From Mesorhizobium sp. RMAD-H1 (GTDB lineage Bacteria > Pseudomonadota > Alphaproteobacteria > Rhizobiales > Rhizobiaceae): a stretch of 64,000 nucleotides of DNA. Numbering within the stretch: the stretch's first letter is position 1; every line of letters begins with the position of its first letter. Positions 1 to 64,000 of the stretch are shown here, in pieces. The DNA is taken from assembly GCF_014191375.1 (NCBI RefSeq), contig NZ_JACHWN010000003.1, positions 248,001 through 312,000 of the forward strand. Direction: 5' to 3'. The notes beneath the pieces are model-generated. The model did no database searches and was not told the DNA's origin. It saw only the letters and a program-made list of their open reading frames with translations. The position numbers and the translations under genes were made by a program.

Positions 1-797
1 TACCGTCCTTTATCGTCACGCTCGCCGGCATGCTGGTGTTCAAAGGGCTCACGCTGGCGCTTCTGGGCGGCCGGTCGATCGGGCCGTTCCCCCCGCAGTT
101 CCAGCTTCTGAGCTCGGGCTTCATCCCGGATTTCTTTCCGGGTTACGGCATTCACGTCACCTCCATGCTGATCGGTATCATCCTGGTGGCGCTGATGGTC
201 TATTCGAGCGTACGCCGGCGCATCAAGCGCGAGCGTCACGGCTATGAGGGCGAGCCCTTCGTGCTGTTCGCGGGGAAGAACCTGATCATCGGCGGTCTCG
301 CCCTGTTCCTGTGCTATCTCATGGCCTCCTACAGGGGGCTTCCGAACGTCCTCATCGTCATGGCTGTCCTGATCGGCCTTTTCACCTTCGTCACCCGGCA
401 CACCACGATCGGCCGTCGGATCTATGCCATGGGCGGCAATGAAAAAGCGGCGAAGCTTTCCGGCATCCGCACCGAGCGGCTGACCTTCCTCACCTTCGTC
501 AACATGGGCGTTCTGGCCGCGCTGGCGGGGCTGATCTTCGCCGCCCGCCTCAATACCGCGACGCCGAAGGCCGGCCTCGGCTTCGAGCTTGATGTCATCG
601 CCGCGGTGTTCATCGGCGGCGCTTCCGCCATGGGCGGCGTCGGCCAGGTGATGGGTGCCGTCATCGGCGCCTTCATCATGGGCGTGATGAACAACGGCAT
701 GTCGATCATGGGCATCAATATCGACTGGCAGCAGGTCATCAAGGGGCTTGTCCTGCTCGCGGCCGTCGTCTTCGACGTCTACAACAAGAACAAATAG
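1..797 (+). CDS. Sugar ABC transporter permease, MmsB/GguB/XylH type (5' truncated)
   Basis: Inner-membrane permease of a multiple-monosaccharide ABC importer. The reading frame is open from base 3 and enters the window in mid-protein (PSFIVTLAGMLVFKG), so the true start lies upstream; about 265 residues are visible. Several hydrophobic helices are present, and the BPD_transp_2 signature region, GRRIYAMGGNEKAAKLSG followed by VFIGGASAMGGVGQ, is intact. This matches the XylH/GguB branch, which carries sugars such as xylose, arabinose or galactose. Its ATPase and binding protein are presumably to the left. The 3' end is complete and a strong hairpin follows. The family is clear; the sugar cannot be told from this fragment. 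Confidence 0.88.
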   Translation, partial: PSFIVTLAGMLVFKGLTLALLGGRSIGPFPPQFQLLSSGFIPDFFPGYGIHVTSMLIGIILVALMVYSSVRRRIKRERHGYEGEPFVLFAGKNLIIGGLALFLCYLMASYRGLPNVLIVMAVLIGLFTFVTRHTTIGRRIYAMGGNEKAAKLSGIRTERLTFLTFVNMGVLAALAGLIFAARLNTATPKAGLGFELDVIAAVFIGGASAMGGVGQVMGAVIGAFIMGVMNNGMSIMGINIDWQQVIKGLVLLAAVVFDVYNKNK

Positions 798-817
798 GCC
801 CTGGCCCCAGAATACGC

Positions 818-852
818 ACCGGCCCGGAAACCGGATTGGTTTCCGGGCCGGT
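818..852 (+). terminator. Hairpin terminator after the sugar permease
   Basis: A 15-bp perfect inverted repeat (818-832 with 838-852, 5-nt loop) starts 20 bases after the permease stop codon. No long T-run follows on either strand, so it may act as a transcript-end stabiliser or a weak bidirectional terminator between this gene and the convergent GntR gene. Confidence 0.6.
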
Positions 853-927
853 CGCACATTCAGCCCGTTGCGGCGCGGTTCCGGGCAATGCGGCGGGTGC
901 GTTTTCCCCGATCTTCCCGGACCCGCA

Positions 928-1611
928 TCAGGAATAGCGCAGATGCCGCTCCACATTTTGCAGATGGGCGCGCATTGCGGCCGCCGCGCCGGCGGTATCC
1001 CGATTGGCGATGGCGTCGACGATCTGGTCGTGTTCGGCGAAGCTGTGGTGATCCACCGGCGGCCGAACCGGCGTGTCACGCAGCCGGCCCCAGGTCACTT
1101 CCCGCTTTACGGCATTGAGCGTATCGAGCAGGCCGAGGAGCAGGCTGTTCTGCGTTGCCTCGGCGATGGTGCGATGAAGCCTGTTGTCCCACAATTCGTA
1201 CTGGCGCCATGAGGGTGCCTGGCGGGTGCGCACGATGCAGTTGCGCATATCTGCCACCTGTGCGGGGGTTGCGTTCAGTGCCGCGCACCGGGCGATCTCG
1301 GGCTCGATGGCGATCCTGGCGCCCATCACTTCGATCGGATTGCTGCGCCGTGCCATGGCGCTGATATCGGCCACGGTGTCGATGGGGCGGCTTCCTGTGA
1401 AGGTGCCCTTGCCCACATGGCGCCAAAGCTGACCCTCGGCCTGCAGTTCCGCAAGCGCCTTGCGCAGCGCCGCGCGGCTGACGCCGAGAATTTCCGCCAG
1501 TTCGCGCTCGGGAGGCAGGCGCCCGTCGCTGGGCAGTTCCGCTTCGAGCAGAAAGCCGCGCAATTTGCTTGCCGCATCGGGCTGTCGTTTGGTCTCAGCT
1601 AACTCAGTCAT
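928..1611 (-). CDS. GntR-family regulator, FadR/FCD subfamily
   Basis: Transcription factor of 227 residues. An N-terminal winged helix-turn-helix (PPERELAEILGVSRAALRKAL, about residues 33-53) is followed by an FCD ligand-binding domain with the usual H/D metal or ligand positions (WDNRLHRTIAEA, FAEHDQIVDAI). ATG at 1611 is preferred over the TTG at 1623 because the protein then starts MTELAETK. The gene is divergent from the ABC importer that starts at 1900. A perfect inverted repeat (1618-1637) abuts its start codon, which fits autorepression and control of the importer. The effector is unknown; it may be the importer's substrate or the product of the FAH enzyme. Confidence 0.88.
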   Translation of the reverse strand: MTELAETKRQPDAASKLRGFLLEAELPSDGRLPPERELAEILGVSRAALRKALAELQAEGQLWRHVGKGTFTGSRPIDTVADISAMARRSNPIEVMGARIAIEPEIARCAALNATPAQVADMRNCIVRTRQAPSWRQYELWDNRLHRTIAEATQNSLLLGLLDTLNAVKREVTWGRLRDTPVRPPVDHHSFAEHDQIVDAIANRDTAGAAAAMRAHLQNVERHLRYS

Positions 1612-1617
1612 ATTGTG

Positions 1618-1637
1618 AACCAATTTTCAGATTGGTT
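1618..1637. promoter_or_regulatory. Probable GntR operator
   Basis: Perfect inverted repeat AACCAAT-N6-ATTGGTT immediately upstream of the gntR start codon. The half-site ATTGGTTT recurs at about 1841-1848, 55 bases before the divergent binding-protein gene. This is the expected arrangement for a dimeric FCD regulator controlling both promoters. It is an inference from position and symmetry. Confidence 0.55.
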
Positions 1638-1899
1638 TAGGTATATTCGTTTGCGGTCACCCTGTCAATCCGTAAGAGGCGGGGATCCCGTCGCGGCACG
1701 CGGATACAGACAAACTACTGAATTCTCAAGATAAAATGTATTCCCTTTCATGCCTTCTGAGGCGATTTTGGATATGTCCCTTCCGGGGATGTCAGTGCGC
1801 TGTTGACTCTTAGAGCGATATCAATTTAGTTTATTGAAGAAATTGGTTTGGATTGCGCCGGGAGGAGGCGTATTCGGCCGATCGCTATGGGAGGAAAAA

Positions 1900-2895
1900 A
1901 TGTATAGATTTGCTGCCAGACTGAGAGCGGCTGCGGCCGCTTTGACACTCAGCACGTTTTTCGCCGCCGCGCCGGTGGCGGCATTGGCCGATCCGATCCG
2001 CATCGCATTCGGCGATATTGCAACGGTCGAATCCCTGCATCTGCTGATCGCTTTCGAGCGGGCCAGGGAAAAAGGGCTCGATCTTGAAGTGACATATCTG
2101 AAATCCGAGGATATCGCGGCTCAGGCGGTGGTTGGTGGGCAGGCCGATATCGGCATCGGCGCGCCCTATGCACTGATCCAGAAGGTCAACGCGCCGATCC
2201 GGATGTTCCTGCAGCTCAGCCAGCTGCGTTTCTATCCCGTGGTGAATTCCGAGTTCTACAAGGACTGGAAGGACCTCGACGGCCAGGAGATCGCTGTCCA
2301 CTCACGCGGTTCCGGCACGGAAGCCATCATGCGGCTGATGGCCGACAAGCACGGCATCGCCTATGCCAACATCTCCTATGTGCCGGGCGCGGAGGTGCGC
2401 ACGGGCGCGCTGCTGCAAGGCAATGTCAAGGCGACGATCGTCGATTCCTCGGGCAAGCGCATTCTCGAGGACAAGGCGCCGGGCAAGTTCATCTTCCTGC
2501 CGGTCAACGACGTCAGCGCCACCGACGAGGCGCTCTTCGCCAATACGGCTTTTCTTCAGAAAGATCCGGAAGGCGTGGAGACACTGATCGAGGCGATCCT
2601 CACCACCTGGCGCGAAGTCCAGGCCGATCCGAAATCGGTATTGGCGCTGCGCGAGAAATACAAACTCCTGCCCGATGCCACGCCGGAAATGGTGGCCGAT
2701 ATCGAACCTTATTTCACCGAGGCGGCGAAGCTGGGATTGCCGGTCAATGGCGGTGGCGAAAAGGCTGCGCGCGACGATTTCGAATTCTACACGATCTCCG
2801 GTGCGCTGACCGGCAAGGCGGATGAGCTCAAGGTCGAGGATTTCTGGGAATTCGCGCCTCTCAACGCCGTTCTTGCCAAGATCGGCACCAAATAA
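1900..2895 (+). CDS. ABC transporter substrate-binding protein, NitT/TauT (SsuA/NMT1-like) family
   Basis: Periplasmic binding protein of 331 residues for a small, probably organic-acid or sulfonate-like substrate. ATG at 1900 is chosen because GGGAGG lies just upstream and the protein then begins with a normal signal peptide (MYRFAARLRAAAAALTLS, cleavage near AALA-DP). The mature part has the SsuA/THI5-like features: a periplasmic domain opening IRIAFGDIATVESLHLLIAF, the GQADIGIGAPYAL segment, and HSRGSGTEAIM. It heads an operon with two permeases, an ATPase and an FAH hydrolase. Uptake of a carboxylated aromatic or aliphatic compound is plausible, but the ligand is not known. Confidence 0.85.
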   Translation: MYRFAARLRAAAAALTLSTFFAAAPVAALADPIRIAFGDIATVESLHLLIAFERAREKGLDLEVTYLKSEDIAAQAVVGGQADIGIGAPYALIQKVNAPIRMFLQLSQLRFYPVVNSEFYKDWKDLDGQEIAVHSRGSGTEAIMRLMADKHGIAYANISYVPGAEVRTGALLQGNVKATIVDSSGKRILEDKAPGKFIFLPVNDVSATDEALFANTAFLQKDPEGVETLIEAILTTWREVQADPKSVLALREKYKLLPDATPEMVADIEPYFTEAAKLGLPVNGGGEKAARDDFEFYTISGALTGKADELKVEDFWEFAPLNAVLAKIGTK

Positions 2896-2906
2896 GGGGC
2901 GAGAGA

Positions 2907-3740
2907 ATGTCTTCATCCGTCAAAATAGGTGACGTGAGCGGGATGGACAGAAACCCGATCAGTGTCGGCCAGCTCCTCAGCCAGGCGTTTGATGCCAGGC
3001 CGGCGCTGTGGTCGGTCGCGTCCCTCGCTCTTCTCTTCGGCGCCTGGGAAATTGCCGGCCTGATACCGATCAGCATCGCTTTTCCGACCTTTTCCGCAAC
3101 GGTCGCCGCTTTTATGGAAATGGTTCTCGACGGGACGATGGCGCATGCCTACTTCCTGACGTTGCAGCCCCTGCTGCTGGGCGTCGCGATCTCCGCCGTG
3201 CTGGGCATCACCATCGGCGTCGTGATGGGGCTTTCGCAGAAAGCCGAATGGCTGATGGCGCCGGTCTTCATCGTGCTGCAGGCAGCACCCATGGCCGCTC
3301 TCGTGCCGCTGGTGACCTTTGTCTATGGCATCGGCCTGACCGCAAAGACACTCGCCGTCATCATGCTGGCGCTGCCGGTCATCGTGCTCAACTCCTACAA
3401 GGCGGTTCGCCACGCCAATCCGTCGCTGATCGCCATGTGCCGCTCGTTCCAGGGCACCCGCCTGCAGCAGATCACCAAGATCATCATTCCCGACGCCTCG
3501 CCGGTCATGTTCGCGGGCCTGCGGCTCGGCATCGCCGCCGGGTTCATCGGCGTCATGCTGGCGGAACTGCTGATCACGCCGACGGGTGTCGGGGACCTGA
3601 TCACGTATCACCGCTCCATCGCCAATTATGCGCATATGTATGCGGCCGTGGCATCGATCATCGTCGTGTCGACCGTCACACTCGCCGGACTGCAGCGTTT
3701 CGAACTCCGGTTCCTGCGCCCAGAAAAGAGGAAGAGGTAA
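2907..3740 (+). CDS. ABC transporter permease, SsuC/TauC type
   Basis: Inner-membrane permease of 277 residues, with about six hydrophobic helices. The BPD_transp_1 loop (MCRSFQGTRLQQITKIIIPDASP, EAA-type) contacts the ATPase. ATG at 2907 follows AAGGGGCGAGAGA; an in-frame ATG at 2943 is an alternative. It lies 11 bases after the binding-protein gene and one base before the ATPase gene. A second, different permease lies after the ATPase, so the channel is probably a heterodimer rather than the SsuC homodimer. Confidence 0.87.
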   Translation: MSSSVKIGDVSGMDRNPISVGQLLSQAFDARPALWSVASLALLFGAWEIAGLIPISIAFPTFSATVAAFMEMVLDGTMAHAYFLTLQPLLLGVAISAVLGITIGVVMGLSQKAEWLMAPVFIVLQAAPMAALVPLVTFVYGIGLTAKTLAVIMLALPVIVLNSYKAVRHANPSLIAMCRSFQGTRLQQITKIIIPDASPVMFAGLRLGIAAGFIGVMLAELLITPTGVGDLITYHRSIANYAHMYAAVASIIVVSTVTLAGLQRFELRFLRPEKRKR

Positions 3741-3741
3741 C

Positions 3742-4548
3742 ATGCCGCAAGCTGTCCGATCCCCTGTCCACGCCCATGCTCCGGCGGCCGGCGATGATCC
3801 CATCGTCCAGGTTCGTGGTGTGTCGAAGACCTATGCCGATGTCGAAGCGCTGCGCAACATCGACCTCGACTTCGCGCGCGGCAAGCTGACCACCCTTCTG
3901 GGTCCGTCGGGCTGCGGCAAGACCACGCTGCTCAAGATCATCGCCGGGCTCATTCCCGCCAATGCCGGGGAGGTTCGCGTCAACGGACGGGTCGTCACCG
4001 GCCCCGGCCCCGAGCGGGCTTTCGTCTTCCAGGATTTCGCCCTCATGCCGTGGGCGACCGTGATGCGCAACGTCGCCTTCGGGCTCGAACTGCGGGGCGT
4101 CAATCAGGCCGAGCGCAGGCGGGTGGCGATGCAATATATCGAAAAGGTGGGCCTCACCGGTTTCGAGGATAAATATCCGCACGAACTCTCCGGCGGAATG
4201 CGCCAACGCGTCGGCATCGCCCGCGCCTTCGCCGTCAACGCCGATGTGCTGCTTCTCGATGAGCCGTTCTCGGCGGTCGACGAGCAGAACCGCCGCAAGT
4301 TCCAGGAGGATCTGCTCCGGCTGATCGCCATCGAGAAGAAGACTTTCATTTTCGTTACGCATTCCATTGAGGAGGCCGTCTATGTATCCGACCGCATCGT
4401 GTTGCTGTCGCCGCGTCCCGGACGGATATCGCAGGTGATCGATCCCAACATCGACCGAAGCGCCACGCCGGATGACATTCGCCGCGCACCGGCCTATCTC
4501 GACACGGTCGAGGAGATCTGGGACGGGCTCAGGCAGTATGCGGATTGA
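3742..4548 (+). CDS. ABC transporter ATP-binding protein, SsuB/TauB type
   Basis: ATPase of 268 residues that drives the importer. Visible motifs are Walker A GPSGCGKTT, Q-loop VFQDFALMPW, signature [15 protein letters not shown], Walker B VLLLDEPFSAVD and switch histidine FVTHSIEEAVY. ATG at 3742, one base after the permease stop codon and behind AAGAGG, is used; upstream in-frame codons lie inside the permease gene. It is flanked by two permease genes and ten bases separate it from the second. The fold and role are certain; substrate specificity is set by the other subunits. Confidence 0.9.
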   Translation: MPQAVRSPVHAHAPAAGDDPIVQVRGVSKTYADVEALRNIDLDFARGKLTTLLGPSGCGKTTLLKIIAGLIPANAGEVRVNGRVVTGPGPERAFVFQDFALMPWATVMRNVAFGLELRGVNQAERRRVAMQYIEKVGLTGFEDKYPHELSGGMRQRVGIARAFAVNADVLLLDEPFSAVDEQNRRKFQEDLLRLIAIEKKTFIFVTHSIEEAVYVSDRIVLLSPRPGRISQVIDPNIDRSATPDDIRRAPAYLDTVEEIWDGLRQYAD

Positions 4549-4557
4549 GGTGGGGCA

Positions 4558-5310
4558 ATGACATTGTTCGGTTATCGCATCCCGATGATGGCATCGCTCA
4601 TCGTATGGGGCCTTCTCTGGGAGATTGTGGGCCGGCTCGACCTGATCTTCCTCATCCCGCCCTTGAGCGGGATATTCGAGGCGGGCGTGCATCTGGTGCA
4701 GACGAGCTCCTGGCAGGCCGCCTCGATCATCACCTTGCGCAGCTTCGCGCTCGGCATGGCGCTGGCGATCGGCATCGGTGTTCCGCTCGGGATTCTCATG
4801 GGCCGTTTCAAGGCCGTCGACAATCTGATGGGCCTGTGGGTCAATATGTTCGTCAGCGCGCCACTATCGGCTCTGGTTCCGGTGCTGATGATCCTCTTCG
4901 GCCTCGGCGAGACGACCGTCGTCGTCACGGTTTTCCTGTTCGCGGTCTGGATCATCGTCCTCGACGCGCGGGCAGGGGTCATGCAGGTGCCGCCATCGCT
5001 GATCGAAATGGGGCGCAGCTACGGCGCGAACGGCTGGACGCTCTTCGCCAAGATCATCCTGCTTTCGGCCTTGCCGGAGATCCTGGCCGGCATTCGCATC
5101 GGGCTGATCCGCGGGGTCAAGGGCGTTGTCATCGGCCAGATACTGGTATCGATCATCGGCTATGGCGAGCTGTTCGAGCTCTTCTCCCGCAGCTTTGAAA
5201 TGGAGAACTTCTGGGCCCTGACCATGATCCTCTTCGTGGCGGCGATGCTGCTGTCCACGCTGATAGAAATCTTCGAAAGACGCATCGAATATTATGCTGG
5301 AGAAAGATAA
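4558..5310 (+). CDS. Second ABC transporter permease, SsuC type
   Basis: Inner-membrane permease of 250 residues, with six predicted helices and the EAA loop [26 protein letters not shown]. It is clearly diverged from the permease at 2907-3740, so this is not a recent duplication. Its stop codon overlaps the start of the FAH gene by one base (TAATG), indicating translational coupling. Two permeases with one ATPase suggest a heterodimeric channel. Confidence 0.87.
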
Positions 5311-6017
5311 TGAACGTGCATACCTCTGGAGAAAAATACCTCTTCGCGCCATTGCCCATACCGACCCTGCCGGTCGCGGGAAGCGATGCGCTGTTCCCGG
5401 TCCACCGCATCTATTGCGTCGGCCGCAATTTCGCCGACCATGCCATCGAGATGGGCCACGATCCCAATCGGGAGCCGCCGTTTTTCTTCCAGAAGAACCC
5501 GGACGCGCTGCTGCTTTCCGGCCAGGATTTTCCCTACCCGTCCCAGACCAGCGACGTGCATCATGAAATCGAGCTGGTGGTGGCATTGAACAAGGGCGGC
5601 ACCGACATTCCGGTCGAGAAGGCGCTGGAGCATGTCTATGGCTATGGCGTCGGGCTCGACATGACCAGGCGCGACCTGCAGGGCGAAGCCAAGAAGCTCG
5701 GCCGTCCCTGGGAAACCGGCAAATCGTTCGAGGCTTCGGCTCCCTGCACCCCGCTCATCCCCGCTTCGAGGATAGGTCACCCGGCCGCGGGCGCCATCTG
5801 GGTCAAGGTGAATGGCCAGTTGCGCCAGAGCGGCGATCTCAACCAGATGATCTGGAAGGTGCCGGAGATGATTTCCTATCTCTCGGGCCTTTTTGAACTG
5901 CAGGCAGGCGACCTGATTTTCGCGGGCACGCCTGCGGGTGTCGGCGCGGTTGTGCACGGCGATACAATTCATGGCGGCATAGACGGGGTCGGCGAGCTTC
6001 ACACGCGCGTCGTGTGA
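5310..6017 (+). CDS. Fumarylacetoacetate hydrolase-family protein, fumarylpyruvate hydrolase-like
   Basis: Soluble enzyme of 235 residues. The N-terminal [19 protein letters not shown] and the region with metal ligands (HHEIEL near residues 81-86, LDMTRRD near 115-121) are characteristic of the short FAH branch that includes fumarylpyruvate hydrolase of gentisate breakdown. That enzyme splits fumarylpyruvate to fumarate and pyruvate. The gene is translationally coupled to the upstream permease, so it probably acts on the imported compound or a product of it. No ring-cleaving dioxygenase is in the window. Other beta-diketo acids are possible substrates. Confidence 0.8.
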
Positions 6018-6182
6018 TTTCCGCCGACTGCCGGGCATCGCCGCCTGTAAAGCGGGCACGATGCCCGGCTGGGTTCAGCAAAGGCCTCTACGGCGCCTCT
6101 AACGCAAGTCAGCCGCAGGTCAGTCTCAGTTCACCATCTACGCCTGCTGGTTTGCCGACCAGGCGGATGTCACGGATCGTTT

Positions 6183-7016
6183 ATGTACAGCATCGCCTTC
6201 CTGCTTCCTTTCGCTGTTGGTCTGGCACTCGTCGGCTGCTTTTCAGGCTTTCTGGCGGGGCTTCTGGGCGTGGGCGGCGGTATTGTCGTCGTGCCGGTGC
6301 TCTATCATGTGCTGGCTGCTTTCGACGTCGATGTCGCCCTGCGCGCCCATATTTCGGTCGGAACGTCACTGGCGACGATCATTCCGACGTCCTTTCAGTC
6401 GATCAAGGCGCACCATGCCCGTGGCGCGGTGGATACGGCCCTCCTGAAATGGTGGGCGCCCTTTGTAGGATTGGGGGTTCTCATCGGTGTCGTCCTCGCC
6501 GGGGTTTCGCCGGGGGCGTTGCTGACGGCCGTGTTCGGGGTGGTCGCGGCGCTGGTTGCATTGCACATGCTGCTGACGCCCGAGGGCATGCATCTGATGA
6601 AGAGCCTTCCCGCCAAGCCGTTTCAGGCGCTGATGGCCACGATCATCGGCATGATCTCCACTTTGATGGGCATCGGCGGGGGCACCCTGACCGTTCCCAC
6701 ATTGAGCCTGTGCAACTATCCGGTGCGCCGCGCCGTGGGCACGGCATCCGTCATCGGCCTGATCATTGCCTTGCCCGGTGCCATCGGATTCGTGATCAAT
6801 GGCTGGCATGCGAGCGGCCTCCCGCCCCTCTCGCTGGGCTATGTCAACGGCGCGGGCTTTGTCGCCATCGCCCTTACCAGCATGCTTCTTGCGCCGCTTG
6901 GGGCCAGGACCGCCCATACGATCGATCCCAGATGGCTGCGCCGGCTTTTCGGCATTTTCCTCGCCATCACCTCGGTGAAGATGCTGTTCGACGTCTATCG
7001 CCACTGGATCGCATAG
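6183..7016 (+). CDS. TauE/SafE-family sulfite/anion exporter
   Basis: Integral membrane protein of 277 residues with about eight hydrophobic segments and the two Gly-rich repeats of the family (GLLGVGGGIVVVPVL near residue 27 and LMGIGGGTLTVPTL near 160). Members export sulfite, sulfoacetate or other organic anions. It follows the SsuABC-like importer by 165 bases on the same strand. The pairing would fit a sulfonated substrate whose sulfite is released and exported, but this is inference: no desulfonating enzyme is visible here. Confidence 0.83.
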   Translation: MYSIAFLLPFAVGLALVGCFSGFLAGLLGVGGGIVVVPVLYHVLAAFDVDVALRAHISVGTSLATIIPTSFQSIKAHHARGAVDTALLKWWAPFVGLGVLIGVVLAGVSPGALLTAVFGVVAALVALHMLLTPEGMHLMKSLPAKPFQALMATIIGMISTLMGIGGGTLTVPTLSLCNYPVRRAVGTASVIGLIIALPGAIGFVINGWHASGLPPLSLGYVNGAGFVAIALTSMLLAPLGARTAHTIDPRWLRRLFGIFLAITSVKMLFDVYRHWIA

Positions 7017-7179
7017 AAACAGGCGGTCTGGTTGAGGAAGACCATTCAGCCGGCTGGCGTCGCTCGTCCCCGCTGATCACGTAAATGTCAGAGCCGATGC
7101 CGGCATTTCGCCGGATGAACCGGATAATACTCTGCCAGCGGTCAGATGCCGCCACCTGTCCTACCCGAAGAGGCCCAAC

Positions 7180-8166
7180 ATGGTTACGCGCCGCAGCTTT
7201 GCCGCCCTGCTTGCCAGTGGTCTGGCAATGCCGTTCGTCCTGCGTGCCCATGCGCAGAACATCGAAGATTTGCGTGGCAGGATCGAAAGCATGACACAGC
7301 TGCACTCGCTGCAGGTGCAACGCGGCGAGGACGTGCTTTTTGCCGAAGCCCCTCGCGGGCCCGGCCTCAATGGTTCGGCCAATATCAAATCCTGCGCCAA
7401 AAGCCTGGTCGCCCTGCTTCTGGGAGTGGCGATCGACCGGGGTGAGATCGCCGATGTGAAGGCGCGTCTGGGCGATGTCGCCCCCGGGATCATTCCCTCC
7501 AATGCAACGCACGGGGTCGCCGACATCACGATGGAGGATCTCGTCACTTTGCGGGCAGGGCTCGAACCCACCTCCGGCCCCAACTATGGCCGTTGGGTGA
7601 GTTCGGACAATTGGCTTGCCTTTGCGCTACGCCGTCCGATGGTCGCATCTCCGGGCAGCCGCATGATCTATTCCAGCGGCACGACCCATATTCTGGGTGC
7701 CGCGCTCGCGGAGGCAACGGGAGAGAGCCTCCTCGAGCAGGCGCGATCTCGGCTGGGCGCGCCGGTGAAGTTCGACATACCGCCTTGGACCCGCGATCCC
7801 CAAGGATACTATCTGGGCGGCAACGAAATGGCCTTGACCCCCCGGGCCATGCTCAAGATCGCCGTCATGCTGCGTGACGAAGGGCGATTTGAGGGCCGGC
7901 AGGTGGTCCCGGCAGAGTGGATAAAGGCCTCGCTCGTGCCCCATGGTCGATCACCCTTTTCCGGGTTGGGATATGGATATGGCTGGTTTCTGTCGGAGTC
8001 CGGCTTCGCTCTTGCAAGAGGCTATGGCGGGCAGGTCATCGCGGCTCATCCTGAACGCCGGCTGGCCGTCGCCATCACGTCCGACCCAACGCAACGGGCC
8101 CGTTCGGAGGGATATTTCGGTGAGCTGATGGGGCTTATCGAGGGCCCGATCCTGGCCCTGGCGTGA
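7180..8166 (+). CDS. Exported beta-lactamase-family serine hydrolase
   Basis: Hydrolase of 328 residues in the class C beta-lactamase/DD-peptidase/esterase superfamily. The N-terminus has a Tat-like signal (TRRSF, then a hydrophobic stretch ending in HAQ), so it is probably periplasmic. The nucleophile motif SCAK (SxxK) is near residue 70, a YSS replaces the usual YxN near residue 164, and GYGYGWF comes late. The YSS variant points to an esterase or amidase such as the 6-aminohexanoate-dimer hydrolase group rather than a true beta-lactamase. It starts 163 bases after the TauE gene and is probably its own unit. Confidence 0.78.
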   Translation: MVTRRSFAALLASGLAMPFVLRAHAQNIEDLRGRIESMTQLHSLQVQRGEDVLFAEAPRGPGLNGSANIKSCAKSLVALLLGVAIDRGEIADVKARLGDVAPGIIPSNATHGVADITMEDLVTLRAGLEPTSGPNYGRWVSSDNWLAFALRRPMVASPGSRMIYSSGTTHILGAALAEATGESLLEQARSRLGAPVKFDIPPWTRDPQGYYLGGNEMALTPRAMLKIAVMLRDEGRFEGRQVVPAEWIKASLVPHGRSPFSGLGYGYGWFLSESGFALARGYGGQVIAAHPERRLAVAITSDPTQRARSEGYFGELMGLIEGPILALA

Positions 8167-8391
8167 GGCCCATCGCGTCGCATCCCGCACGGAGGGATGG
8201 GATCCACGATCAAAACACCGAAGACAAATTCGGGGAAAACGTCCGCACTTTCTAAATCATTGGCTTCATTGGCGTGGCAACTTGGAAAAGATGCATTAAT
8301 GGTTGCTTTTCCCGCCTGATGGCGGACTAATTGGAGGACGATCCGATCGCCCGGCGATCGACAGCATATTGAAAAAGGGAGGTTTATTCAT

Positions 8392-9345
8392 ATGCGTGGA
8401 ATAAAGGGGAAACTGCTGATTGCCGCGGCGGCGGCCTTGTCGGTGGGGTTTGGCGCGGTCGCGGCCAAGTCGCAGGAGTTCATCAACATCCTGACGGGTG
8501 GAACGAGCGGCGTCTATTATCCGCTGGGTGTCGCCATGGAGAAGATCTATGCCGATATTCCCGATGCCCGGCCGTCCGTCCAGTCGACCAAGGCCTCCAT
8601 CGAAAATCTCAACCTGATCAATAGCGGCCGTGGCGAGATCGCCTTCACGCTCGGCGATTCCCTGCGCGACGCCTGGGAAGGGAATGCCGAGGCCGGCTTC
8701 AACAAGAAGCTGGACAAGCTGCGCACCGTCGCCGCGATCTATCCGAACTACGTGCAGATCGTCGCCTCAAAGGAATCCGGTATCAAGACCCTCGCGGATC
8801 TCAAGGGCAAGCGCCTTTCGGTCGGTGCGCCGAAATCGGGCACCGAGCTCAATGCCCGCACGATTCTCGCGGCCGCCGGACTGAGCTATGAGGATTTGGG
8901 CAAGGTCGAATATCTGCCCTTTGCCGAATCCGTTGAACTGATGAAGAACCGCCAGCTCGACGCAACGCTGCAGTCGGCGGGCCTCGGCGTGGCCTCGCTG
9001 CGGGATCTCGCCAATTCGGTGGCCATCACTGTCGTCGAGGTTCCGGCCGATATCGTCAACAAGATCGGCTCTCCCTATGTGGCCAACACCATTCCCGCCG
9101 GCACCTATCAGGGGCAGGATGCGGATGTTCCGACCGCCACCGTCATCAATTATCTCGTCACTCGCGAGGATCTGGACGAGGAACTGGTCTATCAGATGAC
9201 GAAGCGCTTCTACGAGAACCTCGACCAGCTCGCCGCGGCCCATTCGGCGGCGAAGATGATCAAGCTCGACAAGAACACCATCGTCTCGCCGGTGCCGCTG
9301 CATCCGGGCGCGGCACGCTATTTCAAGGAAAAGGGTCTTCTTTAA
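8392..9345 (+). CDS. TAXI-family TRAP transporter solute-binding protein
   Basis: Periplasmic binding protein of 317 residues with a signal peptide (KGKLLIAAAAALSVGFGAVAA). The family-defining start of the mature protein, FINILTGGTSGVYYPLG, is followed by GEIAFTLGDS. A strong ribosome site (AAAGGGAGG) precedes the ATG. A 10-bp hairpin with a GNRA-type loop follows the stop codon, before the fused permease gene. TAXI-TRAP systems often carry C4-C5 dicarboxylates or amino acids; the ligand here is unknown. Confidence 0.9.
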   Translation: MRGIKGKLLIAAAAALSVGFGAVAAKSQEFINILTGGTSGVYYPLGVAMEKIYADIPDARPSVQSTKASIENLNLINSGRGEIAFTLGDSLRDAWEGNAEAGFNKKLDKLRTVAAIYPNYVQIVASKESGIKTLADLKGKRLSVGAPKSGTELNARTILAAAGLSYEDLGKVEYLPFAESVELMKNRQLDATLQSAGLGVASLRDLANSVAITVVEVPADIVNKIGSPYVANTIPAGTYQGQDADVPTATVINYLVTREDLDEELVYQMTKRFYENLDQLAAAHSAAKMIKLDKNTIVSPVPLHPGAARYFKEKGLL

Positions 9346-9355
9346 TCCCTTGTGC

Positions 9356-9379
9356 GGAGGCGGGGGCGACCCCGCCTCC
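9356..9379 (+). terminator. Intercistronic hairpin after the TAXI binding-protein gene
   Basis: Perfect 10-bp stem GGAGGCGGGG/CCCCGCCTCC closed by a GCGA tetraloop, starting 10 bases after the binding-protein stop codon and ending 41 bases before the permease start. There is no U-run, so it more likely stabilises the upstream mRNA segment and lowers permease expression than ends transcription. Confidence 0.55.
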
Positions 9380-9420
9380 ATTCCTATGATGATGGACAAT
9401 CTTTCTGGAAAGCGCTGCTG

Positions 9421-11535
9421 ATGTCTTCAAGCGAGCAGACGGCCGCGGAGGCCGCTGAACATATTCCGGGCTGGGGGACAGGTACCGCCGCACGCATCCT
9501 TTTTGCCATTGCGGTCGCCTTTTCCGTGTTTCAGCTCTGGACGGCCGCTTATTCGCCCCTTCCGAGCCAGGTCGTGCGGTCAGTCCATGTCGGCTTCCTG
9601 ATGCTGCTTCTCTTCGGCCTCTACGCCAATGCGCGGCCGGCCAGCGGGGCGCGATCCGCCTTCTGGTGGGGCCTGGCGGTGCTCGCCTTTGCGCTCAGTC
9701 TTTATCACTGGGTCTTCTATGCGGATCTCATCCTGCGCGCCGGTGATCCCAGTACGGCGGATCTCATTGCGGGCGTGCTGGTGACGGCGCTCGTCTTCCT
9801 CGCCGGCCAGCGCATGATGGGATGGTCGCTGCCGGTCATATGCGCGATATTCCTCGCCTATGGCCTGTTCGGCCAGTATCTGCCAAGCCCGCTCAATCAC
9901 AGGGGCTATGATTTCGCGCAGGTGATCGAGGCCCTCTATCTCGGCACGGAAGGCATATACGGTACGCCGATCTATGTCTCGTCGAGCTATATCTTCCTGT
10001 TCATCCTCTTCGGCGCCTTTCTGGAGCGCGCCGGCATGATCCAGCTGTTCAACGATCTGGCGCTTGGCACCGTTGGCCACACCAAGGGTGGCCCGGCAAA
10101 GGTCTCCGTCATCTCGTCCGCGCTGATGGGGACAATCAACGGCTCGGGCGTGGCCAATGTGGTGACAACAGGCGCCTTTACCATTCCGCTGATGAAGCGC
10201 TTCGGCTTTCGACCGGCCTTTGCCGGCGGCGTCGAGGCTGTCGCGTCCATGGGCGGCCAGATCATGCCGCCGGTCATGGGCGCGGTCGCCTTCATCATGG
10301 CCGAAACGCTCAACGTGCCCTATATCGAGGTGGTCAAGGCCGCCATCATTCCCGCCATACTCTATTTCATCACTGTCTTCGTCATGGTCCATCTGGAGGC
10401 CGGGCGCCTGGGATTGGCAGGCTTGCCGAAAAGCCAGTGTCCGAGCGCCCTTGGTGCCTTGCGGCAAAGCTGGTATCTGATCCTGCCGCTGGCAGCTCTC
10501 GTCTGGCTCCTGTTCTCCGGCTATACGCCGCTTTTCGCCGGCACCGTCGGCCTGGCCCTGACGGCGCTGATCATCCTCGGCGTGCCTCTGTCCGGCAGGC
10601 TTGCCATGCCACTGCGCGTGCTGTTCTGGATCGCGCTCGGCCTCATGTCGGCGGCCGCATTCGGGACGAGCTTCAATATTCTTGGGCTTCAGTTCCGCGG
10701 TATCACGCTGATCCTCATCCTGCTTGCGGTGCTGGTAGCATTGAATTTTGTCGTCCGTGGCGGGCGCGAGACATTGCGCCTGTGTCTGGAAAGCCTTGGC
10801 GAAGGCGCCAAGAACGCGCTGCCCGTCGGCATCGCCTGCGCGCTCGTCGGGGTGATCATCGGCGTGCTCGCCCTGACCGGCGCGGGATCGAGCTTCGCCC
10901 GCGTCATCGTCGCGATCGGCGAGAACTCGCTGTTCCTTTCCCTCATCCTCACGATGATCACCTGCCTGATCCTCGGCATGGGCATTCCGACGATCCCCAA
11001 TTACATCATCACCTCGTCGATCGCCGGTCCGGCGCTTCTTCATCTCGATGTGCCGCTGATCGTCACCCACATGTTCGTCTTCTATTTCGGCATCATGGCG
11101 GACCTCACGCCGCCGGTGGCGCTCGCCGCCTTCGCGGCCGCCCCGATCGCCAGGGAAAGCGGCATGAAGATCGGCATGCAGGCCGTCCGCATCGCGGTGG
11201 CCGGCTTTGCGGTTCCGTTCATGGCGGTCTATGCGCCCGTCATCATGCTGCAGGATGGCGGTCCGCTCGCCGCCGAGATGGGCTATTGGCCAGCGGTCGC
11301 CTATATGGTCGGCAAGGCGCTTCTATCGATCTTCATGTGGGGGGCGGCCGCGATCGGCTATCTGCGCGGCAGGCTCCAATGGTGGGAGCGCCTGTGGGCG
11401 TTCGCCGCCGCCGCCCTGATGATCGCAGCTCTTCCCTTGACTGACGAGATCGGCATAGCGGGCTGTGTATTGTTCATCGCCTGGCACTGGTGGCGCACCC
11501 GGCAGGCGACCACACCGGTCGGCTCGCAGCCGTGA
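9421..11535 (+). CDS. TRAP transporter fused permease (DctQ-DctM type)
   Basis: Large membrane protein of 704 residues. An N-terminal small-subunit-like bundle (about residues 20-180) is fused to a DctM-type large subunit with conserved SALMGTINGSGVANVVTTGAFTIP-like and GMGIPTIPNYIITSS segments. ATG at 9421 is preferred to the GTG at 9352: the intervening sequence is the hairpin and is not hydrophobic. It works with the TAXI protein as a Na+ or H+ gradient-driven importer, and its stop codon overlaps the next gene by four bases. Confidence 0.9.
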   Translation: MSSSEQTAAEAAEHIPGWGTGTAARILFAIAVAFSVFQLWTAAYSPLPSQVVRSVHVGFLMLLLFGLYANARPASGARSAFWWGLAVLAFALSLYHWVFYADLILRAGDPSTADLIAGVLVTALVFLAGQRMMGWSLPVICAIFLAYGLFGQYLPSPLNHRGYDFAQVIEALYLGTEGIYGTPIYVSSSYIFLFILFGAFLERAGMIQLFNDLALGTVGHTKGGPAKVSVISSALMGTINGSGVANVVTTGAFTIPLMKRFGFRPAFAGGVEAVASMGGQIMPPVMGAVAFIMAETLNVPYIEVVKAAIIPAILYFITVFVMVHLEAGRLGLAGLPKSQCPSALGALRQSWYLILPLAALVWLLFSGYTPLFAGTVGLALTALIILGVPLSGRLAMPLRVLFWIALGLMSAAAFGTSFNILGLQFRGITLILILLAVLVALNFVVRGGRETLRLCLESLGEGAKNALPVGIACALVGVIIGVLALTGAGSSFARVIVAIGENSLFLSLILTMITCLILGMGIPTIPNYIITSSIAGPALLHLDVPLIVTHMFVFYFGIMADLTPPVALAAFAAAPIARESGMKIGMQAVRIAVAGFAVPFMAVYAPVIMLQDGGPLAAEMGYWPAVAYMVGKALLSIFMWGAAAIGYLRGRLQWWERLWAFAAAALMIAALPLTDEIGIAGCVLFIAWHWWRTRQATTPVGSQP

Positions 11536-11903
11536 GTCTGTGCATCCTCGCCGGCGGTGTGGTGACGAAGATCGCCACCACCGCCTTCATGCTGTCCTGG
11601 ATGCACAGCGTGGAAAAAATCCCCTGGCAGGAGGATTGGCGCGTTACCCCCGAAGGGCTGCAGATCGTCGAGGCAAGGGTCAAGGGTTCCGGCGCGGGGA
11701 TGGATCCGCCGGAGAACGCCGTACTGAAAGAAGGCTGGTGGCGCTACAGGCCCGATATACCGCCGCGTTCTTCCGTCAGCCTTGCCGCATCGGGTGCGAC
11801 CGTCGGTGGCTGGACGCTTTGTGCCGATGGTTCATGCCGGGTGCTCGGCGCTGAGCCGGGAAAACCGATCGTGCTGAAATCCTGCCCTGATGGGGGCGAG
11901 TAA
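11532..11903 (+). CDS. DUF1850 family protein of the TAXI-TRAP operon
   Basis: Small protein of 123 residues starting with GTG at 11532, which overlaps the permease stop codon (GTGA). An N-terminal hydrophobic segment (SLCILAGGVVTKIATTAFML) could be a signal or anchor. The HSVEKIPWQEDWRV and GSGAGMDPP segments are typical of DUF1850, a family almost always found next to TAXI-TRAP fused permeases. Its function is not established; an accessory role in substrate binding or assembly is likely from linkage alone. Confidence 0.8.
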   Translation: MSLCILAGGVVTKIATTAFMLSWMHSVEKIPWQEDWRVTPEGLQIVEARVKGSGAGMDPPENAVLKEGWWRYRPDIPPRSSVSLAASGATVGGWTLCADGSCRVLGAEPGKPIVLKSCPDGGE

Positions 11904-11923
11904 GGGCTGCCCGGGGCAGCCCT
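11903..11923. terminator. Hairpin between convergent DUF1850 and eutE genes
   Basis: Perfect 9-bp inverted repeat AGGGCTGCC/GGCAGCCCT with a 3-nt loop, directly after the DUF1850 stop codon and 12 bases from the eutE stop codon on the other strand. It probably ends both transcripts, although neither side has a long T-run. Confidence 0.55.
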
Positions 11924-11934
11924 CCCTGTCCCGA

Positions 11935-12939
11935 TTATTCAACCACCCCGGCTACCGCCACGCAATCACCCGGCTTGACGAGGCCGGGAAAGTGGCGCGC
12001 GGCGAGGATGCCGTCCATCTTGGCCCGGATTTCCGCCGGCGCCGCACCCGTGCGGCCGACCGGATGAATGCGCGCGATGATCTGGCCCTTGGTCACGGGA
12101 TCGCCGAGATCGGCCATGGTCTCGATCATGCCCTCATCCTCGGCAAAGGCGAAGCAATCGCCGGACGGCATATCGAGCCACCGTGTTTCGCGATGCGCGA
12201 CCTTGCCCGAGACGATGCCGGAATGACGCAGCACGTTCATGACGCCGCGCTTGGCGATGGCGACCGTTTCCGCCCGGGCGGTGCCGCCGCCGCCGAGTTC
12301 CGTGGTGACGAAGATTTTTCCCATCTCCTCCGCCGTCGTGTCATACATCCCGACCGCGTCGATCTCGAGCATCCGCATCGACCAGGGGGCGGAGAATGCC
12401 TTAACCGCTTCGAAAGCGCGGGCCTCCTGCGTCTTGTCGGCAAGGATATGCGCGGCAGCAAAGGGCACGAAGTCGAGCGTCTTGCCGCCTGAATGGAAGT
12501 CGAGCACGATATCGGCGCGTGGCAAGAGCTCGCGGGTGAAATAATCCGCGATCTTCTGCGTCACCGTCCCGTCGGGCCGGCCGGGGAAGCTCCGGTTGAG
12601 GTTGCCCTTGTCGATGGGGGAGGTGCGCGTGCCCGCCCGGAAAGCCGGATAGTTCATCGCCGGGACGATGATGACGGTGCCGTTCACATCCCGGGGATCG
12701 AGCGTGCGGGCAAGATCGAAAAGCGCGATCGGCCCTTCATATTCGTCGCCATGGTTGCCGCCGGTCAGAAGTGCGGTCGGGCCGCTGCCGTGCCGGATGA
12801 CGGCGATGGGGATCATCACCGATCCCCAGGCTGAATCGTCACGGCTATAGGGCAGCCGCAGGAAACCGTGCTGAACGCCGTCCTTGTCGAAAGCGACGGT
12901 CGGCACGATCGGGGAGGGCGGCATCAGGCTTGCGAGCAT
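11935..12939 (-). CDS. eutE: N-alpha-acetyl-L-2,4-diaminobutyrate deacetylase (EutE/DoeB)
   Basis: Zinc-dependent deacetylase of 334 residues in the succinylglutamate desuccinylase/aspartoacylase family. It removes acetate from N-alpha-acetyl-2,4-diaminobutyrate, the second step of ectoine breakdown. Zinc ligands are visible in GGNHGDEYEG (near residue 62) and in LDFHSGG (near 150). ATG at 12939 is chosen for GAGG eight bases upstream; earlier in-frame codons fall inside eutD. It is the last gene of the ehuABCD-eutABCDE operon, 10 bases after eutD. Confidence 0.9.
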   Translation of the reverse strand: MLASLMPPSPIVPTVAFDKDGVQHGFLRLPYSRDDSAWGSVMIPIAVIRHGSGPTALLTGGNHGDEYEGPIALFDLARTLDPRDVNGTVIIVPAMNYPAFRAGTRTSPIDKGNLNRSFPGRPDGTVTQKIADYFTRELLPRADIVLDFHSGGKTLDFVPFAAAHILADKTQEARAFEAVKAFSAPWSMRMLEIDAVGMYDTTAEEMGKIFVTTELGGGGTARAETVAIAKRGVMNVLRHSGIVSGKVAHRETRWLDMPSGDCFAFAEDEGMIETMADLGDPVTKGQIIARIHPVGRTGAAPAEIRAKMDGILAARHFPGLVKPGDCVAVAGVVE

Positions 12940-12949
12940 TCGGATAGCC

Positions 12950-14131
12950 TCAGTTCTTGACGAGCAGCTTGCGCGGGACATTGGCGAGGCATTCCACGCC
13001 GCTGTCTGTGATGAGAATGCTCTCGGTGATTTCGAGGCCCATATCCTCGAGCCAGAGGCCGGTCATGAAATGGAAGGTCATGCCGGGCTTCAGCTCCGTT
13101 CTGTCGCCGGGGCGCAGGCTCATGGTACGCTCGCCCCAATCCGGCGGATAGGAAAGGCCGATCGGATAGCCGGTGCGGTTATCCTTGACGATGCCGTATT
13201 TCTTCAGGACCGCGAAGAAGGCGTTGGCGATATCCTCGCAGGTATTGCCCGGCCTGGCAGCAGCAAGCCCGGCTTCCATGCCTTCGAGCGTCGCCTTCTC
13301 GGCATCGAGGAATTCCTGCGTCGGCTTGCCGAGGAAGACGGTGCGTGACAGAGGCACATGATAGCGATTGTAGCACCCGGCGATTTCGAAGAACGTGCCT
13401 TCGCCCTTCTTCATCGGGCGGTCGTCCCAGGTCAGGTGCGGGGCCGCGGCGTCGGCGCCCGAGGGGAGCAGCGGAACGATAGCCGGATAATCACCGCCGA
13501 ATTCCTCCGTGCCGCGAATGCCGGCATCGTAGATTTCGGCCACGAGATCGCATTTGCGGATGCCCGGCTCCGCCTTCTCCGCGATGCGCTCATGCATCAG
13601 TTCGACGATGCGCGCCGCCTTGCGCATATAATCGAGCTCCTGAGCGCTCTTGACCGCACGCTGCCAGTTGACGAGCGCCGTGCCGTCGACGAAGCGCGCA
13701 CTGGGCAGGTGCTTCTGCAACGAGGCAAAGGCGGCGGCGGAGAACCAGTAATTGTCCATCTCCACCGCGATCGTCATCTTGTCCCAGCCGCGCTCCGCGA
13801 TGATCTTCGCGAGATAGTCCATGGGATGGCGCTCGGTCGACTGGACGTAGTGGTCGGGATAGCCGATGATGTTGTCATGGGCGAGATAGGCCGTCCGCTT
13901 GGCGCCGTTTGCATCCTGCCCGCGGCCATACCAGATGGGTTCGCCCTCGGGCGGAACGAGGACCGCCTGATGCACGTAGAACGACCAGCCGTCATAGCCG
14001 GTGAGCCAGGCCATGTTGGACGGGTCGCTGACGATCAGCAGATCGATGCCGCGCCTTTGCATTTCCGCGCGGGTCTTTTCCAGCCGCTGCGCATATTCCT
14101 GGCGGGTGAATTTCAGATTTGGCTCACTCAT
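12950..14131 (-). CDS. eutD: Ectoine hydrolase (EutD/DoeA), M24 peptidase fold
   Basis: Ring-opening hydrolase of 393 residues, converting ectoine to N-alpha-acetyl-L-2,4-diaminobutyrate in the cytoplasm. The protein has the creatinase/prolidase (pita-bread) fold, but the metal ligands of true M24 peptidases are replaced. The Asp pair is Glu249 and Pro260, the ligand His region reads GYPIGLSY, and the following Glu position is Met356. This matches the metal-independent mechanism described for DoeA. It lies between eutC and eutE. AAGGA precedes the ATG at 14131. Confidence 0.92.
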   Translation of the reverse strand: MSEPNLKFTRQEYAQRLEKTRAEMQRRGIDLLIVSDPSNMAWLTGYDGWSFYVHQAVLVPPEGEPIWYGRGQDANGAKRTAYLAHDNIIGYPDHYVQSTERHPMDYLAKIIAERGWDKMTIAVEMDNYWFSAAAFASLQKHLPSARFVDGTALVNWQRAVKSAQELDYMRKAARIVELMHERIAEKAEPGIRKCDLVAEIYDAGIRGTEEFGGDYPAIVPLLPSGADAAAPHLTWDDRPMKKGEGTFFEIAGCYNRYHVPLSRTVFLGKPTQEFLDAEKATLEGMEAGLAAARPGNTCEDIANAFFAVLKKYGIVKDNRTGYPIGLSYPPDWGERTMSLRPGDRTELKPGMTFHFMTGLWLEDMGLEITESILITDSGVECLANVPRKLLVKN

Positions 14132-14163
14132 TTTGGTCGTTTCCTTGTCGGGTTAAACCCGTT

Positions 14164-15156
14164 TCAGCTTTCGAAGACTGTCCCGATCTGCCCGCGCTTT
14201 GCCCGGTCATGGGCGAGCGTGGCGATGGCGGTATCCTGCACGCCGGTCCCGGTCAGGTCGGCGAACGTGATGGCGTGCGGGGAGGGGCGTCCCGCCGCCT
14301 TCCCGGAGATGATGTCGCCCAGTTCGGTGAAGTGGGCGTCGGCGGCGACAAGGCCTTTTTCGATGGCATGGTGCAATTCGCCCAGCCGGCGCGTCTGGCC
14401 GAGACGGTCGGCAACATAGAGGTCGGCCCGGATAATGACTGCGGGATCGATCTCGTTCTTGTGCTCGGCGTCGGAACCCATGGCGGTGATGTGCTGACCC
14501 GGTTGCAGCCATTCGGCCCGCAGCACAGGCTCGCCGGCGGGCGTGGTGGTGACGATAACGTCTGCGCCACGGACGGCGCTCGCTGGATCGGCTTCGGCTT
14601 TCACATCGATGCCGAGTTTTGCCCGCAGGTCTTCGGCCGCTCTTTGCGCCTTGTTCATGTCGCGCGCCCAGATGCGCGCCTGGCGGATGGGCCGCACCAG
14701 TGCCAGTGCCTCGAGTTGCAACCGCGCCTGCACGCCGGCGCCGAAAATGGCGGCAACGGCCGCATCGGGCTGTGCCAGATGTTTGGCGGCGGCCGCTCCG
14801 GCTGCGGCGGTGCGCACATCCGTCAGATAGCCATTATCGAGAAGCAGGGCCTCCACCAGCCCGGTGCGCGAGCTCAAGAGCACCATCATGCCGTTGACGC
14901 TAGGCAGGCCGAGCTTCGGATTGTCGAAGAAGCCGGGGCTGATCTTGATCGCGAAGCCCTCGACGCCTGGGACATAGGCAGTCTTGACGTCCACCTCGCC
15001 GCGATGTTCCGGGATGTCGAGCCTCAGGATCGGCGGCATGGCGACGGCCTTGGTCGAGAGCGCCGCAAAGGCGGATTCCACGCAGGCGATCGCGTCACGG
15101 TCAAGCGGCACGATTTTCCGCAAGTCGGCTTCGGTCAGGATCGTCATGCGGGGCAT
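14164..15156 (-). CDS. eutC: Ornithine cyclodeaminase-family protein EutC
   Basis: NAD(P)-binding enzyme of 330 residues in the ornithine cyclodeaminase/mu-crystallin family, with the Rossmann region VAAIFGAGVQARLQLEAL near residue 125. In ectoine operons EutA, EutB and EutC are thought to convert 5-hydroxyectoine to ectoine, with EutC doing the reductive step. ATG at 15156 is preferred because GGAAGAGG precedes it and it falls just after the eutB stop codon at 15158. The exact chemistry is inferred from published ectoine work. Confidence 0.88.
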   Translation of the reverse strand: MPRMTILTEADLRKIVPLDRDAIACVESAFAALSTKAVAMPPILRLDIPEHRGEVDVKTAYVPGVEGFAIKISPGFFDNPKLGLPSVNGMMVLLSSRTGLVEALLLDNGYLTDVRTAAAGAAAAKHLAQPDAAVAAIFGAGVQARLQLEALALVRPIRQARIWARDMNKAQRAAEDLRAKLGIDVKAEADPASAVRGADVIVTTTPAGEPVLRAEWLQPGQHITAMGSDAEHKNEIDPAVIIRADLYVADRLGQTRRLGELHHAIEKGLVAADAHFTELGDIISGKAAGRPSPHAITFADLTGTGVQDTAIATLAHDRAKRGQIGTVFES

Positions 15157-15157
15157 A

Positions 15158-16147
15158 TCAGGCCTCTTCCATATGCTTGTCGCCGCAGACGACATGGCGA
15201 TGCTGGGTCATGTCGATGTTGCGGCCCGAAAGGATGGTGACAACAGGACCAGATGCCCTGATCCGGCCTGCAAGCAGCGCGCCGATACCGACGGCGGCGG
15301 CACCCTCGACGATCTCGCGCTCCATCGCATAGGCATGGGTGATGCCCGCGGCGATTTCGTCCTCGGAGAGGAGCAGGACGTCATCGAGCAGATCGCGCAC
15401 CATCGCGAAAGTGTGGCGATTGGAAAGGCCGATACCGCCGCCGAGCGAATCCGCCAGGCTCTCGCTTTCCTCGACGAGCACTGGTCGCCCGGCATCGAGG
15501 CTGGCGCGCATCGCAGCGCCCGCCGCCATGGAAACGCCGATGATCTTTGCCTGCGGCCGCAGCGCCTTGACCGCTGCCGCGACGCCGGCGGCAAGTCCGC
15601 CGCCGGAGACAGGCACGAGGACCGTGTCCACTTCCGGCACGTCTTCGACAATCTCCAGCCCCATCGTGCCCTGTCCGGCGATGATCGCCGGATCGTCGAA
15701 GGGCGGCACCATGGCGAGGCCCTCTTCCGCGACGAGCCGGTCGACTTCCTCCTGCGCATCATCCTGCGAATTGCCGATGATGCGGATCTCAGCGCCGAGG
15801 CGGCGGATCTCGTCCACCTTGTTGCCGGGCACGAGGCGGGACATGCAGATGACGGCACGGACGCCTTCGAGCTTCGCGGCGTAAGCGAGCGCCCGGCCAT
15901 GATTGCCTGTCGAGGCTGCGGTCACGCCGCGGCGTTTCTCCTCAGGCGAAAGCCGGCTCATGGCGTTGGATGCGCCGCGCAGCTTGAAGCTGCCGGTGGT
16001 CTGGCGGTGTTCGAGCTTCAGACAGACCGGCACTCCCATCCGCTCGGAGAGGGAAGGCGAGAGGAGAGTGGGCGTGCGCACGATCCGGCCTGCAATGGCG
16101 CGGCGCGCATCTTCGATCTGGGCGAGGGTGACGGTTCCGTCGGACAT
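15158..16147 (-). CDS. eutB: Threonine dehydratase-like PLP enzyme EutB
   Basis: Fold-type II PLP enzyme of 329 residues. The Schiff-base lysine is in GSFKLRGA near residue 54, and the phosphate-binding glycine loop is SGGGLAAG near 178. Its relatives are serine/threonine dehydratases. In the ectoine pathway it is thought to remove the hydroxyl of a 5-hydroxyectoine-derived intermediate. It starts four bases after eutA and ends two bases before eutC. Confidence 0.88.
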   Translation of the reverse strand: MSDGTVTLAQIEDARRAIAGRIVRTPTLLSPSLSERMGVPVCLKLEHRQTTGSFKLRGASNAMSRLSPEEKRRGVTAASTGNHGRALAYAAKLEGVRAVICMSRLVPGNKVDEIRRLGAEIRIIGNSQDDAQEEVDRLVAEEGLAMVPPFDDPAIIAGQGTMGLEIVEDVPEVDTVLVPVSGGGLAAGVAAAVKALRPQAKIIGVSMAAGAAMRASLDAGRPVLVEESESLADSLGGGIGLSNRHTFAMVRDLLDDVLLLSEDEIAAGITHAYAMEREIVEGAAAVGIGALLAGRIRASGPVVTILSGRNIDMTQHRHVVCGDKHMEEA

Positions 16148-16151
16148 GGTC

Positions 16152-16931
16152 TCACCAGGCCGCCATGGGCAGGCTCATCAGACGGCCCAATTCCGGCTGC
16201 GGCGTCGTCTCGCCGCAGATGCGAAGTGTTGCCCAGCTCGTCGCCAGATTGCTGGTGACGACCGGCTTGCCGATGATGCGTTCGATCTCGGCCGCAACGC
16301 CGGCAGAGCGAAGCGCCGTGCAGGAAATGAACAGCGCATCGGCATCGGAGGCGGTCGCCTCGCGCGCTGCCGCGACCAGCGAAGCGGGGCTGATGCGCGC
16401 CATCTGCCGGTCGTCCTCCAGGCCGAGGCAGGTGAAGCTCGCAATGCTGAAGCCGCCCACGGTGAAATAATCGGCCATCGGCGCGCTGGTGCCTATCGTG
16501 TACGGCGTGAGAACGCTGATGCGGCGTGCACCCACGGCATAGAGCGCCTTGACCGAGGCAAGCGTCGGGGTGACGACCGGCACGCCCGGCTTTGCGGCGT
16601 GGATCGCCGTCTGGATCTCCGGATCGCCTATGACGACCGAGGCCGATGTACAGGAGTAGCAGACCGCGTCGAGCTCCTCGTCGGGCAGGATGAGCCTGGC
16701 CGCTTTGGTGAGTTCGGGCTGCATGCGCCGCAGATTTTCCGGTGTCGTCGGATTGGCGTAGGCGATGCGTGCGGTGTAGAGCGCGATGTGGTCGCTCGCC
16801 ACCATCCGGCGGAAATCCGGCTCGGTGGTGTGGTCGGTGGCGAGAATGATGAGGCCGACGCGCTTTTCGACCGGACGGGCGTCATAGTCGAGCGGCATTT
16901 CGCTGCGCCGGATCATTGCGGGAACATCCAT
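16152..16931 (-). CDS. eutA: Asp/Glu racemase-family protein EutA (arylmalonate decarboxylase-like)
   Basis: Protein of 259 residues in the Asp/Glu racemase/maleate isomerase/arylmalonate decarboxylase superfamily. Two cysteines lie in the expected places (AVCYSCTSAS near residue 85-95 and LFISCTALRS near 200-210). It is proposed to act on the stereochemistry of hydroxyectoine before EutB and EutC. ATG at 16931 has GAGGAG six bases upstream and is preferred to 16958, which lies inside ehuD. Confidence 0.87.
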   Translation of the reverse strand: MDVPAMIRRSEMPLDYDARPVEKRVGLIILATDHTTEPDFRRMVASDHIALYTARIAYANPTTPENLRRMQPELTKAARLILPDEELDAVCYSCTSASVVIGDPEIQTAIHAAKPGVPVVTPTLASVKALYAVGARRISVLTPYTIGTSAPMADYFTVGGFSIASFTCLGLEDDRQMARISPASLVAAAREATASDADALFISCTALRSAGVAAEIERIIGKPVVTSNLATSWATLRICGETTPQPELGRLMSLPMAAW

Positions 16932-16941
16932 GATCTTCTCC

Positions 16942-17598
16942 TCAGCCGATCCGGCCATAGCGGCGTTCGAGCCAGCGCAACCCGATGACCGAAATCAGGC
17001 TGATGACGAGGAAGAACGCGCCGACGAGGGTGATCGGTTCGATATAGCGGTAGTTGAAATTGGCGATGCTGCGGGCCTGGTTCATCAGTTCGAGCACCGT
17101 GATGGCGGAGAGCAGCGGCGTCTCCTTGAACATGGCGATGAAATAATTGGCAAGCGCCGGGATCATCGGCGGCAGCGCCTGCGGCAGGATGATCCGCGTC
17201 CATGTCTGGAAGGCGGTGAGGTTGCATGCCTTGGCGGCTTCCCACTGGCCGCGCGCCACATTCTCGATGCCGGCGCGATAGACCTCGGCCGCATAGGTGC
17301 CATAGTGCAATCCGAGCCCGATCACGCCCGCCACCAGCGGCGCCAGCGTCACGCCCATGTCGGGCAGCACGTAGAAGATGAAGTAGAGCTGCACCAGAAG
17401 CGGTGTGCCGCGGATGAACTCCGCAACGAAGCCTGTCGGCATCGACACGAGCCGGTACTTCGAGCGCCGGAGAATGGCGATGACGAGACCAACCACCGCC
17501 GCCACGATCGAGCCGAGCAGGGTTGCCAGTATGGTGATCTTCACGCCCTCGAAGAGGGTCGGAAGGATCTGTATCACGAAGGCCCAATCCCATTCCAT
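16942..17598 (-). CDS. ehuD: Ectoine/hydroxyectoine ABC transporter permease EhuD
   Basis: HisM/GlnP-type permease of 218 residues with about five helices and the EAA loop ACNLTAFQTWTRIILPQALP. Start ATG 17598 has TAGGAGG seven bases upstream. It pairs with EhuC to form the channel of the polar amino acid-type importer for ectoine and hydroxyectoine. The gene lies 11 bases after ehuC, and eutA follows after 10 bases. Confidence 0.9.
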   Translation of the reverse strand: MEWDWAFVIQILPTLFEGVKITILATLLGSIVAAVVGLVIAILRRSKYRLVSMPTGFVAEFIRGTPLLVQLYFIFYVLPDMGVTLAPLVAGVIGLGLHYGTYAAEVYRAGIENVARGQWEAAKACNLTAFQTWTRIILPQALPPMIPALANYFIAMFKETPLLSAITVLELMNQARSIANFNYRYIEPITLVGAFFLVISLISVIGLRWLERRYGRIG

Positions 17599-17609
17599 TT
17601 TGTGGCCTC

Positions 17610-18269
17610 CTATGACCTGACGCCGTCGAGGCCGCGCGTCAGATAACGCTCCAGCCCGCGAATGGCGAGGGAGATGACGCTGGCCATGGCAAAATAGAGG
17701 ATGAGGATGGTGAGGAAGGGAAACAGCGTGTTGCCGGTCTGCGCGCGCACCACCTGTGCCTGGAACGTCATGTCGGCGAGCGAGATGAGCGACACCACGG
17801 CCGAGCCTTTCAAGAGTTCGATCGCATTGTTGCCGAAGGTCGGCAGCATCAGCACGAAAGCCTGCGGCAGGATGACGTAACGAAGCGTCTGCCACCGGTT
17901 GAAATTGAGCGCGACACAGGCCTCGTACTGCTCCTTGCCGATGGATTTGACGGCGCCGCGCACCACCTCAGCGGCATAAGCGCCGACATTGAGGCCGAGC
18001 GCCAGCACACCGGCCTGCAAGGGCGTCAGCGAGAAGCCGAACAATGGCAGGACGAAATAGGCCCAGAAAAGCTGGACGAAGATGGAGGTGCCGCGGAAGA
18101 ACTCGATATAGGCCGTTGCAAGCCAACGCACGACTGCAAAACGCGACATCCTGCCCAGCCCAGCGATGAACGCCATCACAAGCGCCAGAGCCGACCCCAT
18201 CAGCGTCAGCTTGATCGTCACAAGCGCGCCGTCGAGGATAAGCTGCAGATAACCGGCCCACTGGCCCAT
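17610..18269 (-). CDS. ehuC: Ectoine/hydroxyectoine ABC transporter permease EhuC
   Basis: Polar amino acid-type permease of 219 residues, with an N-terminal hydrophobic helix, EAA loop ACVALNFNRWQTLRYVILPQAF and late helices. ATG at 18269 lies 10 bases after AAAGAGG; a GTG at 18275 is a possible alternative start two codons earlier. It follows ehuB after a gap that holds a hairpin. Confidence 0.9.
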   Translation of the reverse strand: MGQWAGYLQLILDGALVTIKLTLMGSALALVMAFIAGLGRMSRFAVVRWLATAYIEFFRGTSIFVQLFWAYFVLPLFGFSLTPLQAGVLALGLNVGAYAAEVVRGAVKSIGKEQYEACVALNFNRWQTLRYVILPQAFVLMLPTFGNNAIELLKGSAVVSLISLADMTFQAQVVRAQTGNTLFPFLTILILYFAMASVISLAIRGLERYLTRGLDGVRS

Positions 18270-18305
18270 AGGCACCGTGCCTCTTTACTTAAACCTGGAG
18301 AAAGC

Positions 18306-18333
18306 CGCTCCAGCCGGCTTTGCGGCCGGAGCG
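18306..18333 (-). terminator. Intercistronic hairpin between ehuB and ehuC
   Basis: Ten base pairs with one internal mismatch (arms CGCTCC/GGAGCG and GCCG/CGGC, 6-nt loop), 16 bases after the ehuB stop codon. In binding-protein operons such hairpins protect the upstream message, so the binding protein is made in excess. No clear U-run. Confidence 0.5.
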
Positions 18334-18349
18334 TCGGAATGGCGGGCGA

Positions 18350-19201
18350 TCACTTCGCCGCGGAGCAGAGCTTTTCGCGCGTCGTCGACATCGCCGCCTC
18401 AGCCGAGAAGCCATAGGGCTCGATGATCTTGGCGAACTCGCCCGACTGCTTCATCGCGGCCAGTTCCTTGTCGAAGGCGTCGCGCAGCGCGGTGTCGTCC
18501 TTGCGGAAAGCCGCTCCATCGCAATAGACCGGCGCGCCGACGACGGGAGCCACCACTTCGAGGCTCGGATCATTGGCCTTCTTGACGAGATCGTTGATCG
18601 AGAGAACCGGCAGCGAGTAGACGTCGATGCGGCCATCCTGCAGCATCTTCAGTCCGCTCTGGCCGTCCGGCACGACGATGACGCGGTCGCGCGGCACGCC
18701 GGCTTCGAGCGCGAGGCGCTCCTCGGTGCCGCCGCCCGGCGCGCCGATGGTGGCCTTGGCGTCCTTCGCGATATCGGCATAGCTCTTGAAGCCCTTCGGA
18801 TTGCCCTTCTTCACCAGGAATGCCTCGGCATCGCAGAGGATCGGTTCGGAATAGGCGACCGCGTTGCAGCGCTCCGGCTTCATGAAGAGACCGGCGGTCA
18901 CCGCATCATGCCGGCCCGCCTGCAGGCCGGGGATCATGGCGCCATATTCGGAAATGGAAGCCACGACATCCTTGACGCCAAGCTTTGCAAAAACGGCTCG
19001 CGCGACATCAGGACCGGCGCCCGAAACGGTGCCGTCGGGATTGACGGCGGTGAATGGCGGTTCGTTGGCGATGGCGATGCGGGCGAAGCCCTGCTCCTTC
19101 AGCCGTTCCAGCGTGTCCTCGGCCTTGGCCGGCATGGCGAAAAGAAGGGATGAAAGCACAGCGGCGCTGACGGCACCACCCAGACGATTGATATTGATCA
19201 T
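18350..19201 (-). CDS. ehuB: Ectoine/hydroxyectoine-binding protein EhuB
   Basis: Periplasmic binding protein of 283 residues, SBP family 3 (polar amino acid type). A signal peptide (SAAVLSSLLFAMPAKA) is followed by FARIAIANEPPFTAV, the usual opening of the ligand cleft. EhuB binds ectoines through aromatic residues. AAAGGAGC precedes the ATG. It lies 46 bases after ehuA. Confidence 0.9.
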   Translation of the reverse strand: MININRLGGAVSAAVLSSLLFAMPAKAEDTLERLKEQGFARIAIANEPPFTAVNPDGTVSGAGPDVARAVFAKLGVKDVVASISEYGAMIPGLQAGRHDAVTAGLFMKPERCNAVAYSEPILCDAEAFLVKKGNPKGFKSYADIAKDAKATIGAPGGGTEERLALEAGVPRDRVIVVPDGQSGLKMLQDGRIDVYSLPVLSINDLVKKANDPSLEVVAPVVGAPVYCDGAAFRKDDTALRDAFDKELAAMKQSGEFAKIIEPYGFSAEAAMSTTREKLCSAAK

Positions 19202-19247
19202 GTTCCCAGCTCCTTTGGTTTTACATTTATCGCAGCGGACGGATCGC

Positions 19248-20045
19248 TCAGACGCGGTGTCCGGCTGCGATGATCTTCTTCAGGAAGGCCTGCGTCCTTT
19301 CCTGTTTCGGATGGCGGAAGATCTCGTCCGGCTTGCCCTCCTCGACGATCTTGCCCCTGTCGAAGAACAGGATGCGATCGGCGAAATCATGGGCAAATCC
19401 CATCTCGTGGGTGACGAGAAGCATGGTCATGTCGGTCTCCTCGCAAAGCCGCCACAACACGTTGAGAACCTCCTCGACCAGTTCCGGGTCGAGGGCGGAG
19501 GTGACCTCGTCGAACAGCATGATCTTGGGGCTGAGCGCCAGCGCACGGGCGATCGCCACGCGCTGCTTCTGGCCGCCCGAGAGCTGTGCGGGCATCGCCT
19601 TCGCCTTGTCGGCAAGGCCCACCATGTCGAGCAGTTCCATGGCGTGGCGCTCGGCATCGGCGCGCTTGACGCCCTTGGTCAGGATCGGCGCGAGCGTCAC
19701 ATTGTCGATCACGCTCATATGCGGAAACAGGTTGAAGAGCTGGAAGACCATGCCGATCTTGGTGCGCATCTGGTGCAGATGGTGCTCATTGGCGGGCTGC
19801 ATCCCGCCATTTTTCGGCATGCGGTAGAGGTTCTCGCCTTCGATCAGGATATCGCCGCTGTCGATCCCTTCCAGGGTCATCAAAATGCGCAGGATCGTCG
19901 TCTTGCCTGATCCCGATGGGCCGATGAGCGCCAGTTTTTCGCGTGGCGCGACCTTGAAGGACAATCCGTCCAGCACCTTGAAGGAGCCGAAACTCTTGCT
20001 GATGCCGTTGATCTCGATGATCGGTGCTGCATTGGCTGATGCCAT
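19248..20045 (-). CDS. ehuA: Ectoine/hydroxyectoine ABC transporter ATPase EhuA
   Basis: ATPase of 265 residues (GlnQ/HisP type). Motifs are Walker A GPSGSGKTT, signature LSGGQKQRVAIARAL, Walker B IMLFDEVTSALD and switch LVTHEMGFA. ATG at 20045 has AGGGGGAGA upstream; the longer reading frame to 20093 would run into the promoter. It is the first gene of the nine-gene ehu-eut operon. Two direct repeats at 20097-20135 lie upstream, likely EnuR sites. Confidence 0.92.
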   Translation of the reverse strand: MASANAAPIIEINGISKSFGSFKVLDGLSFKVAPREKLALIGPSGSGKTTILRILMTLEGIDSGDILIEGENLYRMPKNGGMQPANEHHLHQMRTKIGMVFQLFNLFPHMSVIDNVTLAPILTKGVKRADAERHAMELLDMVGLADKAKAMPAQLSGGQKQRVAIARALALSPKIMLFDEVTSALDPELVEEVLNVLWRLCEETDMTMLLVTHEMGFAHDFADRILFFDRGKIVEEGKPDEIFRHPKQERTQAFLKKIIAAGHRV

Positions 20046-20096
20046 GCGTGTCTCCCCCTGGTTGAGACAGCTTTTGCACAGACGATGAGGCACGCA

Positions 20097-20135
20097 TCAA
20101 ATCATGTCAATTCCAAAAATCAAATCATGACAATT
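20097..20135. promoter_or_regulatory. Tandem operator repeats of the ehu-eut operon (probable EnuR sites)
   Basis: The 16-bp sequence TCAAATCATGWCAATT occurs at 20097-20112 and at 20120-20135. Copies differ at one base and are spaced 23 bp apart, about two helical turns. MocR/GabR-type regulators commonly bind direct repeats. A related copy lies at the enuR start (21547-21562). The assignment to EnuR is inferred from position. Confidence 0.6.
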
Positions 20136-20169
20136 TAAAGTCAGTGTGATGACGAAACAGCCTGGCTGC

Positions 20170-21555
20170 TCAAATGGCGAGCAGCAGATGCTCCGGGCCG
20201 CCGCGTAACAGATTGGCAACGACACCGAGACCGGTGCGCAGTTCTTCCTCGGTGGTGGAGCCGAGCGAGATGCGGACGGCGCGGCCTTTCTCGTCCGGCA
20301 CGATGCGGAAGGAGGCGCCCGGCGCGATGGCTACGCCCTGCAGTCGCGCATGCGAGACGAAGGTCTCCTCGGTGCGCTCGCCGCTCAGTGGCAGCCAGAT
20401 ATGCAGGCTCTGCGGATGGGAGAGGAACGGGATGTCGGGCAGCATCTGCGAGGCAATCTCGTGGCGCTTGCGCAGTGCTTCCCTCTGCCAGTCGACCAGC
20501 TCCAGCGCCGTGCCGTCGGCGACCCAGCGGGTCGCGATTTCCGCCACCATTGGCGTGGCCATCCAGTTCGATACCAGATGCCGGTTGGCCACGGCAGCGA
20601 CATAGCGATCGGGGGCCGCGAGATAGCCGATGCGCAGGCCGGGGACGACCGTCTTGGTGAAGCTCGTGAAATAGAAGGTGCGCTCGGGGGCGAAGGTTGC
20701 GACCGGCGGGGGACGGTTCTCGATGAGCGCGCCGAGAATATCGCTCTCGATGATCGCGATATCATGGCGCCGTGCCACCTCCGCAATTGCCGCGCGCCGC
20801 TCGGCGCCCATCAGCGTCGCCGTAGGGCTGATCGCCGAAGGCTGGATGAAAACCGCCCGAATTCCGGTATTCCGGCAACAGGAATCGAGCGCTTCAGGCA
20901 GGATTCCTTCCTGGTCGATGGCAAGTCCCTGCAGCGTCAGGCCGAGATAGGAGGCGAGCGGGGTGAGCGTGTGATGGCCGATTGCCTCGGTCGCGACCGT
21001 CGAGCCGGGAGGGGCGGCGCTCATCAGCGCCACCGTCATCGCCGCCGTGGCTCCATTGGTCAGGCTGATATTGGCGGCAGGCACATCAAGCCCGCAGATC
21101 TTCAGCCATTCGGTCGCCATGGCGCGGTGACGGGGAAACACCACATTGGGGCGGAAGGAGAGGGCGGCACTGGGAGGGAGCGTCTCCGCCAGCCGGCCAA
21201 GCGCCTTCTTCATCCGCTCCAGATGCATGGTCTCGCAGACCGGTTTCAGGATCGACAGGTCGATGACCTCGCCGAGCCGCTCGGGCAGATAGGGCGGATC
21301 CGGCTCGCGCCGCTGCGGGCGCACGAAGGTGCCCCGTCCGGTCTCGCCGGAAAGCAGGCCGCGGCGGATCAGTTCCTCATAGGCGCGGCTCACCGTCTGC
21401 ACCGACAGGTTCAGCTCGTAGGCCATCCGCCGGTGCGGCGGCAGGCGCGTGCCGCTCTCGAGCTTGCCCTCCGAGATGGCATGGGCGATCTGGTCGGCGA
21501 GCGAGAGATAGGCCGGCCGGCGCAGGGTAGTGGGGTCTGGTCGCCATATTGTCAT
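20170..21555 (-). CDS. enuR: MocR/GabR-type regulator of ectoine catabolism EnuR
   Basis: Regulator of 461 residues. An N-terminal GntR winged helix (LPPHRRMAYELNLSVQTVSRAY) is joined to a fold-type I aminotransferase-like domain. The PLP lysine is in SFTKTVVPGLRIGY. Known EnuR proteins repress ectoine catabolic operons until PLP-bound inducers, N-alpha-acetyl-diaminobutyrate or diaminobutyrate, accumulate. ATG at 21555 gives MTIWRPDP, the usual start; earlier in-frame codons reach the intergenic region. It sits between ehuA (same strand) and the divergent doeX. Confidence 0.9.
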   Translation of the reverse strand: MTIWRPDPTTLRRPAYLSLADQIAHAISEGKLESGTRLPPHRRMAYELNLSVQTVSRAYEELIRRGLLSGETGRGTFVRPQRREPDPPYLPERLGEVIDLSILKPVCETMHLERMKKALGRLAETLPPSAALSFRPNVVFPRHRAMATEWLKICGLDVPAANISLTNGATAAMTVALMSAAPPGSTVATEAIGHHTLTPLASYLGLTLQGLAIDQEGILPEALDSCCRNTGIRAVFIQPSAISPTATLMGAERRAAIAEVARRHDIAIIESDILGALIENRPPPVATFAPERTFYFTSFTKTVVPGLRIGYLAAPDRYVAAVANRHLVSNWMATPMVAEIATRWVADGTALELVDWQREALRKRHEIASQMLPDIPFLSHPQSLHIWLPLSGERTEETFVSHARLQGVAIAPGASFRIVPDEKGRAVRISLGSTTEEELRTGLGVVANLLRGGPEHLLLAI

Positions 21556-21562
21556 GATTTCA
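21547..21562. promoter_or_regulatory. EnuR-like operator over the enuR start
   Basis: TATTGTCATGATTTCA matches the reverse complement of the ehuA-upstream repeat at 14 of 16 positions. It overlaps the proposed enuR start codon, a position suited to autorepression. An AATTGACA half-match lies about 35 bp further toward doeX. Confidence 0.45.
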
Positions 21563-21640
21563 TAAGTGATCGAAGTCAGTGCAATTGACAATCGAAAAAT
21601 CACGACGTCATGTTCGTGGGACTTCTACAATGGACATGAA

Positions 21641-22132
21641 ATGGCTTCCTTGAAACTCGATCCGATCGATATCCGCATCCTCGACGAAATCCAGCGTGAC
21701 GGCCGCATCACCAAGCTGGCGCTGGCCGAGCGGGTGGGCCTTTCGCCGACGCCCTGCTGGACACGGCTGCGGCGGCTGGAGAAGGCCGGCATCATCACCG
21801 GGTATCATGCGCGCGTCGCGCTGCGGCTCGTCTTCCCGGTGGCGACCGTTCTGGTGGAGGTGACGCTCGGCGCGCACCGGCAGGCGGATTTCGATCGCTT
21901 CGAGCGCGCGGTGAAGGCCATTCCCGAAGTGGTGGCCTGCTGGTCGGTGGGCGGGGGCGTGGACTACATCCTGAAGGTCGTGGCCCGCGATATCGACGCT
22001 TATCAGCGGCTGATCGACGATCTCCTGCAGCGGGAGATCGGCATCGACCGCTATTTCACCTATATCGTGACGAGGACGGTCAAGGACGATGCCGTCCTGC
22101 CGGTTGCCGATCTGGTGCCTTCGCAGGACTAG
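21641..22132 (+). CDS. doeX: Lrp/AsnC-family regulator DoeX
   Basis: Feast/famine regulator of 163 residues. The N-terminal helix-turn-helix is DRITKLALAERVGLSPTPCWTRLRRLEKAG-like (about residues 15-45), followed by an alpha/beta RAM effector domain. Lrp-type DoeX/AsnC proteins accompany ectoine degradation genes and bind the doe promoter region. ATG at 21641 is preferred to the in-frame codon at 21566, which lies in the enuR promoter. It is divergent from enuR and 123 bases upstream of doeC. Confidence 0.85.
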   Translation: MASLKLDPIDIRILDEIQRDGRITKLALAERVGLSPTPCWTRLRRLEKAGIITGYHARVALRLVFPVATVLVEVTLGAHRQADFDRFERAVKAIPEVVACWSVGGGVDYILKVVARDIDAYQRLIDDLLQREIGIDRYFTYIVTRTVKDDAVLPVADLVPSQD

Positions 22133-22255
22133 CCCATTTCTCCGAAAATCGCGCAATATCGAGATAGTTTCTCTCCAAATCGCGCCGTAAACAGCCTCTT
22201 TCTCCCGGTGTTCCTGTCAGGATGAAGCCTGAACAACAAGCCTGGGAGAGCTTTC

Positions 22256-23749
22256 ATGTCCGCTCATTTCGCACGTCCCGACCGCCATGCGGCCATTGAC
22301 CGGCTGGCCGATCGCCGCATGCTGCGCGAGCTGGCCTATATCGACGGGCACTGGACGGCCGGGCAAGCGGGCCAGACCTTCGAGGTCCGCGATCCGGCGA
22401 CGGGTGCGGCCATCGGCTGGGTTGCCCGGCTCGGCGCGGGCGAGACAGATCAAGCGATCGATGCAGCCGCAAGGGCTTTCCCCGGCTGGCGGGACCTTCC
22501 GCCGCGCGAGCGCAGCATCAGGCTGCGTCGCTGGCACGATCTGATCCTGGCGGCGAAGGAGGATCTTGCGCTGATCATGACGCTGGAGCAGGGCAAGCCG
22601 CTCGCCGAGTCGCGCGGCGAAATCGATTATGCGGCTTCATTCATCGAGTGGTACGCGGAAGAGGCGAAGCGGCTCAATGTGGAAAGCGTCACCAGTCACC
22701 TCGCCGACGCCGAGATGGTGGTCCGGCGCGAGCCGGTAGGCGTGGCCGGCGTGGTGACGCCGTGGAATTTCCCTTCCGCCATGCTGACGCGAAAGGCGGC
22801 GGCCGCCCTTGCGGCGGGCTGCACGATCGTCGCGCATCCTTCTTCCGAAACGCCGTTATCGGCGCTTGCGCTTGCGGAACTTGCCGACCGGGCAGGCATT
22901 CCAGCGGGGGTGTTCAACATCGTCACCGGCGATGCTGCGACCATTGTCGGGCGGCTGTGTGAGGATCCACGCGTCCGCGCCATGAGCTTCACCGGGTCGA
23001 CAGAGATCGGCCGGCTGATCTCTGCACAATGTGCGCCGACTGTGAAGAGCCTCGTCATGGAACTCGGCGGTCACGCGCCGCTCATCGTCTTTGCCGATGC
23101 GGATATCGGCCGCGCCGTCGACATCGCCATAGGTGCGAAGTTTGCCACCTCCGGCCAGGACTGCCTCGCCGCAAACCGGATCTATGTCGAGCGGCCGGCC
23201 TATGACCCTTTCTGCAAGGCTTTTGCCGAAAGAATCGCGACTCTGAAGGTCGCGCCGGGCTTGGAAAGCGATGCCGATATCGGCCCGCTGATGCATGAGC
23301 GCGCCGTCCGTAAGGTGGAGGAGCAGGTGGAGGACGCGCTCGAACGCGGCGCCCGCTGCCTGACCGGCGGCAGCCGCCACGACGCCGGGCCGCTCTTCTA
23401 TCGCCCGACGCTTCTGACCGATGTTCCCGATGATGCGCTGATCATGCGCGAGGAAACCTTCGGACCGGTGGCCGCAGTCACCTCCTTCGAAACGGAGGAA
23501 GAAGTCGTCGCCCGCGCCAACGATACCGAATACGGCCTCGTCGCCTATGTCGTCACCAAAGACGGCGCGCGCATGCTACGGCTCGGGCGAGCGCTCGAAT
23601 ATGGCATGGTCGCCTTCAACCGGGTGAAGATCACCGGCGCGCCGATCCCGTTCGGGGGCGTCAAACAGTCCGGCCTTGGGCGCGAGGGATCGCGCCACGG
23701 CATCGAGGCCTTCACCGAACTCAAATATCTCTGCCTCGACCTGAACTGA
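22256..23749 (+). CDS. doeC: Aspartate-semialdehyde dehydrogenase DoeC (SSADH family)
   Basis: NAD(P)-dependent aldehyde dehydrogenase of 497 residues, close to succinate-semialdehyde dehydrogenases. The general base Glu is in MELGGHAP and the catalytic Cys in SGQDCLAAN. In ectoine catabolism DoeC oxidises L-aspartate-beta-semialdehyde to L-aspartate. GGGAG lies before the ATG. doeD follows after 24 bases. Without this context it would be called GabD-like; the context makes DoeC more likely. Confidence 0.85.
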   Translation: MSAHFARPDRHAAIDRLADRRMLRELAYIDGHWTAGQAGQTFEVRDPATGAAIGWVARLGAGETDQAIDAAARAFPGWRDLPPRERSIRLRRWHDLILAAKEDLALIMTLEQGKPLAESRGEIDYAASFIEWYAEEAKRLNVESVTSHLADAEMVVRREPVGVAGVVTPWNFPSAMLTRKAAAALAAGCTIVAHPSSETPLSALALAELADRAGIPAGVFNIVTGDAATIVGRLCEDPRVRAMSFTGSTEIGRLISAQCAPTVKSLVMELGGHAPLIVFADADIGRAVDIAIGAKFATSGQDCLAANRIYVERPAYDPFCKAFAERIATLKVAPGLESDADIGPLMHERAVRKVEEQVEDALERGARCLTGGSRHDAGPLFYRPTLLTDVPDDALIMREETFGPVAAVTSFETEEEVVARANDTEYGLVAYVVTKDGARMLRLGRALEYGMVAFNRVKITGAPIPFGGVKQSGLGREGSRHGIEAFTELKYLCLDLN

Positions 23750-23773
23750 AATACGAACTGACAGGAAATCGAC

Positions 23774-25153
23774 ATGCTTGACCGCTCGAACGAACTCACC
23801 GCCTGGGACCGCGATCACTTCTTCCACCCGTCGACCCATATGGGCATGCACGCGCGTGGCGAAACGCCGACACGGGTGATCCGCGACGGCGAGGGCGTCT
23901 ATATCGTCGACAGCGCCGGCCGCCGCAGCCTCGATGCGTTCGCCGGCCTTTATTGCGTCAATGTCGGCTATGGCCGGCAGGAAATCGCCGAAGCCATTGC
24001 CGAGCAGGCGAAGAACCTCGCCTATTACCACGCCTATGTCGGGCACGGCACCGATGCATCCATCACGCTTGCCAAGATGATCATCGACCGCGCGCCGGAA
24101 GGCATGAGCCGCGTCTATTTCGGCCTGTCGGGATCGGATGCCAACGAAACCAACATCAAGCTCATCTGGTACTACAACAACATTCTCGGTCGTCCGGAAA
24201 AGAAGAAGATCATCTCGCGCTGGCGCGGCTACCACGGTTCCGGCGTCATGACCGGCAGCCTGACCGGCCTCGAGCTCTTTCACAACGCGTTCGACCTGCC
24301 GCGCGCGCCGATCCTGCACACGGAAGCGCCATATTATTTCCGCCGGCCCGATCGTTCGATGAGCGAGGATCAGTTTTCGCAATATTGCGCCGATAAGCTG
24401 GAGGAGATGATCCTGGCCGAGGGGCCGGAAACCGTCGCCGCTTTCATCGGCGAGCCAATTCTGGGCACCGGCGGTATCGTGCCGCCGCCGGCCGGCTATT
24501 GGGAGAAGATTCAGGCTGTTCTGAAGAAATACGACATTCTGCTCGTGGCAGACGAGGTCGTCACCGGTTTCGGCCGTCTCGGCACCATGTTCGGCTCGGA
24601 TCATTACGGCATCAAGCCTGACCTGATCACAATTGCCAAAGGGTTGACCTCGGCCTATGCGCCGCTCTCCGGCACCATCGTCTCGGACAAGGTCTGGCAG
24701 GTGCTGGTCAAGGGCTCGGACGAGCTCGGCCCCATCGGTCATGGCTGGACCTATTCGGCGCATCCTATCTGTGCTGCGGCGGGCATCGCCAATCTCGAAC
24801 TGATCGACAAGCTTGATCTCGTCCGCAATGCCGGCGAGACCGGCGCCTATTTCCGCCGGAGCCTCAGCAATGCCCTGGCCGATCATCCCAATGTCGGTGA
24901 GGTGCGCGGCGACGGCATGATGGCGGCGGTGGAATTCGTCGCCGACAAGGACGACCGGGTATTCTTCGATCCGGCGATGAAGGTTGGCGTCAAGATCGCA
25001 ACCGCGCTGGCGGAGCGCGGCGTCATCGGCCGGGCCATGCCGCAGGGCGATATTCTCGGTTTCGCGCCGCCGCTTTGCCTCACCCGCGAGGAGTCGGACA
25101 TTGTGGTTTCCACCACGCTCGATGCCGTCGAGACGGTGTTGCCGCGCGCCTGA
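23774..25153 (+). CDS. doeD: L-2,4-diaminobutyrate transaminase DoeD
   Basis: Class III PLP aminotransferase of 459 residues. The Schiff-base lysine is in LITIAKGLTSAYAPLSG, and the PLP-binding Asp in LVADEVVTGFGRLG. In this context it converts the diaminobutyrate released by EutE to aspartate semialdehyde, which is passed to DoeC. It is the last gene of the plus-strand doe unit and is followed by a strong terminator. Confidence 0.86.
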   Translation: MLDRSNELTAWDRDHFFHPSTHMGMHARGETPTRVIRDGEGVYIVDSAGRRSLDAFAGLYCVNVGYGRQEIAEAIAEQAKNLAYYHAYVGHGTDASITLAKMIIDRAPEGMSRVYFGLSGSDANETNIKLIWYYNNILGRPEKKKIISRWRGYHGSGVMTGSLTGLELFHNAFDLPRAPILHTEAPYYFRRPDRSMSEDQFSQYCADKLEEMILAEGPETVAAFIGEPILGTGGIVPPPAGYWEKIQAVLKKYDILLVADEVVTGFGRLGTMFGSDHYGIKPDLITIAKGLTSAYAPLSGTIVSDKVWQVLVKGSDELGPIGHGWTYSAHPICAAAGIANLELIDKLDLVRNAGETGAYFRRSLSNALADHPNVGEVRGDGMMAAVEFVADKDDRVFFDPAMKVGVKIATALAERGVIGRAMPQGDILGFAPPLCLTREESDIVVSTTLDAVETVLPRA

Positions 25154-25184
25154 CGCCCCGGCAAACAACGATGGCAAACTTAGG

Positions 25185-25217
25185 AGCCGGGCCTCGCAAG
25201 AGGCCCGGCTTCTTCTT
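25185..25217 (+). terminator. Rho-independent terminator after doeD
   Basis: An 11-bp perfect stem (AGCCGGGCCTC/GAGGCCCGGCT) with a GCAA tetraloop is followed by TCTTCTT. It lies 31 bases after the doeD stop codon. Confidence 0.85.
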
Positions 25218-25539
25218 AATACCTCTCCAGGGGTTGACCCCACCTGCGATTAGCCGGTACTTGGAGTTGTGCCTATTTCTTTCGCCCGGCATCGCCGTGG
25301 CAGAATTTACACAATAGCCGTGTATGGTCGGCGGGGCATCGGGCGAGCCAGCGGCTTGCCGGAGGTGGTGCGATGCGCATCTCACGCACCATCCGTTTCT
25401 ACCGTTTCGGGTAGAGCTTCCGTCACAAGCCAGGCGCTCGCCGCGTGCTTCGTGGACGGTTCAAGACAATCAGGCGAGACAGGAGGATAGAGCGATTTTC
25501 GATCATCATCCCGATAATGAATTCGCGCAGGACAACACA
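25218..25539. other. Intergenic region without a recognisable gene
   Basis: About 320 bases between the doeD terminator and the XRE regulator. Reading frames here are open but show no domain and no ribosome site. The 3' part presumably carries the promoter of the regulator gene. No repeat or structured RNA was recognised. Confidence 0.4.
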
Positions 25540-25926
25540 ATGGGGGGCCGCATTTCGATGGCCCGCGAGGCAATGCAGCTCTCGATCGCGCAGGCGGCGC
25601 GCAGGCTCGGCGTCAAGACGTCGAGCTGGAGAGCGTGGGAAACCGATAGTGCCGCGCCGCGCGCCAACCGCGTGGCGATGATGGCGGGCATTCTGGGCGT
25701 CAGCCCGTCCTGGCTTCTGATGGGAAAGGGGCCGGGCCCGTCGGAAGACAGCCCGATCAGGCTCGATACAGTGCAACTCCATTCTCTTCTGCGGGACCTG
25801 CGCATGGCAATGGCTGAAGCCGCGTCGGCGCAGCAGCGAGTCCAGGATCTGGTTGGACAGCTTGAAGCGCTCAATCATGCGCCGAACGGCAAGCCGGCGT
25901 TGGCGGAAGGCAAGGAAGTCTTCTGA
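25540..25926 (+). CDS. XRE-family helix-turn-helix regulator
   Basis: Small DNA-binding protein of 128 residues with a Cro/CI-type helix-turn-helix (LSIAQAARRLGVKTSSWRAW, residues about 13-32) followed by RANRVAMMAGILGVSPSWLLMG. The C-terminal tail may form a coiled coil (LRMAMAEAASAQQRVQDLVGQ-like, many Ala/Gln). ATG at 25540 is used; the frame is open to 25324 and a longer N-terminus is possible. It is convergent with the toxin-antitoxin pair and its target is unknown. Confidence 0.72.
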   Translation: MGGRISMAREAMQLSIAQAARRLGVKTSSWRAWETDSAAPRANRVAMMAGILGVSPSWLLMGKGPGPSEDSPIRLDTVQLHSLLRDLRMAMAEAASAQQRVQDLVGQLEALNHAPNGKPALAEGKEVF

Positions 25927-25975
25927 AGCAGGCGGCTATTTGGCTGATTGCCGATCGGATTGGGCAGGTGTTGCT

Positions 25976-26275
25976 TTAGGCATCGTTCGCCCAATCCTCT
26001 TGTCCATGCCGTACGCGGACGATGAATATGTCGTCGTCATTGTCAATGTAATAAATGATCAGATGAGCCTTGAAAGGATGGATGCGCATCGGCGGCGATA
26101 GCTCATGGCGTTCGCGTGCCATGCGCGGATTGGCGGCAATCAGATCAAAGGCTTCAAAGAGCTCATCATAGTATTTTCGCGCCTGTGCAGGCCCGAACAG
26201 GCGCACATCTTTTTCGGCAATACCGATAATATCGTCTTCGGCTTGAAGGGAAGGTGAAAGTCCACTCTCAGTGAC
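25976..26275 (-). CDS. ParE/RelE-type toxin, start codon uncertain
   Basis: About 99 residues of a ParE-family toxin: AEDDIIGIAEKDVRLFGPAQARKYYDEL, then NPRMARERHELSPPMRIHPF, HLIIYYI and the C-terminal VRVRHGQEDW. The body is intact and directly follows the ParD-like antitoxin, overlapping it by eight bases. However, where the family's start codon is expected the frame reads GTC ACT GAG, and no ATG, GTG or TTG occurs until the toxin domain is well under way. The next ATG upstream (26359/26365) would need about 90 bases of overlap with the antitoxin. The toxin may be silenced by a start-codon mutation. The coordinate at 26275 marks that GTC. Confidence 0.65.
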   Translation of the reverse strand, partial: VTESGLSPSLQAEDDIIGIAEKDVRLFGPAQARKYYDELFEAFDLIAANPRMARERHELSPPMRIHPFKAHLIIYYIDNDDDIFIVRVRHGQEDWANDA

Positions 26276-26519
26276 CGCGCGGTTTGTCGGCTTTTGCCAA
26301 TGCAGCCGCGAAAAGCTCTTCCTTCGAGCGGTTGCCCATACCGCTCTCCAGACCTTCATCAACAAGGCGCTGCACTGCTGCGATCTTGTCGTTCCGTTCC
26401 TGATCTCTGCGGATCAGGTCACGCACATAATCGCTCGCATTGGCATAACGACCTGTTTTGGTCTGCGCCTCGACCCAGTCTTTCATCAGATCTGGCAGGG
26501 ATATGTTCATCGTCGCCAT
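26268..26519 (-). CDS. ParD-like ribbon-helix-helix antitoxin
   Basis: Antitoxin of 83 residues. The N-terminal ribbon-helix-helix (MATMNISLPDLMKDWVEAQ, then GRYANASDYVRDLIRRDQ) is the classic ParD/CopG pattern, and a charged C-terminal tail would wrap the toxin. ATG at 26519 has AAGGAG seven bases upstream. It is transcribed ahead of the ParE-like toxin. Confidence 0.85.
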   Translation of the reverse strand: MATMNISLPDLMKDWVEAQTKTGRYANASDYVRDLIRRDQERNDKIAAVQRLVDEGLESGMGNRSKEELFAAALAKADKPRGH

Positions 26520-26679
26520 GTCGAACTCCTTTTGCTGATAATGGCATAGATTGGCAAATTTTGTCAAAATGACGGTGAACGATCCCTGCTTGACGCGTCG
26601 CCGTTGTCCATGCAAATCTATCAGATGTCAGACCAATTTGAAACGACACCGGCAGCATGTGGGGACAAGGCTGGACATC

Positions 26680-27399
26680 ATGAATATCAGCAACACCAAG
26701 CCTGACCTGCAGCCATTGCCGCCGTCCGACCGCACGCGCGCTGTGCTGAAGGCGCTTGCCGATTTCATCGAGCGCTCGAAGCTCAAGCCGGGCGACCGCC
26801 TGCCGGCCGAGCGCGAGTTGATGCAGGCGCTTGCCGTCGGCCGCTCGACGGTGCGCGAAGTGATCCGCCAGTTCCAGGCGCTTGGCGTGGTGGAATCCCG
26901 CAAGGGCAGCGGGACCTATCTGTTGCGCGCCGTTTCCGCCGGCACGGTGCACATGCCCCTGTCGATCGATGCCGTGCATCTGCGCGATGCGCTTCTGCAG
27001 ACGCTCGATGTCCGCCGCGGGCTCGAAGCCGAGGCCGGGGCGCTCGCTGCCATCCGGCGCACGTCCGATGACTTGCATCTCATCGAAGCGCGGCTGAACG
27101 AGATGGAATATGCACATAATGTGAAGGGTTCATCGAGCCGCGAGGATCTGGCCTTTCACCTGGCGATCTACGATGCCACGCATAATTCGCTTTTTCCGCA
27201 ATTGCTGGAGCAGATGCGCGAAGCGTTCGAGCGGTTCTGGGACAGGCCTTTCGACCGGCCGGATTTCGCCCGCCGCTCCTTCCCTTATCACCGCGAACTC
27301 TACGACGCGATCGCTGCGGGCGACCCTGCCCGAGCGCGCGAAAAGACATTGGCGATCCTTCAGGTCGTCGAGGAAGACATCAAGGACATGTCGAAATGA
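26680..27399 (+). CDS. GntR-family regulator, FadR/FCD subfamily
   Basis: Regulator of 239 residues. The winged helix (LPAERELMQALAVGRSTVREVI, about residues 41-62) is followed by an FCD domain with SREDLAFHLAIYDATHN and FPYHRELYDAI. ATG at 26680 gives MNISNTKP; the frame is open further upstream but lacks family similarity. It overlaps the next gene by four bases (ATGA), so it is the first gene of the cystathionine lyase-like/ABC operon and probably senses its substrate. Confidence 0.87.
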   Translation: MNISNTKPDLQPLPPSDRTRAVLKALADFIERSKLKPGDRLPAERELMQALAVGRSTVREVIRQFQALGVVESRKGSGTYLLRAVSAGTVHMPLSIDAVHLRDALLQTLDVRRGLEAEAGALAAIRRTSDDLHLIEARLNEMEYAHNVKGSSSREDLAFHLAIYDATHNSLFPQLLEQMREAFERFWDRPFDRPDFARRSFPYHRELYDAIAAGDPARAREKTLAILQVVEEDIKDMSK

Positions 27400-28562
27400 A
27401 AAGCGGCGTCGATATGATCGATCAGGCCTCCCTCGTCGTCGCCCATGATGAGGGCAATGCCTTTGAGGCCGTCGTGCCGCCGATCGTGCAGACATCGCTT
27501 TTCACCTTCTCGTCCTATGCCGAGATGGAGGCGACCTATCGCGGCGAAAAGGTGCGCCCGACCTATACGCGCGGGCTGAACCCCACGGTCAGGCATTTCG
27601 AGGAGATGCTGGCGAAGCTCGAAGGCGGAGAGGATGCGCTGGGCTTTGCCAGCGGCATGGCGGCGATCTCCTCGACCGTATTGAGTTTCGTCGAGCCGGG
27701 TGACCGCATCGTCTGCGTGAAGCACTGTTATCCCGACGCCTACCGGCTTTTCGGGACGCTTCTCAAGCGCTGCCGCATCGAAGTGACCTATGTGGACGGC
27801 CGCGACGAGGCGGCGGTCGCGAAGGCTCTGCCGGGCGCGAAGCTCTTCTATATGGAAAGCCCGACGAGCTGGGTGATGGAAGCCCATGACGTCGGGGCGC
27901 TTGCCGCGCTCGCCCGCCGGCATGGCGTGACGACAATCATCGACAACAGCTGGGCAAGCCCGATCTTCCAGCAGCCGCTGGCGCTCGGCGTCGATCTGGT
28001 GGTCCATTCCGCATCGAAATATCTCGGCGGCCATAGCGATGTGGTCGCCGGCGTCGTCACCGGGTCGGGGGAGCTTATCCAGAAGATCAGAAGCGTCGCC
28101 TATCCCTATCTCGGCGGAAAGCTTTCGCCCTTCGATGCCTGGCTCCTCATTCGAGGACTGCGCACCCTGCCGATACGCATGAAGGCGCATGAGGCCGCCG
28201 CCCTTTCCATCGCCCGCCGGCTGGCGGACCATGACGCGGTGGAGACGGTCTGCCATCCCGGCCTCGGCAACCAGCTGCCGCCAGGCCTTCGCGGCACGTC
28301 GGGCCTCTTCTCCTTCATTTTGCACGAAGGCGTCGACATCCCGGCCTTCACCAATGCGCTGTCGCTGTTCCAGCTCGGTGTGAGCTGGGGTGGGCATGAG
28401 AGCCTGATCGTCCCCGGACGCATCGTTCTTGCGCAGGCGGCACAACCCAATTCCGCTGTCGATTTCGGCATCAGCCCGCGGTCCATCCGTCTCCATGTCG
28501 GCCTGGAAGGGGCTGACGCGCTGTGGAGTGATCTCGAAGGAGCGATCGCGGCTGCTTCGTAG
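27396..28562 (+). CDS. Cystathionine beta-lyase-like PLP enzyme (Cys/Met metabolism family)
   Basis: Fold-type I PLP enzyme of 388 residues. The Schiff-base lysine lies in HSASKYLGGHSD near residue 210, YTRGLNPT binds the phosphate of the partner subunit, and IDNSWASPIF holds the PLP-binding Asp. MetC-like lyases split the C-S bond of cystathionine or related thioethers to pyruvate, ammonia and a thiol. The ATG overlaps the gntR stop codon and a carbohydrate-type ABC importer follows. The substrate may therefore be an imported S- or Se-containing conjugate rather than cystathionine (inference). Confidence 0.82.
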   Translation: MKSGVDMIDQASLVVAHDEGNAFEAVVPPIVQTSLFTFSSYAEMEATYRGEKVRPTYTRGLNPTVRHFEEMLAKLEGGEDALGFASGMAAISSTVLSFVEPGDRIVCVKHCYPDAYRLFGTLLKRCRIEVTYVDGRDEAAVAKALPGAKLFYMESPTSWVMEAHDVGALAALARRHGVTTIIDNSWASPIFQQPLALGVDLVVHSASKYLGGHSDVVAGVVTGSGELIQKIRSVAYPYLGGKLSPFDAWLLIRGLRTLPIRMKAHEAAALSIARRLADHDAVETVCHPGLGNQLPPGLRGTSGLFSFILHEGVDIPAFTNALSLFQLGVSWGGHESLIVPGRIVLAQAAQPNSAVDFGISPRSIRLHVGLEGADALWSDLEGAIAAAS

Positions 28563-28563
28563 A

Positions 28564-28605
28564 GCATGATCCCGTAAAGTTGCAGACCTTTCGACAAGAT
28601 CATGC
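28564..28605. repeat. Short rhizobial palindrome with GCATGATC ends
   Basis: Inverted repeat GCATGATC (28564-28571) and GATCATGC (28598-28605), with inner sequence that also partly pairs (CCGTAAAG/CTTTCGAC). The pattern resembles a very common small palindrome of rhizobial intergenic regions. It lies directly after the MetC-like gene and 48 bases before the binding-protein gene. Confidence 0.55.
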
Positions 28606-28652
28606 GGCAAAAATAAGTAGCAAACGTCAATCATAAAAAGGGGAGTACGACA

Positions 28653-29906
28653 ATGAAGAAGCTCATTACCGCAATGCTGGCGACAGTGCTCATGTCGGGC
28701 GCTGCCCATGCCGAGAACCTCAAGCTGGTGGAGGTCATCACCAGTCCCGAGCGCACCGAGACGCTGAAGGGCATCGTCGCCAAGTTCGAGGCGGCCAATC
28801 CCGGCACGACGGTGGAGATCATCTCGCTGCCCTGGGGCGAGGCTTTCGAGAAATTCGCGACCATGGTTTCGGCGGGGGAAACGCCGGATGTCATGGAAAT
28901 GCCCGATACCTGGCTGTCGCTCTATGCCAACAATGGCGCGCTGGAAAACCTCGAACCCTATCTGGAGAAATGGGAGCATACCAAAGGGCTGACCAGCCGC
29001 GCGCTGGAGCTGGGCCGGGCAGTCGACAACAAGGCCTATATGCTGCCTTACGGCTTCTATCTGCGCGCGCTTTTCTACAACAAGAAGCTCTTCGCAGAGG
29101 CGGGCGTTTCCGAGCCGCCGAAGACGCTCGACGAGTTCGTGGAAGTGTCGAAGAAGATCTCGGCGCTGCCGGGCAAATCCGGCTATTGCCTGCGCGGCGG
29201 GCCGGGCGGCCTCAATGGCTGGGTGATGTTCGGCGCGGCGAACGCAGGCTCCAACGAGTTCTTCAAGCCTGACGGCACCTCCACCTTCGCCGATCCGGGC
29301 TGGGTCAAGGGCCTGACCTGGATGGTCGATCTCTACAAGAACGGCTACGCGCCGAAGGACAGCGTCAACTGGGGCTTCAACGAGGTCGTCGCGGGCTTTT
29401 ATTCCGGCACCTGCGCCATGCTTGATCAGGATCCCGACGCGCTGATCGCCATCGCGCAGCGCATGAAGCCCGAGGATTATGGCGTCGCGCCGATGCCGAA
29501 GGGACCGGCGGGCAAGGCTTTCCCAACGATCGGCTATACCGGCTGGTCGATGTTTGCATCCAGCGAGCACAAGGATCTCGCCTGGAAACTGATCGCGACG
29601 CTCGAAAGCCCCGAGGGCAATATCGAGTGGAACAAGCGGACGGGCGCGCTGCCGGCCCACACCTCGGCCGAGAAGGATCCGTTCTATGCGGGTGAGCAGT
29701 TCAAGGGCTGGTTCGAGGAACTGGCCGATCCGAACGCCGTGCCGACCGTGATGCCGACCCATCTGGAGGAATTCGCTTTCTTCAAGGATTCGCTCGTCAT
29801 CAAGACCAGCCAGCAGGCGCTGCTCGGCGAGATCACGCCGGAGGATCTGGCCAAGGAGTGGGCCGACTATATGACGGCGGCACAGAAGAAGTTCCTGGCG
29901 AAGTAG
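28653..29906 (+). CDS. ABC transporter substrate-binding protein, carbohydrate type (SBP family 1)
   Basis: Periplasmic binding protein of 417 residues. The signal peptide is KKLITAMLATVLMSGAAHA. The mature protein starts with LVEVITSPERTETLKGIVAKFE and has PDVMEMPDTWLSLYANNG, typical of the UgpB/MalE group. AAAAGGGGAG precedes the ATG. It is followed by a 115-bp palindrome, then two permeases and an ATPase. Family members bind oligosaccharides, glycerol phosphates or sugar acids; the ligand is unknown. Confidence 0.88.
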   Translation: MKKLITAMLATVLMSGAAHAENLKLVEVITSPERTETLKGIVAKFEAANPGTTVEIISLPWGEAFEKFATMVSAGETPDVMEMPDTWLSLYANNGALENLEPYLEKWEHTKGLTSRALELGRAVDNKAYMLPYGFYLRALFYNKKLFAEAGVSEPPKTLDEFVEVSKKISALPGKSGYCLRGGPGGLNGWVMFGAANAGSNEFFKPDGTSTFADPGWVKGLTWMVDLYKNGYAPKDSVNWGFNEVVAGFYSGTCAMLDQDPDALIAIAQRMKPEDYGVAPMPKGPAGKAFPTIGYTGWSMFASSEHKDLAWKLIATLESPEGNIEWNKRTGALPAHTSAEKDPFYAGEQFKGWFEELADPNAVPTVMPTHLEEFAFFKDSLVIKTSQQALLGEITPEDLAKEWADYMTAAQKKFLAK

Positions 29907-29921
29907 TTCCGACCCTTGGAG

Positions 29922-30036
29922 GGCCCCTCATCCGCCTGCCGGCACCTTCTCCCGCGCACTGCGGGGAGAAGGAAGAAGCGGAAGCGCTGATGCCTCCCTC
30001 TCCCCGCTTGCGGGGAGAGGGTAGGGGTGAGGGGCA
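29922..30036. repeat. Type-2 GC-rich palindromic repeat
   Basis: Long inverted repeat of about 115 bp. The left arm (29922-29972, starting GCCCCTCATCCGCC) pairs imperfectly with the right arm (29994-30036, ending GGTAGGGGTGAGGGGC). Each arm carries its own hairpin, e.g. CCTCTCCCC-GCTTG-CGGGGAGAGG. It fills the gap between the binding-protein stop codon and the permease start. A second copy lies inside apnL (50948-51103). Confidence 0.8.
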
Positions 30037-30059
30037 ATGGCGCAAAGGATGAAGACCGC

Positions 30060-30989
30060 ATGAGTGTGACAATAGCACACGCACACCCGGAGCACCGGCC
30101 GGCGCTCGACCGGTTGGGGCGTGTCCTGGAACCCTATCTCTACACCGCTCCCGCCGTCATTCTCATAGTGGCGGTGATGCTGGTGCCGCTGGTCCTCGGC
30201 ATCTCCTACGCGTTCCGCGATGTCCGCCTGCTCAACCCGTTCTCCGGCGGCTTCGTCGGTCTTGAGCATTTCCAGACGCTCGCCAAGGATCGCGCCTTTC
30301 TCGGTGCGCTGAAGAACACGCTGTGGTGGACCGGCGCCTCGGTCTTCCTGCAATTCGTTCTCGGGCTGATCCTGGCCCTGTTGCTCGACAAGCCGTTCCG
30401 CGGGCGAGGACTGGCGCAGGCGCTCGTCTTCCTGCCCTGGGCGGTGCCGAGCTTCCTTTCCGGCCTCAACTGGGCTTGGCTGTTCAATCCGGTGGTGGGG
30501 CCGATTCCGCATTGGCTCACCGCCCTCGGCCTGATGAGCGAGCCGGCAAACATCCTGTCCAATCCGCAACTTGCCATGTGGGGGCCGATCATCGCCAATG
30601 TCTGGTGGGGCATTCCGTTCTTCGCCATCACCATGCTCGCCGCCCTGCAGGCGATCCCGCGCGATCTCTACGAGGCCGCGGCAATCGACGGCGCCAACGG
30701 CTTTCAGCGCTTTCTCTCGATCACGCTGCCGTTCCTCGCGCCGACCATGGCGATCACCATCCTCTTGCGCACGGTGTGGATATCGAATTTCGCCGATCTG
30801 ATCATCGTCATGACCAATGGCGGTCCGGCCGACCGCACGCAGATCGTGGCGAGCTACATCTTCACGCAAGCCTTCCGGCGGCTCGATTTCGGCTATGCCT
30901 CGGCGATCGCCCTCGTCCTCCTTATCCTGCTGCTGGTCTATTCCATGCTGATCGTGCTTCTGCGCCAGGCCATGCTGAGGAGGGGTTGA
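30060..30989 (+). CDS. ABC sugar transporter permease, MalF/UgpA type
   Basis: Permease of 309 residues with six helices and the EAA loop DLYEAAAIDGANGFQRFLSITLPFL near residue 200. ATG at 30060 is preferred; the GTG at 30027 lies in the palindromic repeat. It partners the second permease at 30994-31827, which starts five bases later. Confidence 0.88.
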   Translation: MSVTIAHAHPEHRPALDRLGRVLEPYLYTAPAVILIVAVMLVPLVLGISYAFRDVRLLNPFSGGFVGLEHFQTLAKDRAFLGALKNTLWWTGASVFLQFVLGLILALLLDKPFRGRGLAQALVFLPWAVPSFLSGLNWAWLFNPVVGPIPHWLTALGLMSEPANILSNPQLAMWGPIIANVWWGIPFFAITMLAALQAIPRDLYEAAAIDGANGFQRFLSITLPFLAPTMAITILLRTVWISNFADLIIVMTNGGPADRTQIVASYIFTQAFRRLDFGYASAIALVLLILLLVYSMLIVLLRQAMLRRG

Positions 30990-30993
30990 GCGC

Positions 30994-31827
30994 ATGCGAA
31001 AGAAACGCCTTGGTCTCACCATAGCGCACCGCCTGGCGATCCTCGCCTATATCGTCTTTGCGCTCTTCCCGCTGTTCTGGCTCCTGAAAGTCTCGGTCAC
31101 GCCGAATGATCTTCTCTATTCGGAGGGCGTCCGGCTCTGGCCGTCGAGCACGACCTTGCAGCATTTCAGCTTCGTCCTCGTTCACAGCGATTTCCCGCGC
31201 TTCTTCAAGAACAGCGTCATCGTTTCGGGCGGGACCGCCCTCATCGTGACGATCATTGCGTCCCTGTCGGGCTATGCGTTGTCGCGCTTCTCCTTCCGGG
31301 CGAAATACTGGATCGTGGGATTGATGCTTCTGACGCAGATGTTTCCGCTTGTCATGCTGGTGGCGCCGATCTTCAAGATGCTGTCGCCGCTGGGGCTCAC
31401 CAACAGCCTGACAGGACTCATCATCGTCTATGTCGCCTTCAACGTGCCGTTCGCGACCTTCCTGATGCAGTCCTTCTTCGACGGCATCCCGAAGGATCTG
31501 GAGGAAGCGGCGATGATCGATGGCGCGACGCGCTTCATGGCTTTCCGGCAGATCATCCTGCCGCTGACATTGCCAGGGATTGCGGCGACGCTCGGCTTCG
31601 TCTTCACCGCGGCATGGAGCGAGCTTCTCTTCGCGCTGATGCTGATCTCAGGCAATCAGGCGGCGACCTTCCCGGTGGGGCTCCTGTCCTTCGTCTCGAA
31701 ATTCTCGGTCGATTTCGGCCAGATGATGGCCGCGGGCGTCCTGGCGCTCATCCCGGCCTGCCTCTTCTTCCTTCTCATCCAGCGCTATCTCGTGCAGGGC
31801 CTGACCGCCGGCGCGGTCAAAGGCTGA
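30994..31827 (+). CDS. ABC sugar transporter permease, MalG/UgpE type
   Basis: Permease of 277 residues. Six helices and the EAA loop PKDLEEAAMIDGATRFMAF are visible, with the short C-terminus usual for the MalG side. It lies between the first permease and the ATPase, with gaps of 4 and 12 bases. Confidence 0.88.
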   Translation: MRKKRLGLTIAHRLAILAYIVFALFPLFWLLKVSVTPNDLLYSEGVRLWPSSTTLQHFSFVLVHSDFPRFFKNSVIVSGGTALIVTIIASLSGYALSRFSFRAKYWIVGLMLLTQMFPLVMLVAPIFKMLSPLGLTNSLTGLIIVYVAFNVPFATFLMQSFFDGIPKDLEEAAMIDGATRFMAFRQIILPLTLPGIAATLGFVFTAAWSELLFALMLISGNQAATFPVGLLSFVSKFSVDFGQMMAAGVLALIPACLFFLLIQRYLVQGLTAGAVKG

Positions 31828-31839
31828 CGGAGTTATCCC

Positions 31840-32922
31840 ATGGCATCCATCCATATCGAAGATATCCGCAAGGCCTATGGCGATTTCCACGTGCTCCATG
31901 GCGTCGATCTCGACATTTCCGATGGCGAGTTCGTGGTGCTCGTCGGCCCCTCCGGCTGCGGGAAGTCGACGCTTCTGCGCATGATCGCAGGGCTGGAGGA
32001 GGTAACGTCCGGCACCATCCGCATCGACGGGCGCCGGGTCAACGATCTCGACCCGAAGGACCGCGACATTGCCATGGTGTTCCAGTCCTATGCGCTTTAT
32101 CCGCACATGTCGGTCAAGGACAATATGAGCTACAGCCTGCGCCTGCGCAAAACCGCGAAGGAGAAGATCGCGGGCGCGGTGAACGGGGCGGCCGGCAAGC
32201 TTGGTCTCGAACCGTTCATGGCACGCCGTCCACGCGCTCTTTCCGGCGGCCAGCGCCAGCGCGTGGCCATGGGGCGCGCCATCGTGCGCCAGCCCAAGGC
32301 GTTCCTCTTCGACGAGCCCTTGTCCAACCTCGATGCACGCCTGCGCGAGCATATGCGCGCCGAGATCAAGAAGCTGCACAAGGAGCTTGGCGCCACCTCC
32401 GTTTATGTCACCCACGACCAGATCGAGGCGATGACACTCGCCGACCGCATCGTCGCGATGAATGGCGGCGTCATCCAGCAGGTGGGAAGCCCGCTCGATC
32501 TCTATGACCGGCCGGCCAATCTTTTTGTCGCGGGTTTCATCGGATCGCCGGCAATGAACATTTTCGAGGCGCGTTACCGACACTCGGCTGGAAAGCCGGA
32601 AGCGGTGCTCGCCGACGGAACCGCCATCCCGCTTGTCAATGCCTATCCGGTTGAAGAGGGCGCGCCGATCACGGTCGGGGTTCGCCCGGAGCACCTCATC
32701 GTGGAGGAAAGCGGCGGCGGTATCCCGGCGGTGGTGGAGCTCGTCGAGCCGACCGGCTTCGGCACGATCCTGCACTTGCGGCTCGACGGCGCCCACATCA
32801 AAGCGTTCTCGCTCGAACGAAAGATGCCTGCGAGCGGCGCGGTGGTCGATATTCGCTTCGCCCCGGAAGGGTTGCATCTTTTTGATGCGGAAGGCATGCG
32901 GATCGAGCCCGAAAAATCATAA
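31840..32922 (+). CDS. ABC sugar transporter ATPase, MalK/UgpC type
   Basis: ATPase of 360 residues. Walker [11 protein letters not shown]-loop [12 protein letters not shown], signature [15 protein letters not shown], Walker [13 protein letters not shown] and switch [11 protein letters not shown] are all intact. The C-terminal third is a TOBE/OB regulatory domain ([14 protein letters not shown]). Last gene of the operon; it ends eight bases before the convergent toxin gene. Confidence 0.91.
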
Positions 32923-32930
32923 GCTTTGGA

Positions 32931-33206
32931 TCAGCGGTCCTCTCGGGTGTGCCAGAGCCGGAGCACGTAGACGGTCGCCCCCTGAATTTCGTAACGCATC
33001 TCGTAGTGCCCGACGAGCAGCCGCCTGACCTCACGCGGCTGAAACTCGAAAAGCTGTTCGCCAATGCGCGGGTTGGTCAACAGAACGGCCGGGGCTTTTG
33101 TCAGTGCTTGTACGACCCGAGCAGCGGCGGGTTTGTTCACAGGAGCCAGAAAGTCGTAGAGGCGCGTCAGGTCGGAGAGCGCCTTGCTGGTCCATTTCAG
33201 CTCCAT
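32931..33206 (-). CDS. ParE/RelE-family toxin
   Basis: Toxin of 91 residues with the ParE pattern LKWTSKALSDLTRLYDFL, ARVVQAL, NPRIGEQLFEFQPREVRRLLVGHYEMRYEI-type core and C-terminal VLRLWHTRED. ParE proteins poison gyrase; RelE relatives cleave mRNA. The start ATG overlaps the antitoxin stop codon by one base, the normal arrangement for such a pair. Confidence 0.87.
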   Translation of the reverse strand: MELKWTSKALSDLTRLYDFLAPVNKPAAARVVQALTKAPAVLLTNPRIGEQLFEFQPREVRRLLVGHYEMRYEIQGATVYVLRLWHTREDR

Positions 33207-33475
33207 CAGCGGGGCAGCGGGAGCGGGGCGTCGGTGCTCAGGCTATCCGCCCAGGCTTGTACGGCCTGCTGATCGACGACATGACCAGCATCCACATCGG
33301 CGAGGGCCTCGCGGGTCAGCCGCTCCCGCTCTTCCTCCTGCGCGAGCCAGGCCGAGAGCGCCTGTTTCATGATCCAGCCACGTGAGCGCTCCAGCCGTTC
33401 GGCCATCTGATCGACCTTTTCGGCCAGTGGAAGCGGTATATGGGCGGTCAGAACCTTGGTTTCCGTCTGTGCCAT
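33206..33475 (-). CDS. Ribbon-helix-helix antitoxin
   Basis: Antitoxin of 89 residues. The segment KVLTAHIPLPLAEKVDQMAERLERSRGWIMKQAL forms a CopG/Arc-type ribbon-helix-helix, followed by an acidic tail. ATG at 33475 is chosen (AAGG nine bases upstream); the upstream in-frame segment is Ser/Lys-rich and AT-rich and looks like promoter DNA. Confidence 0.83.
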   Translation of the reverse strand: MAQTETKVLTAHIPLPLAEKVDQMAERLERSRGWIMKQALSAWLAQEEERERLTREALADVDAGHVVDQQAVQAWADSLSTDAPLPLPR

Positions 33476-33657
33476 CGATCGAGCCTTCGATTTTGATTTA
33501 TTTCTAATCATGGTGATTAAATCAGAATCGGTCAAGCAAATGCCTGGCTACGCCATTCAAAATTGCAGTCCGCCTAAAATTCATGCACAATGATATTTGC
33601 AAATTATTTTAGCAATATTGCATTGCGAAAACACATATCCTGCGGCATGAATGCGCT

Positions 33658-34248
33658 ATGACGCATCATGACCTGACCATTCTGGTGATCGACGAGAATG
33701 CCATCCGGTCCTCGATAATCGAGGAGGGATTGCGGCAGGCCGGTCATGGCAATGTCACCGTTATCCACGATGTCCAGGGGGTGGGGCGCATCATCGAAAA
33801 CCTGCGCCCCGACGTCATTGTCATCGATCTGGAGAATCCCAACCGCGACATGCTGGAAAGCATGTTCCAGCTTTCCCGCTCCGTTAAACGGCCGATCGCG
33901 ATGTTCGTCGACCGGTCCGAGCAGGGCATGATCGAGGCGGCGGTGGAGGCCGGCGTCTCGGCCTATATCGTCGACGGGCTCAGGCAGGAGCGTGTCAAAC
34001 CGATCCTCGACATGGCGATCAGTCGTTTCAACGCCTTCTCGAAAATGGCGCGTGAACTGGAGGAGGCGCGCAGCGAACTGGAGAACCGCAAGATCATCGA
34101 CCGTGCCAAGGGCATCCTGATGAAATCGAAGGGCCTGAGCGAAGAGGAGGCCTATCGCCTCCTGCGCAAGACGGCCATGAACCAGAACCGCAAGATCGGC
34201 GAGATCGCCCAGAGCCTCGTGATGGCCGCCGGCCTGCTGGAGAAATGA
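33658..34248 (+). CDS. nasT: Nitrate-responsive antiterminator NasT (ANTAR response regulator)
   Basis: RNA-binding antiterminator of 196 residues. The N-terminal receiver-like domain (TILVIDENAIRSSII, VIVIDLENP) is joined to a C-terminal ANTAR three-helix domain (DRAKGILMKSKGLSEEEAYRLLRKTAM, near residues 145-171). NasT stops premature termination of nitrate assimilation transcripts; NasS holds it inactive without nitrate. It is cotranscribed with nasS (four-base overlap) and the RNA target lies at 35673-35757. Confidence 0.92.
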   Translation: MTHHDLTILVIDENAIRSSIIEEGLRQAGHGNVTVIHDVQGVGRIIENLRPDVIVIDLENPNRDMLESMFQLSRSVKRPIAMFVDRSEQGMIEAAVEAGVSAYIVDGLRQERVKPILDMAISRFNAFSKMARELEEARSELENRKIIDRAKGILMKSKGLSEEEAYRLLRKTAMNQNRKIGEIAQSLVMAAGLLEK

Positions 34249-35477
34249 TGATGGAGAGTGCTGAAATCACTGTCGGCTTCCTGCCGCTTCTCGACAGCGC
34301 GATCCTCATTGCGGCCGCTGAAAAGGGCTTTGCGCGCGATGAGCGCATCGAGATGAAGCTGGTGCGCGAGACGTCCTGGGCCAATATCCGCGACCGGGTC
34401 GCGGTTGGGCATTTCCAGGCCGCCCATATGCTGGCGCCGATGCCGATCGCCTCCAATCTCGGCCTATCGCCGCTCTCAGTTCCGCTCGTCGCGCCGATGG
34501 CGCTAGGGCTCGGTGGCAATGGCGTGACGGTTTCCGTGCCGCTTTTCGAGGAGATGTCGGCCCACGGCATGGCGGGCGATCTCGATCCGGCCGATGCCGG
34601 GCGCGCGCTGAAGGCGGTGATCGGCGCGCGCGGTGAGGCAAAGCGACTGCGCATCGCGGTGGTCCATCCCTTCTCCGGGCATAATTACGAATTGCGCTAT
34701 TGGCTCGCCGCCTGCGGGATCAACCCGGAGCGCGACGTGGATATCGTCGTTGTGCCGCCGCCGCTCATGCCCGACGCGCTGGCGTCGGGCAATATCGACA
34801 TGTGCTGCGTCGGCGAGCCGTGGAACAGCGTTGCCGTCAGCCGCGGCAGCGGCCGCATCGTCACCATCAAAGCCAGGATATGGCGCAACAGTCCGGAAAA
34901 GGTGCTCGGCGTGACGGCACGGTGGGCGGATGCAAATCGTGATTTGCTCGACGCGCTTTTGCGGGCGCTTTATCGGGCTGCCGAATGGTGCGGCGCGCTG
35001 CAAAATGCGGAAGAGCTGGCGGCCATCCTGTCGCAACCGCAATGGCTCGATGTGGATCGGGAGCTTGTTCACGGCTGTCTGACGGGCGCGCTGGCGATCC
35101 GGCCCGATCACATCGTGCAGGTCGACGACTTTTTCGTCAGGCATGAAAAGGCGGCAACCTTTCCCTGGCAGAGCCATGCCTTGTGGTTCTACAGCCAGAT
35201 GGTGCGCTGGGGGCAGTGCCGGCATTCGCTGCAGAATGCCGCCATCGCCCGCGATTCCTACCGGCCGGATATCTATCGCCGGGCGTTGAAACCACTCCCG
35301 GCGCCGCTTCCGGGTGCCAATCTCAAGGTGGAGGGAGCGCTAGCGCGGCCCCAGCATGTCGGCGCCTCGAAGGCGGGTTTGATATTGGGTCCGGACGGCT
35401 TTTTCGACGGCCGCATCTTCGATCCGGATGCGATCGATGCCTACATCGCCGGTCAGAACCCGCACCGCGAAAAATAA
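34245..35477 (+). CDS. nasS: Nitrate sensor NasS (NrtA-like, cytoplasmic)
   Basis: NrtA/CmpA-family protein of 410 residues without a signal peptide: it starts directly with ESAEITVGFLPLLDSAILIAA. The absence of export separates the sensor NasS from the transport protein NrtA downstream, which has one. Similar cleft segments are present in both ([16 protein letters not shown]). NasS binds nitrate or nitrite and then releases NasT. It overlaps nasT by four bases. Confidence 0.9.
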   Translation: MMMESAEITVGFLPLLDSAILIAAAEKGFARDERIEMKLVRETSWANIRDRVAVGHFQAAHMLAPMPIASNLGLSPLSVPLVAPMALGLGGNGVTVSVPLFEEMSAHGMAGDLDPADAGRALKAVIGARGEAKRLRIAVVHPFSGHNYELRYWLAACGINPERDVDIVVVPPPLMPDALASGNIDMCCVGEPWNSVAVSRGSGRIVTIKARIWRNSPEKVLGVTARWADANRDLLDALLRALYRAAEWCGALQNAEELAAILSQPQWLDVDRELVHGCLTGALAIRPDHIVQVDDFFVRHEKAATFPWQSHALWFYSQMVRWGQCRHSLQNAAIARDSYRPDIYRRALKPLPAPLPGANLKVEGALARPQHVGASKAGLILGPDGFFDGRIFDPDAIDAYIAGQNPHREK

Positions 35478-35493
35478 TCGCATTTTTCTGCGC

Positions 35494-35510
35494 TGCACAA
35501 AAAATGTGCC
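35494..35510. promoter_or_regulatory. NtrC-type enhancer site
   Basis: GCAC-N7-GTGC dyad (TGCACAAAAAATGTGCC), matching the NtrC consensus core. It lies about 125 bases upstream of the sigma-54 promoter at 35619-35634, a normal distance for an enhancer. It links the locus to nitrogen limitation. Confidence 0.65.
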
Positions 35511-35618
35511 AGGCGCGAAAATTTAGGCGGCATCGACCCTGGCTATCTCTGGCCTATTTCGCATGTGTCAGCAGGCCAAGTCCCTGATAAGTCTGCGATA
35601 AAAAATCTGTTTTGAAAA

Positions 35619-35634
35619 TGGCACGATTCATGCT
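35619..35634 (+). promoter_or_regulatory. Sigma-54 promoter of the nitrate assimilation operon
   Basis: TGGCACG-N4-ATGCT, with the invariant GG at 35620-35621 and GC at 35632-35633 correctly spaced. It matches the -24/-12 consensus except for one base. Transcription would start near 35645, giving a leader of about 180 bases before nrtA. Confidence 0.75.
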
Positions 35635-35672
35635 TGTCTATTACCAGAGTCCGGAGGGGACCCACATATAGA

Positions 35673-35708
35673 AACGTCCAATGAAGGGCGTTCAAAGGCA
35701 AAGCTGCC
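35673..35708 (+). ncRNA. ANTAR-target leader RNA (two hexaloop hairpins) for NasT
   Basis: The first hairpin has a 7-bp stem (35673-35679 with 35686-35692) around the hexaloop AATGAA. After four bases a second small hairpin follows, GGC-AAAGCT-GCC (35697-35708). Both loops have A at position 1 and G at position 4, the defining feature of ANTAR targets. The second hairpin uses the same bases as the left arm of the terminator, so NasT binding would prevent terminator formation. The second stem is only three base pairs. Confidence 0.75.
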
Positions 35709-35763
35709 AAACGACGATCGCTGCCCGTTCGGGTGCGACTGCTCGTTTGGCAGCTTTTTCTGT
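35700..35763 (+). terminator. Leader attenuator terminator controlled by NasT
   Basis: Perfect 15-bp stem (35700-35714 with 35743-35757; AAAGCTGCCAAACGA/TCGTTTGGCAGCTTT) followed by TTCTGTTT. It lies in the nrtA leader, about 70 bases before the nrtA start, and overlaps the second ANTAR hairpin. Confidence 0.85.
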
Positions 35764-35827
35764 TTGTGGGCCCCCGTTTCGGACAGTGCGAACCAATCGC
35801 TGGCTATCTGGCAAGGAGACCGGAAAC

Positions 35828-37213
35828 ATGGTGCCTGGAAGACGATTGAAATGCTCCCTGATGATGGCGGCTTTGCTTTTCGGCGCGGCGGCTGGAAGCG
35901 CCCGTGCCGAGATGCTCGATCTCGAAAAGGACGAACTGAAGCTTGGCTTCATCAAGCTCACCGACATGGCACCGCTCGCCATCGCCTATGAGAAGGGCTA
36001 TTTCGAGGATGAGGGGCTGTTCGTCACGCTTGAGCCGCAGGCGAACTGGAAGGTGCTGCTCGACCGGGTGATCACCGGCGAGCTCGACGGTGCCCACATG
36101 CTGGCCGGCCAGCCGCTGGCGGCCACCATCGGATTCGGCACCAAGGCGCATATCGTCACCCCCTTTTCCATGGATCTGAACGGCAACGCTATCACCGTCT
36201 CAAACGCGGTCTGGGAGATGATGAAGCCGAACATTCCTCTCGATGCCGACGGAAAGCCTGAGCACCCGATCAAGGCCGATACGCTTCAGCCCGTCATCGC
36301 AAAATACAAGGCCCAGGGGAAACCGTTCAATCTCGGCATGGTCTTCCCGGTCTCCACCCATAATTACGAGCTGCGCTACTGGCTCGCCTCGGGCGGCATC
36401 AACCCCGGCTATTATTCGCCGGGCGATGTTTCCGGGCAGATCAGGGCAGACGCGCTTCTCTCCGTCACGCCGCCGCCGCAGATGCCGGCGACGCTGGAGG
36501 CCGGCACCATCGATGGTTACAGCGTCGGCGAACCCTGGAATCAGGCGGCTGTTTTCAAGGGCATCGGCGTTCCGGTCATCACTGATTACGAGATCTGGAA
36601 GAACAATCCGGAGAAGGTTTTCGGCCTCACCAAGGAATTCACCGAGAAATATCCCAACACCTCCCTGGCCCTGACCAAGGCGCTGATCCGCGCCGCGATC
36701 TGGCTCGACGAGAACAACAATGCCAACCGGCCGGAGGCGGTGGAGATCCTGTCGAAGCCCGAATATGTCGGCGCGGACGCCAAGGTGATCGCCAATTCCA
36801 TGACCGGCACCTTCGAATATGAGAAGGGCGACAAGCGCGAGGTACCGGATTTCAACGTCTTCTTCCGCCATTTCGCGACCTATCCCTATTATTCCGACGC
36901 CGTCTGGTACCTGACGCAGATGCGCCGCTGGGGCCAGATCCCGGAGCACAAGGAAGACGCCTGGTACGCGGAGACGGCGAAGTCGGTCTACCTGCCCGAT
37001 ATTTATTTGAAGGCGGCGCAGATGCTGGTCGACGAGGGCAAGGCCAAAAAGGAAGACTTCCCCTGGGACACCGACGGCTACAAGCCCGCCACCTCGGATT
37101 TCATCGACGGCGTCACCTATGACGGCCATCAGCCCAACGCCTACATCGACAGCCTCAAGATCGGTCTCAAGGGCGAGCAGAAGATCGAAGGCGCGGATGT
37201 CGTTGGTGGCTGA
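35828..37213 (+). CDS. nrtA: Nitrate ABC transporter substrate-binding protein NrtA
   Basis: Periplasmic nitrate/nitrite-binding protein of 461 residues. The start ATG 35828 (AAGGAG nine bases upstream) gives a signal peptide ([21 protein letters not shown]); the open frame upstream is the leader and terminator. Cleft segments typical of NrtA/CmpA are present: [40 protein letters not shown] and [10 protein letters not shown]. It is followed 45 bases later by nrtB. Confidence 0.92.
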
Positions 37214-37258
37214 CCCGGTCTCCCGCCGAAACGAGATCGCATTGCAAGGAGCAGCGAT

Positions 37259-38344
37259 ATGACCAATGCCACCGATAGTCTCAGCCAGGAGAGCGCCGGA
37301 GGCGCGGCTCGCCGGGAAGTGCTCCTGCAGCGGATCAACCGGATCGCCGTGTGGCTCAACGCTCTCGGCCTCGGCTGGCTCGCGCCCATCCTGCGGATCC
37401 TTGCCGGCGACAGCGTGTCCGAGCAACTCGCCGAGTTGAAGAAAGGTTTGTTCATCCCGCTCGCGGGCATTCTCGCCTTCCTTCTGGCATGGGGCGTTCT
37501 GGCGCCCAGGGTGCAGACCTCGCTCGGCGCCATTCCCGGTCCGGTCCAGGTGGCGGAGCAGGCGCGTACACTCTGGGCCGATCATCTGGCAGAGAGGGCG
37601 AAGGCGGCCGCATTCTACCAGCGGCAGGACGAGCGCAATGCGAAGCTCGCCGCTGAAGGCAAAGCCGATCAGGTGAAAGAGCGCATCTATACCGGCCGGC
37701 CGACTTATATCGACCAGATACTCACCTCCCTCATGACCGTTGGCCTCGGTTTCGTGATCGCCATGGCAATCGCGGTTCCGCTCGGCATCGCATCGGGACT
37801 TTCCAGGACGTTCAACGGAGCGATCAACCCGCTGATCCAGATCTTCAAGCCGGTGTCGCCATTGGCATGGTTGCCGATCGTCACGATGATCGTCTCAGCG
37901 CTCTATACGAACCCGTCGGAAATGCTGCCGAAGTCGCTGGTCATCTCGGCCGTCACGGTCACGCTCTGTTCGCTCTGGCCGACGCTCATCAACACCGCCC
38001 TGGGCGTTGCCTCGATCGACAAGGACCTCGTCAATGTCGGTAAGGTGCTGCAGCTTTCGACTGCCACGACAATCCGCAAGCTGGTGCTGCCCTCGGCACT
38101 GCCGTTGATCTTCACCGGCCTGCGCCTGTCGCTCGGCGTCGGCTGGATGGTGCTGATTGCCGCGGAAATGCTGGCGCAGAATCCGGGGCTTGGCAAGTTC
38201 GTCTGGGACGAGTTCCAGAACGGCTCCTCCGCGTCGCTCGCCCGCATCATGGTGGCGGTGCTCACCATTGGCATCATCGGCTTCATGCTGGACCGCGTCA
38301 TGTATGCGCTGCAGCAGGCCTTCACCTTCTCGTCGAACCGGTAG
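37259..38344 (+). CDS. nrtB: Nitrate ABC transporter permease NrtB
   Basis: Permease of 361 residues, longer than the usual 280 because of about 90 N-terminal residues with one extra hydrophobic segment ([19 protein letters not shown]). The conserved loop reads [32 protein letters not shown] precedes the ATG. It forms the membrane channel for nitrate with the fused ATPase. Confidence 0.9.
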
Positions 38345-38354
38345 GGAGGCCCGG

Positions 38355-40115
38355 ATGCCCATTCTCGAAGCGAGCGGCGTCTGCAAGTCCTTCGGTACGG
38401 CGAAGAGCCGCAACGAGGTGCTCGCCGATGTCAATCTGAAGGTGGAGGAGGGCGAGTTCATCGCCATCGTCGGTTTCTCCGGCTCCGGCAAGTCGACGCT
38501 GATCTCTCTCCTGGCGGGCCTTTCCCGGCCCGACAGCGGCGTTGTGCTTTTCAGGAACCGGGAGGTAACCGGGCCGGAACCGCAGCGCGGCGTCGTCTTC
38601 CAATCCTATGCGCTGATGCCGTGGCTGAGCGTCGAGGCCAATGTGGCGCTCGCCGTTGATAGCGTTCACAAAGGCAAGCCGAAGAGCGAGCGTCGCGCGC
38701 TCGTCAGGAAATATATCGACATGGTAGGGCTTTCCCACGCGGTCGATCGAAAGCCCGCGGAGCTTTCCGGCGGCATGCGCCAGCGTGTGTCGGTCGCTCG
38801 CGCCCTTGCCATGCAGCCTGATGTGCTCCTGCTCGACGAGCCGCTTTCAGCACTCGATGCGCTGACGCGCTCCAAGCTGCAGGACGAGTTCGCCGAAATC
38901 TGCCAGGAGGAGAAGAGAACGATCGTCCTCATCACCAATGATGTGGACGAGGCGATCCTGCTTGCCGACCGCATCATTCCGCTGACGCCTGGGCCGAAGG
39001 CAACGCTCGGCCAAAGCTTCAAGGTCGATATCCCGCGTCCGCGCGACCGGGGCGCGCTCAATTCCGACCCCGAGTTCATCCGCATCCGTGCCGAGGTGAC
39101 GGCCTATCTGATGGATTTGGGCGCAAGCCGCGCAAGCGGGAACCAGCGGCAGATCGATCTGCCGAATGTCGTGCCGATCACTCAGAAGCCTCTGTCGGAG
39201 AAGCTGCCGGCGGCTTATGCACGCAAGGCGCGCTCGGCGGTGGAGAAGGGCTATGTCGAGTTCTTCGAGGTCCGCAAGGTCTATCCGACACCGAAGGGGC
39301 CGCTGACGGTCGTCGACGGCTTCGACATGAAGATGAAGAAGGGCGAGTTCATCTCCATCATCGGCCATTCGGGCTGCGGCAAATCCACGGTGCTGTCGAT
39401 GGTCGCCGGCCTCAACCCGATCACCTCGGGCGGCATCATCCTCGACAATCGCGAGGTGAGCGGAGCGGGCCCCGACCGCGCCGTCGTCTTCCAGGCGCCG
39501 TCTTTGATGCCCTGGCTCACTGCCCGCGAGAATGTCGCGCTCGGCGTCGACAAGGTCTATCCCGACGCCTCGCCGGCGGAGCGAAAGGACATCGTTGAAT
39601 ATTACCTGTCGCGGGTCGGCCTCGGCGATGCCATGCACAGGCTCGCCGCCGATCTCTCCAATGGCATGAAGCAGCGTGTCGGCATCGCGCGGGCCTTTGC
39701 GCTCTCGCCCAAGCTCCTGCTGCTCGACGAGCCCTTCGGCATGCTCGACAGCCTGACCCGCTGGGAACTGCAGGAAGTGTTGATGGACGTCTGGAAGCGC
39801 ACGCAGGTGACGGCGATCTGTGTCACACATGATGTCGACGAGGCGATCCTGCTCGCCGACCGCGTGGTGATGATGTCGAACGGGCCGAATGCCCGGATCG
39901 GCAACATCATGGAGGTAGACCTGCCGCGGCCGAGAACGCGCAAGGAGCTGCTCGCCCACCCCGATTACTACGCCTATCGCGAGGAACTTCTCGATTTCTT
40001 GGAAGCCTATGAAGGCGGCGCCAATCCCGGCGAGGACCAGCTTCGCTCGATCCAGGAGAAGCGTCTTGCACGTATTGCCCGCCAGAAGGCGGTCCGCACG
40101 GTAGCGGCGGAATAG
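38355..40115 (+). CDS. nrtC: Nitrate ABC transporter ATPase with two fused ATP-binding domains (NrtCD-like)
   Basis: Protein of 586 residues containing two complete ABC domains in tandem (about 1-255 and 290-586) joined by a short linker. Domain 1 has Walker [10 protein letters not shown] (40-48), signature LSGGM (137-141) and Walker B LLLDEP, but its switch histidine is Asn195 (LITNDVDEA). Domain 2 has Walker [10 protein letters not shown] (337-345), signature LSNGM (434-438) and a normal switch, VTHDVDEA (His492). Both altered motifs fall in the same composite ATP site. ATG at 38355 follows the nrtB stop codon by 10 bases. Confidence 0.9.
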
Positions 40116-40126
40116 GAGGAATGACC

Positions 40127-42577
40127 ATGACTAGACAGAAACTCGTCGTCATCGGTGCCGGCATGGCTTCGGGCCGCATGCTGGAGCACCTTTTCGAAGC
40201 GGCTCCCGGCGCTTTCGACGTGACGCTTTTCGGGGCCGAACCACGCGGCAACTATAATCGCATCATGCTTTCGCCCGTGCTCGCCGGCGAAAAAAACTAT
40301 GAGCAGATCGTCACCCACGATGCCGACTGGTACGCGTCGAACAATGTGAGCTGCCGCTTCGGCGAGACGGTGACGAAGATCGACCGTAGTGCCAAGGTGG
40401 TGTTCACGCCGAAAGGCGAGACGCCCTATGACCGGCTGGTGGTGGCGACCGGTTCCGCGCCCTTCATCATCCCCATTGCGGGCAGGGATCTGCCGGGCGT
40501 CCGCGCCTTCCGCGACCTCGACGATGTCAATGCCATGGTCGAAGCGGCGGGCAAGCCCAACGCCAAGGCGGTTGTGATCGGCGGCGGCCTTTTGGGGCTC
40601 GAAGCCGCGGCGGCACTGCGCCTGCGCGGCATGGAGGTGGTGGTGCTCCATCTCATGGGGCATCTGATGGAACGCCAGCTCGACCCGGCGGCGGGTTATC
40701 TCCTGCAGAAGGAGCTGGAAGGTCGCGGCATCAAGGTGCATTGCAAGGCGCAGACGAAGGCGATCCTCGGCAACGATCGCGCCGAGGCGGTATTGCTGGA
40801 GGACGGCACCATCTATCCCGCCGACCTTGTGGTGATGGCCGTCGGCATTCGCCCGGAAGTGCGCGTCGCCACCGATGCAGGGCTCTATGTCGAGCGCGGC
40901 ATCGTGGTCAACGACCAGATGGTGTCTTCCGATCCGGATATCCTCGCCATCGGCGAGTGCGTCGAGCATGAACGCATCTGTTACGGGCTCGTCGCCCCGC
41001 TTTACGACATGGCCCGGGTGGCGGCGAAAACGCTTGTCGGTGAAGAAGCCGCCTTCCGTCCGGTGGAAACGGCGACACAGCTTAAAGTGACGGGCGTAAG
41101 TCTTTATTCCGCCGGCGATTTCGCCGACGCGCCCGACCGCGAGGAAATCGTGCTGCGCGATGCGAGCGCGGGCATCTACAAGCGGCTGGTGCTGAAGGAA
41201 AACCGCATTCTGGGCACCGTGCTCTATGGCGAGACGGGCGACGGTCCATGGTTCTTCGACATGCTGCGCAAGGGGACAGACGTCGCCGAAATGCGCGACA
41301 CGCTTATTTTCGGCCAAGCCTATCAGGGGGGTTCCCCCCTCGACCCTATGGCGGCCGTTGCAGCCTTGCCAGATGATGCGGAAATCTGCGGCTGTAACGG
41401 CGTATGCAAGAGCAAGATCGTCGGAACGATCAATGAAAAGGGCCTGATCTCACTCGACGATGTGCGGGCGCATACCAAGGCTTCTGCCTCCTGCGGCTCC
41501 TGCACCGGGCTGGTCGAGCAATTGATGAAGCTGACGCTCGGCGACAAGTACAACCCCGCCGCCGTACAGCCCATGTGCGGCTGCACGGATCTGGGCCATG
41601 ACGACGTGCGGCGTTTGATCAAGGCCAAGAAGCTCAAGACCATTCCGGCGGTCATGCAGGAGCTGGAGTGGAAGACCTCCTGCGGCTGCGCCAAATGCCG
41701 CCCGGCGCTCAACTATTATCTGGTCTGCGATTGGCCGGATGAATATGCCGACGATTACCAGTCGCGCTTCATCAATGAGCGCGTCCACGCCAACATCCAG
41801 AAGGACGGCACCTATTCGGTGGTGCCGCGCATGTGGGGCGGCGTGACGAGCGCGGCGGAACTGCGCGCCATCGCCGACGTGGCGGATAAGTTCAACGTGC
41901 CGATGATCAAGGTGACGGGCGGCCAGCGCATCGACCTGCTCGGCATCGAGAAGGAAGATCTGCCGGCGGTCTGGGCCGATCTCGGCAAGGCGGGCTTCGT
42001 CTCCGGGCAGGCCTATGCCAAGGGCTTGCGCACGGTGAAGACCTGCGTCGGCTCCGACTGGTGCCGCTTCGGCACGCAGGATTCGACGGGCCTCGGCATC
42101 CGCATCGAGAAATTCATGTGGGGCTCCTGGACGCCGGCGAAGCTGAAGCTGGCGGTATCAGGCTGCCCGCGCAATTGCGCCGAGGCGACCTGCAAGGACA
42201 TCGGGGTCATCTGCGTGGACTCGGGCTTCGAGATCCATTTCGCGGGCGCGGCGGGCCTCGATATCAAGGGCACGGAGAAACTCGGCCTCGTCGCCACGCA
42301 AGACGAGGCGCTGGAGGTGATTGTCGCGCTGACGCAGATGTATCGCGAGCAGGCGCGCTATCTCGAGCGCATTTATAAATGGGCCAAGCGCGTCGGCTAT
42401 GATGAGATCCGCCGCCAGATCCTGGAGGACAAGGAGCGTCGCAAGGCCTTCTATGATCGCTTCGTCTTCTCTCAGAAATTCGCCCAGGTCGATCCCTGGT
42501 CCGAGCGCGTCTCGGGCAAGGACAAGCACGAGTTCAAGCCGATGGCGACGGTGGAATATACGCAAGCGGCGGAGTGA
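40127..42577 (+). CDS. nirB: Assimilatory nitrite reductase large subunit NirB
   Basis: Flavo-siroheme enzyme of 816 residues that reduces nitrite to ammonium with NAD(P)H. It has an N-terminal FAD domain (KLVVIGAGMASGRMLEHL), NAD-binding VVIGGGLLGLEAAAAL and a BFD-type [2Fe-2S] domain (CGCNGVCKSK and CGSCTGL). A nitrite/sulfite reductase module follows, with the siroheme-4Fe4S cysteines in CVGSDWCRFG and GCPRNCAEATCKD. ATG at 40127 is seven bases after AGGAGG; the ATG at 40121 is too close to it. Confidence 0.93.
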   Translation: MTRQKLVVIGAGMASGRMLEHLFEAAPGAFDVTLFGAEPRGNYNRIMLSPVLAGEKNYEQIVTHDADWYASNNVSCRFGETVTKIDRSAKVVFTPKGETPYDRLVVATGSAPFIIPIAGRDLPGVRAFRDLDDVNAMVEAAGKPNAKAVVIGGGLLGLEAAAALRLRGMEVVVLHLMGHLMERQLDPAAGYLLQKELEGRGIKVHCKAQTKAILGNDRAEAVLLEDGTIYPADLVVMAVGIRPEVRVATDAGLYVERGIVVNDQMVSSDPDILAIGECVEHERICYGLVAPLYDMARVAAKTLVGEEAAFRPVETATQLKVTGVSLYSAGDFADAPDREEIVLRDASAGIYKRLVLKENRILGTVLYGETGDGPWFFDMLRKGTDVAEMRDTLIFGQAYQGGSPLDPMAAVAALPDDAEICGCNGVCKSKIVGTINEKGLISLDDVRAHTKASASCGSCTGLVEQLMKLTLGDKYNPAAVQPMCGCTDLGHDDVRRLIKAKKLKTIPAVMQELEWKTSCGCAKCRPALNYYLVCDWPDEYADDYQSRFINERVHANIQKDGTYSVVPRMWGGVTSAAELRAIADVADKFNVPMIKVTGGQRIDLLGIEKEDLPAVWADLGKAGFVSGQAYAKGLRTVKTCVGSDWCRFGTQDSTGLGIRIEKFMWGSWTPAKLKLAVSGCPRNCAEATCKDIGVICVDSGFEIHFAGAAGLDIKGTEKLGLVATQDEALEVIVALTQMYREQARYLERIYKWAKRVGYDEIRRQILEDKERRKAFYDRFVFSQKFAQVDPWSERVSGKDKHEFKPMATVEYTQAAE

Positions 42578-42587
42578 GGAGATGGAT

Positions 42588-42920
42588 ATGAACTGGATCG
42601 AAATAGGCTCTCTCTCGGATATCCCGCTACGCGGCGCGCGCTGTGTGAAGACCCCGCAAGGCAAGATCGCCGTGTTCCGCACCGCCGAAAACGAGGTCTT
42701 TGCCATCGAGGATCATTGCCCGCACAAGGGCGGCCCGCTGAGCCAGGGCATCGTCCACGGCCGAGCCGTCACCTGCCCGCTGCATAATTGGGTGATTTCG
42801 CTCGAGACGGGCAGGGCGCAGGGCGCGGACGAAGGCGAGGCGCGGACCATCCCCGTGCGCAACGAGGCGGGGAAACTGTTCATCGCGCTCGAAAATCTGA
42901 TGCTGGCGGCGGCGGAATAG
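42588..42920 (+). CDS. nirD: Nitrite reductase small subunit NirD (Rieske-type)
   Basis: Small subunit of 110 residues with a Rieske-like fold. The [2Fe-2S] ligand pairs are present as CPHKGG and CPLHNW; some NirD proteins lack them. ATG at 42588 has GAGGAG six bases upstream, while the ATG at 42582 directly abuts it. It lies 10 bases after nirB. Confidence 0.9.
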   Translation: MNWIEIGSLSDIPLRGARCVKTPQGKIAVFRTAENEVFAIEDHCPHKGGPLSQGIVHGRAVTCPLHNWVISLETGRAQGADEGEARTIPVRNEAGKLFIALENLMLAAAE

Positions 42921-42963
42921 CGGGACCGCGATCGCTGGACCATCCAACAACAAGGAAACTGCA

Positions 42964-43812
42964 ATGTCTTATGTTCAGCCCCAGGATTTCGTGACCAAGA
43001 TGATCGATGCCGGCGAGGCGAAGGTCTTCATGTCGACGCGGGACACCATGATCCGGGCATTCATGGCCGGTGCGATCCTGGCGCTTGCTGCTGCCTTCGC
43101 GGTTACGATCAATGTCCAGACGGGCCAGCCGCTCGCGGGCGCCATTCTCTTTCCGGTCGGCTTTTGTCTTCTCTATCTCATGGGCTTCGACCTTCTGACG
43201 GGGGTCTTCACCCTCGTGCCGCTCGCTCTCATAGACAAGCGCCCGGGCGTGACCCTCGGCGGGGTTCTGCGCAATTGGGGCCTGGTCTTCGCCGGCAATT
43301 TCGCCGGCGCGCTCATCGTCGCTGTGATGATGGCGATCACCTTCACCTTTGGCTTCAGCGAGACACCGAACGAAGTCGGCCAGAAGATCGGCCATATCGG
43401 GGAAGGCCGCACGGTCGGCTATGCCGCGCATGGCGCCGCCGGCATGCTGACGCTCTTCATTCGCGGCGTGCTCTGCAACTGGATGGTTTCGACCGGCGTC
43501 GTCGCCGCCATGATGTCGACCTCGGTTTCCGGCAAGGTCATCGGGATGTGGATGCCGATCATGCTGTTCTTCTACATGGGCTTCGAACATTCGATTGTGA
43601 ACATGTTCCTGTTCCCCTCCGGCCTCATGCTCGGCGGCAATTTCTCCATCATGGATTACTTGATCTGGAACGAAATCCCGACGGTGATCGGCAATCTCGT
43701 CGGCGGCCTCACCTTCGTTGGCCTGACGCTCTATGCCACGCATGGGCGCAAGAGTGAGCAGCGCGCGGCGTCCACCACGTTCACCGCCGCCCATCGCGTT
43801 CCGGCGGAGTGA
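42964..43812 (+). CDS. nirC: Formate/nitrite transporter family channel (NirC-like)
   Basis: Membrane protein of 282 residues with six hydrophobic helices. The pattern GFCLLYLMGFDLLTGVFTLVP, GRTVGYAAHGAAGMLTLFIRG, LCNWMVSTGV and GFEHSIVNMFLFP is diagnostic of the FNT family. Its place between nitrite and nitrate reductase genes makes nitrite the likely substrate. ACAAGGAAACTGCA precedes the ATG. nasA begins two bases after its stop codon. Confidence 0.88.
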   Translation: MSYVQPQDFVTKMIDAGEAKVFMSTRDTMIRAFMAGAILALAAAFAVTINVQTGQPLAGAILFPVGFCLLYLMGFDLLTGVFTLVPLALIDKRPGVTLGGVLRNWGLVFAGNFAGALIVAVMMAITFTFGFSETPNEVGQKIGHIGEGRTVGYAAHGAAGMLTLFIRGVLCNWMVSTGVVAAMMSTSVSGKVIGMWMPIMLFFYMGFEHSIVNMFLFPSGLMLGGNFSIMDYLIWNEIPTVIGNLVGGLTFVGLTLYATHGRKSEQRAASTTFTAAHRVPAE

Positions 43813-43814
43813 AT

Positions 43815-46676
43815 ATGACAGCGCGCCCCGAGGGATCGACAAGGCCTGCTGGCGGGGCCTGCATCAAGACCACCTGCCCCTATTGCGGGGTCGGTTGCGG
43901 CGTCATCGCCAGCGTTGCGAAAGATGGGACCGTCAGCGTGCAGGGCGATCCGGAACATCCGTCCAATTACGGGCGGCTCTGCTCCAAGGGCTCGGCGCTG
44001 GCCGAGACGATCGATCTCGACGGGCGGCTGCTTTATCCGGAAATCGACGGCAGGCACGCAGGCTGGGACGAGGCGCTCGATCTCGTGGCGCGGAAATTCT
44101 CCGAGACGATCGCACAGCATGGGCCGGATGCGGTCGCCTTCTATGTCTCGGGGCAATTGCTGACCGAGGATTATTACGTCGCCAACAAGCTGATGAAGGG
44201 CTTCATCGGCTCCGCCAATATCGACACCAACTCCCGGCTCTGCATGGCTTCCTCGGTGGCAGGACATCGGCGGGCTTTCGGCGCGGATACGGTGCCCGGC
44301 GTCTATGAGGATCTGGAAGAGGCCGATCTTGTCATTCTGACCGGCTCCAACCTCGCCTGGTGCCATCCGGTGCTCTACCAGCGCCTCGCGGCGGCCAAGC
44401 AGAAGCGGCCTGACATGAAGGTGGTGCTGATCGACCCGCGCCGCTCCATGACGGCGGATCTGGCGGACATGCACCTGGCCATCCGCCCGGATGGGGACGT
44501 GGCGCTGTTCAATGGCCTCCTCGCCCATCTCGCCCGCAGCCCGGCATTGGATGACGATTTCATCCGCGACCATACCAGCGGTTTCGCGGAAGCTCTGGAA
44601 GCCGCGCGGGCGAGCGAGGCGGATATCATATCCCTGACCGGACTTTCGCAGGGGGAGATCGAGGCCTTCTACAGGGTGTTTGAGACCACGCAGAGGGTGG
44701 TGACCTGCTATAGCCAGGGGGTAAATCAGTCCTCTTCGGGCACCGACAAGGTCAACGCCATCATCAATTGCCATCTGGCCACGGGCCGCATCGGCAGGCC
44801 GGGCATGGGGCCGTTTTCGCTCACGGGGCAGCCCAATGCCATGGGCGGGCGCGAGGTCGGCGGCCTCGCCAACATGCTCGCCGCCCATATGGCCATCGAG
44901 AACCCTGTTCATCGCGAGCGCGTCCAGCGCTTCTGGAACGCGCCGGTTATCGCCGACAAGCCGGGGAAGAAGGCGGTGGAGATGTTCGAGGCGGTTGCCG
45001 ATGGCCGCATCAAGGCGCTCTGGATCATGGGCACCAACCCGGTGGTGTCGATGCCCGATGCCGACGCGGTGGCGAAGGCGATACGGAATTGCCCGTTCGT
45101 CGTGGTCTCCGACATCATGCGCGAGACGGATACGACGCAGTATGGCCATGTGCTTTTGCCTGCCCTCGGCTGGGGCGAAAAAGACGGAACGGTGACGAAT
45201 TCCGAGCGGCGGATTTCAAGGCAGCGGCCGTTTCTCCGAGGTCCCGGCGAGGCCCGCGCCGACTGGCGGATCATCCGTGATGTGGCGACGCGGATGGGGT
45301 TCGGTGAAGCGTTTGCATTTGAGAGCCCGGCGCAGATTTTTGCCGAGCACGCGGCGTTGTCGGGGTTCGAGAATGGGGGCGCGCGGGATTTTGATATTGG
45401 GGGGTATGCGGGGCTTTCAGGGGGTGAATATGATGGCTTGGAGCCGTTTCAATGGCCCGCGCCGGCGCGAGACACCCCCCTCTGGCCTGCCGGCCATCTC
45501 CCCCTCAAGGGGGGAGATTACGCTGTCACCGACCTATGGCACCAATCGCAGACGTTGAACGATGAGAAGCGCGGCTCGCGTCAGCCAATCTCCCCCCTTG
45601 AGGGGGAGATGCCCGGCAGGGCAGAGGGGGGTGAGCGCCAACCCATCCGTTTCTTCGCCAACGGCCATTTCTACCACCCCGACCGCAAGGCGCGGTTTAT
45701 CGCGGTTCAGGCCACTATCACCGAGCGCGTCAACGCGGCGTACCCGCTGGTGCTCAATACCGGACGGATTCGCGACCAGTGGCACACCATGACGCGGACG
45801 GCGAAGAGCGCGCGGCTGTCCAGCCATCTCGCCGAGCCATTCGCCGAGATAAACCCTGACGATGCGGCGATGCTGGGCATTTCTGACGCCGTGCTGGTGC
45901 GTATCACCAGCCCACATGGCGAAATCCTCGTCCGGGCGCTTATTACTTCGCGGCAGCCGAGGGGCGCGGTGTTCGTGCCGATCCATTGGACGGATCAGTT
46001 CGCCTCCAATGCCCGCGTCGATGCGCTGGTGCCGCCAGTGACCGATCCCGTCTCCGGCCAGCCGGCGCTGAAGCATGTGGCCGTGTCGCTGGAGCCTTAT
46101 CGAGCCGCATATTATGGCTTTGCCGTATCGCAAACGCGGCCCAAAAATATCAATGCGGATTATTTCGCTTTCGCCAAGGTCGATCATGGCTTTCGCATGG
46201 AATGCGTTTTTGCCCAAGCGCCGGAAAGCTGGGAACAATGGTGCCGGGAAACATGGCGGCTGCCGGAGACGCTTTCGGCCCTCGCCTATCACGACCGGGA
46301 GAGCGGTGACAGGCGCATCGCCTTCTTCGACGGCGACAAGCTGGTGCTTGCCTTCTACGCCGCACGAACGCCGGTGGCGGTTTCGCGCAATTGGGCGGTG
46401 GCGCAACTCGGCGTTACCCACGATAATCCCCGGCGGCGCATCGCGATCATGGCCGGGCGGCCTGGCGCGGACCAGCCGGATCCCGGCGCGACCGTCTGCG
46501 CGTGCTTTTCCGTGGGCGTCAACCAGATCGTGGCGGCGATCGAAGGCGGGTGCGGCTCGGTGGATGGGATAGGCGCGCTGCTCAAGGCCGGAACCAATTG
46601 CGGCTCCTGCCGCTCGGAAATCAGCGCGATGCTGCAGGCGCATCGCAGGGAGATTCCGGCGCAGGCGGCGGAGTAG
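43815..46676 (+). CDS. nasA: Assimilatory nitrate reductase NasA with an in-frame repeat insertion
   Basis: Molybdopterin enzyme of 953 residues that reduces nitrate to nitrite in the cytoplasm. The N-terminal [4Fe-4S] cysteines are C21, C24, C28 and C56 (CPYCGVGC, LCSKG). The molybdopterin domains follow, and a C-terminal BFD-type [2Fe-2S] domain carries CACFSVG and CGSCRSE. Residues about 553-607 (between WPAPARD and RFFANGHF) are encoded by a type-1 palindromic repeat and have no counterpart expected in the family. The insertion falls before the C-terminal cofactor-binding domain, probably in a surface loop. ATG at 43815 is preferred to GTG 43809. Confidence 0.92.
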   Translation: MTARPEGSTRPAGGACIKTTCPYCGVGCGVIASVAKDGTVSVQGDPEHPSNYGRLCSKGSALAETIDLDGRLLYPEIDGRHAGWDEALDLVARKFSETIAQHGPDAVAFYVSGQLLTEDYYVANKLMKGFIGSANIDTNSRLCMASSVAGHRRAFGADTVPGVYEDLEEADLVILTGSNLAWCHPVLYQRLAAAKQKRPDMKVVLIDPRRSMTADLADMHLAIRPDGDVALFNGLLAHLARSPALDDDFIRDHTSGFAEALEAARASEADIISLTGLSQGEIEAFYRVFETTQRVVTCYSQGVNQSSSGTDKVNAIINCHLATGRIGRPGMGPFSLTGQPNAMGGREVGGLANMLAAHMAIENPVHRERVQRFWNAPVIADKPGKKAVEMFEAVADGRIKALWIMGTNPVVSMPDADAVAKAIRNCPFVVVSDIMRETDTTQYGHVLLPALGWGEKDGTVTNSERRISRQRPFLRGPGEARADWRIIRDVATRMGFGEAFAFESPAQIFAEHAALSGFENGGARDFDIGGYAGLSGGEYDGLEPFQWPAPARDTPLWPAGHLPLKGGDYAVTDLWHQSQTLNDEKRGSRQPISPLEGEMPGRAEGGERQPIRFFANGHFYHPDRKARFIAVQATITERVNAAYPLVLNTGRIRDQWHTMTRTAKSARLSSHLAEPFAEINPDDAAMLGISDAVLVRITSPHGEILVRALITSRQPRGAVFVPIHWTDQFASNARVDALVPPVTDPVSGQPALKHVAVSLEPYRAAYYGFAVSQTRPKNINADYFAFAKVDHGFRMECVFAQAPESWEQWCRETWRLPETLSALAYHDRESGDRRIAFFDGDKLVLAFYAARTPVAVSRNWAVAQLGVTHDNPRRRIAIMAGRPGADQPDPGATVCACFSVGVNQIVAAIEGGCGSVDGIGALLKAGTNCGSCRSEISAMLQAHRREIPAQAAE
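45473..45633. repeat. Type-1 palindromic repeat inside nasA (inverted orientation)
   Basis: 161 bp. Left arm 45473-45519 and right arm 45587-45633 are 47-nt inverted repeats differing at two positions. Each arm has two small hairpins: TGGCC-tgcc-GGCCA or TGCCC-tgcc-GGGCA, and CTCCCC...GGGGAG. The centre, read on the minus strand, contains CAACGTCTGCGATTGG, shared with the other two copies. This copy is therefore inverted relative to them. It keeps the nasA frame open. Confidence 0.88.
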
Positions 46677-46708
46677 CAATAGCTTGTGTTTTTAACGGCA
46701 CCGCGAGA

Positions 46709-46868
46709 CACCCCCCTCTGTCCTGCCGGACATCTCCCCCGCAAGGGGGGAGATTGGCTGGCAGTGATGGCGGCGCTTATCTTGCAACGTTGGCGATTGG
46801 CGAAAGCGGAAATGACCGCGTAATCTCCCCCCTTGCGGGGGAGATGTCCGGCAGGACAGAGGGGGGCG
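46709..46868. repeat. Type-1 palindromic repeat between nasA and phoX
   Basis: About 160 bp. Arms at 46709-46755 and 46822-46868 each carry TGTCC-tgcc-GGACA and CTCCCCC-GCAA-GGGGGGAG-type hairpins. The centre contains CAACGTTGGCGATTGG. It lies between two convergent genes, 32 bases after the nasA stop codon, and may serve as a bidirectional terminator. Confidence 0.88.
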
Positions 46869-46958
46869 ACGTAGAGCGCCAGCGTTTCCGTTGACGGGCC
46901 GAAATATCTCAAAGAAACGCCCCCGCCACAGGCGGGAGCGTAAAAGCAGCGAAGCCGC

Positions 46959-48950
46959 TTAAACCGCGATCTTCCCGCCGCCCTGCTTGGTGATCGCCAC
47001 CACGGACGGGCGGGTCGGCAGGTCGTTGCGGAAATCCGGCCAGCGGGTCGAGAGGTCCTCGTAATAGGAGGGACGGCCATGGCCTTCCCAGTCCTCGCCG
47101 CCGTCAGCCGGATGCTGGACCGCGACGAAGGCCGTCTCGTCATCCGGCGTGAAGAGCGGGCCGCACATTTCGGCGCCCACCGGCACGCGGAAGAAGAGCT
47201 TCGACGTGGCACGGGCCTCACCCTGCGTATCCACGGCCCAGAGGCCGTCGGTGCGTCCGGTATCCTTGTTGTTGTTGCCGTCGGTGGAAACCCAGAGACG
47301 ACCGGCCGAGTCGACCGCGCAATTGTCCGGCATGCCGAACCAGCCGTTCTTCGTCGTTTCGGTCGAGAAAGTCGCGCCGACGTCGGCAATCGACGGGTCA
47401 CCGCATTTCAGCAGCACTTCCCAGGTGCCCTTGGTCGCGGCGAAATCGCCATCGGCTTCGGCAATCTCGATGATGTGGCCGAAGGCGTTCTTGGCGCGCG
47501 GATTGGCGGCGTCCACCTGTTCTTCGGTGCGCTTCGTGTTGTTGGTCAGCATGACATAGACCTTGCCAGTCACGCCATTGGGCTGGACGTCTTCGGGACG
47601 GTCCATCTTGGTCGCGCCCAGCAGGTCGGCGGAGCGGCGGGTCTCGATCAGCACGTCCGCCTGGCTCTTGAAGCCGTTTTCGGCGGTCAGCGGGCCTTGG
47701 CCGAACACGAGCGGCATCCACTCGACCGTGCCGTCTTCCGAGAACTTGGCGACATAGAGCGTGCCCTCGTCGAGCAGGTCCATATTGGCCGCGCGGTCAT
47801 CCGGATTGAACTTGCCCGCCGTGACGAACTTGTAGACATAGTCGAAGCGCTCGTCGTCGCCGAGATAGAAGACGACGCGGCCATCCTTGTTGACGATCGA
47901 CTCCGCGCCCTCATGCTTGACCCGGCCGAGCGCGGTGCGCTTCTTCGGCACGGAATTCGGGTCGAGCGCATCGACCTCGACCACCCAGCCGAAGCGGTTC
48001 GGCTCGTTCGGCTCCTTGGAGACGTCGAAGCGGTCGTAGAAATTGGCCCATTCGTAAGCGCCCTCGGGAATGCCCATGCGCTTGTAATTGGCGGCTTCGG
48101 GGTGGCCTTCCGGCAACTCGCCGCTGAAATAGCCGTGGATGTTCTCTTCGGCCATGATGTAGGTGTGCCAGGGCGTCACGCCGCCGGCGCAATTGTTGAC
48201 CGTGCCGAACACCTTGGTGCCGGTCGGGTCGGCCTTGGTCTTTAGACGGTCATGACCGGCGGCGGGGCCGGAGAGCTGCATCTCGGTGTTGGCGGTGATG
48301 CGGCGGTTATATTTGCCGTCGAGCACCGGCTGCCACTTGCCGTCCACCTTCCTGATCTCGACGATGGTGCCACCATGCGCGGCGAGCTCAACATCGACCT
48401 GATCCTTGGTGAGCGGGTTCTGCTTGATCTCGCCATCCGCGACGGTGACGAGGCCGGGGAACATCAGATGCGGGTTGGTGTATTCGTGGTTGACCACGAG
48501 GAGGCCGTGCGTCGAGGAACCCTCAAGCGGGATATAGCCGACATAGTCGTTGTTGTAGCCGAACTGCTTGGCCTGGGCATCCGCCGTCTGCTTCAACGGG
48601 TCGAAGGCGGGCGCATCGGGGAAGAGCGGGTCGCCCCAGCGCAGCAGCACATCGGCGTCGTAGCCTTCCGCGACATGGTGCTTGTCGTCCACGCCGGCCT
48701 CGACTTCCTTGAAGGAGAAAGCGGAGCCGCTATCGGCCTTGGCATGTTCGGCGGTCAGGAGCGCCAGGGGGCTGACCGTCGCGGCGATGGCGGAAACCGC
48801 AAGCGAACCCTGAAGAAAGCCGCGGCGTGAAAAACGCTTGGCTATGATCTCTCCCATGGTCGGGTTGTCGGTCGGGTTGCGCGGCGCGCCGTCAGCTTCC
48901 TCCAGCTGGCTTGTCCTGAACAGGGCTTGCTGTGAAAGATGTTCGTTCAT
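46959..48950 (-). CDS. phoX: PhoX-family alkaline phosphatase (DUF839), Tat-exported
   Basis: Exported phosphatase of 663 residues. ATG at 48950 (AAGGAT upstream) gives a long N-terminal region with the Tat signal KRFSRRGFLQGSLAVSAIAA near residue 39. The mature part has PhoX segments such as STHGLLVVNHEYTNP, NNCAGGVTPWHTYIMAEEN and PDNCAVDSAGRLWVSTDG. PhoX enzymes use calcium and iron and release phosphate from monoesters in the periplasm or outside the cell. It stands alone on the minus strand. A Pho-box-like element lies 64 bases upstream. Confidence 0.88.
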   Translation of the reverse strand: MNEHLSQQALFRTSQLEEADGAPRNPTDNPTMGEIIAKRFSRRGFLQGSLAVSAIAATVSPLALLTAEHAKADSGSAFSFKEVEAGVDDKHHVAEGYDADVLLRWGDPLFPDAPAFDPLKQTADAQAKQFGYNNDYVGYIPLEGSSTHGLLVVNHEYTNPHLMFPGLVTVADGEIKQNPLTKDQVDVELAAHGGTIVEIRKVDGKWQPVLDGKYNRRITANTEMQLSGPAAGHDRLKTKADPTGTKVFGTVNNCAGGVTPWHTYIMAEENIHGYFSGELPEGHPEAANYKRMGIPEGAYEWANFYDRFDVSKEPNEPNRFGWVVEVDALDPNSVPKKRTALGRVKHEGAESIVNKDGRVVFYLGDDERFDYVYKFVTAGKFNPDDRAANMDLLDEGTLYVAKFSEDGTVEWMPLVFGQGPLTAENGFKSQADVLIETRRSADLLGATKMDRPEDVQPNGVTGKVYVMLTNNTKRTEEQVDAANPRAKNAFGHIIEIAEADGDFAATKGTWEVLLKCGDPSIADVGATFSTETTKNGWFGMPDNCAVDSAGRLWVSTDGNNNKDTGRTDGLWAVDTQGEARATSKLFFRVPVGAEMCGPLFTPDDETAFVAVQHPADGGEDWEGHGRPSYYEDLSTRWPDFRNDLPTRPSVVAITKQGGGKIAV

Positions 48951-49013
48951 CTGGCTATCCTTACTTGAAAACTGCTCCCACTTTAGAGCGTTTTCAAACT
49001 CTAGGAGCCGCAT

Positions 49014-49031
49014 GTAACACTCAGATGAACC
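49014..49031 (-). promoter_or_regulatory. Possible Pho box upstream of phoX
   Basis: On the minus strand, GGTTCAT-CTGA-GTGTTAC matches the two 7-bp PhoB half-sites at 9 of 14 positions with the normal 4-bp spacer. A TAGAGT -10-like hexamer follows 10 bases further, the usual spacing. It is weak in sequence but well placed. Confidence 0.4.
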
Positions 49032-49050
49032 TCGGGCCCATTTCCAGCGT

Positions 49051-49773
49051 TTATCGCCTGCCCTGCGGAGGATAGGAATAGAGCGTTCCCGAGCGGTCGA
49101 TATGGACGATCATCGCCTTTTCCGCCGCTTCCATGTCGCGCTGCCGGAGACAATCGAGAATGGCGCAGTGCTCGCTGAGCGTTATCCGCTCCTTGCCGGT
49201 CCAGATCAGCATTTCGGTGTGATATTCGAAGAGCCAGTTCAGCATGGATTCGCTGAGCGCCTCCAGCATCGGATTGCCCGATATGGCCGCGATCTTGCGG
49301 TGGAAGGCGATGTCGTCGGCGATGAACAGGCGCTGGTCGCCGAAATGGCTTTCCTGCCGGTTGATGATCTCTTCCAGCTCATCGAGGTCGGCGTCGGTCG
49401 CCCGCTCCGCGGCGAGGCGGACGAGGCCACGCTCGTAGAAGCGGCGTGTGTCCTTCAGCTGGTCCAGCGTTTCCGGCGTGGTCGAGACCAGCATCCGCGC
49501 CACCACATCGATCTGCTTGAACATGGTGCGGGCCGTAAGTTCGCTGACCCGCGCGCGCTCGCCATGGGACACGACGATCAGCCCCATATTGTGGAGCGTC
49601 TGCATCGCCTCGCGAATGGCGGGGCGGCCGACGCCGAAACGCTCCATCAAATCACGCTCGGACGGCATCAGATCGCCGGGGCCGAACTCGCCGCTGGCGA
49701 TCAGGTCGCGCAGGCGGGCGAAGACTTCGTCGGAAAGCTTGCGCCGGACTATGCGTTCATCGTGCTGCGTCAT
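49051..49773 (-). CDS. GntR-family regulator of the apiose/apionate cluster (FCD, NanR-like)
   Basis: Regulator of 240 residues. The winged helix (MPSERDLMERFGVGRPAIREAM, about residues 36-57) is followed by an FCD domain with FIADDIAFHRKIAAISGN and LSEHCAILDCL. It is the last gene of the minus-strand apn/aps unit, 26 bases after apnL. The motif TGGTATGATGA occurs just before it and in the divergent oiaX promoter, so it probably represses both units until an apiose-derived acid is present. Confidence 0.87.
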   Translation of the reverse strand: MTQHDERIVRRKLSDEVFARLRDLIASGEFGPGDLMPSERDLMERFGVGRPAIREAMQTLHNMGLIVVSHGERARVSELTARTMFKQIDVVARMLVSTTPETLDQLKDTRRFYERGLVRLAAERATDADLDELEEIINRQESHFGDQRLFIADDIAFHRKIAAISGNPMLEALSESMLNWLFEYHTEMLIWTGKERITLSEHCAILDCLRQRDMEAAEKAMIVHIDRSGTLYSYPPQGRR

Positions 49774-49799
49774 TCCATCGACGGCCCTTTTTCAAAGAA

Positions 49800-51845
49800 T
49801 CATCTCATATCATCATACCACTTTCGAAATTGGATGCGCGCAACGGCATAAGGCGGCAGCGAGAGAGGACCATCTCTGTTTTTCTCCGCGTCGTCGAAGG
49901 TTACGCCGAAATTTCCCGCGTGCAGGATCGATATGGAAGCCGGTGTTGCGTCCTGAATCTCCACCTCCTGCACCCCCGGGGTGAGGTTGGCGACAAGAAG
50001 CGTTTCGCCCGCCGCCAATGCGAGCACGCGGCCTGGCGCGGACGAGCGGCAGGGCGTCACCGCCTTGCCCGAGAGGCGGCAGAGTTCGCGGATGACGCAG
50101 TGGATGGGGAGGGGCCCGTCCGCGAGAATGCCGAGAGGGCCGGTCAGCGCGGCGGGAACGAAGGAGGCGATGCCCTCGCCGGCCACGCGCGCGGCAAAGC
50201 CTGTTGTCCACGCGGCTGCGAACAGGCCGCGCTGGCGGGGATCGGCTCGCGCCATGGTCATGCGCCTGCCGTCCGGATTTTCCATCGTGCGCGCGCCATA
50301 GGGGTTCTGCCGCATCGGGATGGAGCATAGGCCGAGACGATAGGGCTTGCCCTCGCCGATGATCGCGCGGGCGGAGCGGAAGATGTCAGGCAGCGCCTCC
50401 AGCGTTTCCATGACGCTGGTGTCGTCGGCGGCGTGGACGATGGCGTTGGTGCCATGGGTGACGAAATCGAGCAGATCCACCGGCGGGCGCTTGCGGTTGA
50501 GCTCGGTGAAATAGCTGAACATCCCGCCGCCAAGCGGCGTATCGGGAAAGGCGCGCCGCGCGGCCTCATAAACATCCGCAAGGGGAGGGCAGGGCGGCCA
50601 CTCGCTCCCCGGCGGCGTCGATTGCCGGTCGACGGAAGGGCAAACGGCGAGCGCGGCGAGGTCGAGACGGGTTTCCCGCACCATGGCAGCGAGATCGGCG
50701 AATTCCCGGCCGAGTTCTCCGTCGCAGGCGACGACATATTCGAGCGTGGCGGGCAGTTGGCTTTCCCGTTGCAGGCGGGCGAAGGCGTGGAATTCAGCGA
50801 CGCCATGCCCGGCAGTCGGGTCGAAATGCAGAGCCACGAATTGCGGCGCGAGATCCCGCAAGGCATCGATCCGCTCCATGGTGGGCCCAAGTTCGGCGGG
50901 ATCGATGGTGAGGCCGATGTCAGGCATGGCAGTCTTTGGCGTCGTTTGCCCCTCACCCTTACCCTCTCCCCGTAAAGAACGGGGAGAGGGGGGCGTTGAC
51001 GTTGTTGCTTCCCCCTTGTCCCCAGCGCCTGGCGTTAAGGAAAGAACGGAAACGTCTATGTCCCCCTCTCCCCGCGTGCGGGGAGAGGGTAAGGGTGAGG
51101 AGCAAGTCTGGACGAGAACTGGCCCGTCGGATGAGGGCGCGGCGGCTGCATCGGCCTGCGCGACAACGCGCAAATCGATCGTCTGCCGGTTCGGCTCGCC
51201 CGCCGCCATCACATAGGGCCAGGGCAGAGCGAGGGGGCGGACATAGGTTTTGTAGGAGGCGTCGGACCAGTTGCGCTGGTCTTCCATCTCGAACACATCG
51301 CCGGAAAAAGCGCAGGTGGCGAGGATGCCGCTTGCTACCCGGTGTGTCAGGGCGCGGATATCCTTGAAAGGCTGCCAGGGCTCGATCAGGTCGGGGAAGA
51401 CCGTTTCCTCCACCTGCCCGTCATTGTGCTCGACCTTCACCCATTGCCCGGCGACGCCGACAATCGGATGCAGCACGCAGAAGCCGCAGCGATTGGTGGT
51501 GAAGTCTTTTTCGGGCGTGGCGACTGCATCGAAGACGAGCCGCCCGTCCGCATCGCCTGATATCGCCGCCGCATAGGCGAGGCTGCCGCCGCAGCGGGCC
51601 TGATAGCGCACCGCGAAGCGGTCCGGCTCCTCCTCGACCGTGAGGCCGGTAAGAGCGGGCGCATAGGTGCCCCAGTTCTCGTCCCGCACCACATAAGCAA
51701 TGGCGCGCAGCACCTCATGGCCCCTAAACCTGACATAGCGCAGATTGCCATCGACCAGCTCGGCGGAAAGATCGCCCGCGCTGAGCCGCCGGAAGGTCTG
51801 CGGCGGCTCTTCGGTGCCGTAAAGGGCGATGGCTTCGCTCCTCAT
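49800..51845 (-). CDS. apnL: D-apionate lactonase ApnL with an in-frame repeat insertion
   Basis: Protein of 681 residues identified as D-apionate lactonase from its context and general sequence (GTEEPPQTFRRLSAGDLSAEL, TNRCGFCVLHPI). It would hydrolyse apionolactone made by ApsD. Residues about 248-300 (from CSSPLPSPRTRGEG to SPRSLRGEGKGEG) are low-complexity Pro/Arg/Gly sequence encoded by a type-2 palindrome, so the ancestral protein was near 630 residues. The reading frame is uninterrupted across it. Its start overlaps the apsD stop codon by four bases. The assignment rests on the D-apionate pathway described for related bacteria. Confidence 0.8.
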   Translation of the reverse strand: MRSEAIALYGTEEPPQTFRRLSAGDLSAELVDGNLRYVRFRGHEVLRAIAYVVRDENWGTYAPALTGLTVEEEPDRFAVRYQARCGGSLAYAAAISGDADGRLVFDAVATPEKDFTTNRCGFCVLHPIVGVAGQWVKVEHNDGQVEETVFPDLIEPWQPFKDIRALTHRVASGILATCAFSGDVFEMEDQRNWSDASYKTYVRPLALPWPYVMAAGEPNRQTIDLRVVAQADAAAAPSSDGPVLVQTCSSPLPSPRTRGEGDIDVSVLSLTPGAGDKGEATTSTPPSPRSLRGEGKGEGQTTPKTAMPDIGLTIDPAELGPTMERIDALRDLAPQFVALHFDPTAGHGVAEFHAFARLQRESQLPATLEYVVACDGELGREFADLAAMVRETRLDLAALAVCPSVDRQSTPPGSEWPPCPPLADVYEAARRAFPDTPLGGGMFSYFTELNRKRPPVDLLDFVTHGTNAIVHAADDTSVMETLEALPDIFRSARAIIGEGKPYRLGLCSIPMRQNPYGARTMENPDGRRMTMARADPRQRGLFAAAWTTGFAARVAGEGIASFVPAALTGPLGILADGPLPIHCVIRELCRLSGKAVTPCRSSAPGRVLALAAGETLLVANLTPGVQEVEIQDATPASISILHAGNFGVTFDDAEKNRDGPLSLPPYAVARIQFRKWYDDMR
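49807..49820. promoter_or_regulatory. Operator-like motif at the end of apnL
   Basis: Minus-strand TGGTATGATGATAT, inside the last codons of apnL and about 34 bases before the gntR start codon. The first 11 bases are identical to the motif at 58570-58580 in the oiaX/apnO intergenic region. It could give the regulator gene its own autoregulated promoter. Confidence 0.45.
50948..51103. repeat. Type-2 palindromic repeat inside apnL
   Basis: About 156 bp. The left arm (50948-50995, GCCCCTCACCCTTACCCTCT...) pairs with the right arm (51061-51103, ...GAGAGGGTAAGGGTGAGG). Both contain CTCTCCCC/GGGGAGAG hairpins. It is related to the copy at 29922-30036 but has a longer middle. It adds about 50 codons to apnL without a stop codon. 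Confidence 0.82.
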
Positions 51846-52876
51846 GCCATCCGCCTCACATCGACGGCTTGCTGACCGTTCGCCGCCGATTCATACGCCG
51901 CGAAGACCAGCGCCATGGTCTTGAGATTATCCGCTCCCGATGTTTCCGGCTCGCGCCCATTCGTCAGGCAATCAATCCAATGCTGCTCGATGTTGAAGAC
52001 GCTTTCCTGAATATTGTGCCATGGACGGCTGGCCCAGCTCAGCAGGTTCGGCGAAACATCCAGCGTTTGCGTGCAGCCATCGGCATGGACCGTCATCCGG
52101 TAGTTTGCGGAAAGGCGTAAGGAGCCCTTGCTTCCGTCGATTTCGACCAGCGTTTGCGGGAAAAGCTCCTCCGGCAGATGCGTGGCATAGCTGCAATCGC
52201 AGAGGCTGGTCGCGCCGTTTTCATGTGAGAGGAGGATGGTGGCGACATCCTCGCCGCGAATGGCCGGGTTGACCCGTCGCGTTGTCGCGCTCAGCCGCTC
52301 CACATCGCCGAACAGGAAGCGGGCGATGTCGAGGATGTGGATGCCGAGATCCTGGATGATGAAGCGCTCCTCGGTGGCAAGGTAGGGCTGGCCGGAAAAG
52401 ACGTCATAGGCGGAGCGGAACGAGACGCGGCCCCAGAAGACATCCCCCAGCGTTCCTGCATCGAGCACCTGCCTGATAGCCCTTATTGGCGCCTGCCAGC
52501 GGAAATTCTCATGCACCATCAGCGGCACGCCCGCCGTCCCGCACGCTTCCACCATGGCGCGGGCGTCGGCGAGCGTCTCCGCGAAAGGCTTCTGGCAGAT
52601 GACCGCCACGCCCGCCCTGGCCGCCAGTTCCACCAGCGGGCGGTGGGTGGCGACGGTGGTGGCGATATCGACGAAATCGAGACGCTCCCGCGCCAGCATG
52701 TCCGCCGCATCGGTGTAGAGCCTGTCGATGCCGAATGTTTCGCCCGCCTCTTTCAGGCGCGCCTCACTCCGGTCGCAGAGCGCGACGATGTCGGCGCCCT
52801 CCACCTCCGCCCAGGCATGGAGATGATTATGGGCGAAGAAGCCACATCCAATCAGCCCGCCTTGTTTCATCCTCAT
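51842..52876 (-). CDS. apsD: D-apiose dehydrogenase ApsD (Gfo/Idh/MocA family)
   Basis: NAD(P)-dependent oxidoreductase of 344 residues. An N-terminal Rossmann fold GGLIGCGFFAHNHLHAW is followed by the catalytic-region motif CQKPFAETL (family EKP) and a C-terminal alpha/beta domain with DLGIHILDIARFLFG. In the apiose pathway it oxidises D-apiose to apionolactone, which ApnL opens. It overlaps the permease and apnL genes by four bases each. Confidence 0.82.
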   Translation of the reverse strand: MRMKQGGLIGCGFFAHNHLHAWAEVEGADIVALCDRSEARLKEAGETFGIDRLYTDAADMLARERLDFVDIATTVATHRPLVELAARAGVAVICQKPFAETLADARAMVEACGTAGVPLMVHENFRWQAPIRAIRQVLDAGTLGDVFWGRVSFRSAYDVFSGQPYLATEERFIIQDLGIHILDIARFLFGDVERLSATTRRVNPAIRGEDVATILLSHENGATSLCDCSYATHLPEELFPQTLVEIDGSKGSLRLSANYRMTVHADGCTQTLDVSPNLLSWASRPWHNIQESVFNIEQHWIDCLTNGREPETSGADNLKTMALVFAAYESAANGQQAVDVRRMA

Positions 52877-53937
52877 GCTCCCAAAGCTGCCTGCTGCTGC
52901 AGGGCGATGCGCTGCTGCATGCGGCGCTGGAATTGATCGACCACCACGGCGGCGATGATGACCAGTCCCTTGATGACGATCTGCCAGAAGGAACTGACGC
53001 CCATCATGACGAGCCCGTCCGAGAGGATGCCGATGACGAAGGCGCCGACGATCGTCCCGCCGATCCGGCCGCGCCCGCCGGACATGGAGGTGCCGCCGAG
53101 CACGGCCGCGGCGATGGCGTTGAGTTCGAAGGTTTCGCCCGTCGCCGGGTGGGCAGCGACGAGTTCGGAGGAGATGATGAGTCCGACAATCGCCGCGCAG
53201 AAGCCGGAGAACATGTAGACGAACATCTTCACTCTGTTGACGCGCACGCCGGAGAGCGCCGCCGCCCGCTCATTGCCGCCCACGGCGTAGATCTGGCGGC
53301 CGAGCGGCGTACGCTGCGCGAGATAGGCCGCTCCCAGGCCCACCACGATCAGCAGCCAGATCGAAATCGGCATGCCCAGCAGCGTGCCGGAGCCGAGAAT
53401 GGGAAAGCCGGTCGTGCCCAGTTCCGGATTGCCCACCAGATTGGGAAAGGTGCGCCCGTCCGAGGACAGCAGCGCCAGCCCGCGCGCCACATAGAGCGTG
53501 CCGAGGGTAGCGATAAAAGGCGCGACATTGAGCCTCGTGATCAGCAGCCCGTTGACCGCGCCGATGAGAATGCCGAGCGCCAGCGTGATGAGGATGATCT
53601 CAATGACGTTGAAATAGACCGTATAGCCGATGCCGAGATCCAGCCCATTTAGGATCAGCCCGCCCGCCACCATGCCCGACAGGCCGACGATGGAGCCGAC
53701 CGAGAGGTCGATGCCGCCGGTGATGATGACGAAGGTCATGCCGATGGCGAGGAAGGCGTTGAGCGCCACATGCTTCGACATAATCACAAGATTGGCGGTG
53801 GAGAGGAAATTCGGCGCGGCGAAGGAAAAGAAAATGATGACCGCGAAAAGCGCGATGAAGGTGCGCAAATGCAGGAGCATCATCAGCATAGACGCGGAAT
53901 TGGTGGCGGCGGCCGGTCTGGCTAGCGTGGCGCTCAT
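52873..53937 (-). CDS. ABC sugar transporter permease, RbsC type
   Basis: Permease of 354 residues with eight or more helices. BPD_transp_2 motifs are ITGGIDLSVGSIVGLSGM, YAVGGNERAAALSGVRV and AIAAAVLGGTSMSGGRGRIGG. In this operon it probably admits apiose or an apionate-related sugar. The start codon is followed by an Ala-rich cytosolic N-terminus. A 300-bp gap with a palindrome separates it from the ATPase gene upstream. Confidence 0.88.
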   Translation of the reverse strand: MSATLARPAAATNSASMLMMLLHLRTFIALFAVIIFFSFAAPNFLSTANLVIMSKHVALNAFLAIGMTFVIITGGIDLSVGSIVGLSGMVAGGLILNGLDLGIGYTVYFNVIEIILITLALGILIGAVNGLLITRLNVAPFIATLGTLYVARGLALLSSDGRTFPNLVGNPELGTTGFPILGSGTLLGMPISIWLLIVVGLGAAYLAQRTPLGRQIYAVGGNERAAALSGVRVNRVKMFVYMFSGFCAAIVGLIISSELVAAHPATGETFELNAIAAAVLGGTSMSGGRGRIGGTIVGAFVIGILSDGLVMMGVSSFWQIVIKGLVIIAAVVVDQFQRRMQQRIALQQQAALGA

Positions 53938-54036
53938 GGGTGAAGCTCCATGGTTATAGGGCTAGACAAGCGATTCCTGTTTTGATGAAGCCGCTTGGAG
54001 AATGTCATTCCGAACCCTGGTCGTGACTGAAAGGGT

Positions 54037-54187
54037 GAGGCATGGATCCCAGTGACAAGCACTGGGATGACGGGGTGGAGATGATTTTGCCCTGCCGAAA
54101 GACGTCCCGTAGGCGAGAAGGTTGGACATTGTTTGCCAACCGCCAAACTGCCGTCATCCCAGTGCTTGTCACTGGGATCCATGCCTC
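54037..54187. repeat. Type-3 palindrome with 37-nt perfect arms
   Basis: Arms at 54037-54073 and 54151-54187 are exact reverse complements over all 37 bases (GAGGCATGGATCCCAGTG... and its complement). Each arm has an internal dyad, CCCAGTG-acaag-CACTGGG. The 77-base middle is unrelated. It lies in the gap between the ATPase and permease genes of the apiose importer. Confidence 0.85.
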
Positions 54188-54236
54188 GACGGTGCCATGG
54201 CCGCTCCACCGAAATATGAAAACTCTCCGTTCCCAT

Positions 54237-55781
54237 CTAAGCGTGAACCTCTCTGGAGCCTACCTCATGGCCGATGCCGGAGGCGGCGACCACTGCCTCT
54301 TCGGTGGCGTGCGCCCGGTCGAATTCGCCGGTGACGCGGCCCTTGGACATGACGATGATGCGGTCGGAGAGGGCCATCACCTCCTCGAGGTCGGAGGTGA
54401 CGAACAGGATGCCCAAGCCCTGCGCGGCCAACTTGCGCATGGTGCGGAAGACTTCGGCTTTCGCTCCGACATCGATGCCGCGGCTCGGCTCGTCCATCAG
54501 CAGCACTTTCGGCCCGGTCATCAGCGCCTTGCCGATCACCACCTTCTGCTGGTTGCCGCCCGAGAGCGAGGCGACCTCGTGATCCGGGCCGGCGATCTTG
54601 ATGGCGAGGTCGCGGACGAAGCGCGCCACCGCCGAGCGCTCCTTTTTGCGGTCGATATGAATGCCGCGCACATAGTTCCAGAGGCTCGCAAGGGTCATGT
54701 TGTCGCTGATCGACATGATCTCGATGAGCCCTTCCGCCTTGCGGTCCTCGGGGATCAGCGCCAGCCCGCCTGATATCCTCGCCGCCACGTCGGCCCTGGT
54801 GAGTTCCTTGCCCCCGATGAGCACTTTCCCCCGGGCGTTCGGATAGCGGCCCATGATGCAGTCGAAAAGCTCGGTGCGCCCCGCGCCCATCAGCCCGTAA
54901 ATGCCTACGATTTCGCCCGCTTTCAGCGACAGCGAGACATGGTCGACCGTATAGCCGCCGCCCTGGCGGGGCAGGGTGATGTCTTCGGCCCGGAAAATCT
55001 CGTCGCCGAAGCCGTGGTCGTCGGCCTTGGCGTAGTCCTTGGACGCCGCGCCGATCATGCTGCGGACGATCCACGGCACGTCCACATCCTTCATCGTTCG
55101 CGAACCCGTGATGCTGCCATCCCTCAACACGGTGATGTAATCGCCGATCCGCACCAGTTCTTCGAGCCGGTGCGAGATGTAAACGATGGCGACGCCCTGC
55201 GCCTTCAGCTCATTGATGACGCGGAACAGGATTTCCACCTCCGCCGCGCTCAAGGCCGAGGTGGGCTCGTCCATGATCAGGATGCGCGCGTCCTGCGACA
55301 GCGTCTTGGCGATTTCGACGATCTGCTGCTGGCCGATCCTGAGATCGCCAACGAACGCGTCGGGCGGGATGTCATGCTCCAGCCGCCGCATCAGCTTGAT
55401 TGTTTCCTCGCGCAGCGCGGCCATGTCGATATCGAAGCCTAGCCGGCAGCGCTCGCGGGTGATGAAGATGTTTTCCGCCACGCTCATATTGGGAAAGAGG
55501 TTCAGCTCCTGAAACACGATGCCGATGCCGTGGCGGATCGCGTCCTGCGTGCTCAAAAGCCGGATCGGCTGGCCGTCGAGCAGGATTTCGCCGTCGCTCG
55601 GGCTTTCGACGCCGGCGATGATCTTCATCAGCGTCGATTTCCCCGCGCCGTTCTCCCCGACGAGCACATTGACCGCGCCCTTGCGCACGTCGAAATCGAC
55701 GGATTTGAGCGCGATGGTGCCGGGATAGACTTTCGTTACCTTTCGGACGCTGAGGGCGATGTCATGCGCGGCTTCGTTCAT
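54237..55781 (-). CDS. ABC sugar transporter ATPase, RbsA type (two domains)
   Basis: Protein of 514 residues with two ABC domains, as usual for RbsA/XylG. Domain 1 has Walker A GENGAGKST and Walker B ILIMDEPTSAL. Domain 2 has a degenerate Walker A (GLMGAGRTE), signature LSGGNQQKVVIGKAL and Walker B VLLMDEPSRGID. This asymmetry is normal for the family. It overlaps the lipoprotein gene by four bases. Confidence 0.9.
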   Translation of the reverse strand: MNEAAHDIALSVRKVTKVYPGTIALKSVDFDVRKGAVNVLVGENGAGKSTLMKIIAGVESPSDGEILLDGQPIRLLSTQDAIRHGIGIVFQELNLFPNMSVAENIFITRERCRLGFDIDMAALREETIKLMRRLEHDIPPDAFVGDLRIGQQQIVEIAKTLSQDARILIMDEPTSALSAAEVEILFRVINELKAQGVAIVYISHRLEELVRIGDYITVLRDGSITGSRTMKDVDVPWIVRSMIGAASKDYAKADDHGFGDEIFRAEDITLPRQGGGYTVDHVSLSLKAGEIVGIYGLMGAGRTELFDCIMGRYPNARGKVLIGGKELTRADVAARISGGLALIPEDRKAEGLIEIMSISDNMTLASLWNYVRGIHIDRKKERSAVARFVRDLAIKIAGPDHEVASLSGGNQQKVVIGKALMTGPKVLLMDEPSRGIDVGAKAEVFRTMRKLAAQGLGILFVTSDLEEVMALSDRIIVMSKGRVTGEFDRAHATEEAVVAASGIGHEVGSREVHA

Positions 55782-56464
55782 TGCGCGCCTCCCGAAAGCG
55801 TAATCTCCGCCGGGGTGACGACGATCTCCTGGCCCTTGGCGGGCAGGGTGAAGGCGCCGGTGACGGACACTTCCTTGCCCTTCAAATTGTCGCGCGGCAG
55901 CTTGGACAAATTGTTGTCATAGACATATTTGTTCAGCGCCCGGCCGACATTGGCGTATTCGATCTGGTTCTTGAACGCGCTGAAGGGGATAAGCGGCAGC
56001 GCATCGCGCAAACTCGTGCCCTTGATGACCGGCCCTAATTGCACCTTCGCATCCGCCTTGCCGTCGTCATCGGTGTCGACCGAGACGAAGGCGGCGCGGG
56101 ACGCGGTGTTGGCGTCAAGGACCGTTCCCTTCAGGCGGACGGCGAAGCTCCATGGCGTCTGCACCGGATTTTCGCTGTGGCCGTATTTCTCGCCCGCCGC
56201 TTGGCGGTCAGCCGCAATCGCCGCTCGGACTTCGTTGAAATCATGCGCGTGCTCGCGGAAATACGGGGCGATTTTCTCCGAGTACATGCCCGCGATGAAC
56301 TGATCGGCGTTGAACCCGGCATTGTCGAAGAAGATTTCGACGCCGTTGTCAGCCTTCGCCGCCTGCGGCTCGTTCTTCTTGATCTTGCACCCGGCGGCAA
56401 GCACGATCCCAGCCATGGCGAGGGTGGCGAGTGTTTTCAGGCGCGTGGTCATTGTGCGTTTCAT
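55778..56464 (-). CDS. DUF2291 periplasmic lipoprotein
   Basis: Lipoprotein of about 228 residues. The signal ends in lipobox LAAGC, followed by KIKKNEP, so it is anchored to a membrane. DUF2291 proteins accompany RbsABC-like importers in proteobacteria; their role is unknown and may be to assist the binding protein. ATG at 56464 is used; the 56473 codon is GTG. A type-1 repeat lies 14 bases upstream. Confidence 0.78.
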   Translation of the reverse strand: MKRTMTTRLKTLATLAMAGIVLAAGCKIKKNEPQAAKADNGVEIFFDNAGFNADQFIAGMYSEKIAPYFREHAHDFNEVRAAIAADRQAAGEKYGHSENPVQTPWSFAVRLKGTVLDANTASRAAFVSVDTDDDGKADAKVQLGPVIKGTSLRDALPLIPFSAFKNQIEYANVGRALNKYVYDNNLSKLPRDNLKGKEVSVTGAFTLPAKGQEIVVTPAEITLSGGAQ

Positions 56465-56477
56465 CCTCGGCACGAGG

Positions 56478-56637
56478 CACCCCCCTCTGTCCTGCCGGAC
56501 ATCTCCCCCTCAAGGGGGGAGATCGGCTGACATGGGTGTGGGCACGTACTCTTCAACGTTTGCGATTGGTGCCGGGCGTCTATGACAGCTGATCTCCCCC
56601 CTTGAGGGGGAGATGCCCGGCAGGGCAGAGGGGGGTA
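56478..56637. repeat. Type-1 palindromic repeat between binding-protein and DUF2291 genes
   Basis: About 160 bp. The left arm (56478-56524) has the hairpin TGTCC-tgcc-GGACA, while the right arm (56591-56637) has TGCCC-tgcc-GGGCA in the same place. The two arms differ in sequence but each remains self-complementary. The centre contains CAACGTTTGCGATTGG. It lies 20 bases after the binding-protein stop codon. Confidence 0.88.
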
Positions 56638-56656
56638 CTGTACCGCCAGCGCCCGC

Positions 56657-57646
<990 letters not shown>

Positions 57647-57686
57647 TCACCTCTTTGCGTTTCACGGCACCCGGACGCGTCCCTCC

Positions 57687-58511
57687 TCAGGTGATGCGGC
57701 GAATGCTTTCCGCGATTTCCTCCGGCTCGAAGACATCAAGCCAGTCGGGGCGCATCAGGCGCGGCTTGCCGTTCTCGATGGCCTTGTTGCAGGCATCCGA
57801 GAACACGCCGTCGATCTCTCCCATGGTGACGGCGGCAAGAATGTTCATGTGGCCCAGCAGGAAATCCCGTGCCGCCACGCGGTCGACGCCGCGGCGGATG
57901 ACCTCCTCCATCGCCTCGCGCATCACCACCAGCAGCGTGGCGCAGACGGTTTCCGACAGGCCCGGCTCCAGCATCGCCATCTGCTCGACGGTGACGCGGT
58001 GCGAGCGCAGGATCGGCTTGTAGATGGTTTTGGCGATTTCCTCGCCCAGCGCAAAGGCTTCCTCCGGCCCCTGCATCAGTGCGCTGACGATGGACTGCGC
58101 CGCCGCCACGCCGCCGAAATGATCGCGCCGCGCTTCCCTATCCGTCTCGTCATTGAAGATCGGCGGGTGGCAGGGATGGGTCACGAAATAGGCAATGTCG
58201 TCACGCTCCGGCAAATGCCCGGCGAAGGGCGCAGCGGCGTCGAGCGCGATGACCATGGCGCCGGGTTCGAGCTTGTCGACGATGGAACGGGCAACCGCGC
58301 CGATGGCCGTGTCGGGCACGGCGAGGATCACCGCCTTCGCTCCAGCCAGCGCCTCGTCCCTGGGCACGCAATTGACGTCCAGGGCCTCCTTCAGCCGCTT
58401 TTGCCCGGCCTCGCTGATCTCGACATGTGCGACGTCAAAGCGCGAGCCCTTGAGATTGGTCGCAAGGCGCACGCCCATTTTCCCGCCCGCGCCGAGCAAT
58501 GCGATTTTCAT
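57687..58511 (-). CDS. apnO: D-apionate oxidoisomerase ApnO
   Basis: NAD-dependent enzyme of 274 residues. An N-terminal Rossmann fold (IALLGAGGKMGVRLATNL) and a phosphogluconate dehydrogenase-like C-terminal domain (HPCHPPIFNDE, MEEVIRRGV, FLLGHMNI) match the ApnO type. It converts D-apionate to 3-oxo-isoapionate. It is the first gene of the minus-strand unit, divergent from oiaX across 129 bases. Confidence 0.82.
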   Translation of the reverse strand: MKIALLGAGGKMGVRLATNLKGSRFDVAHVEISEAGQKRLKEALDVNCVPRDEALAGAKAVILAVPDTAIGAVARSIVDKLEPGAMVIALDAAAPFAGHLPERDDIAYFVTHPCHPPIFNDETDREARRDHFGGVAAAQSIVSALMQGPEEAFALGEEIAKTIYKPILRSHRVTVEQMAMLEPGLSETVCATLLVVMREAMEEVIRRGVDRVAARDFLLGHMNILAAVTMGEIDGVFSDACNKAIENGKPRLMRPDWLDVFEPEEIAESIRRIT

Positions 58512-58569
58512 GGAAACCCTCCCGGTTCATTTGCAGGCGAACATCTCATTCAAATATCATGATGTCAAC

Positions 58570-58580
58570 TGGTATGATGA
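58570..58580. promoter_or_regulatory. Probable GntR operator between apnO and oiaX
   Basis: TGGTATGATGA, identical to the motif before the gntR gene (49807-49820). It is inside the dyad CAACT-N9-AGTTG and next to the palindrome ATCATGAT at about 58556-58563. The position controls both divergent units. Confidence 0.5.
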
Positions 58581-58640
58581 GTTGATTTGTTGATATGGGC
58601 GCTGCTAAGTATTCCGGAAGCATTGGCGGAGGAGAAACGC

Positions 58641-59897
58641 ATGAGCAGGCTCTATGCCGAATACGAACTGGAAACGCCGCTGGACCTCGCCCACACGGCT
58701 GGGGTCATCGCGGGGGAACAATCGTCGGGCACGTTCCTGAAGATCGAGGGCGAGACGGACGCGCTGAAGGCGGCGCATGGGGCGCGGGTCGAATCCATCG
58801 TCGAACTAGGGCGGTCGGATCGCCCCGCGCTGCCCTGCAAGATGAAGGGCGAGGTTTACACGCGGGGGCGCATCACGCTGTCATGGCCGATGGAGAATAT
58901 CGGCCCGTCGCTGCCCAATACGCTCGCCACCGTGGCGGGAAACCTGTTCGAATTGCGCGAAGTTTCGGCGCTTCGGCTGCTGGACGTGGCCTTTCCCGAT
59001 GATTTCGCACGGGCCTATCCCGGTCCCAAAGCCGGTATTGCCGGGACACGCAAGCTGGCAGGGGTGGAGAAGGGGCCGCTCATCGGCACCATCATCAAGC
59101 CCAGCGTCGGGCTCGACGCGCAAGCCACTGCCGCGCTGGTCAAAAAGCTTGCCGAGGGCGGGATCGATTTCATCAAGGACGACGAATTGCAGGCGAACGG
59201 CCCGCATTGCCCGCTGGAGGCGCGGGTGAAGGCCGTGATGCGTGTGCTCAACGATCATGCCGAGCGCACCGGCAAGAAGCCGATGTATGCCTTCAACATA
59301 TCAGGCGAGATCGACGAGATGAAGCGCGGCGCCGACCTTGTGCGCGAGGCGGGGGGCACCTGCGTCATGGTCGGCATCCATAGCGCCGGCCTGCCGGGCG
59401 TGGCGGCGCTGCGGCGGCATACGGACCTGCCCATCCACGGGCACCGCAATGGCTGGGGGCTCTTCTCGCGCTCGCCTGACATCGGCATCAGCTTCATCGC
59501 CTGGCAGAAATTCTGGCGTATCGCCGGGGTAGACCATCTCCACGTCAACGGCCTGCGCAACAAGTTCAGCGAGGACGGCGCGTCGTCCATCGCGTCGGCG
59601 AAGGAATGCCTGACGCCCCTGTTCGAAGGGGATAAGGATTATACCGTCATGCCGGTGTTCTCCTCCGGCCAGTCGGCGGAGCAGATCGAGGATACCTACG
59701 CGGCGCTGCAATCGACAGATCTGATCTACTGTGCGGGCGGGGGTATCATGGGCCATCCGCAGGGGCTCACAGGGGGTATTACCTCCTTGCGGGAGGGCTG
59801 GCAGGCGGCGGTGGAGGGTGTGCCGCTCGACGATTATGCCAAAACCCATCCGGCGCTCGCCGCCGCTATAGGCATGTTCCGGGCGAGGCTGGGATGA
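58641..59897 (+). CDS. oiaX: RuBisCO-like protein OiaX (3-oxo-isoapionate-4-phosphate transcarboxylase/hydrolase)
   Basis: RuBisCO-superfamily protein of 418 residues. RuBisCO landmarks are IIKPSVGL (151-158), GGIDFIKDDE (173-182, with the carbamylatable Lys179 and metal ligands Asp181 and Glu182) and HGHRNGWG (266-273). In the apionate pathway such proteins convert 3-oxo-isoapionate 4-phosphate to 3-phosphoglycerate and glycolate. ATG at 58641 has GGAGAAACGC upstream and gives MSRLYAEYEL. The earlier ATG at 58587 lies in the operator region. oiaK follows with a four-base overlap. Confidence 0.85.
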   Translation: MSRLYAEYELETPLDLAHTAGVIAGEQSSGTFLKIEGETDALKAAHGARVESIVELGRSDRPALPCKMKGEVYTRGRITLSWPMENIGPSLPNTLATVAGNLFELREVSALRLLDVAFPDDFARAYPGPKAGIAGTRKLAGVEKGPLIGTIIKPSVGLDAQATAALVKKLAEGGIDFIKDDELQANGPHCPLEARVKAVMRVLNDHAERTGKKPMYAFNISGEIDEMKRGADLVREAGGTCVMVGIHSAGLPGVAALRRHTDLPIHGHRNGWGLFSRSPDIGISFIAWQKFWRIAGVDHLHVNGLRNKFSEDGASSIASAKECLTPLFEGDKDYTVMPVFSSGQSAEQIEDTYAALQSTDLIYCAGGGIMGHPQGLTGGITSLREGWQAAVEGVPLDDYAKTHPALAAAIGMFRARLG

Positions 59898-61207
59898 CGG
59901 CGCCGCTGCTCGCCTATTACGGCGACGACTTCACCGGTTCGACCGATGTGATGGAGGCGCTGAGTTCCAACGGCGTCGAGACCGTGCTTTTCACCCGCAG
60001 GCCGGACGAGGCGTGGCTGAAACGCTTTCCTCATGCTCGGGCCATCGGCCTTGCCGGTCATAGCCGCAGCAAGCCGCCGGCATGGATGGATGCGGAACTG
60101 CCTGGCATCTTCCGCTGGCTTGCAAGCCTCGGCGCGCCGGTGTGCCATTACAAGATCTGCTCCACCTTCGACAGCGCCCCGCATCTGGGCTCCATCGGGC
60201 GGGCCCTGGAAATCGGGCTTGAGACTTTCGGCCAGACGCTTGCGCCTATCGTCGTCGGCGCGCAGCAATTGGGTCGCTATACATTCTTCGGCGAGCTTTT
60301 CGCCCGCTTCGGCGAAGACGTATTCCGCATCGACCGCCATCCCGTGATGAGTTGTCATCCGGCCACGCCGATGGGGGAAGCCGATCTGCGTCGGCACCTT
60401 TCCCATCAGACCGGGCTGCCAATCGACCTCATCGACCTGCCTTCCATCCACGCCGGCGTGGCAAGGGCGAAACTCGATGCCGCGCTGCAATCCGCCGTCC
60501 GCGCGGTTCTTATCGATGTGGCTGACGCGGAAAGCCAGAAGCGCGTCGGAGAATTACTCTGGCGCGAGCGCAACCGCCTCGGGCCGTTCATCGTCGGCTC
60601 GTCCGGCGTCGAATATGCGTTGATTGAAGCCTGGCGCGCGGCGGGGATTGTCGGCCCGGTGCAGCCTTACGAGCCGCTCGGTGCGGTGGAGCGCATCGCG
60701 GTGGTCTCGGGCAGTTGCTCGCCGACGACGGAACGGCAGATCCGCCATGCCTCGACTAACGGCTTCGTGCCCGTGGAGGTGAATTATGTCGCGCTCGCCT
60801 CAGGGCAGGGGAGCGGTGAGGCGGAAGAAACAACGTTGCAACAGGCGCTAAAGGTGCTTCAGAACGGCAAAAGCCCGCTGCTCCACACCGCGCTTGGTCC
60901 GGTCGGTAATGCCGGGAAAAGCGCTAATCTCGACAATGACCGGGTAGGCCAAAGGCTGGGGGCGATGCTCAACAGGCTCGCCCTCGAACACGATCTTCCC
61001 CGCCTCATCGTCGCGGGCGGCGATACGTCGAGCCATGCACTCGCCAGCCTCGGCGTCGCGGCGCTGACCCTGCGCCATCCCATCCCGCAATCGCCCGGCT
61101 CGCCGGTCTGCCTCGCCCATGGCGAGCGGCAATTCGAGATCGTGCTCAAGGGCGGGCAGGTGGGGAAGAACGATTTCTTCGTGCGCGTGAGGGACGGAAA
61201 TCTCTAG
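59894..61207 (+). CDS. oiaK: 3-oxo-isoapionate kinase OiaK (four-carbon acid sugar kinase family)
   Basis: Kinase of 437 residues (DUF1537 family). The N-terminal substrate domain has YYGDDFTGSTDVMEAL, and the C-terminal nucleotide domain has LIVAGGDTSSHALASLGV. It phosphorylates 3-oxo-isoapionate to give the substrate of OiaX. The ATGA overlap with oiaX couples their translation. Related kinases act on erythronate, threonate or 3-oxo-tetronate, but OiaX and ApnO next to it favour OiaK. Confidence 0.83.
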   Translation: MTAPLLAYYGDDFTGSTDVMEALSSNGVETVLFTRRPDEAWLKRFPHARAIGLAGHSRSKPPAWMDAELPGIFRWLASLGAPVCHYKICSTFDSAPHLGSIGRALEIGLETFGQTLAPIVVGAQQLGRYTFFGELFARFGEDVFRIDRHPVMSCHPATPMGEADLRRHLSHQTGLPIDLIDLPSIHAGVARAKLDAALQSAVRAVLIDVADAESQKRVGELLWRERNRLGPFIVGSSGVEYALIEAWRAAGIVGPVQPYEPLGAVERIAVVSGSCSPTTERQIRHASTNGFVPVEVNYVALASGQGSGEAEETTLQQALKVLQNGKSPLLHTALGPVGNAGKSANLDNDRVGQRLGAMLNRLALEHDLPRLIVAGGDTSSHALASLGVAALTLRHPIPQSPGSPVCLAHGERQFEIVLKGGQVGKNDFFVRVRDGNL

Positions 61208-61364
61208 TACAGCTTGCCGACACCTGACTGCGAGGAGCGCGAAAGGGTGGGGCCTTAAGGTTAAAAATCGATTCAATCTTTATTGATGATTTACCGTTAG
61301 CACTTGCTGAAGAGGGGGCCGACGCCGTCGGATCTCGCGGTCTTTTGTATTGCGTAAGGTATTC

Positions 61365-62390
61365 ATGCGTTTCTCGGGCGTGTCGGCCATTGTCTTGGGT
61401 TGTGTGGTCTTGGCCGGTTGCACGTCCACTGGTTCCGGTGTGGACGAAATCCTGGCAAAGCCGTCGTTCGAGACGACGAGTTCCATTGCCAAACCGGACA
61501 ATATCGTGCCGCCGGCTGAAATCGGCTTGGTCCCTTCGAATGAAGAGCAGCCGGAAGAGATGACCGCGCTGGTACCGTCCGCTCCCATACCCGATGCGAT
61601 GGTCCCGATGGTCAAGGTGCCGGAGCCGCGCCCCGCGGCCGAGCCGGTCGCGCTCGTCGTGCCATCGAAGCCGCAGGTAGATACACTCGAGCAAAGGCGC
61701 GTCTACCGGCATCGCTTCCGTGATGCCAAGCCGATCAATTTCGGTCGCGTCTCGCCAAAATCGCTCCCCGTGCATGGTGTCGACGTCTCGCGCTGGCAGG
61801 GCGAGATAGACTGGAAGAGGCTGCGCTCGCAGGGGGCGAATTTCGTCTATATCAAGGCGACGGACGGAGGCGACCATCTCGATCCGATGTTCAAGAAGAA
61901 CTGGCGCGAGGCCGGCGAGGCCGGGTTGCACCGGGGCGCCTACCACTTCTTCTACTGGTGCCGGACAGCGGGCGAGCAGGCGGACTGGTTCATCCGCAAT
62001 GTGCCGAGGGTGCCGGGTTCGCTGCCGCCGGTCATCGATGTCGAGTGGAACGGCGAATCCCGCTGCAAACAGAACCTGCCGCGCAAGAAAGTCCTGGAGA
62101 AGATGCAGGTCTTCATGGACAAGCTCGAGCGGCATTATGGGCAGCGGCCGATCATCTACACGGCGCCGGATTTCTACCGCGACAATCTCAAAGGCGAATT
62201 CCTGGACTACCCCTTCTGGCTCCGCTCCGTGGCCGCGCACCCCTCCAAGGTCTATCCGGGCAGGAAATGGGTGTTCTGGCAATATTCGGGTTCCGGCCTT
62301 TCGCACGGTGTCGACGGCCGGATCGATCTCAACGCCTTCCATGGGAGCGTAGACGAATGGCACCGATGGGTGGCGAAGAATGTGATGTGA
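61365..62390 (+). CDS. GH25-family lysozyme lipoprotein
   Basis: Muramidase of 341 residues. The signal ends in lipobox LAGC, then a Pro/Ala/Val-rich linker of about 110 residues leads to a GH25 domain with GVDVSRWQGEIDW, FVYIKATDGG, PPVIDVEWNGE (catalytic acid) and WVFWQYSG. It probably remodels peptidoglycan from the periplasmic face of the outer membrane. ATG at 61365 lies five bases after AAGG; TTG 61350 is less likely. It is monocistronic and convergent with pcaD. Confidence 0.87.
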   Translation: MRFSGVSAIVLGCVVLAGCTSTGSGVDEILAKPSFETTSSIAKPDNIVPPAEIGLVPSNEEQPEEMTALVPSAPIPDAMVPMVKVPEPRPAAEPVALVVPSKPQVDTLEQRRVYRHRFRDAKPINFGRVSPKSLPVHGVDVSRWQGEIDWKRLRSQGANFVYIKATDGGDHLDPMFKKNWREAGEAGLHRGAYHFFYWCRTAGEQADWFIRNVPRVPGSLPPVIDVEWNGESRCKQNLPRKKVLEKMQVFMDKLERHYGQRPIIYTAPDFYRDNLKGEFLDYPFWLRSVAAHPSKVYPGRKWVFWQYSGSGLSHGVDGRIDLNAFHGSVDEWHRWVAKNVM

Positions 62391-62398
62391 CGGGGCGC

Positions 62399-63241
62399 CT
62401 ATTGCCGTGAACCGCCGGCGATAGGCCCCTCTTCTTCAAGCGATTGGGCAAGGAAAGCGCGAATGATGGCGGTCAGCGCTTCCGGCTGCTCCACGCATGG
62501 AATATGGCCGGCATTGGCGATGACCTCATAGCGCGCCCGCGGGATCAGTTTCGCCAGTTCGAGCACGAGACCAGGCGGTGTGGAGCCGTCCTGATCGCCG
62601 ACGATGCAGATCGTGGGCACGGCGATCCTGCCTGCGGCCTCCGTATAATCGGCGTCGCGAACGGCGGCGCATGTCCCGGTGTAGCCGGCCACGGGCTGGC
62701 GGATGAGCATGTTGCGATAGCCTTTGAATGCCGGGTTTGCCTCACTGCGGAAGGATGGTGTGAACCAGCGTTCGAGCACGCCGTCGGCGATGCTTTCGAT
62801 GCCTTTTTCCTCGACTGCCGCAATGCGGGCGTTCCATATCTCCGTCGTGCCGATCTTGTGGGCGGTATCGCAGAGGATGAGCGCGCGCACCAGATCCGGC
62901 CGCCTGGCAAAAAGCGCCTGCGCGATCATTCCGCCGACCGATAGACCGCAGATGACGGCATCCCTGACGGACAGATGGTCGAGGAGCCCGATGAGATCGC
63001 CGACATGGTCCTCTATGGAATAGGGAGCGTTGCCGATATCCGAAAGGCCATGACCGCGCTTGTCATAGGTGAGAATGGCGAAATCGCCGGCAAGCCGCAC
63101 GATCACATCGCGCCAGATGCGGAAATCCGTGCCGAGCGAATTGGCAAAGACGATCACCGGCTTTTCGGCGGGCGCACCGATGATTTGATAATGCAGCGTG
63201 ATGCCGTTGATACGGGCGAATTGCACGGGGATTTCCTCCAT
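62399..63241 (-). CDS. pcaD: 3-oxoadipate enol-lactonase PcaD
   Basis: Alpha/beta hydrolase of 280 residues. The nucleophile elbow is GLSVGG, and the acid and histidine are in VGDQDGSTPP and NAGHIPCVEQPE. The opening FARINGITLHYQIIG and SLGTDFRIW are typical of PcaD, which opens 3-oxoadipate enol-lactone in the protocatechuate branch of the beta-ketoadipate pathway. No other pca gene is in the window; a GntR gene lies upstream on the same strand. Confidence 0.85.
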   Translation of the reverse strand: MEEIPVQFARINGITLHYQIIGAPAEKPVIVFANSLGTDFRIWRDVIVRLAGDFAILTYDKRGHGLSDIGNAPYSIEDHVGDLIGLLDHLSVRDAVICGLSVGGMIAQALFARRPDLVRALILCDTAHKIGTTEIWNARIAAVEEKGIESIADGVLERWFTPSFRSEANPAFKGYRNMLIRQPVAGYTGTCAAVRDADYTEAAGRIAVPTICIVGDQDGSTPPGLVLELAKLIPRARYEVIANAGHIPCVEQPEALTAIIRAFLAQSLEEEGPIAGGSRQ

Positions 63242-63329
63242 ATCGGATGATGGGCGGGCGATATGTGCGCATGATGCACAGAAACGGCCGTCGCTCCACT
63301 CCCGGACGGCAAAGCACGCAAGGCGTCTC

Positions 63330-64000
63330 TTACAGGCTCAGGGCCTGGCGCAACCCGATATCCTCGCCCGACCGGTAATTCAGGTCCGCTTCCAGATGAT
63401 CAATATGATGCCGGGTCAGCGCAACCGCTTTTGCGGCATCCCGGGCGGCGATTGCGTCGACGATCTCGATATGATCGTCATGCCCGCAGCTGGAGGCTCC
63501 CGATTGTCCGTAAAGAGCGATCACCAGACAGGAGCGGGCTATCAGTTCACTCATGAAGCGCTGCACGATGAGATTTCCGGCGATCGAGGCCAGCAGCAGA
63601 TGAAAATCGCCGGAGGCCCGTATCTCGATACGGCGCGCGCTCAGTCCATGCCGGTTCATCGCCTCGTTCTCATGTTGCAGATGCTTTCTGAGACGCGCCA
63701 GATCCTCATTGCTGGCCCGCTTGATTGCATCGACCACGATGCCCGGCTCGACCAGCCGGCGCGCATCGAATATCTGTCGCGCCTCCTCGGGCGAGGGCTT
63801 GGCGACAAAGGCGCCGCGATTGCGCTCGATGCGCACGAGGCCGAGAAAGCTCAGTTCCTGAAGCGCTGTCCTGACGATGGTCCGGCTGACGTCGAACAAT
63901 GCGCCGATTTCGGCTTCGACCAGCTTCATGCCCGGCGGCAGGCGGCGCTCGACAATGGCGTCCTGCAGCGCTTCGCTGATCACGGTGGCGCGCTCGGCTT
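63330..64000 (-). CDS. GntR-family regulator, FCD subfamily (5' truncated)
   Basis: At least 217 residues. The winged helix (EAEIGALFDVSRTIVRTALQEL) is followed by an FCD domain with SGDFHLLLASIAGN and CGHDDHIEIVDAI. The frame is open past the GTG at 63983 to the window edge (AERATVISEAL), so the N-terminus is outside. It lies 88 bases upstream of pcaD on the same strand and could regulate it. Confidence 0.83.
   Translation of the reverse strand, partial: AERATVISEALQDAIVERRLPPGMKLVEAEIGALFDVSRTIVRTALQELSFLGLVRIERNRGAFVAKPSPEEARQIFDARRLVEPGIVVDAIKRASNEDLARLRKHLQHENEAMNRHGLSARRIEIRASGDFHLLLASIAGNLIVQRFMSELIARSCLVIALYGQSGASSCGHDDHIEIVDAIAARDAAKAVALTRHHIDHLEADLNYRSGEDIGLRQALSL

Follow-up and report, generated by a model that had tools for sequence, protein, structure and literature searches.

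How does a nitrate reductase come to carry a complete 161-bp palindromic repeat within its reading frame, and is the protein segment that the repeat encodes useful to the enzyme or only endured by it? We approached this question from the window (the whole stretch of 64,000 nucleotides that was analysed) and from related genomes. The palindrome is likely to be selfish DNA tolerated in permissive protein linkers, a MITE-like or REP-dimer-like, non-autonomous element of the Rhizobiaceae. The evidence for this reading, and the findings that count against it, are set out below.

The palindrome within the nasA frame

An earlier note on this DNA, made from the letters alone, described a 161-bp palindromic repeat lying in frame in nitrate reductase and inverted relative to two further copies. 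Both observations hold. The frame at 43809-46676 stays open across the whole insert, and the 47-nt arms of the repeat, separated by 67 nt, are complementary at 45 of 47 positions (96%), compared with at best 27 of 47 in 20,000 base shuffles. The other two full copies in the window (46709-46868 and 56478-56636) have the opposite orientation to the nasA copy (Table 1). The earlier note gave about 55 added residues at about 553-607; the limits are residues 555-608, a segment of 54 residues.

The host gene, for which the ORF rule sets a GTG start, encodes a molybdopterin enzyme in which the insert lies between the Pfam domains Molybdopterin (residues 73-494) and Molydop_binding (647-758), with the Fer2_BFD domain at the C-terminal end. 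A NirB-type frame is located upstream of nasA at 40121-42577. The predicted fold is closest to that of the periplasmic nitrate reductase 2v45 (TM-score 0.89 by target length), and the AlphaFold model, built on a 49-row alignment, is confident overall (mean pLDDT 86, pTM 0.88). Residues 561-608 have a pLDDT below 50 in this otherwise confident model, which points to an insert that is probably a disordered loop of about 54 residues, the enzyme being ordinary in other respects. For the host protein, none of the NCBIfam models listed (25 of 30) reached its cut-off, with Fdh-alpha (474 of 666 bits) and NasC (434 of 1100) scoring highest, so the protein is named NasA on its architecture and neighbourhood.

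The nasA copy folds into a hairpin at -115 kcal/mol. The window element matches no Rfam family at gathering score, and the matches below threshold, all far under their gathering scores, were dismissed as chance hairpin matches. Removal of the segment at the mRNA or protein level, in the manner of an intron or intein, is extremely improbable given this Rfam result and given that the frame is open in all six of the filled nasA loci described below, which splicing would not require.

Table 1. Coordinates in the window of the palindromic elements and of the genes that contain them.
Feature	Position	Strand	Remarks
NasA-type molybdopterin nitrate reductase, 955 aa, host gene	43809..46676	+	Molybdop_Fe4S4, Molybdopterin, Molydop_binding, Fer2_BFD
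Insert codons 555-608 of the NasA-type protein, 54 residues	45471..45632	+	
Type 1 palindromic element, 161 bp	45473..45633	-	within the nasA frame; the other two window copies have the opposite orientation
Type 1 left arm	45473..45519	+	hairpin GNCC-TGCC-GGN'C plus hairpin ATCTCCCCC-TCAA-GGGGGAGAT
Type 1 right arm	45587..45633	-	inverted copy of left arm, 45/47 complementary
Second type 1 copy	about 46709..46868	+	directly downstream of nasA
Third type 1 copy	56478..56636	+	
D-apionate lactonase, 681 aa, type 2 host	49800..51845	-	NF049900, 816 bits, cut-off 750
Type 2 palindrome, unrelated to type 1	50950..51101	-	in frame, D-apionate lactonase residues about 248-299

The type 1 family and its copies in genes

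The repeat, here called type 1, belongs to a family of about 84 copies in its own 5.14-Mb genome, in which type 1 arms were found 82 times in forward and 86 times in reverse orientation with up to three mismatches, and not once with a backward control. Across six genomes of the genus (that of the window, G000, and five others, G001 to G005) there are 42 to 168 type 1 arms per strand, with about 160 copies in G001. In a survey of 101 genomes, allowing up to two mismatches, the family was present in 31 of the 61 genomes of the same GTDB family and in none of the 40 others of the order; as two Pannonibacter plasmid records also match, the restriction to one family is true only for these 101 genomes. 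All ten genomes reached through named loci (G101-G110, comprising five Mesorhizobium, two other Phyllobacterium, two Rhizobium and one P. leguminum, G106) match at up to three mismatches, one of them by a single arm. Plasmids carry the element too, with 179 matching records out of 72,556, mainly from Rhizobium (70) and Sinorhizobium (69). Among the 40 plasmid records listed, the best match is without an annotated gene in 37, and the other 3 records are unannotated. For the type 3 palindrome, the plasmid search gave no match.

The arms are built of small hairpins. In the GNCC-TGCC-GGN'C hairpin the variable pair is mostly C-G, G-C or T-A, and the variable position is paired in 255 of 265 parsed arms (of 270), compared with 47% expected if its two sides were independent. 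Within one element, left and right arm agree in this variable pair in only 48 of 130 cases. Because the arm hairpins covary separately, the conserved unit is the single arm, as in REP dimers, and not just the long stem. Exchangeable end modules, for example AAACGCTGGCGGGACAG and TTRATGGAATCGCGAGRC, recur outside the 161 bp beside many copies (68 of 72 copies viewed), so that the element looks mosaic.

The type 1 element has terminal inverted repeats, as required of a MITE. A mobiliser of the Y1/RAYT type was considered and is unsupported: the Y1 transposase family PF01797, present in 13 of the 101 genomes, has no match in G000, copy-rich G001, G002 or G005. The flanks of 68 copies show, by eye, no clear target duplication and no single fixed target, and no precise empty site was found among the relatives examined. 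The lack of a Y1 transposase partner (one family searched), of a target duplication seen by eye and of a precise empty site counts against the preferred reading of tolerated selfish DNA.

Where do the copies lie with respect to genes? We read 72 two-armed copies of G000 with their surroundings, leaving out four one-armed matches; perhaps ten more copies fall outside this count. Four of the 72 fall within genes that Pfam or NCBIfam identifies, namely nasA, nadB, pbpC (penicillin-binding protein 1C) and cobN, and all four are in frame. The nadB insert falls between FAD_binding_2 and Succ_DH_flav_C, that of cobN within the CobN match and that of pbpC within the Pfam transpeptidase match. Behind this count is a Pfam scan of the longer candidate frames. 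Pfam matched nothing in three of the scanned frames, L007, L028 and the one antisense at L190, which were set aside as chance frames, and a UbiB-type frame (L024) was left uncounted, the element there standing before the ABC1 domain and perhaps before the start. At least 16 copies in the congeners lie in long open frames, which were found by searching with one peptide frame and are excluded from the genic count. The element begins within the first 60 residues in 13 of these 16, probably upstream of the real start; it lies at the C-terminal end in two and at residue 148 in one.

The copies themselves show no adaptation to coding. Three reading frames of the left arm are in use across nasA, nadB, pbpC and cobN. 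On average 1.85 of 6 frames are open in the copies and 1.99 in dinucleotide shuffles, and at least one frame is open in 58 of 68 copies, compared with 92% of shuffles (these are 68 of the 72 two-armed G000 copies, four having been filed under congener locus names). A coding-adapted element was accordingly ruled out, open frames being no commoner than in shuffles. Hairpin stability was likewise compared with that of 64 other copies, 47 of which are more stable than the nasA hairpin, 38 more stable than that of pbpC and 52 more stable than that of cobN, and only 4 more stable than that of nadB; no selection against strong hairpins in genes was seen in this comparison.

A many-copy family with few members in genes, all of these in frame, and a host segment that is a linker with low predicted order argue for tolerated selfish DNA. 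Insertions would land widely, and selection would remove those that break genes; only in-frame, stop-free insertions in flexible linkers would survive. In NasA, the palindrome would have entered in frame the linker between two domains and would then have been tolerated. Such insertions would decay as internal deletions shorten the palindrome to an in-frame scar, and a linker once filled could be refreshed or taken over by another palindrome. The mRNA would be translated through the hairpin, and the loop may stay in the enzyme without a useful role.

The same codon sites in related genomes

The nasA survey covered the frames of 110 loci (L031-L140), some of which represent one genome reached twice. 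An intact element within the linker is present at six loci, those of G000, G002, G003 and G004, that is four of the six congeners with the own genome included, and those of two Mesorhizobium (L062 and L072). At L046 and L098 element sequence occurs only upstream of the NasA match. The six inserts stand at the same position after PFQWP, in the same frame and in the same orientation, and read TPL...LPxKGGD or LPxRGGD, then I.P..GE..GR.EGG. Apparent short in-frame remnants (TPLCP, APLWP or TPLWP) are seen in G005 (NTPLCPGG), M. metallidurans and M. xinjiangense. The linker of G001 holds a different, unrelated palindrome with 43-nt arms that are 79% complementary, of which there is one further occurrence, at the same locus. 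The NasA linker of Rhizobium is about ten residues long and lacks the element, as do other NasA-type proteins. A type 2 palindrome also lies in frame near NasA residue 80 in G001 and G004.

The nasA insert is not a strain oddity; across relatives the site is filled, scarred or otherwise occupied. The earlier note had named two findings that would speak against its reading, the same segment in distant genera and a sequencing error. The first of these is borne out in part, since the segment does occur in another genus, in two Mesorhizobium; because Rhizobium and other NasA-type proteins are without it, these copies date the insertion and do not refute the earlier reading. A sequencing error is very unlikely, with an in-frame copy at the same place in three congeners and two Mesorhizobium.

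The other genic sites behave in a similar manner. In nadB the element is present in G000, G001 and G003, with an apparent scar in G002 and no recognisable element in G004 and G005. The pbpC site is filled in five of six congeners and partly deleted in G002, and the cobN site is filled in five of six with an apparent scar in G005; in the three species checked, the stops flagged in cobN either precede the conserved MHLLLAQK start or lie outside it. The left-arm reading frame differs among species in both cobN and pbpC. Orientation is forward in cobN of G000, G002 and G004 and reverse in G001 and G003; in nadB it is forward in G000 and reverse in G001, the call for G003 being equivocal; and in pbpC it is reverse in all five filled species. 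These calls came out the same with 90 clean copies as with a pool that includes the genic copies. A second site in cobN contains type 2 in G000 and G003, type 1 in G004 and G001 and an apparent scar in G002 (G005 not covered). Gene trees group G000 with G003 for nasA and cobN, and G001 with G003 for nadB and pbpC; the two sets of trees disagree, so that lineages have probably recombined in the course of this history.

Reuse of a site could also arise if the element prefers a DNA target within these linkers, in which case it would reflect insertion preference and not protein tolerance. The reused sites themselves and the flank modules recurring beside many copies are in line with such a preference, which we nonetheless consider unlikely, as palindromes of unrelated families occur at the same two sites and the flanks of 68 copies reveal no single fixed target by eye. 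That the nasA site is filled, scarred or holds an unrelated palindrome depending on the species, and the second cobN site likewise, argues instead for tolerated selfish DNA.

How many insertions does nasA record? One ancient insertion in the ancestor of the genus and Mesorhizobium, refreshed by conversion between copies via their near-identical arms, would explain all type 1 cases at nasA with no recurrence there, and we regard this account as evenly poised between true and false. It is compatible with tolerated selfish DNA and concerns the age and the number of events. The position, frame and orientation common to six copies of two genera suit one old insertion, and because frame and orientation are shared, recurrent type 1 insertion is not supported at nasA, which also counts against the preferred reading. 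The remnants in G005, M. metallidurans and M. xinjiangense also favour a single event, as does the finding that arms of random copies are 92% identical and their cores 62%. Against it, the cores of copies that share a site resemble each other no more than those of non-orthologous copies do (mean identity 0.642 vs 0.648 over 29 congener pairs in four genes, a comparison with little power at such divergence; the pool of 29 copies includes four from the own genome, L148, L154, L160 and L166), orientation differs in cobN and nadB, and the G001 nasA linker has a different palindrome. Core identity among nasA copies is 0.48-0.72 between congeners, 0.52-0.59 between congeners and Mesorhizobium and 0.89 between the two Mesorhizobium, and a phylogeny of the element copies did not resolve the nasA cases to one insertion.

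Selection on the loop and comparison with known elements

Among the six pairs formed by G000, G002, G003 and G004, dN/dS is 0.60-0.98 in the insert, compared with 0.12-0.16 in the rest of nasA. Drift in the loop alongside continued constraint on the enzyme is evidence that the enzyme works with the loop. The nearly neutral ratio, together with the several frames used across genes, agrees with the earlier view that the peptide is not conserved as such. In the same six pairs, dS is 0.24-0.40 in the insert and 0.42-0.92 in the rest of nasA. Because insert dS lies below gene dS, the insert is not a simple old passenger, and the difference has to be explained by conversion among copies, by re-insertion or by constraint acting on the arms; this counts against the view of a tolerated passenger. 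A near-neutral insert in a constrained gene, three arm frames, changes of orientation and chance-level openness nevertheless argue for tolerated selfish DNA.

These data also bear on domestication, by which the insert would be a useful NasA loop or a coding-region mRNA hairpin serving docking, stability or RNase III control of nasA. We judge this improbable, even though in-frame retention by four of the six congeners and by two Mesorhizobium, the uniform frame and orientation of the six nasA copies, the lower dS of the insert and the strength of the nasA hairpin could all be taken in its favour. The insert evolves at the near-neutral dN/dS given above and is predicted to be disordered, other species have remnants or an unrelated palindrome in its place, and the nasA, pbpC and cobN hairpins are ordinary for the family, that of nadB alone ranking among the most stable.

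Selfish palindromes in frame are best known from Rickettsia, as Rickettsia palindromic elements (RPE), and are also known as intragenic GTAG/CGTC REPs in several bacteria and as MITEs of enterobacteria and Coxiella (PMC10969869, PMC2229807, PMC2759123, PMC5896051, PMC3733652). The RPE (Ogata et al. 2000, 2002) are described there as palindromes of ~100-150 bp, found in frame in conserved metabolic genes and also between genes, and tolerated by the host (PMC10969869, PMC2229807), with nearly half of the copies in genes (PMC10969869). Type 1 resembles them as a many-copy palindrome in frame in conserved genes, and the likeness to Rickettsia in-frame palindromic elements that the earlier note had drawn is sound as a comparison, again in a metabolic enzyme. 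It differs from RPE in its host, a relative of Phyllobacterium and Mesorhizobium, in its length of 161 bp, in having only 4 of 72 copies in recognised genes and in being read in several frames without a conserved encoded peptide.

The intragenic GTAG/CGTC REP units and dimers are, in Di Nocera et al. (2013), paired inverted hairpins, some of them inside ORFs, and different REPs occur at about the same recB site in two Xanthomonas species, which gives site reuse a precedent (PMC3733652). Type 1 likewise consists of hairpin units arranged as inverted dimers, and its ATCTCCCCC stem with a 4-nt loop resembles CGTC stems (PMC3733652). By inspection of the arms and of the flanks of 68 copies, it has no GTAG or CGTC tag of the kind described there (PMC3733652), and it further differs in its 161-bp length, its 67-bp core and the lack of a Y1 transposase match in the genome. 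RU/ERIC-type MITEs of enterobacteria are small inverted-repeat elements whose frames are fused to genes; the encoded peptide is maintained in all but one example, and none lies within conserved domains of superfamily proteins (Delihas 2007, PMC2759123). Unlike these, type 1 is read in differing frames, and its pbpC insert lies inside a Pfam transpeptidase match. The Rhizobium-specific intergenic mosaic elements (RIME) are repeats of rhizobia that Osteras et al. reportedly described in 1995 (cited in PMC2573895, PMC2245857 and PMC2873474). Type 1 is like RIME, known here by description and not by sequence, in its exchangeable end modules and its presence on Rhizobium and Sinorhizobium plasmids.

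The element thus appears comparable to RPE, which we compared by description, and to intragenic REPs, membership in either not being established. Among the matches listed, a literature search found no in-frame palindromes in Phyllobacterium or Mesorhizobium proteins, and a search with a sequence string gave only unrelated work among the 20 listed of 205 papers. What is new is the occurrence of the type 1 family in Rhizobiaceae proteins and the reuse of codon sites by unrelated families.

Taken more broadly, the codon sites described here (the NasA linker, two in CobN, one in NadB and one in PbpC) may be standing refuges for palindromic selfish DNA, a proposal that in our estimation has an equal chance of proving right or wrong. 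Unrelated families would fill the same codons across species, in different frames and orientations, would decay to in-frame scars and would be replaced, and disordered loops of about 50 residues would be repeatedly overwritten. The resulting pattern would chart where proteins naturally tolerate insertions and would continually supply new protein sequence. The earlier suggestion that such inserts supply new protein segments stands only in the sense of raw material. The refilled, scarred and filled versions of the same sites make it testable whether such inserts are merely tolerated or able to become useful protein. The host group is related to cultivable soil bacteria, nitrate reductase is readily assayed and the six congeners provide ready-made alleles.

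Flanks and clustering of the 161-bp repeat

Copies of the 161-bp palindromic repeat (type 1) are adjoined on their flanks by exchangeable end modules of approximately 20 nt, as seen at the loci L184, L199 and L025, which suggests that type 1 is a mosaic element of approximately 200 bp when these modules are included. Seven type 1 copies are clustered within approximately 19 kb of the window's own genome (G000 C8:72192-91195).

Other palindromes and the second cobN site

The D-apionate lactonase gene of the window is an in-frame host of type 2, a palindrome unrelated to type 1, and the arms of this copy, CCTCACCCTTACCCTCTCCCCG, are 100% complementary. At the second cobN site, type 2 is found in two species and type 1 in two others, with an apparent scar in a fifth. 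The type 3 palindrome reads FPLAGKVPAERADGGG in the congener G001; it has one additional copy within the same locus and no match in plasmids.

Positions of palindromes and of the second cobN site (L numbers, individual loci; G001 and G004, congeners)
Feature	Position	Context
Type 2 palindrome	window 50950-51101	in frame in D-apionate lactonase gene, ORF 49800-51845 (-)
Type 3 palindrome	L035 2525-2674	nasA linker of G001
cobN second site	L252 1172-1323	cobN
cobN second site	L254 3901-4052	cobN
cobN second site		cobN of G004
cobN second site		cobN of G001

Gene trees of the host genes

The congener G003 is placed with G001 in the nadB and pbpC gene trees, and with G000 in those of nasA and cobN. 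This disagreement over its partner makes it likely that recombination occurred among congeners.
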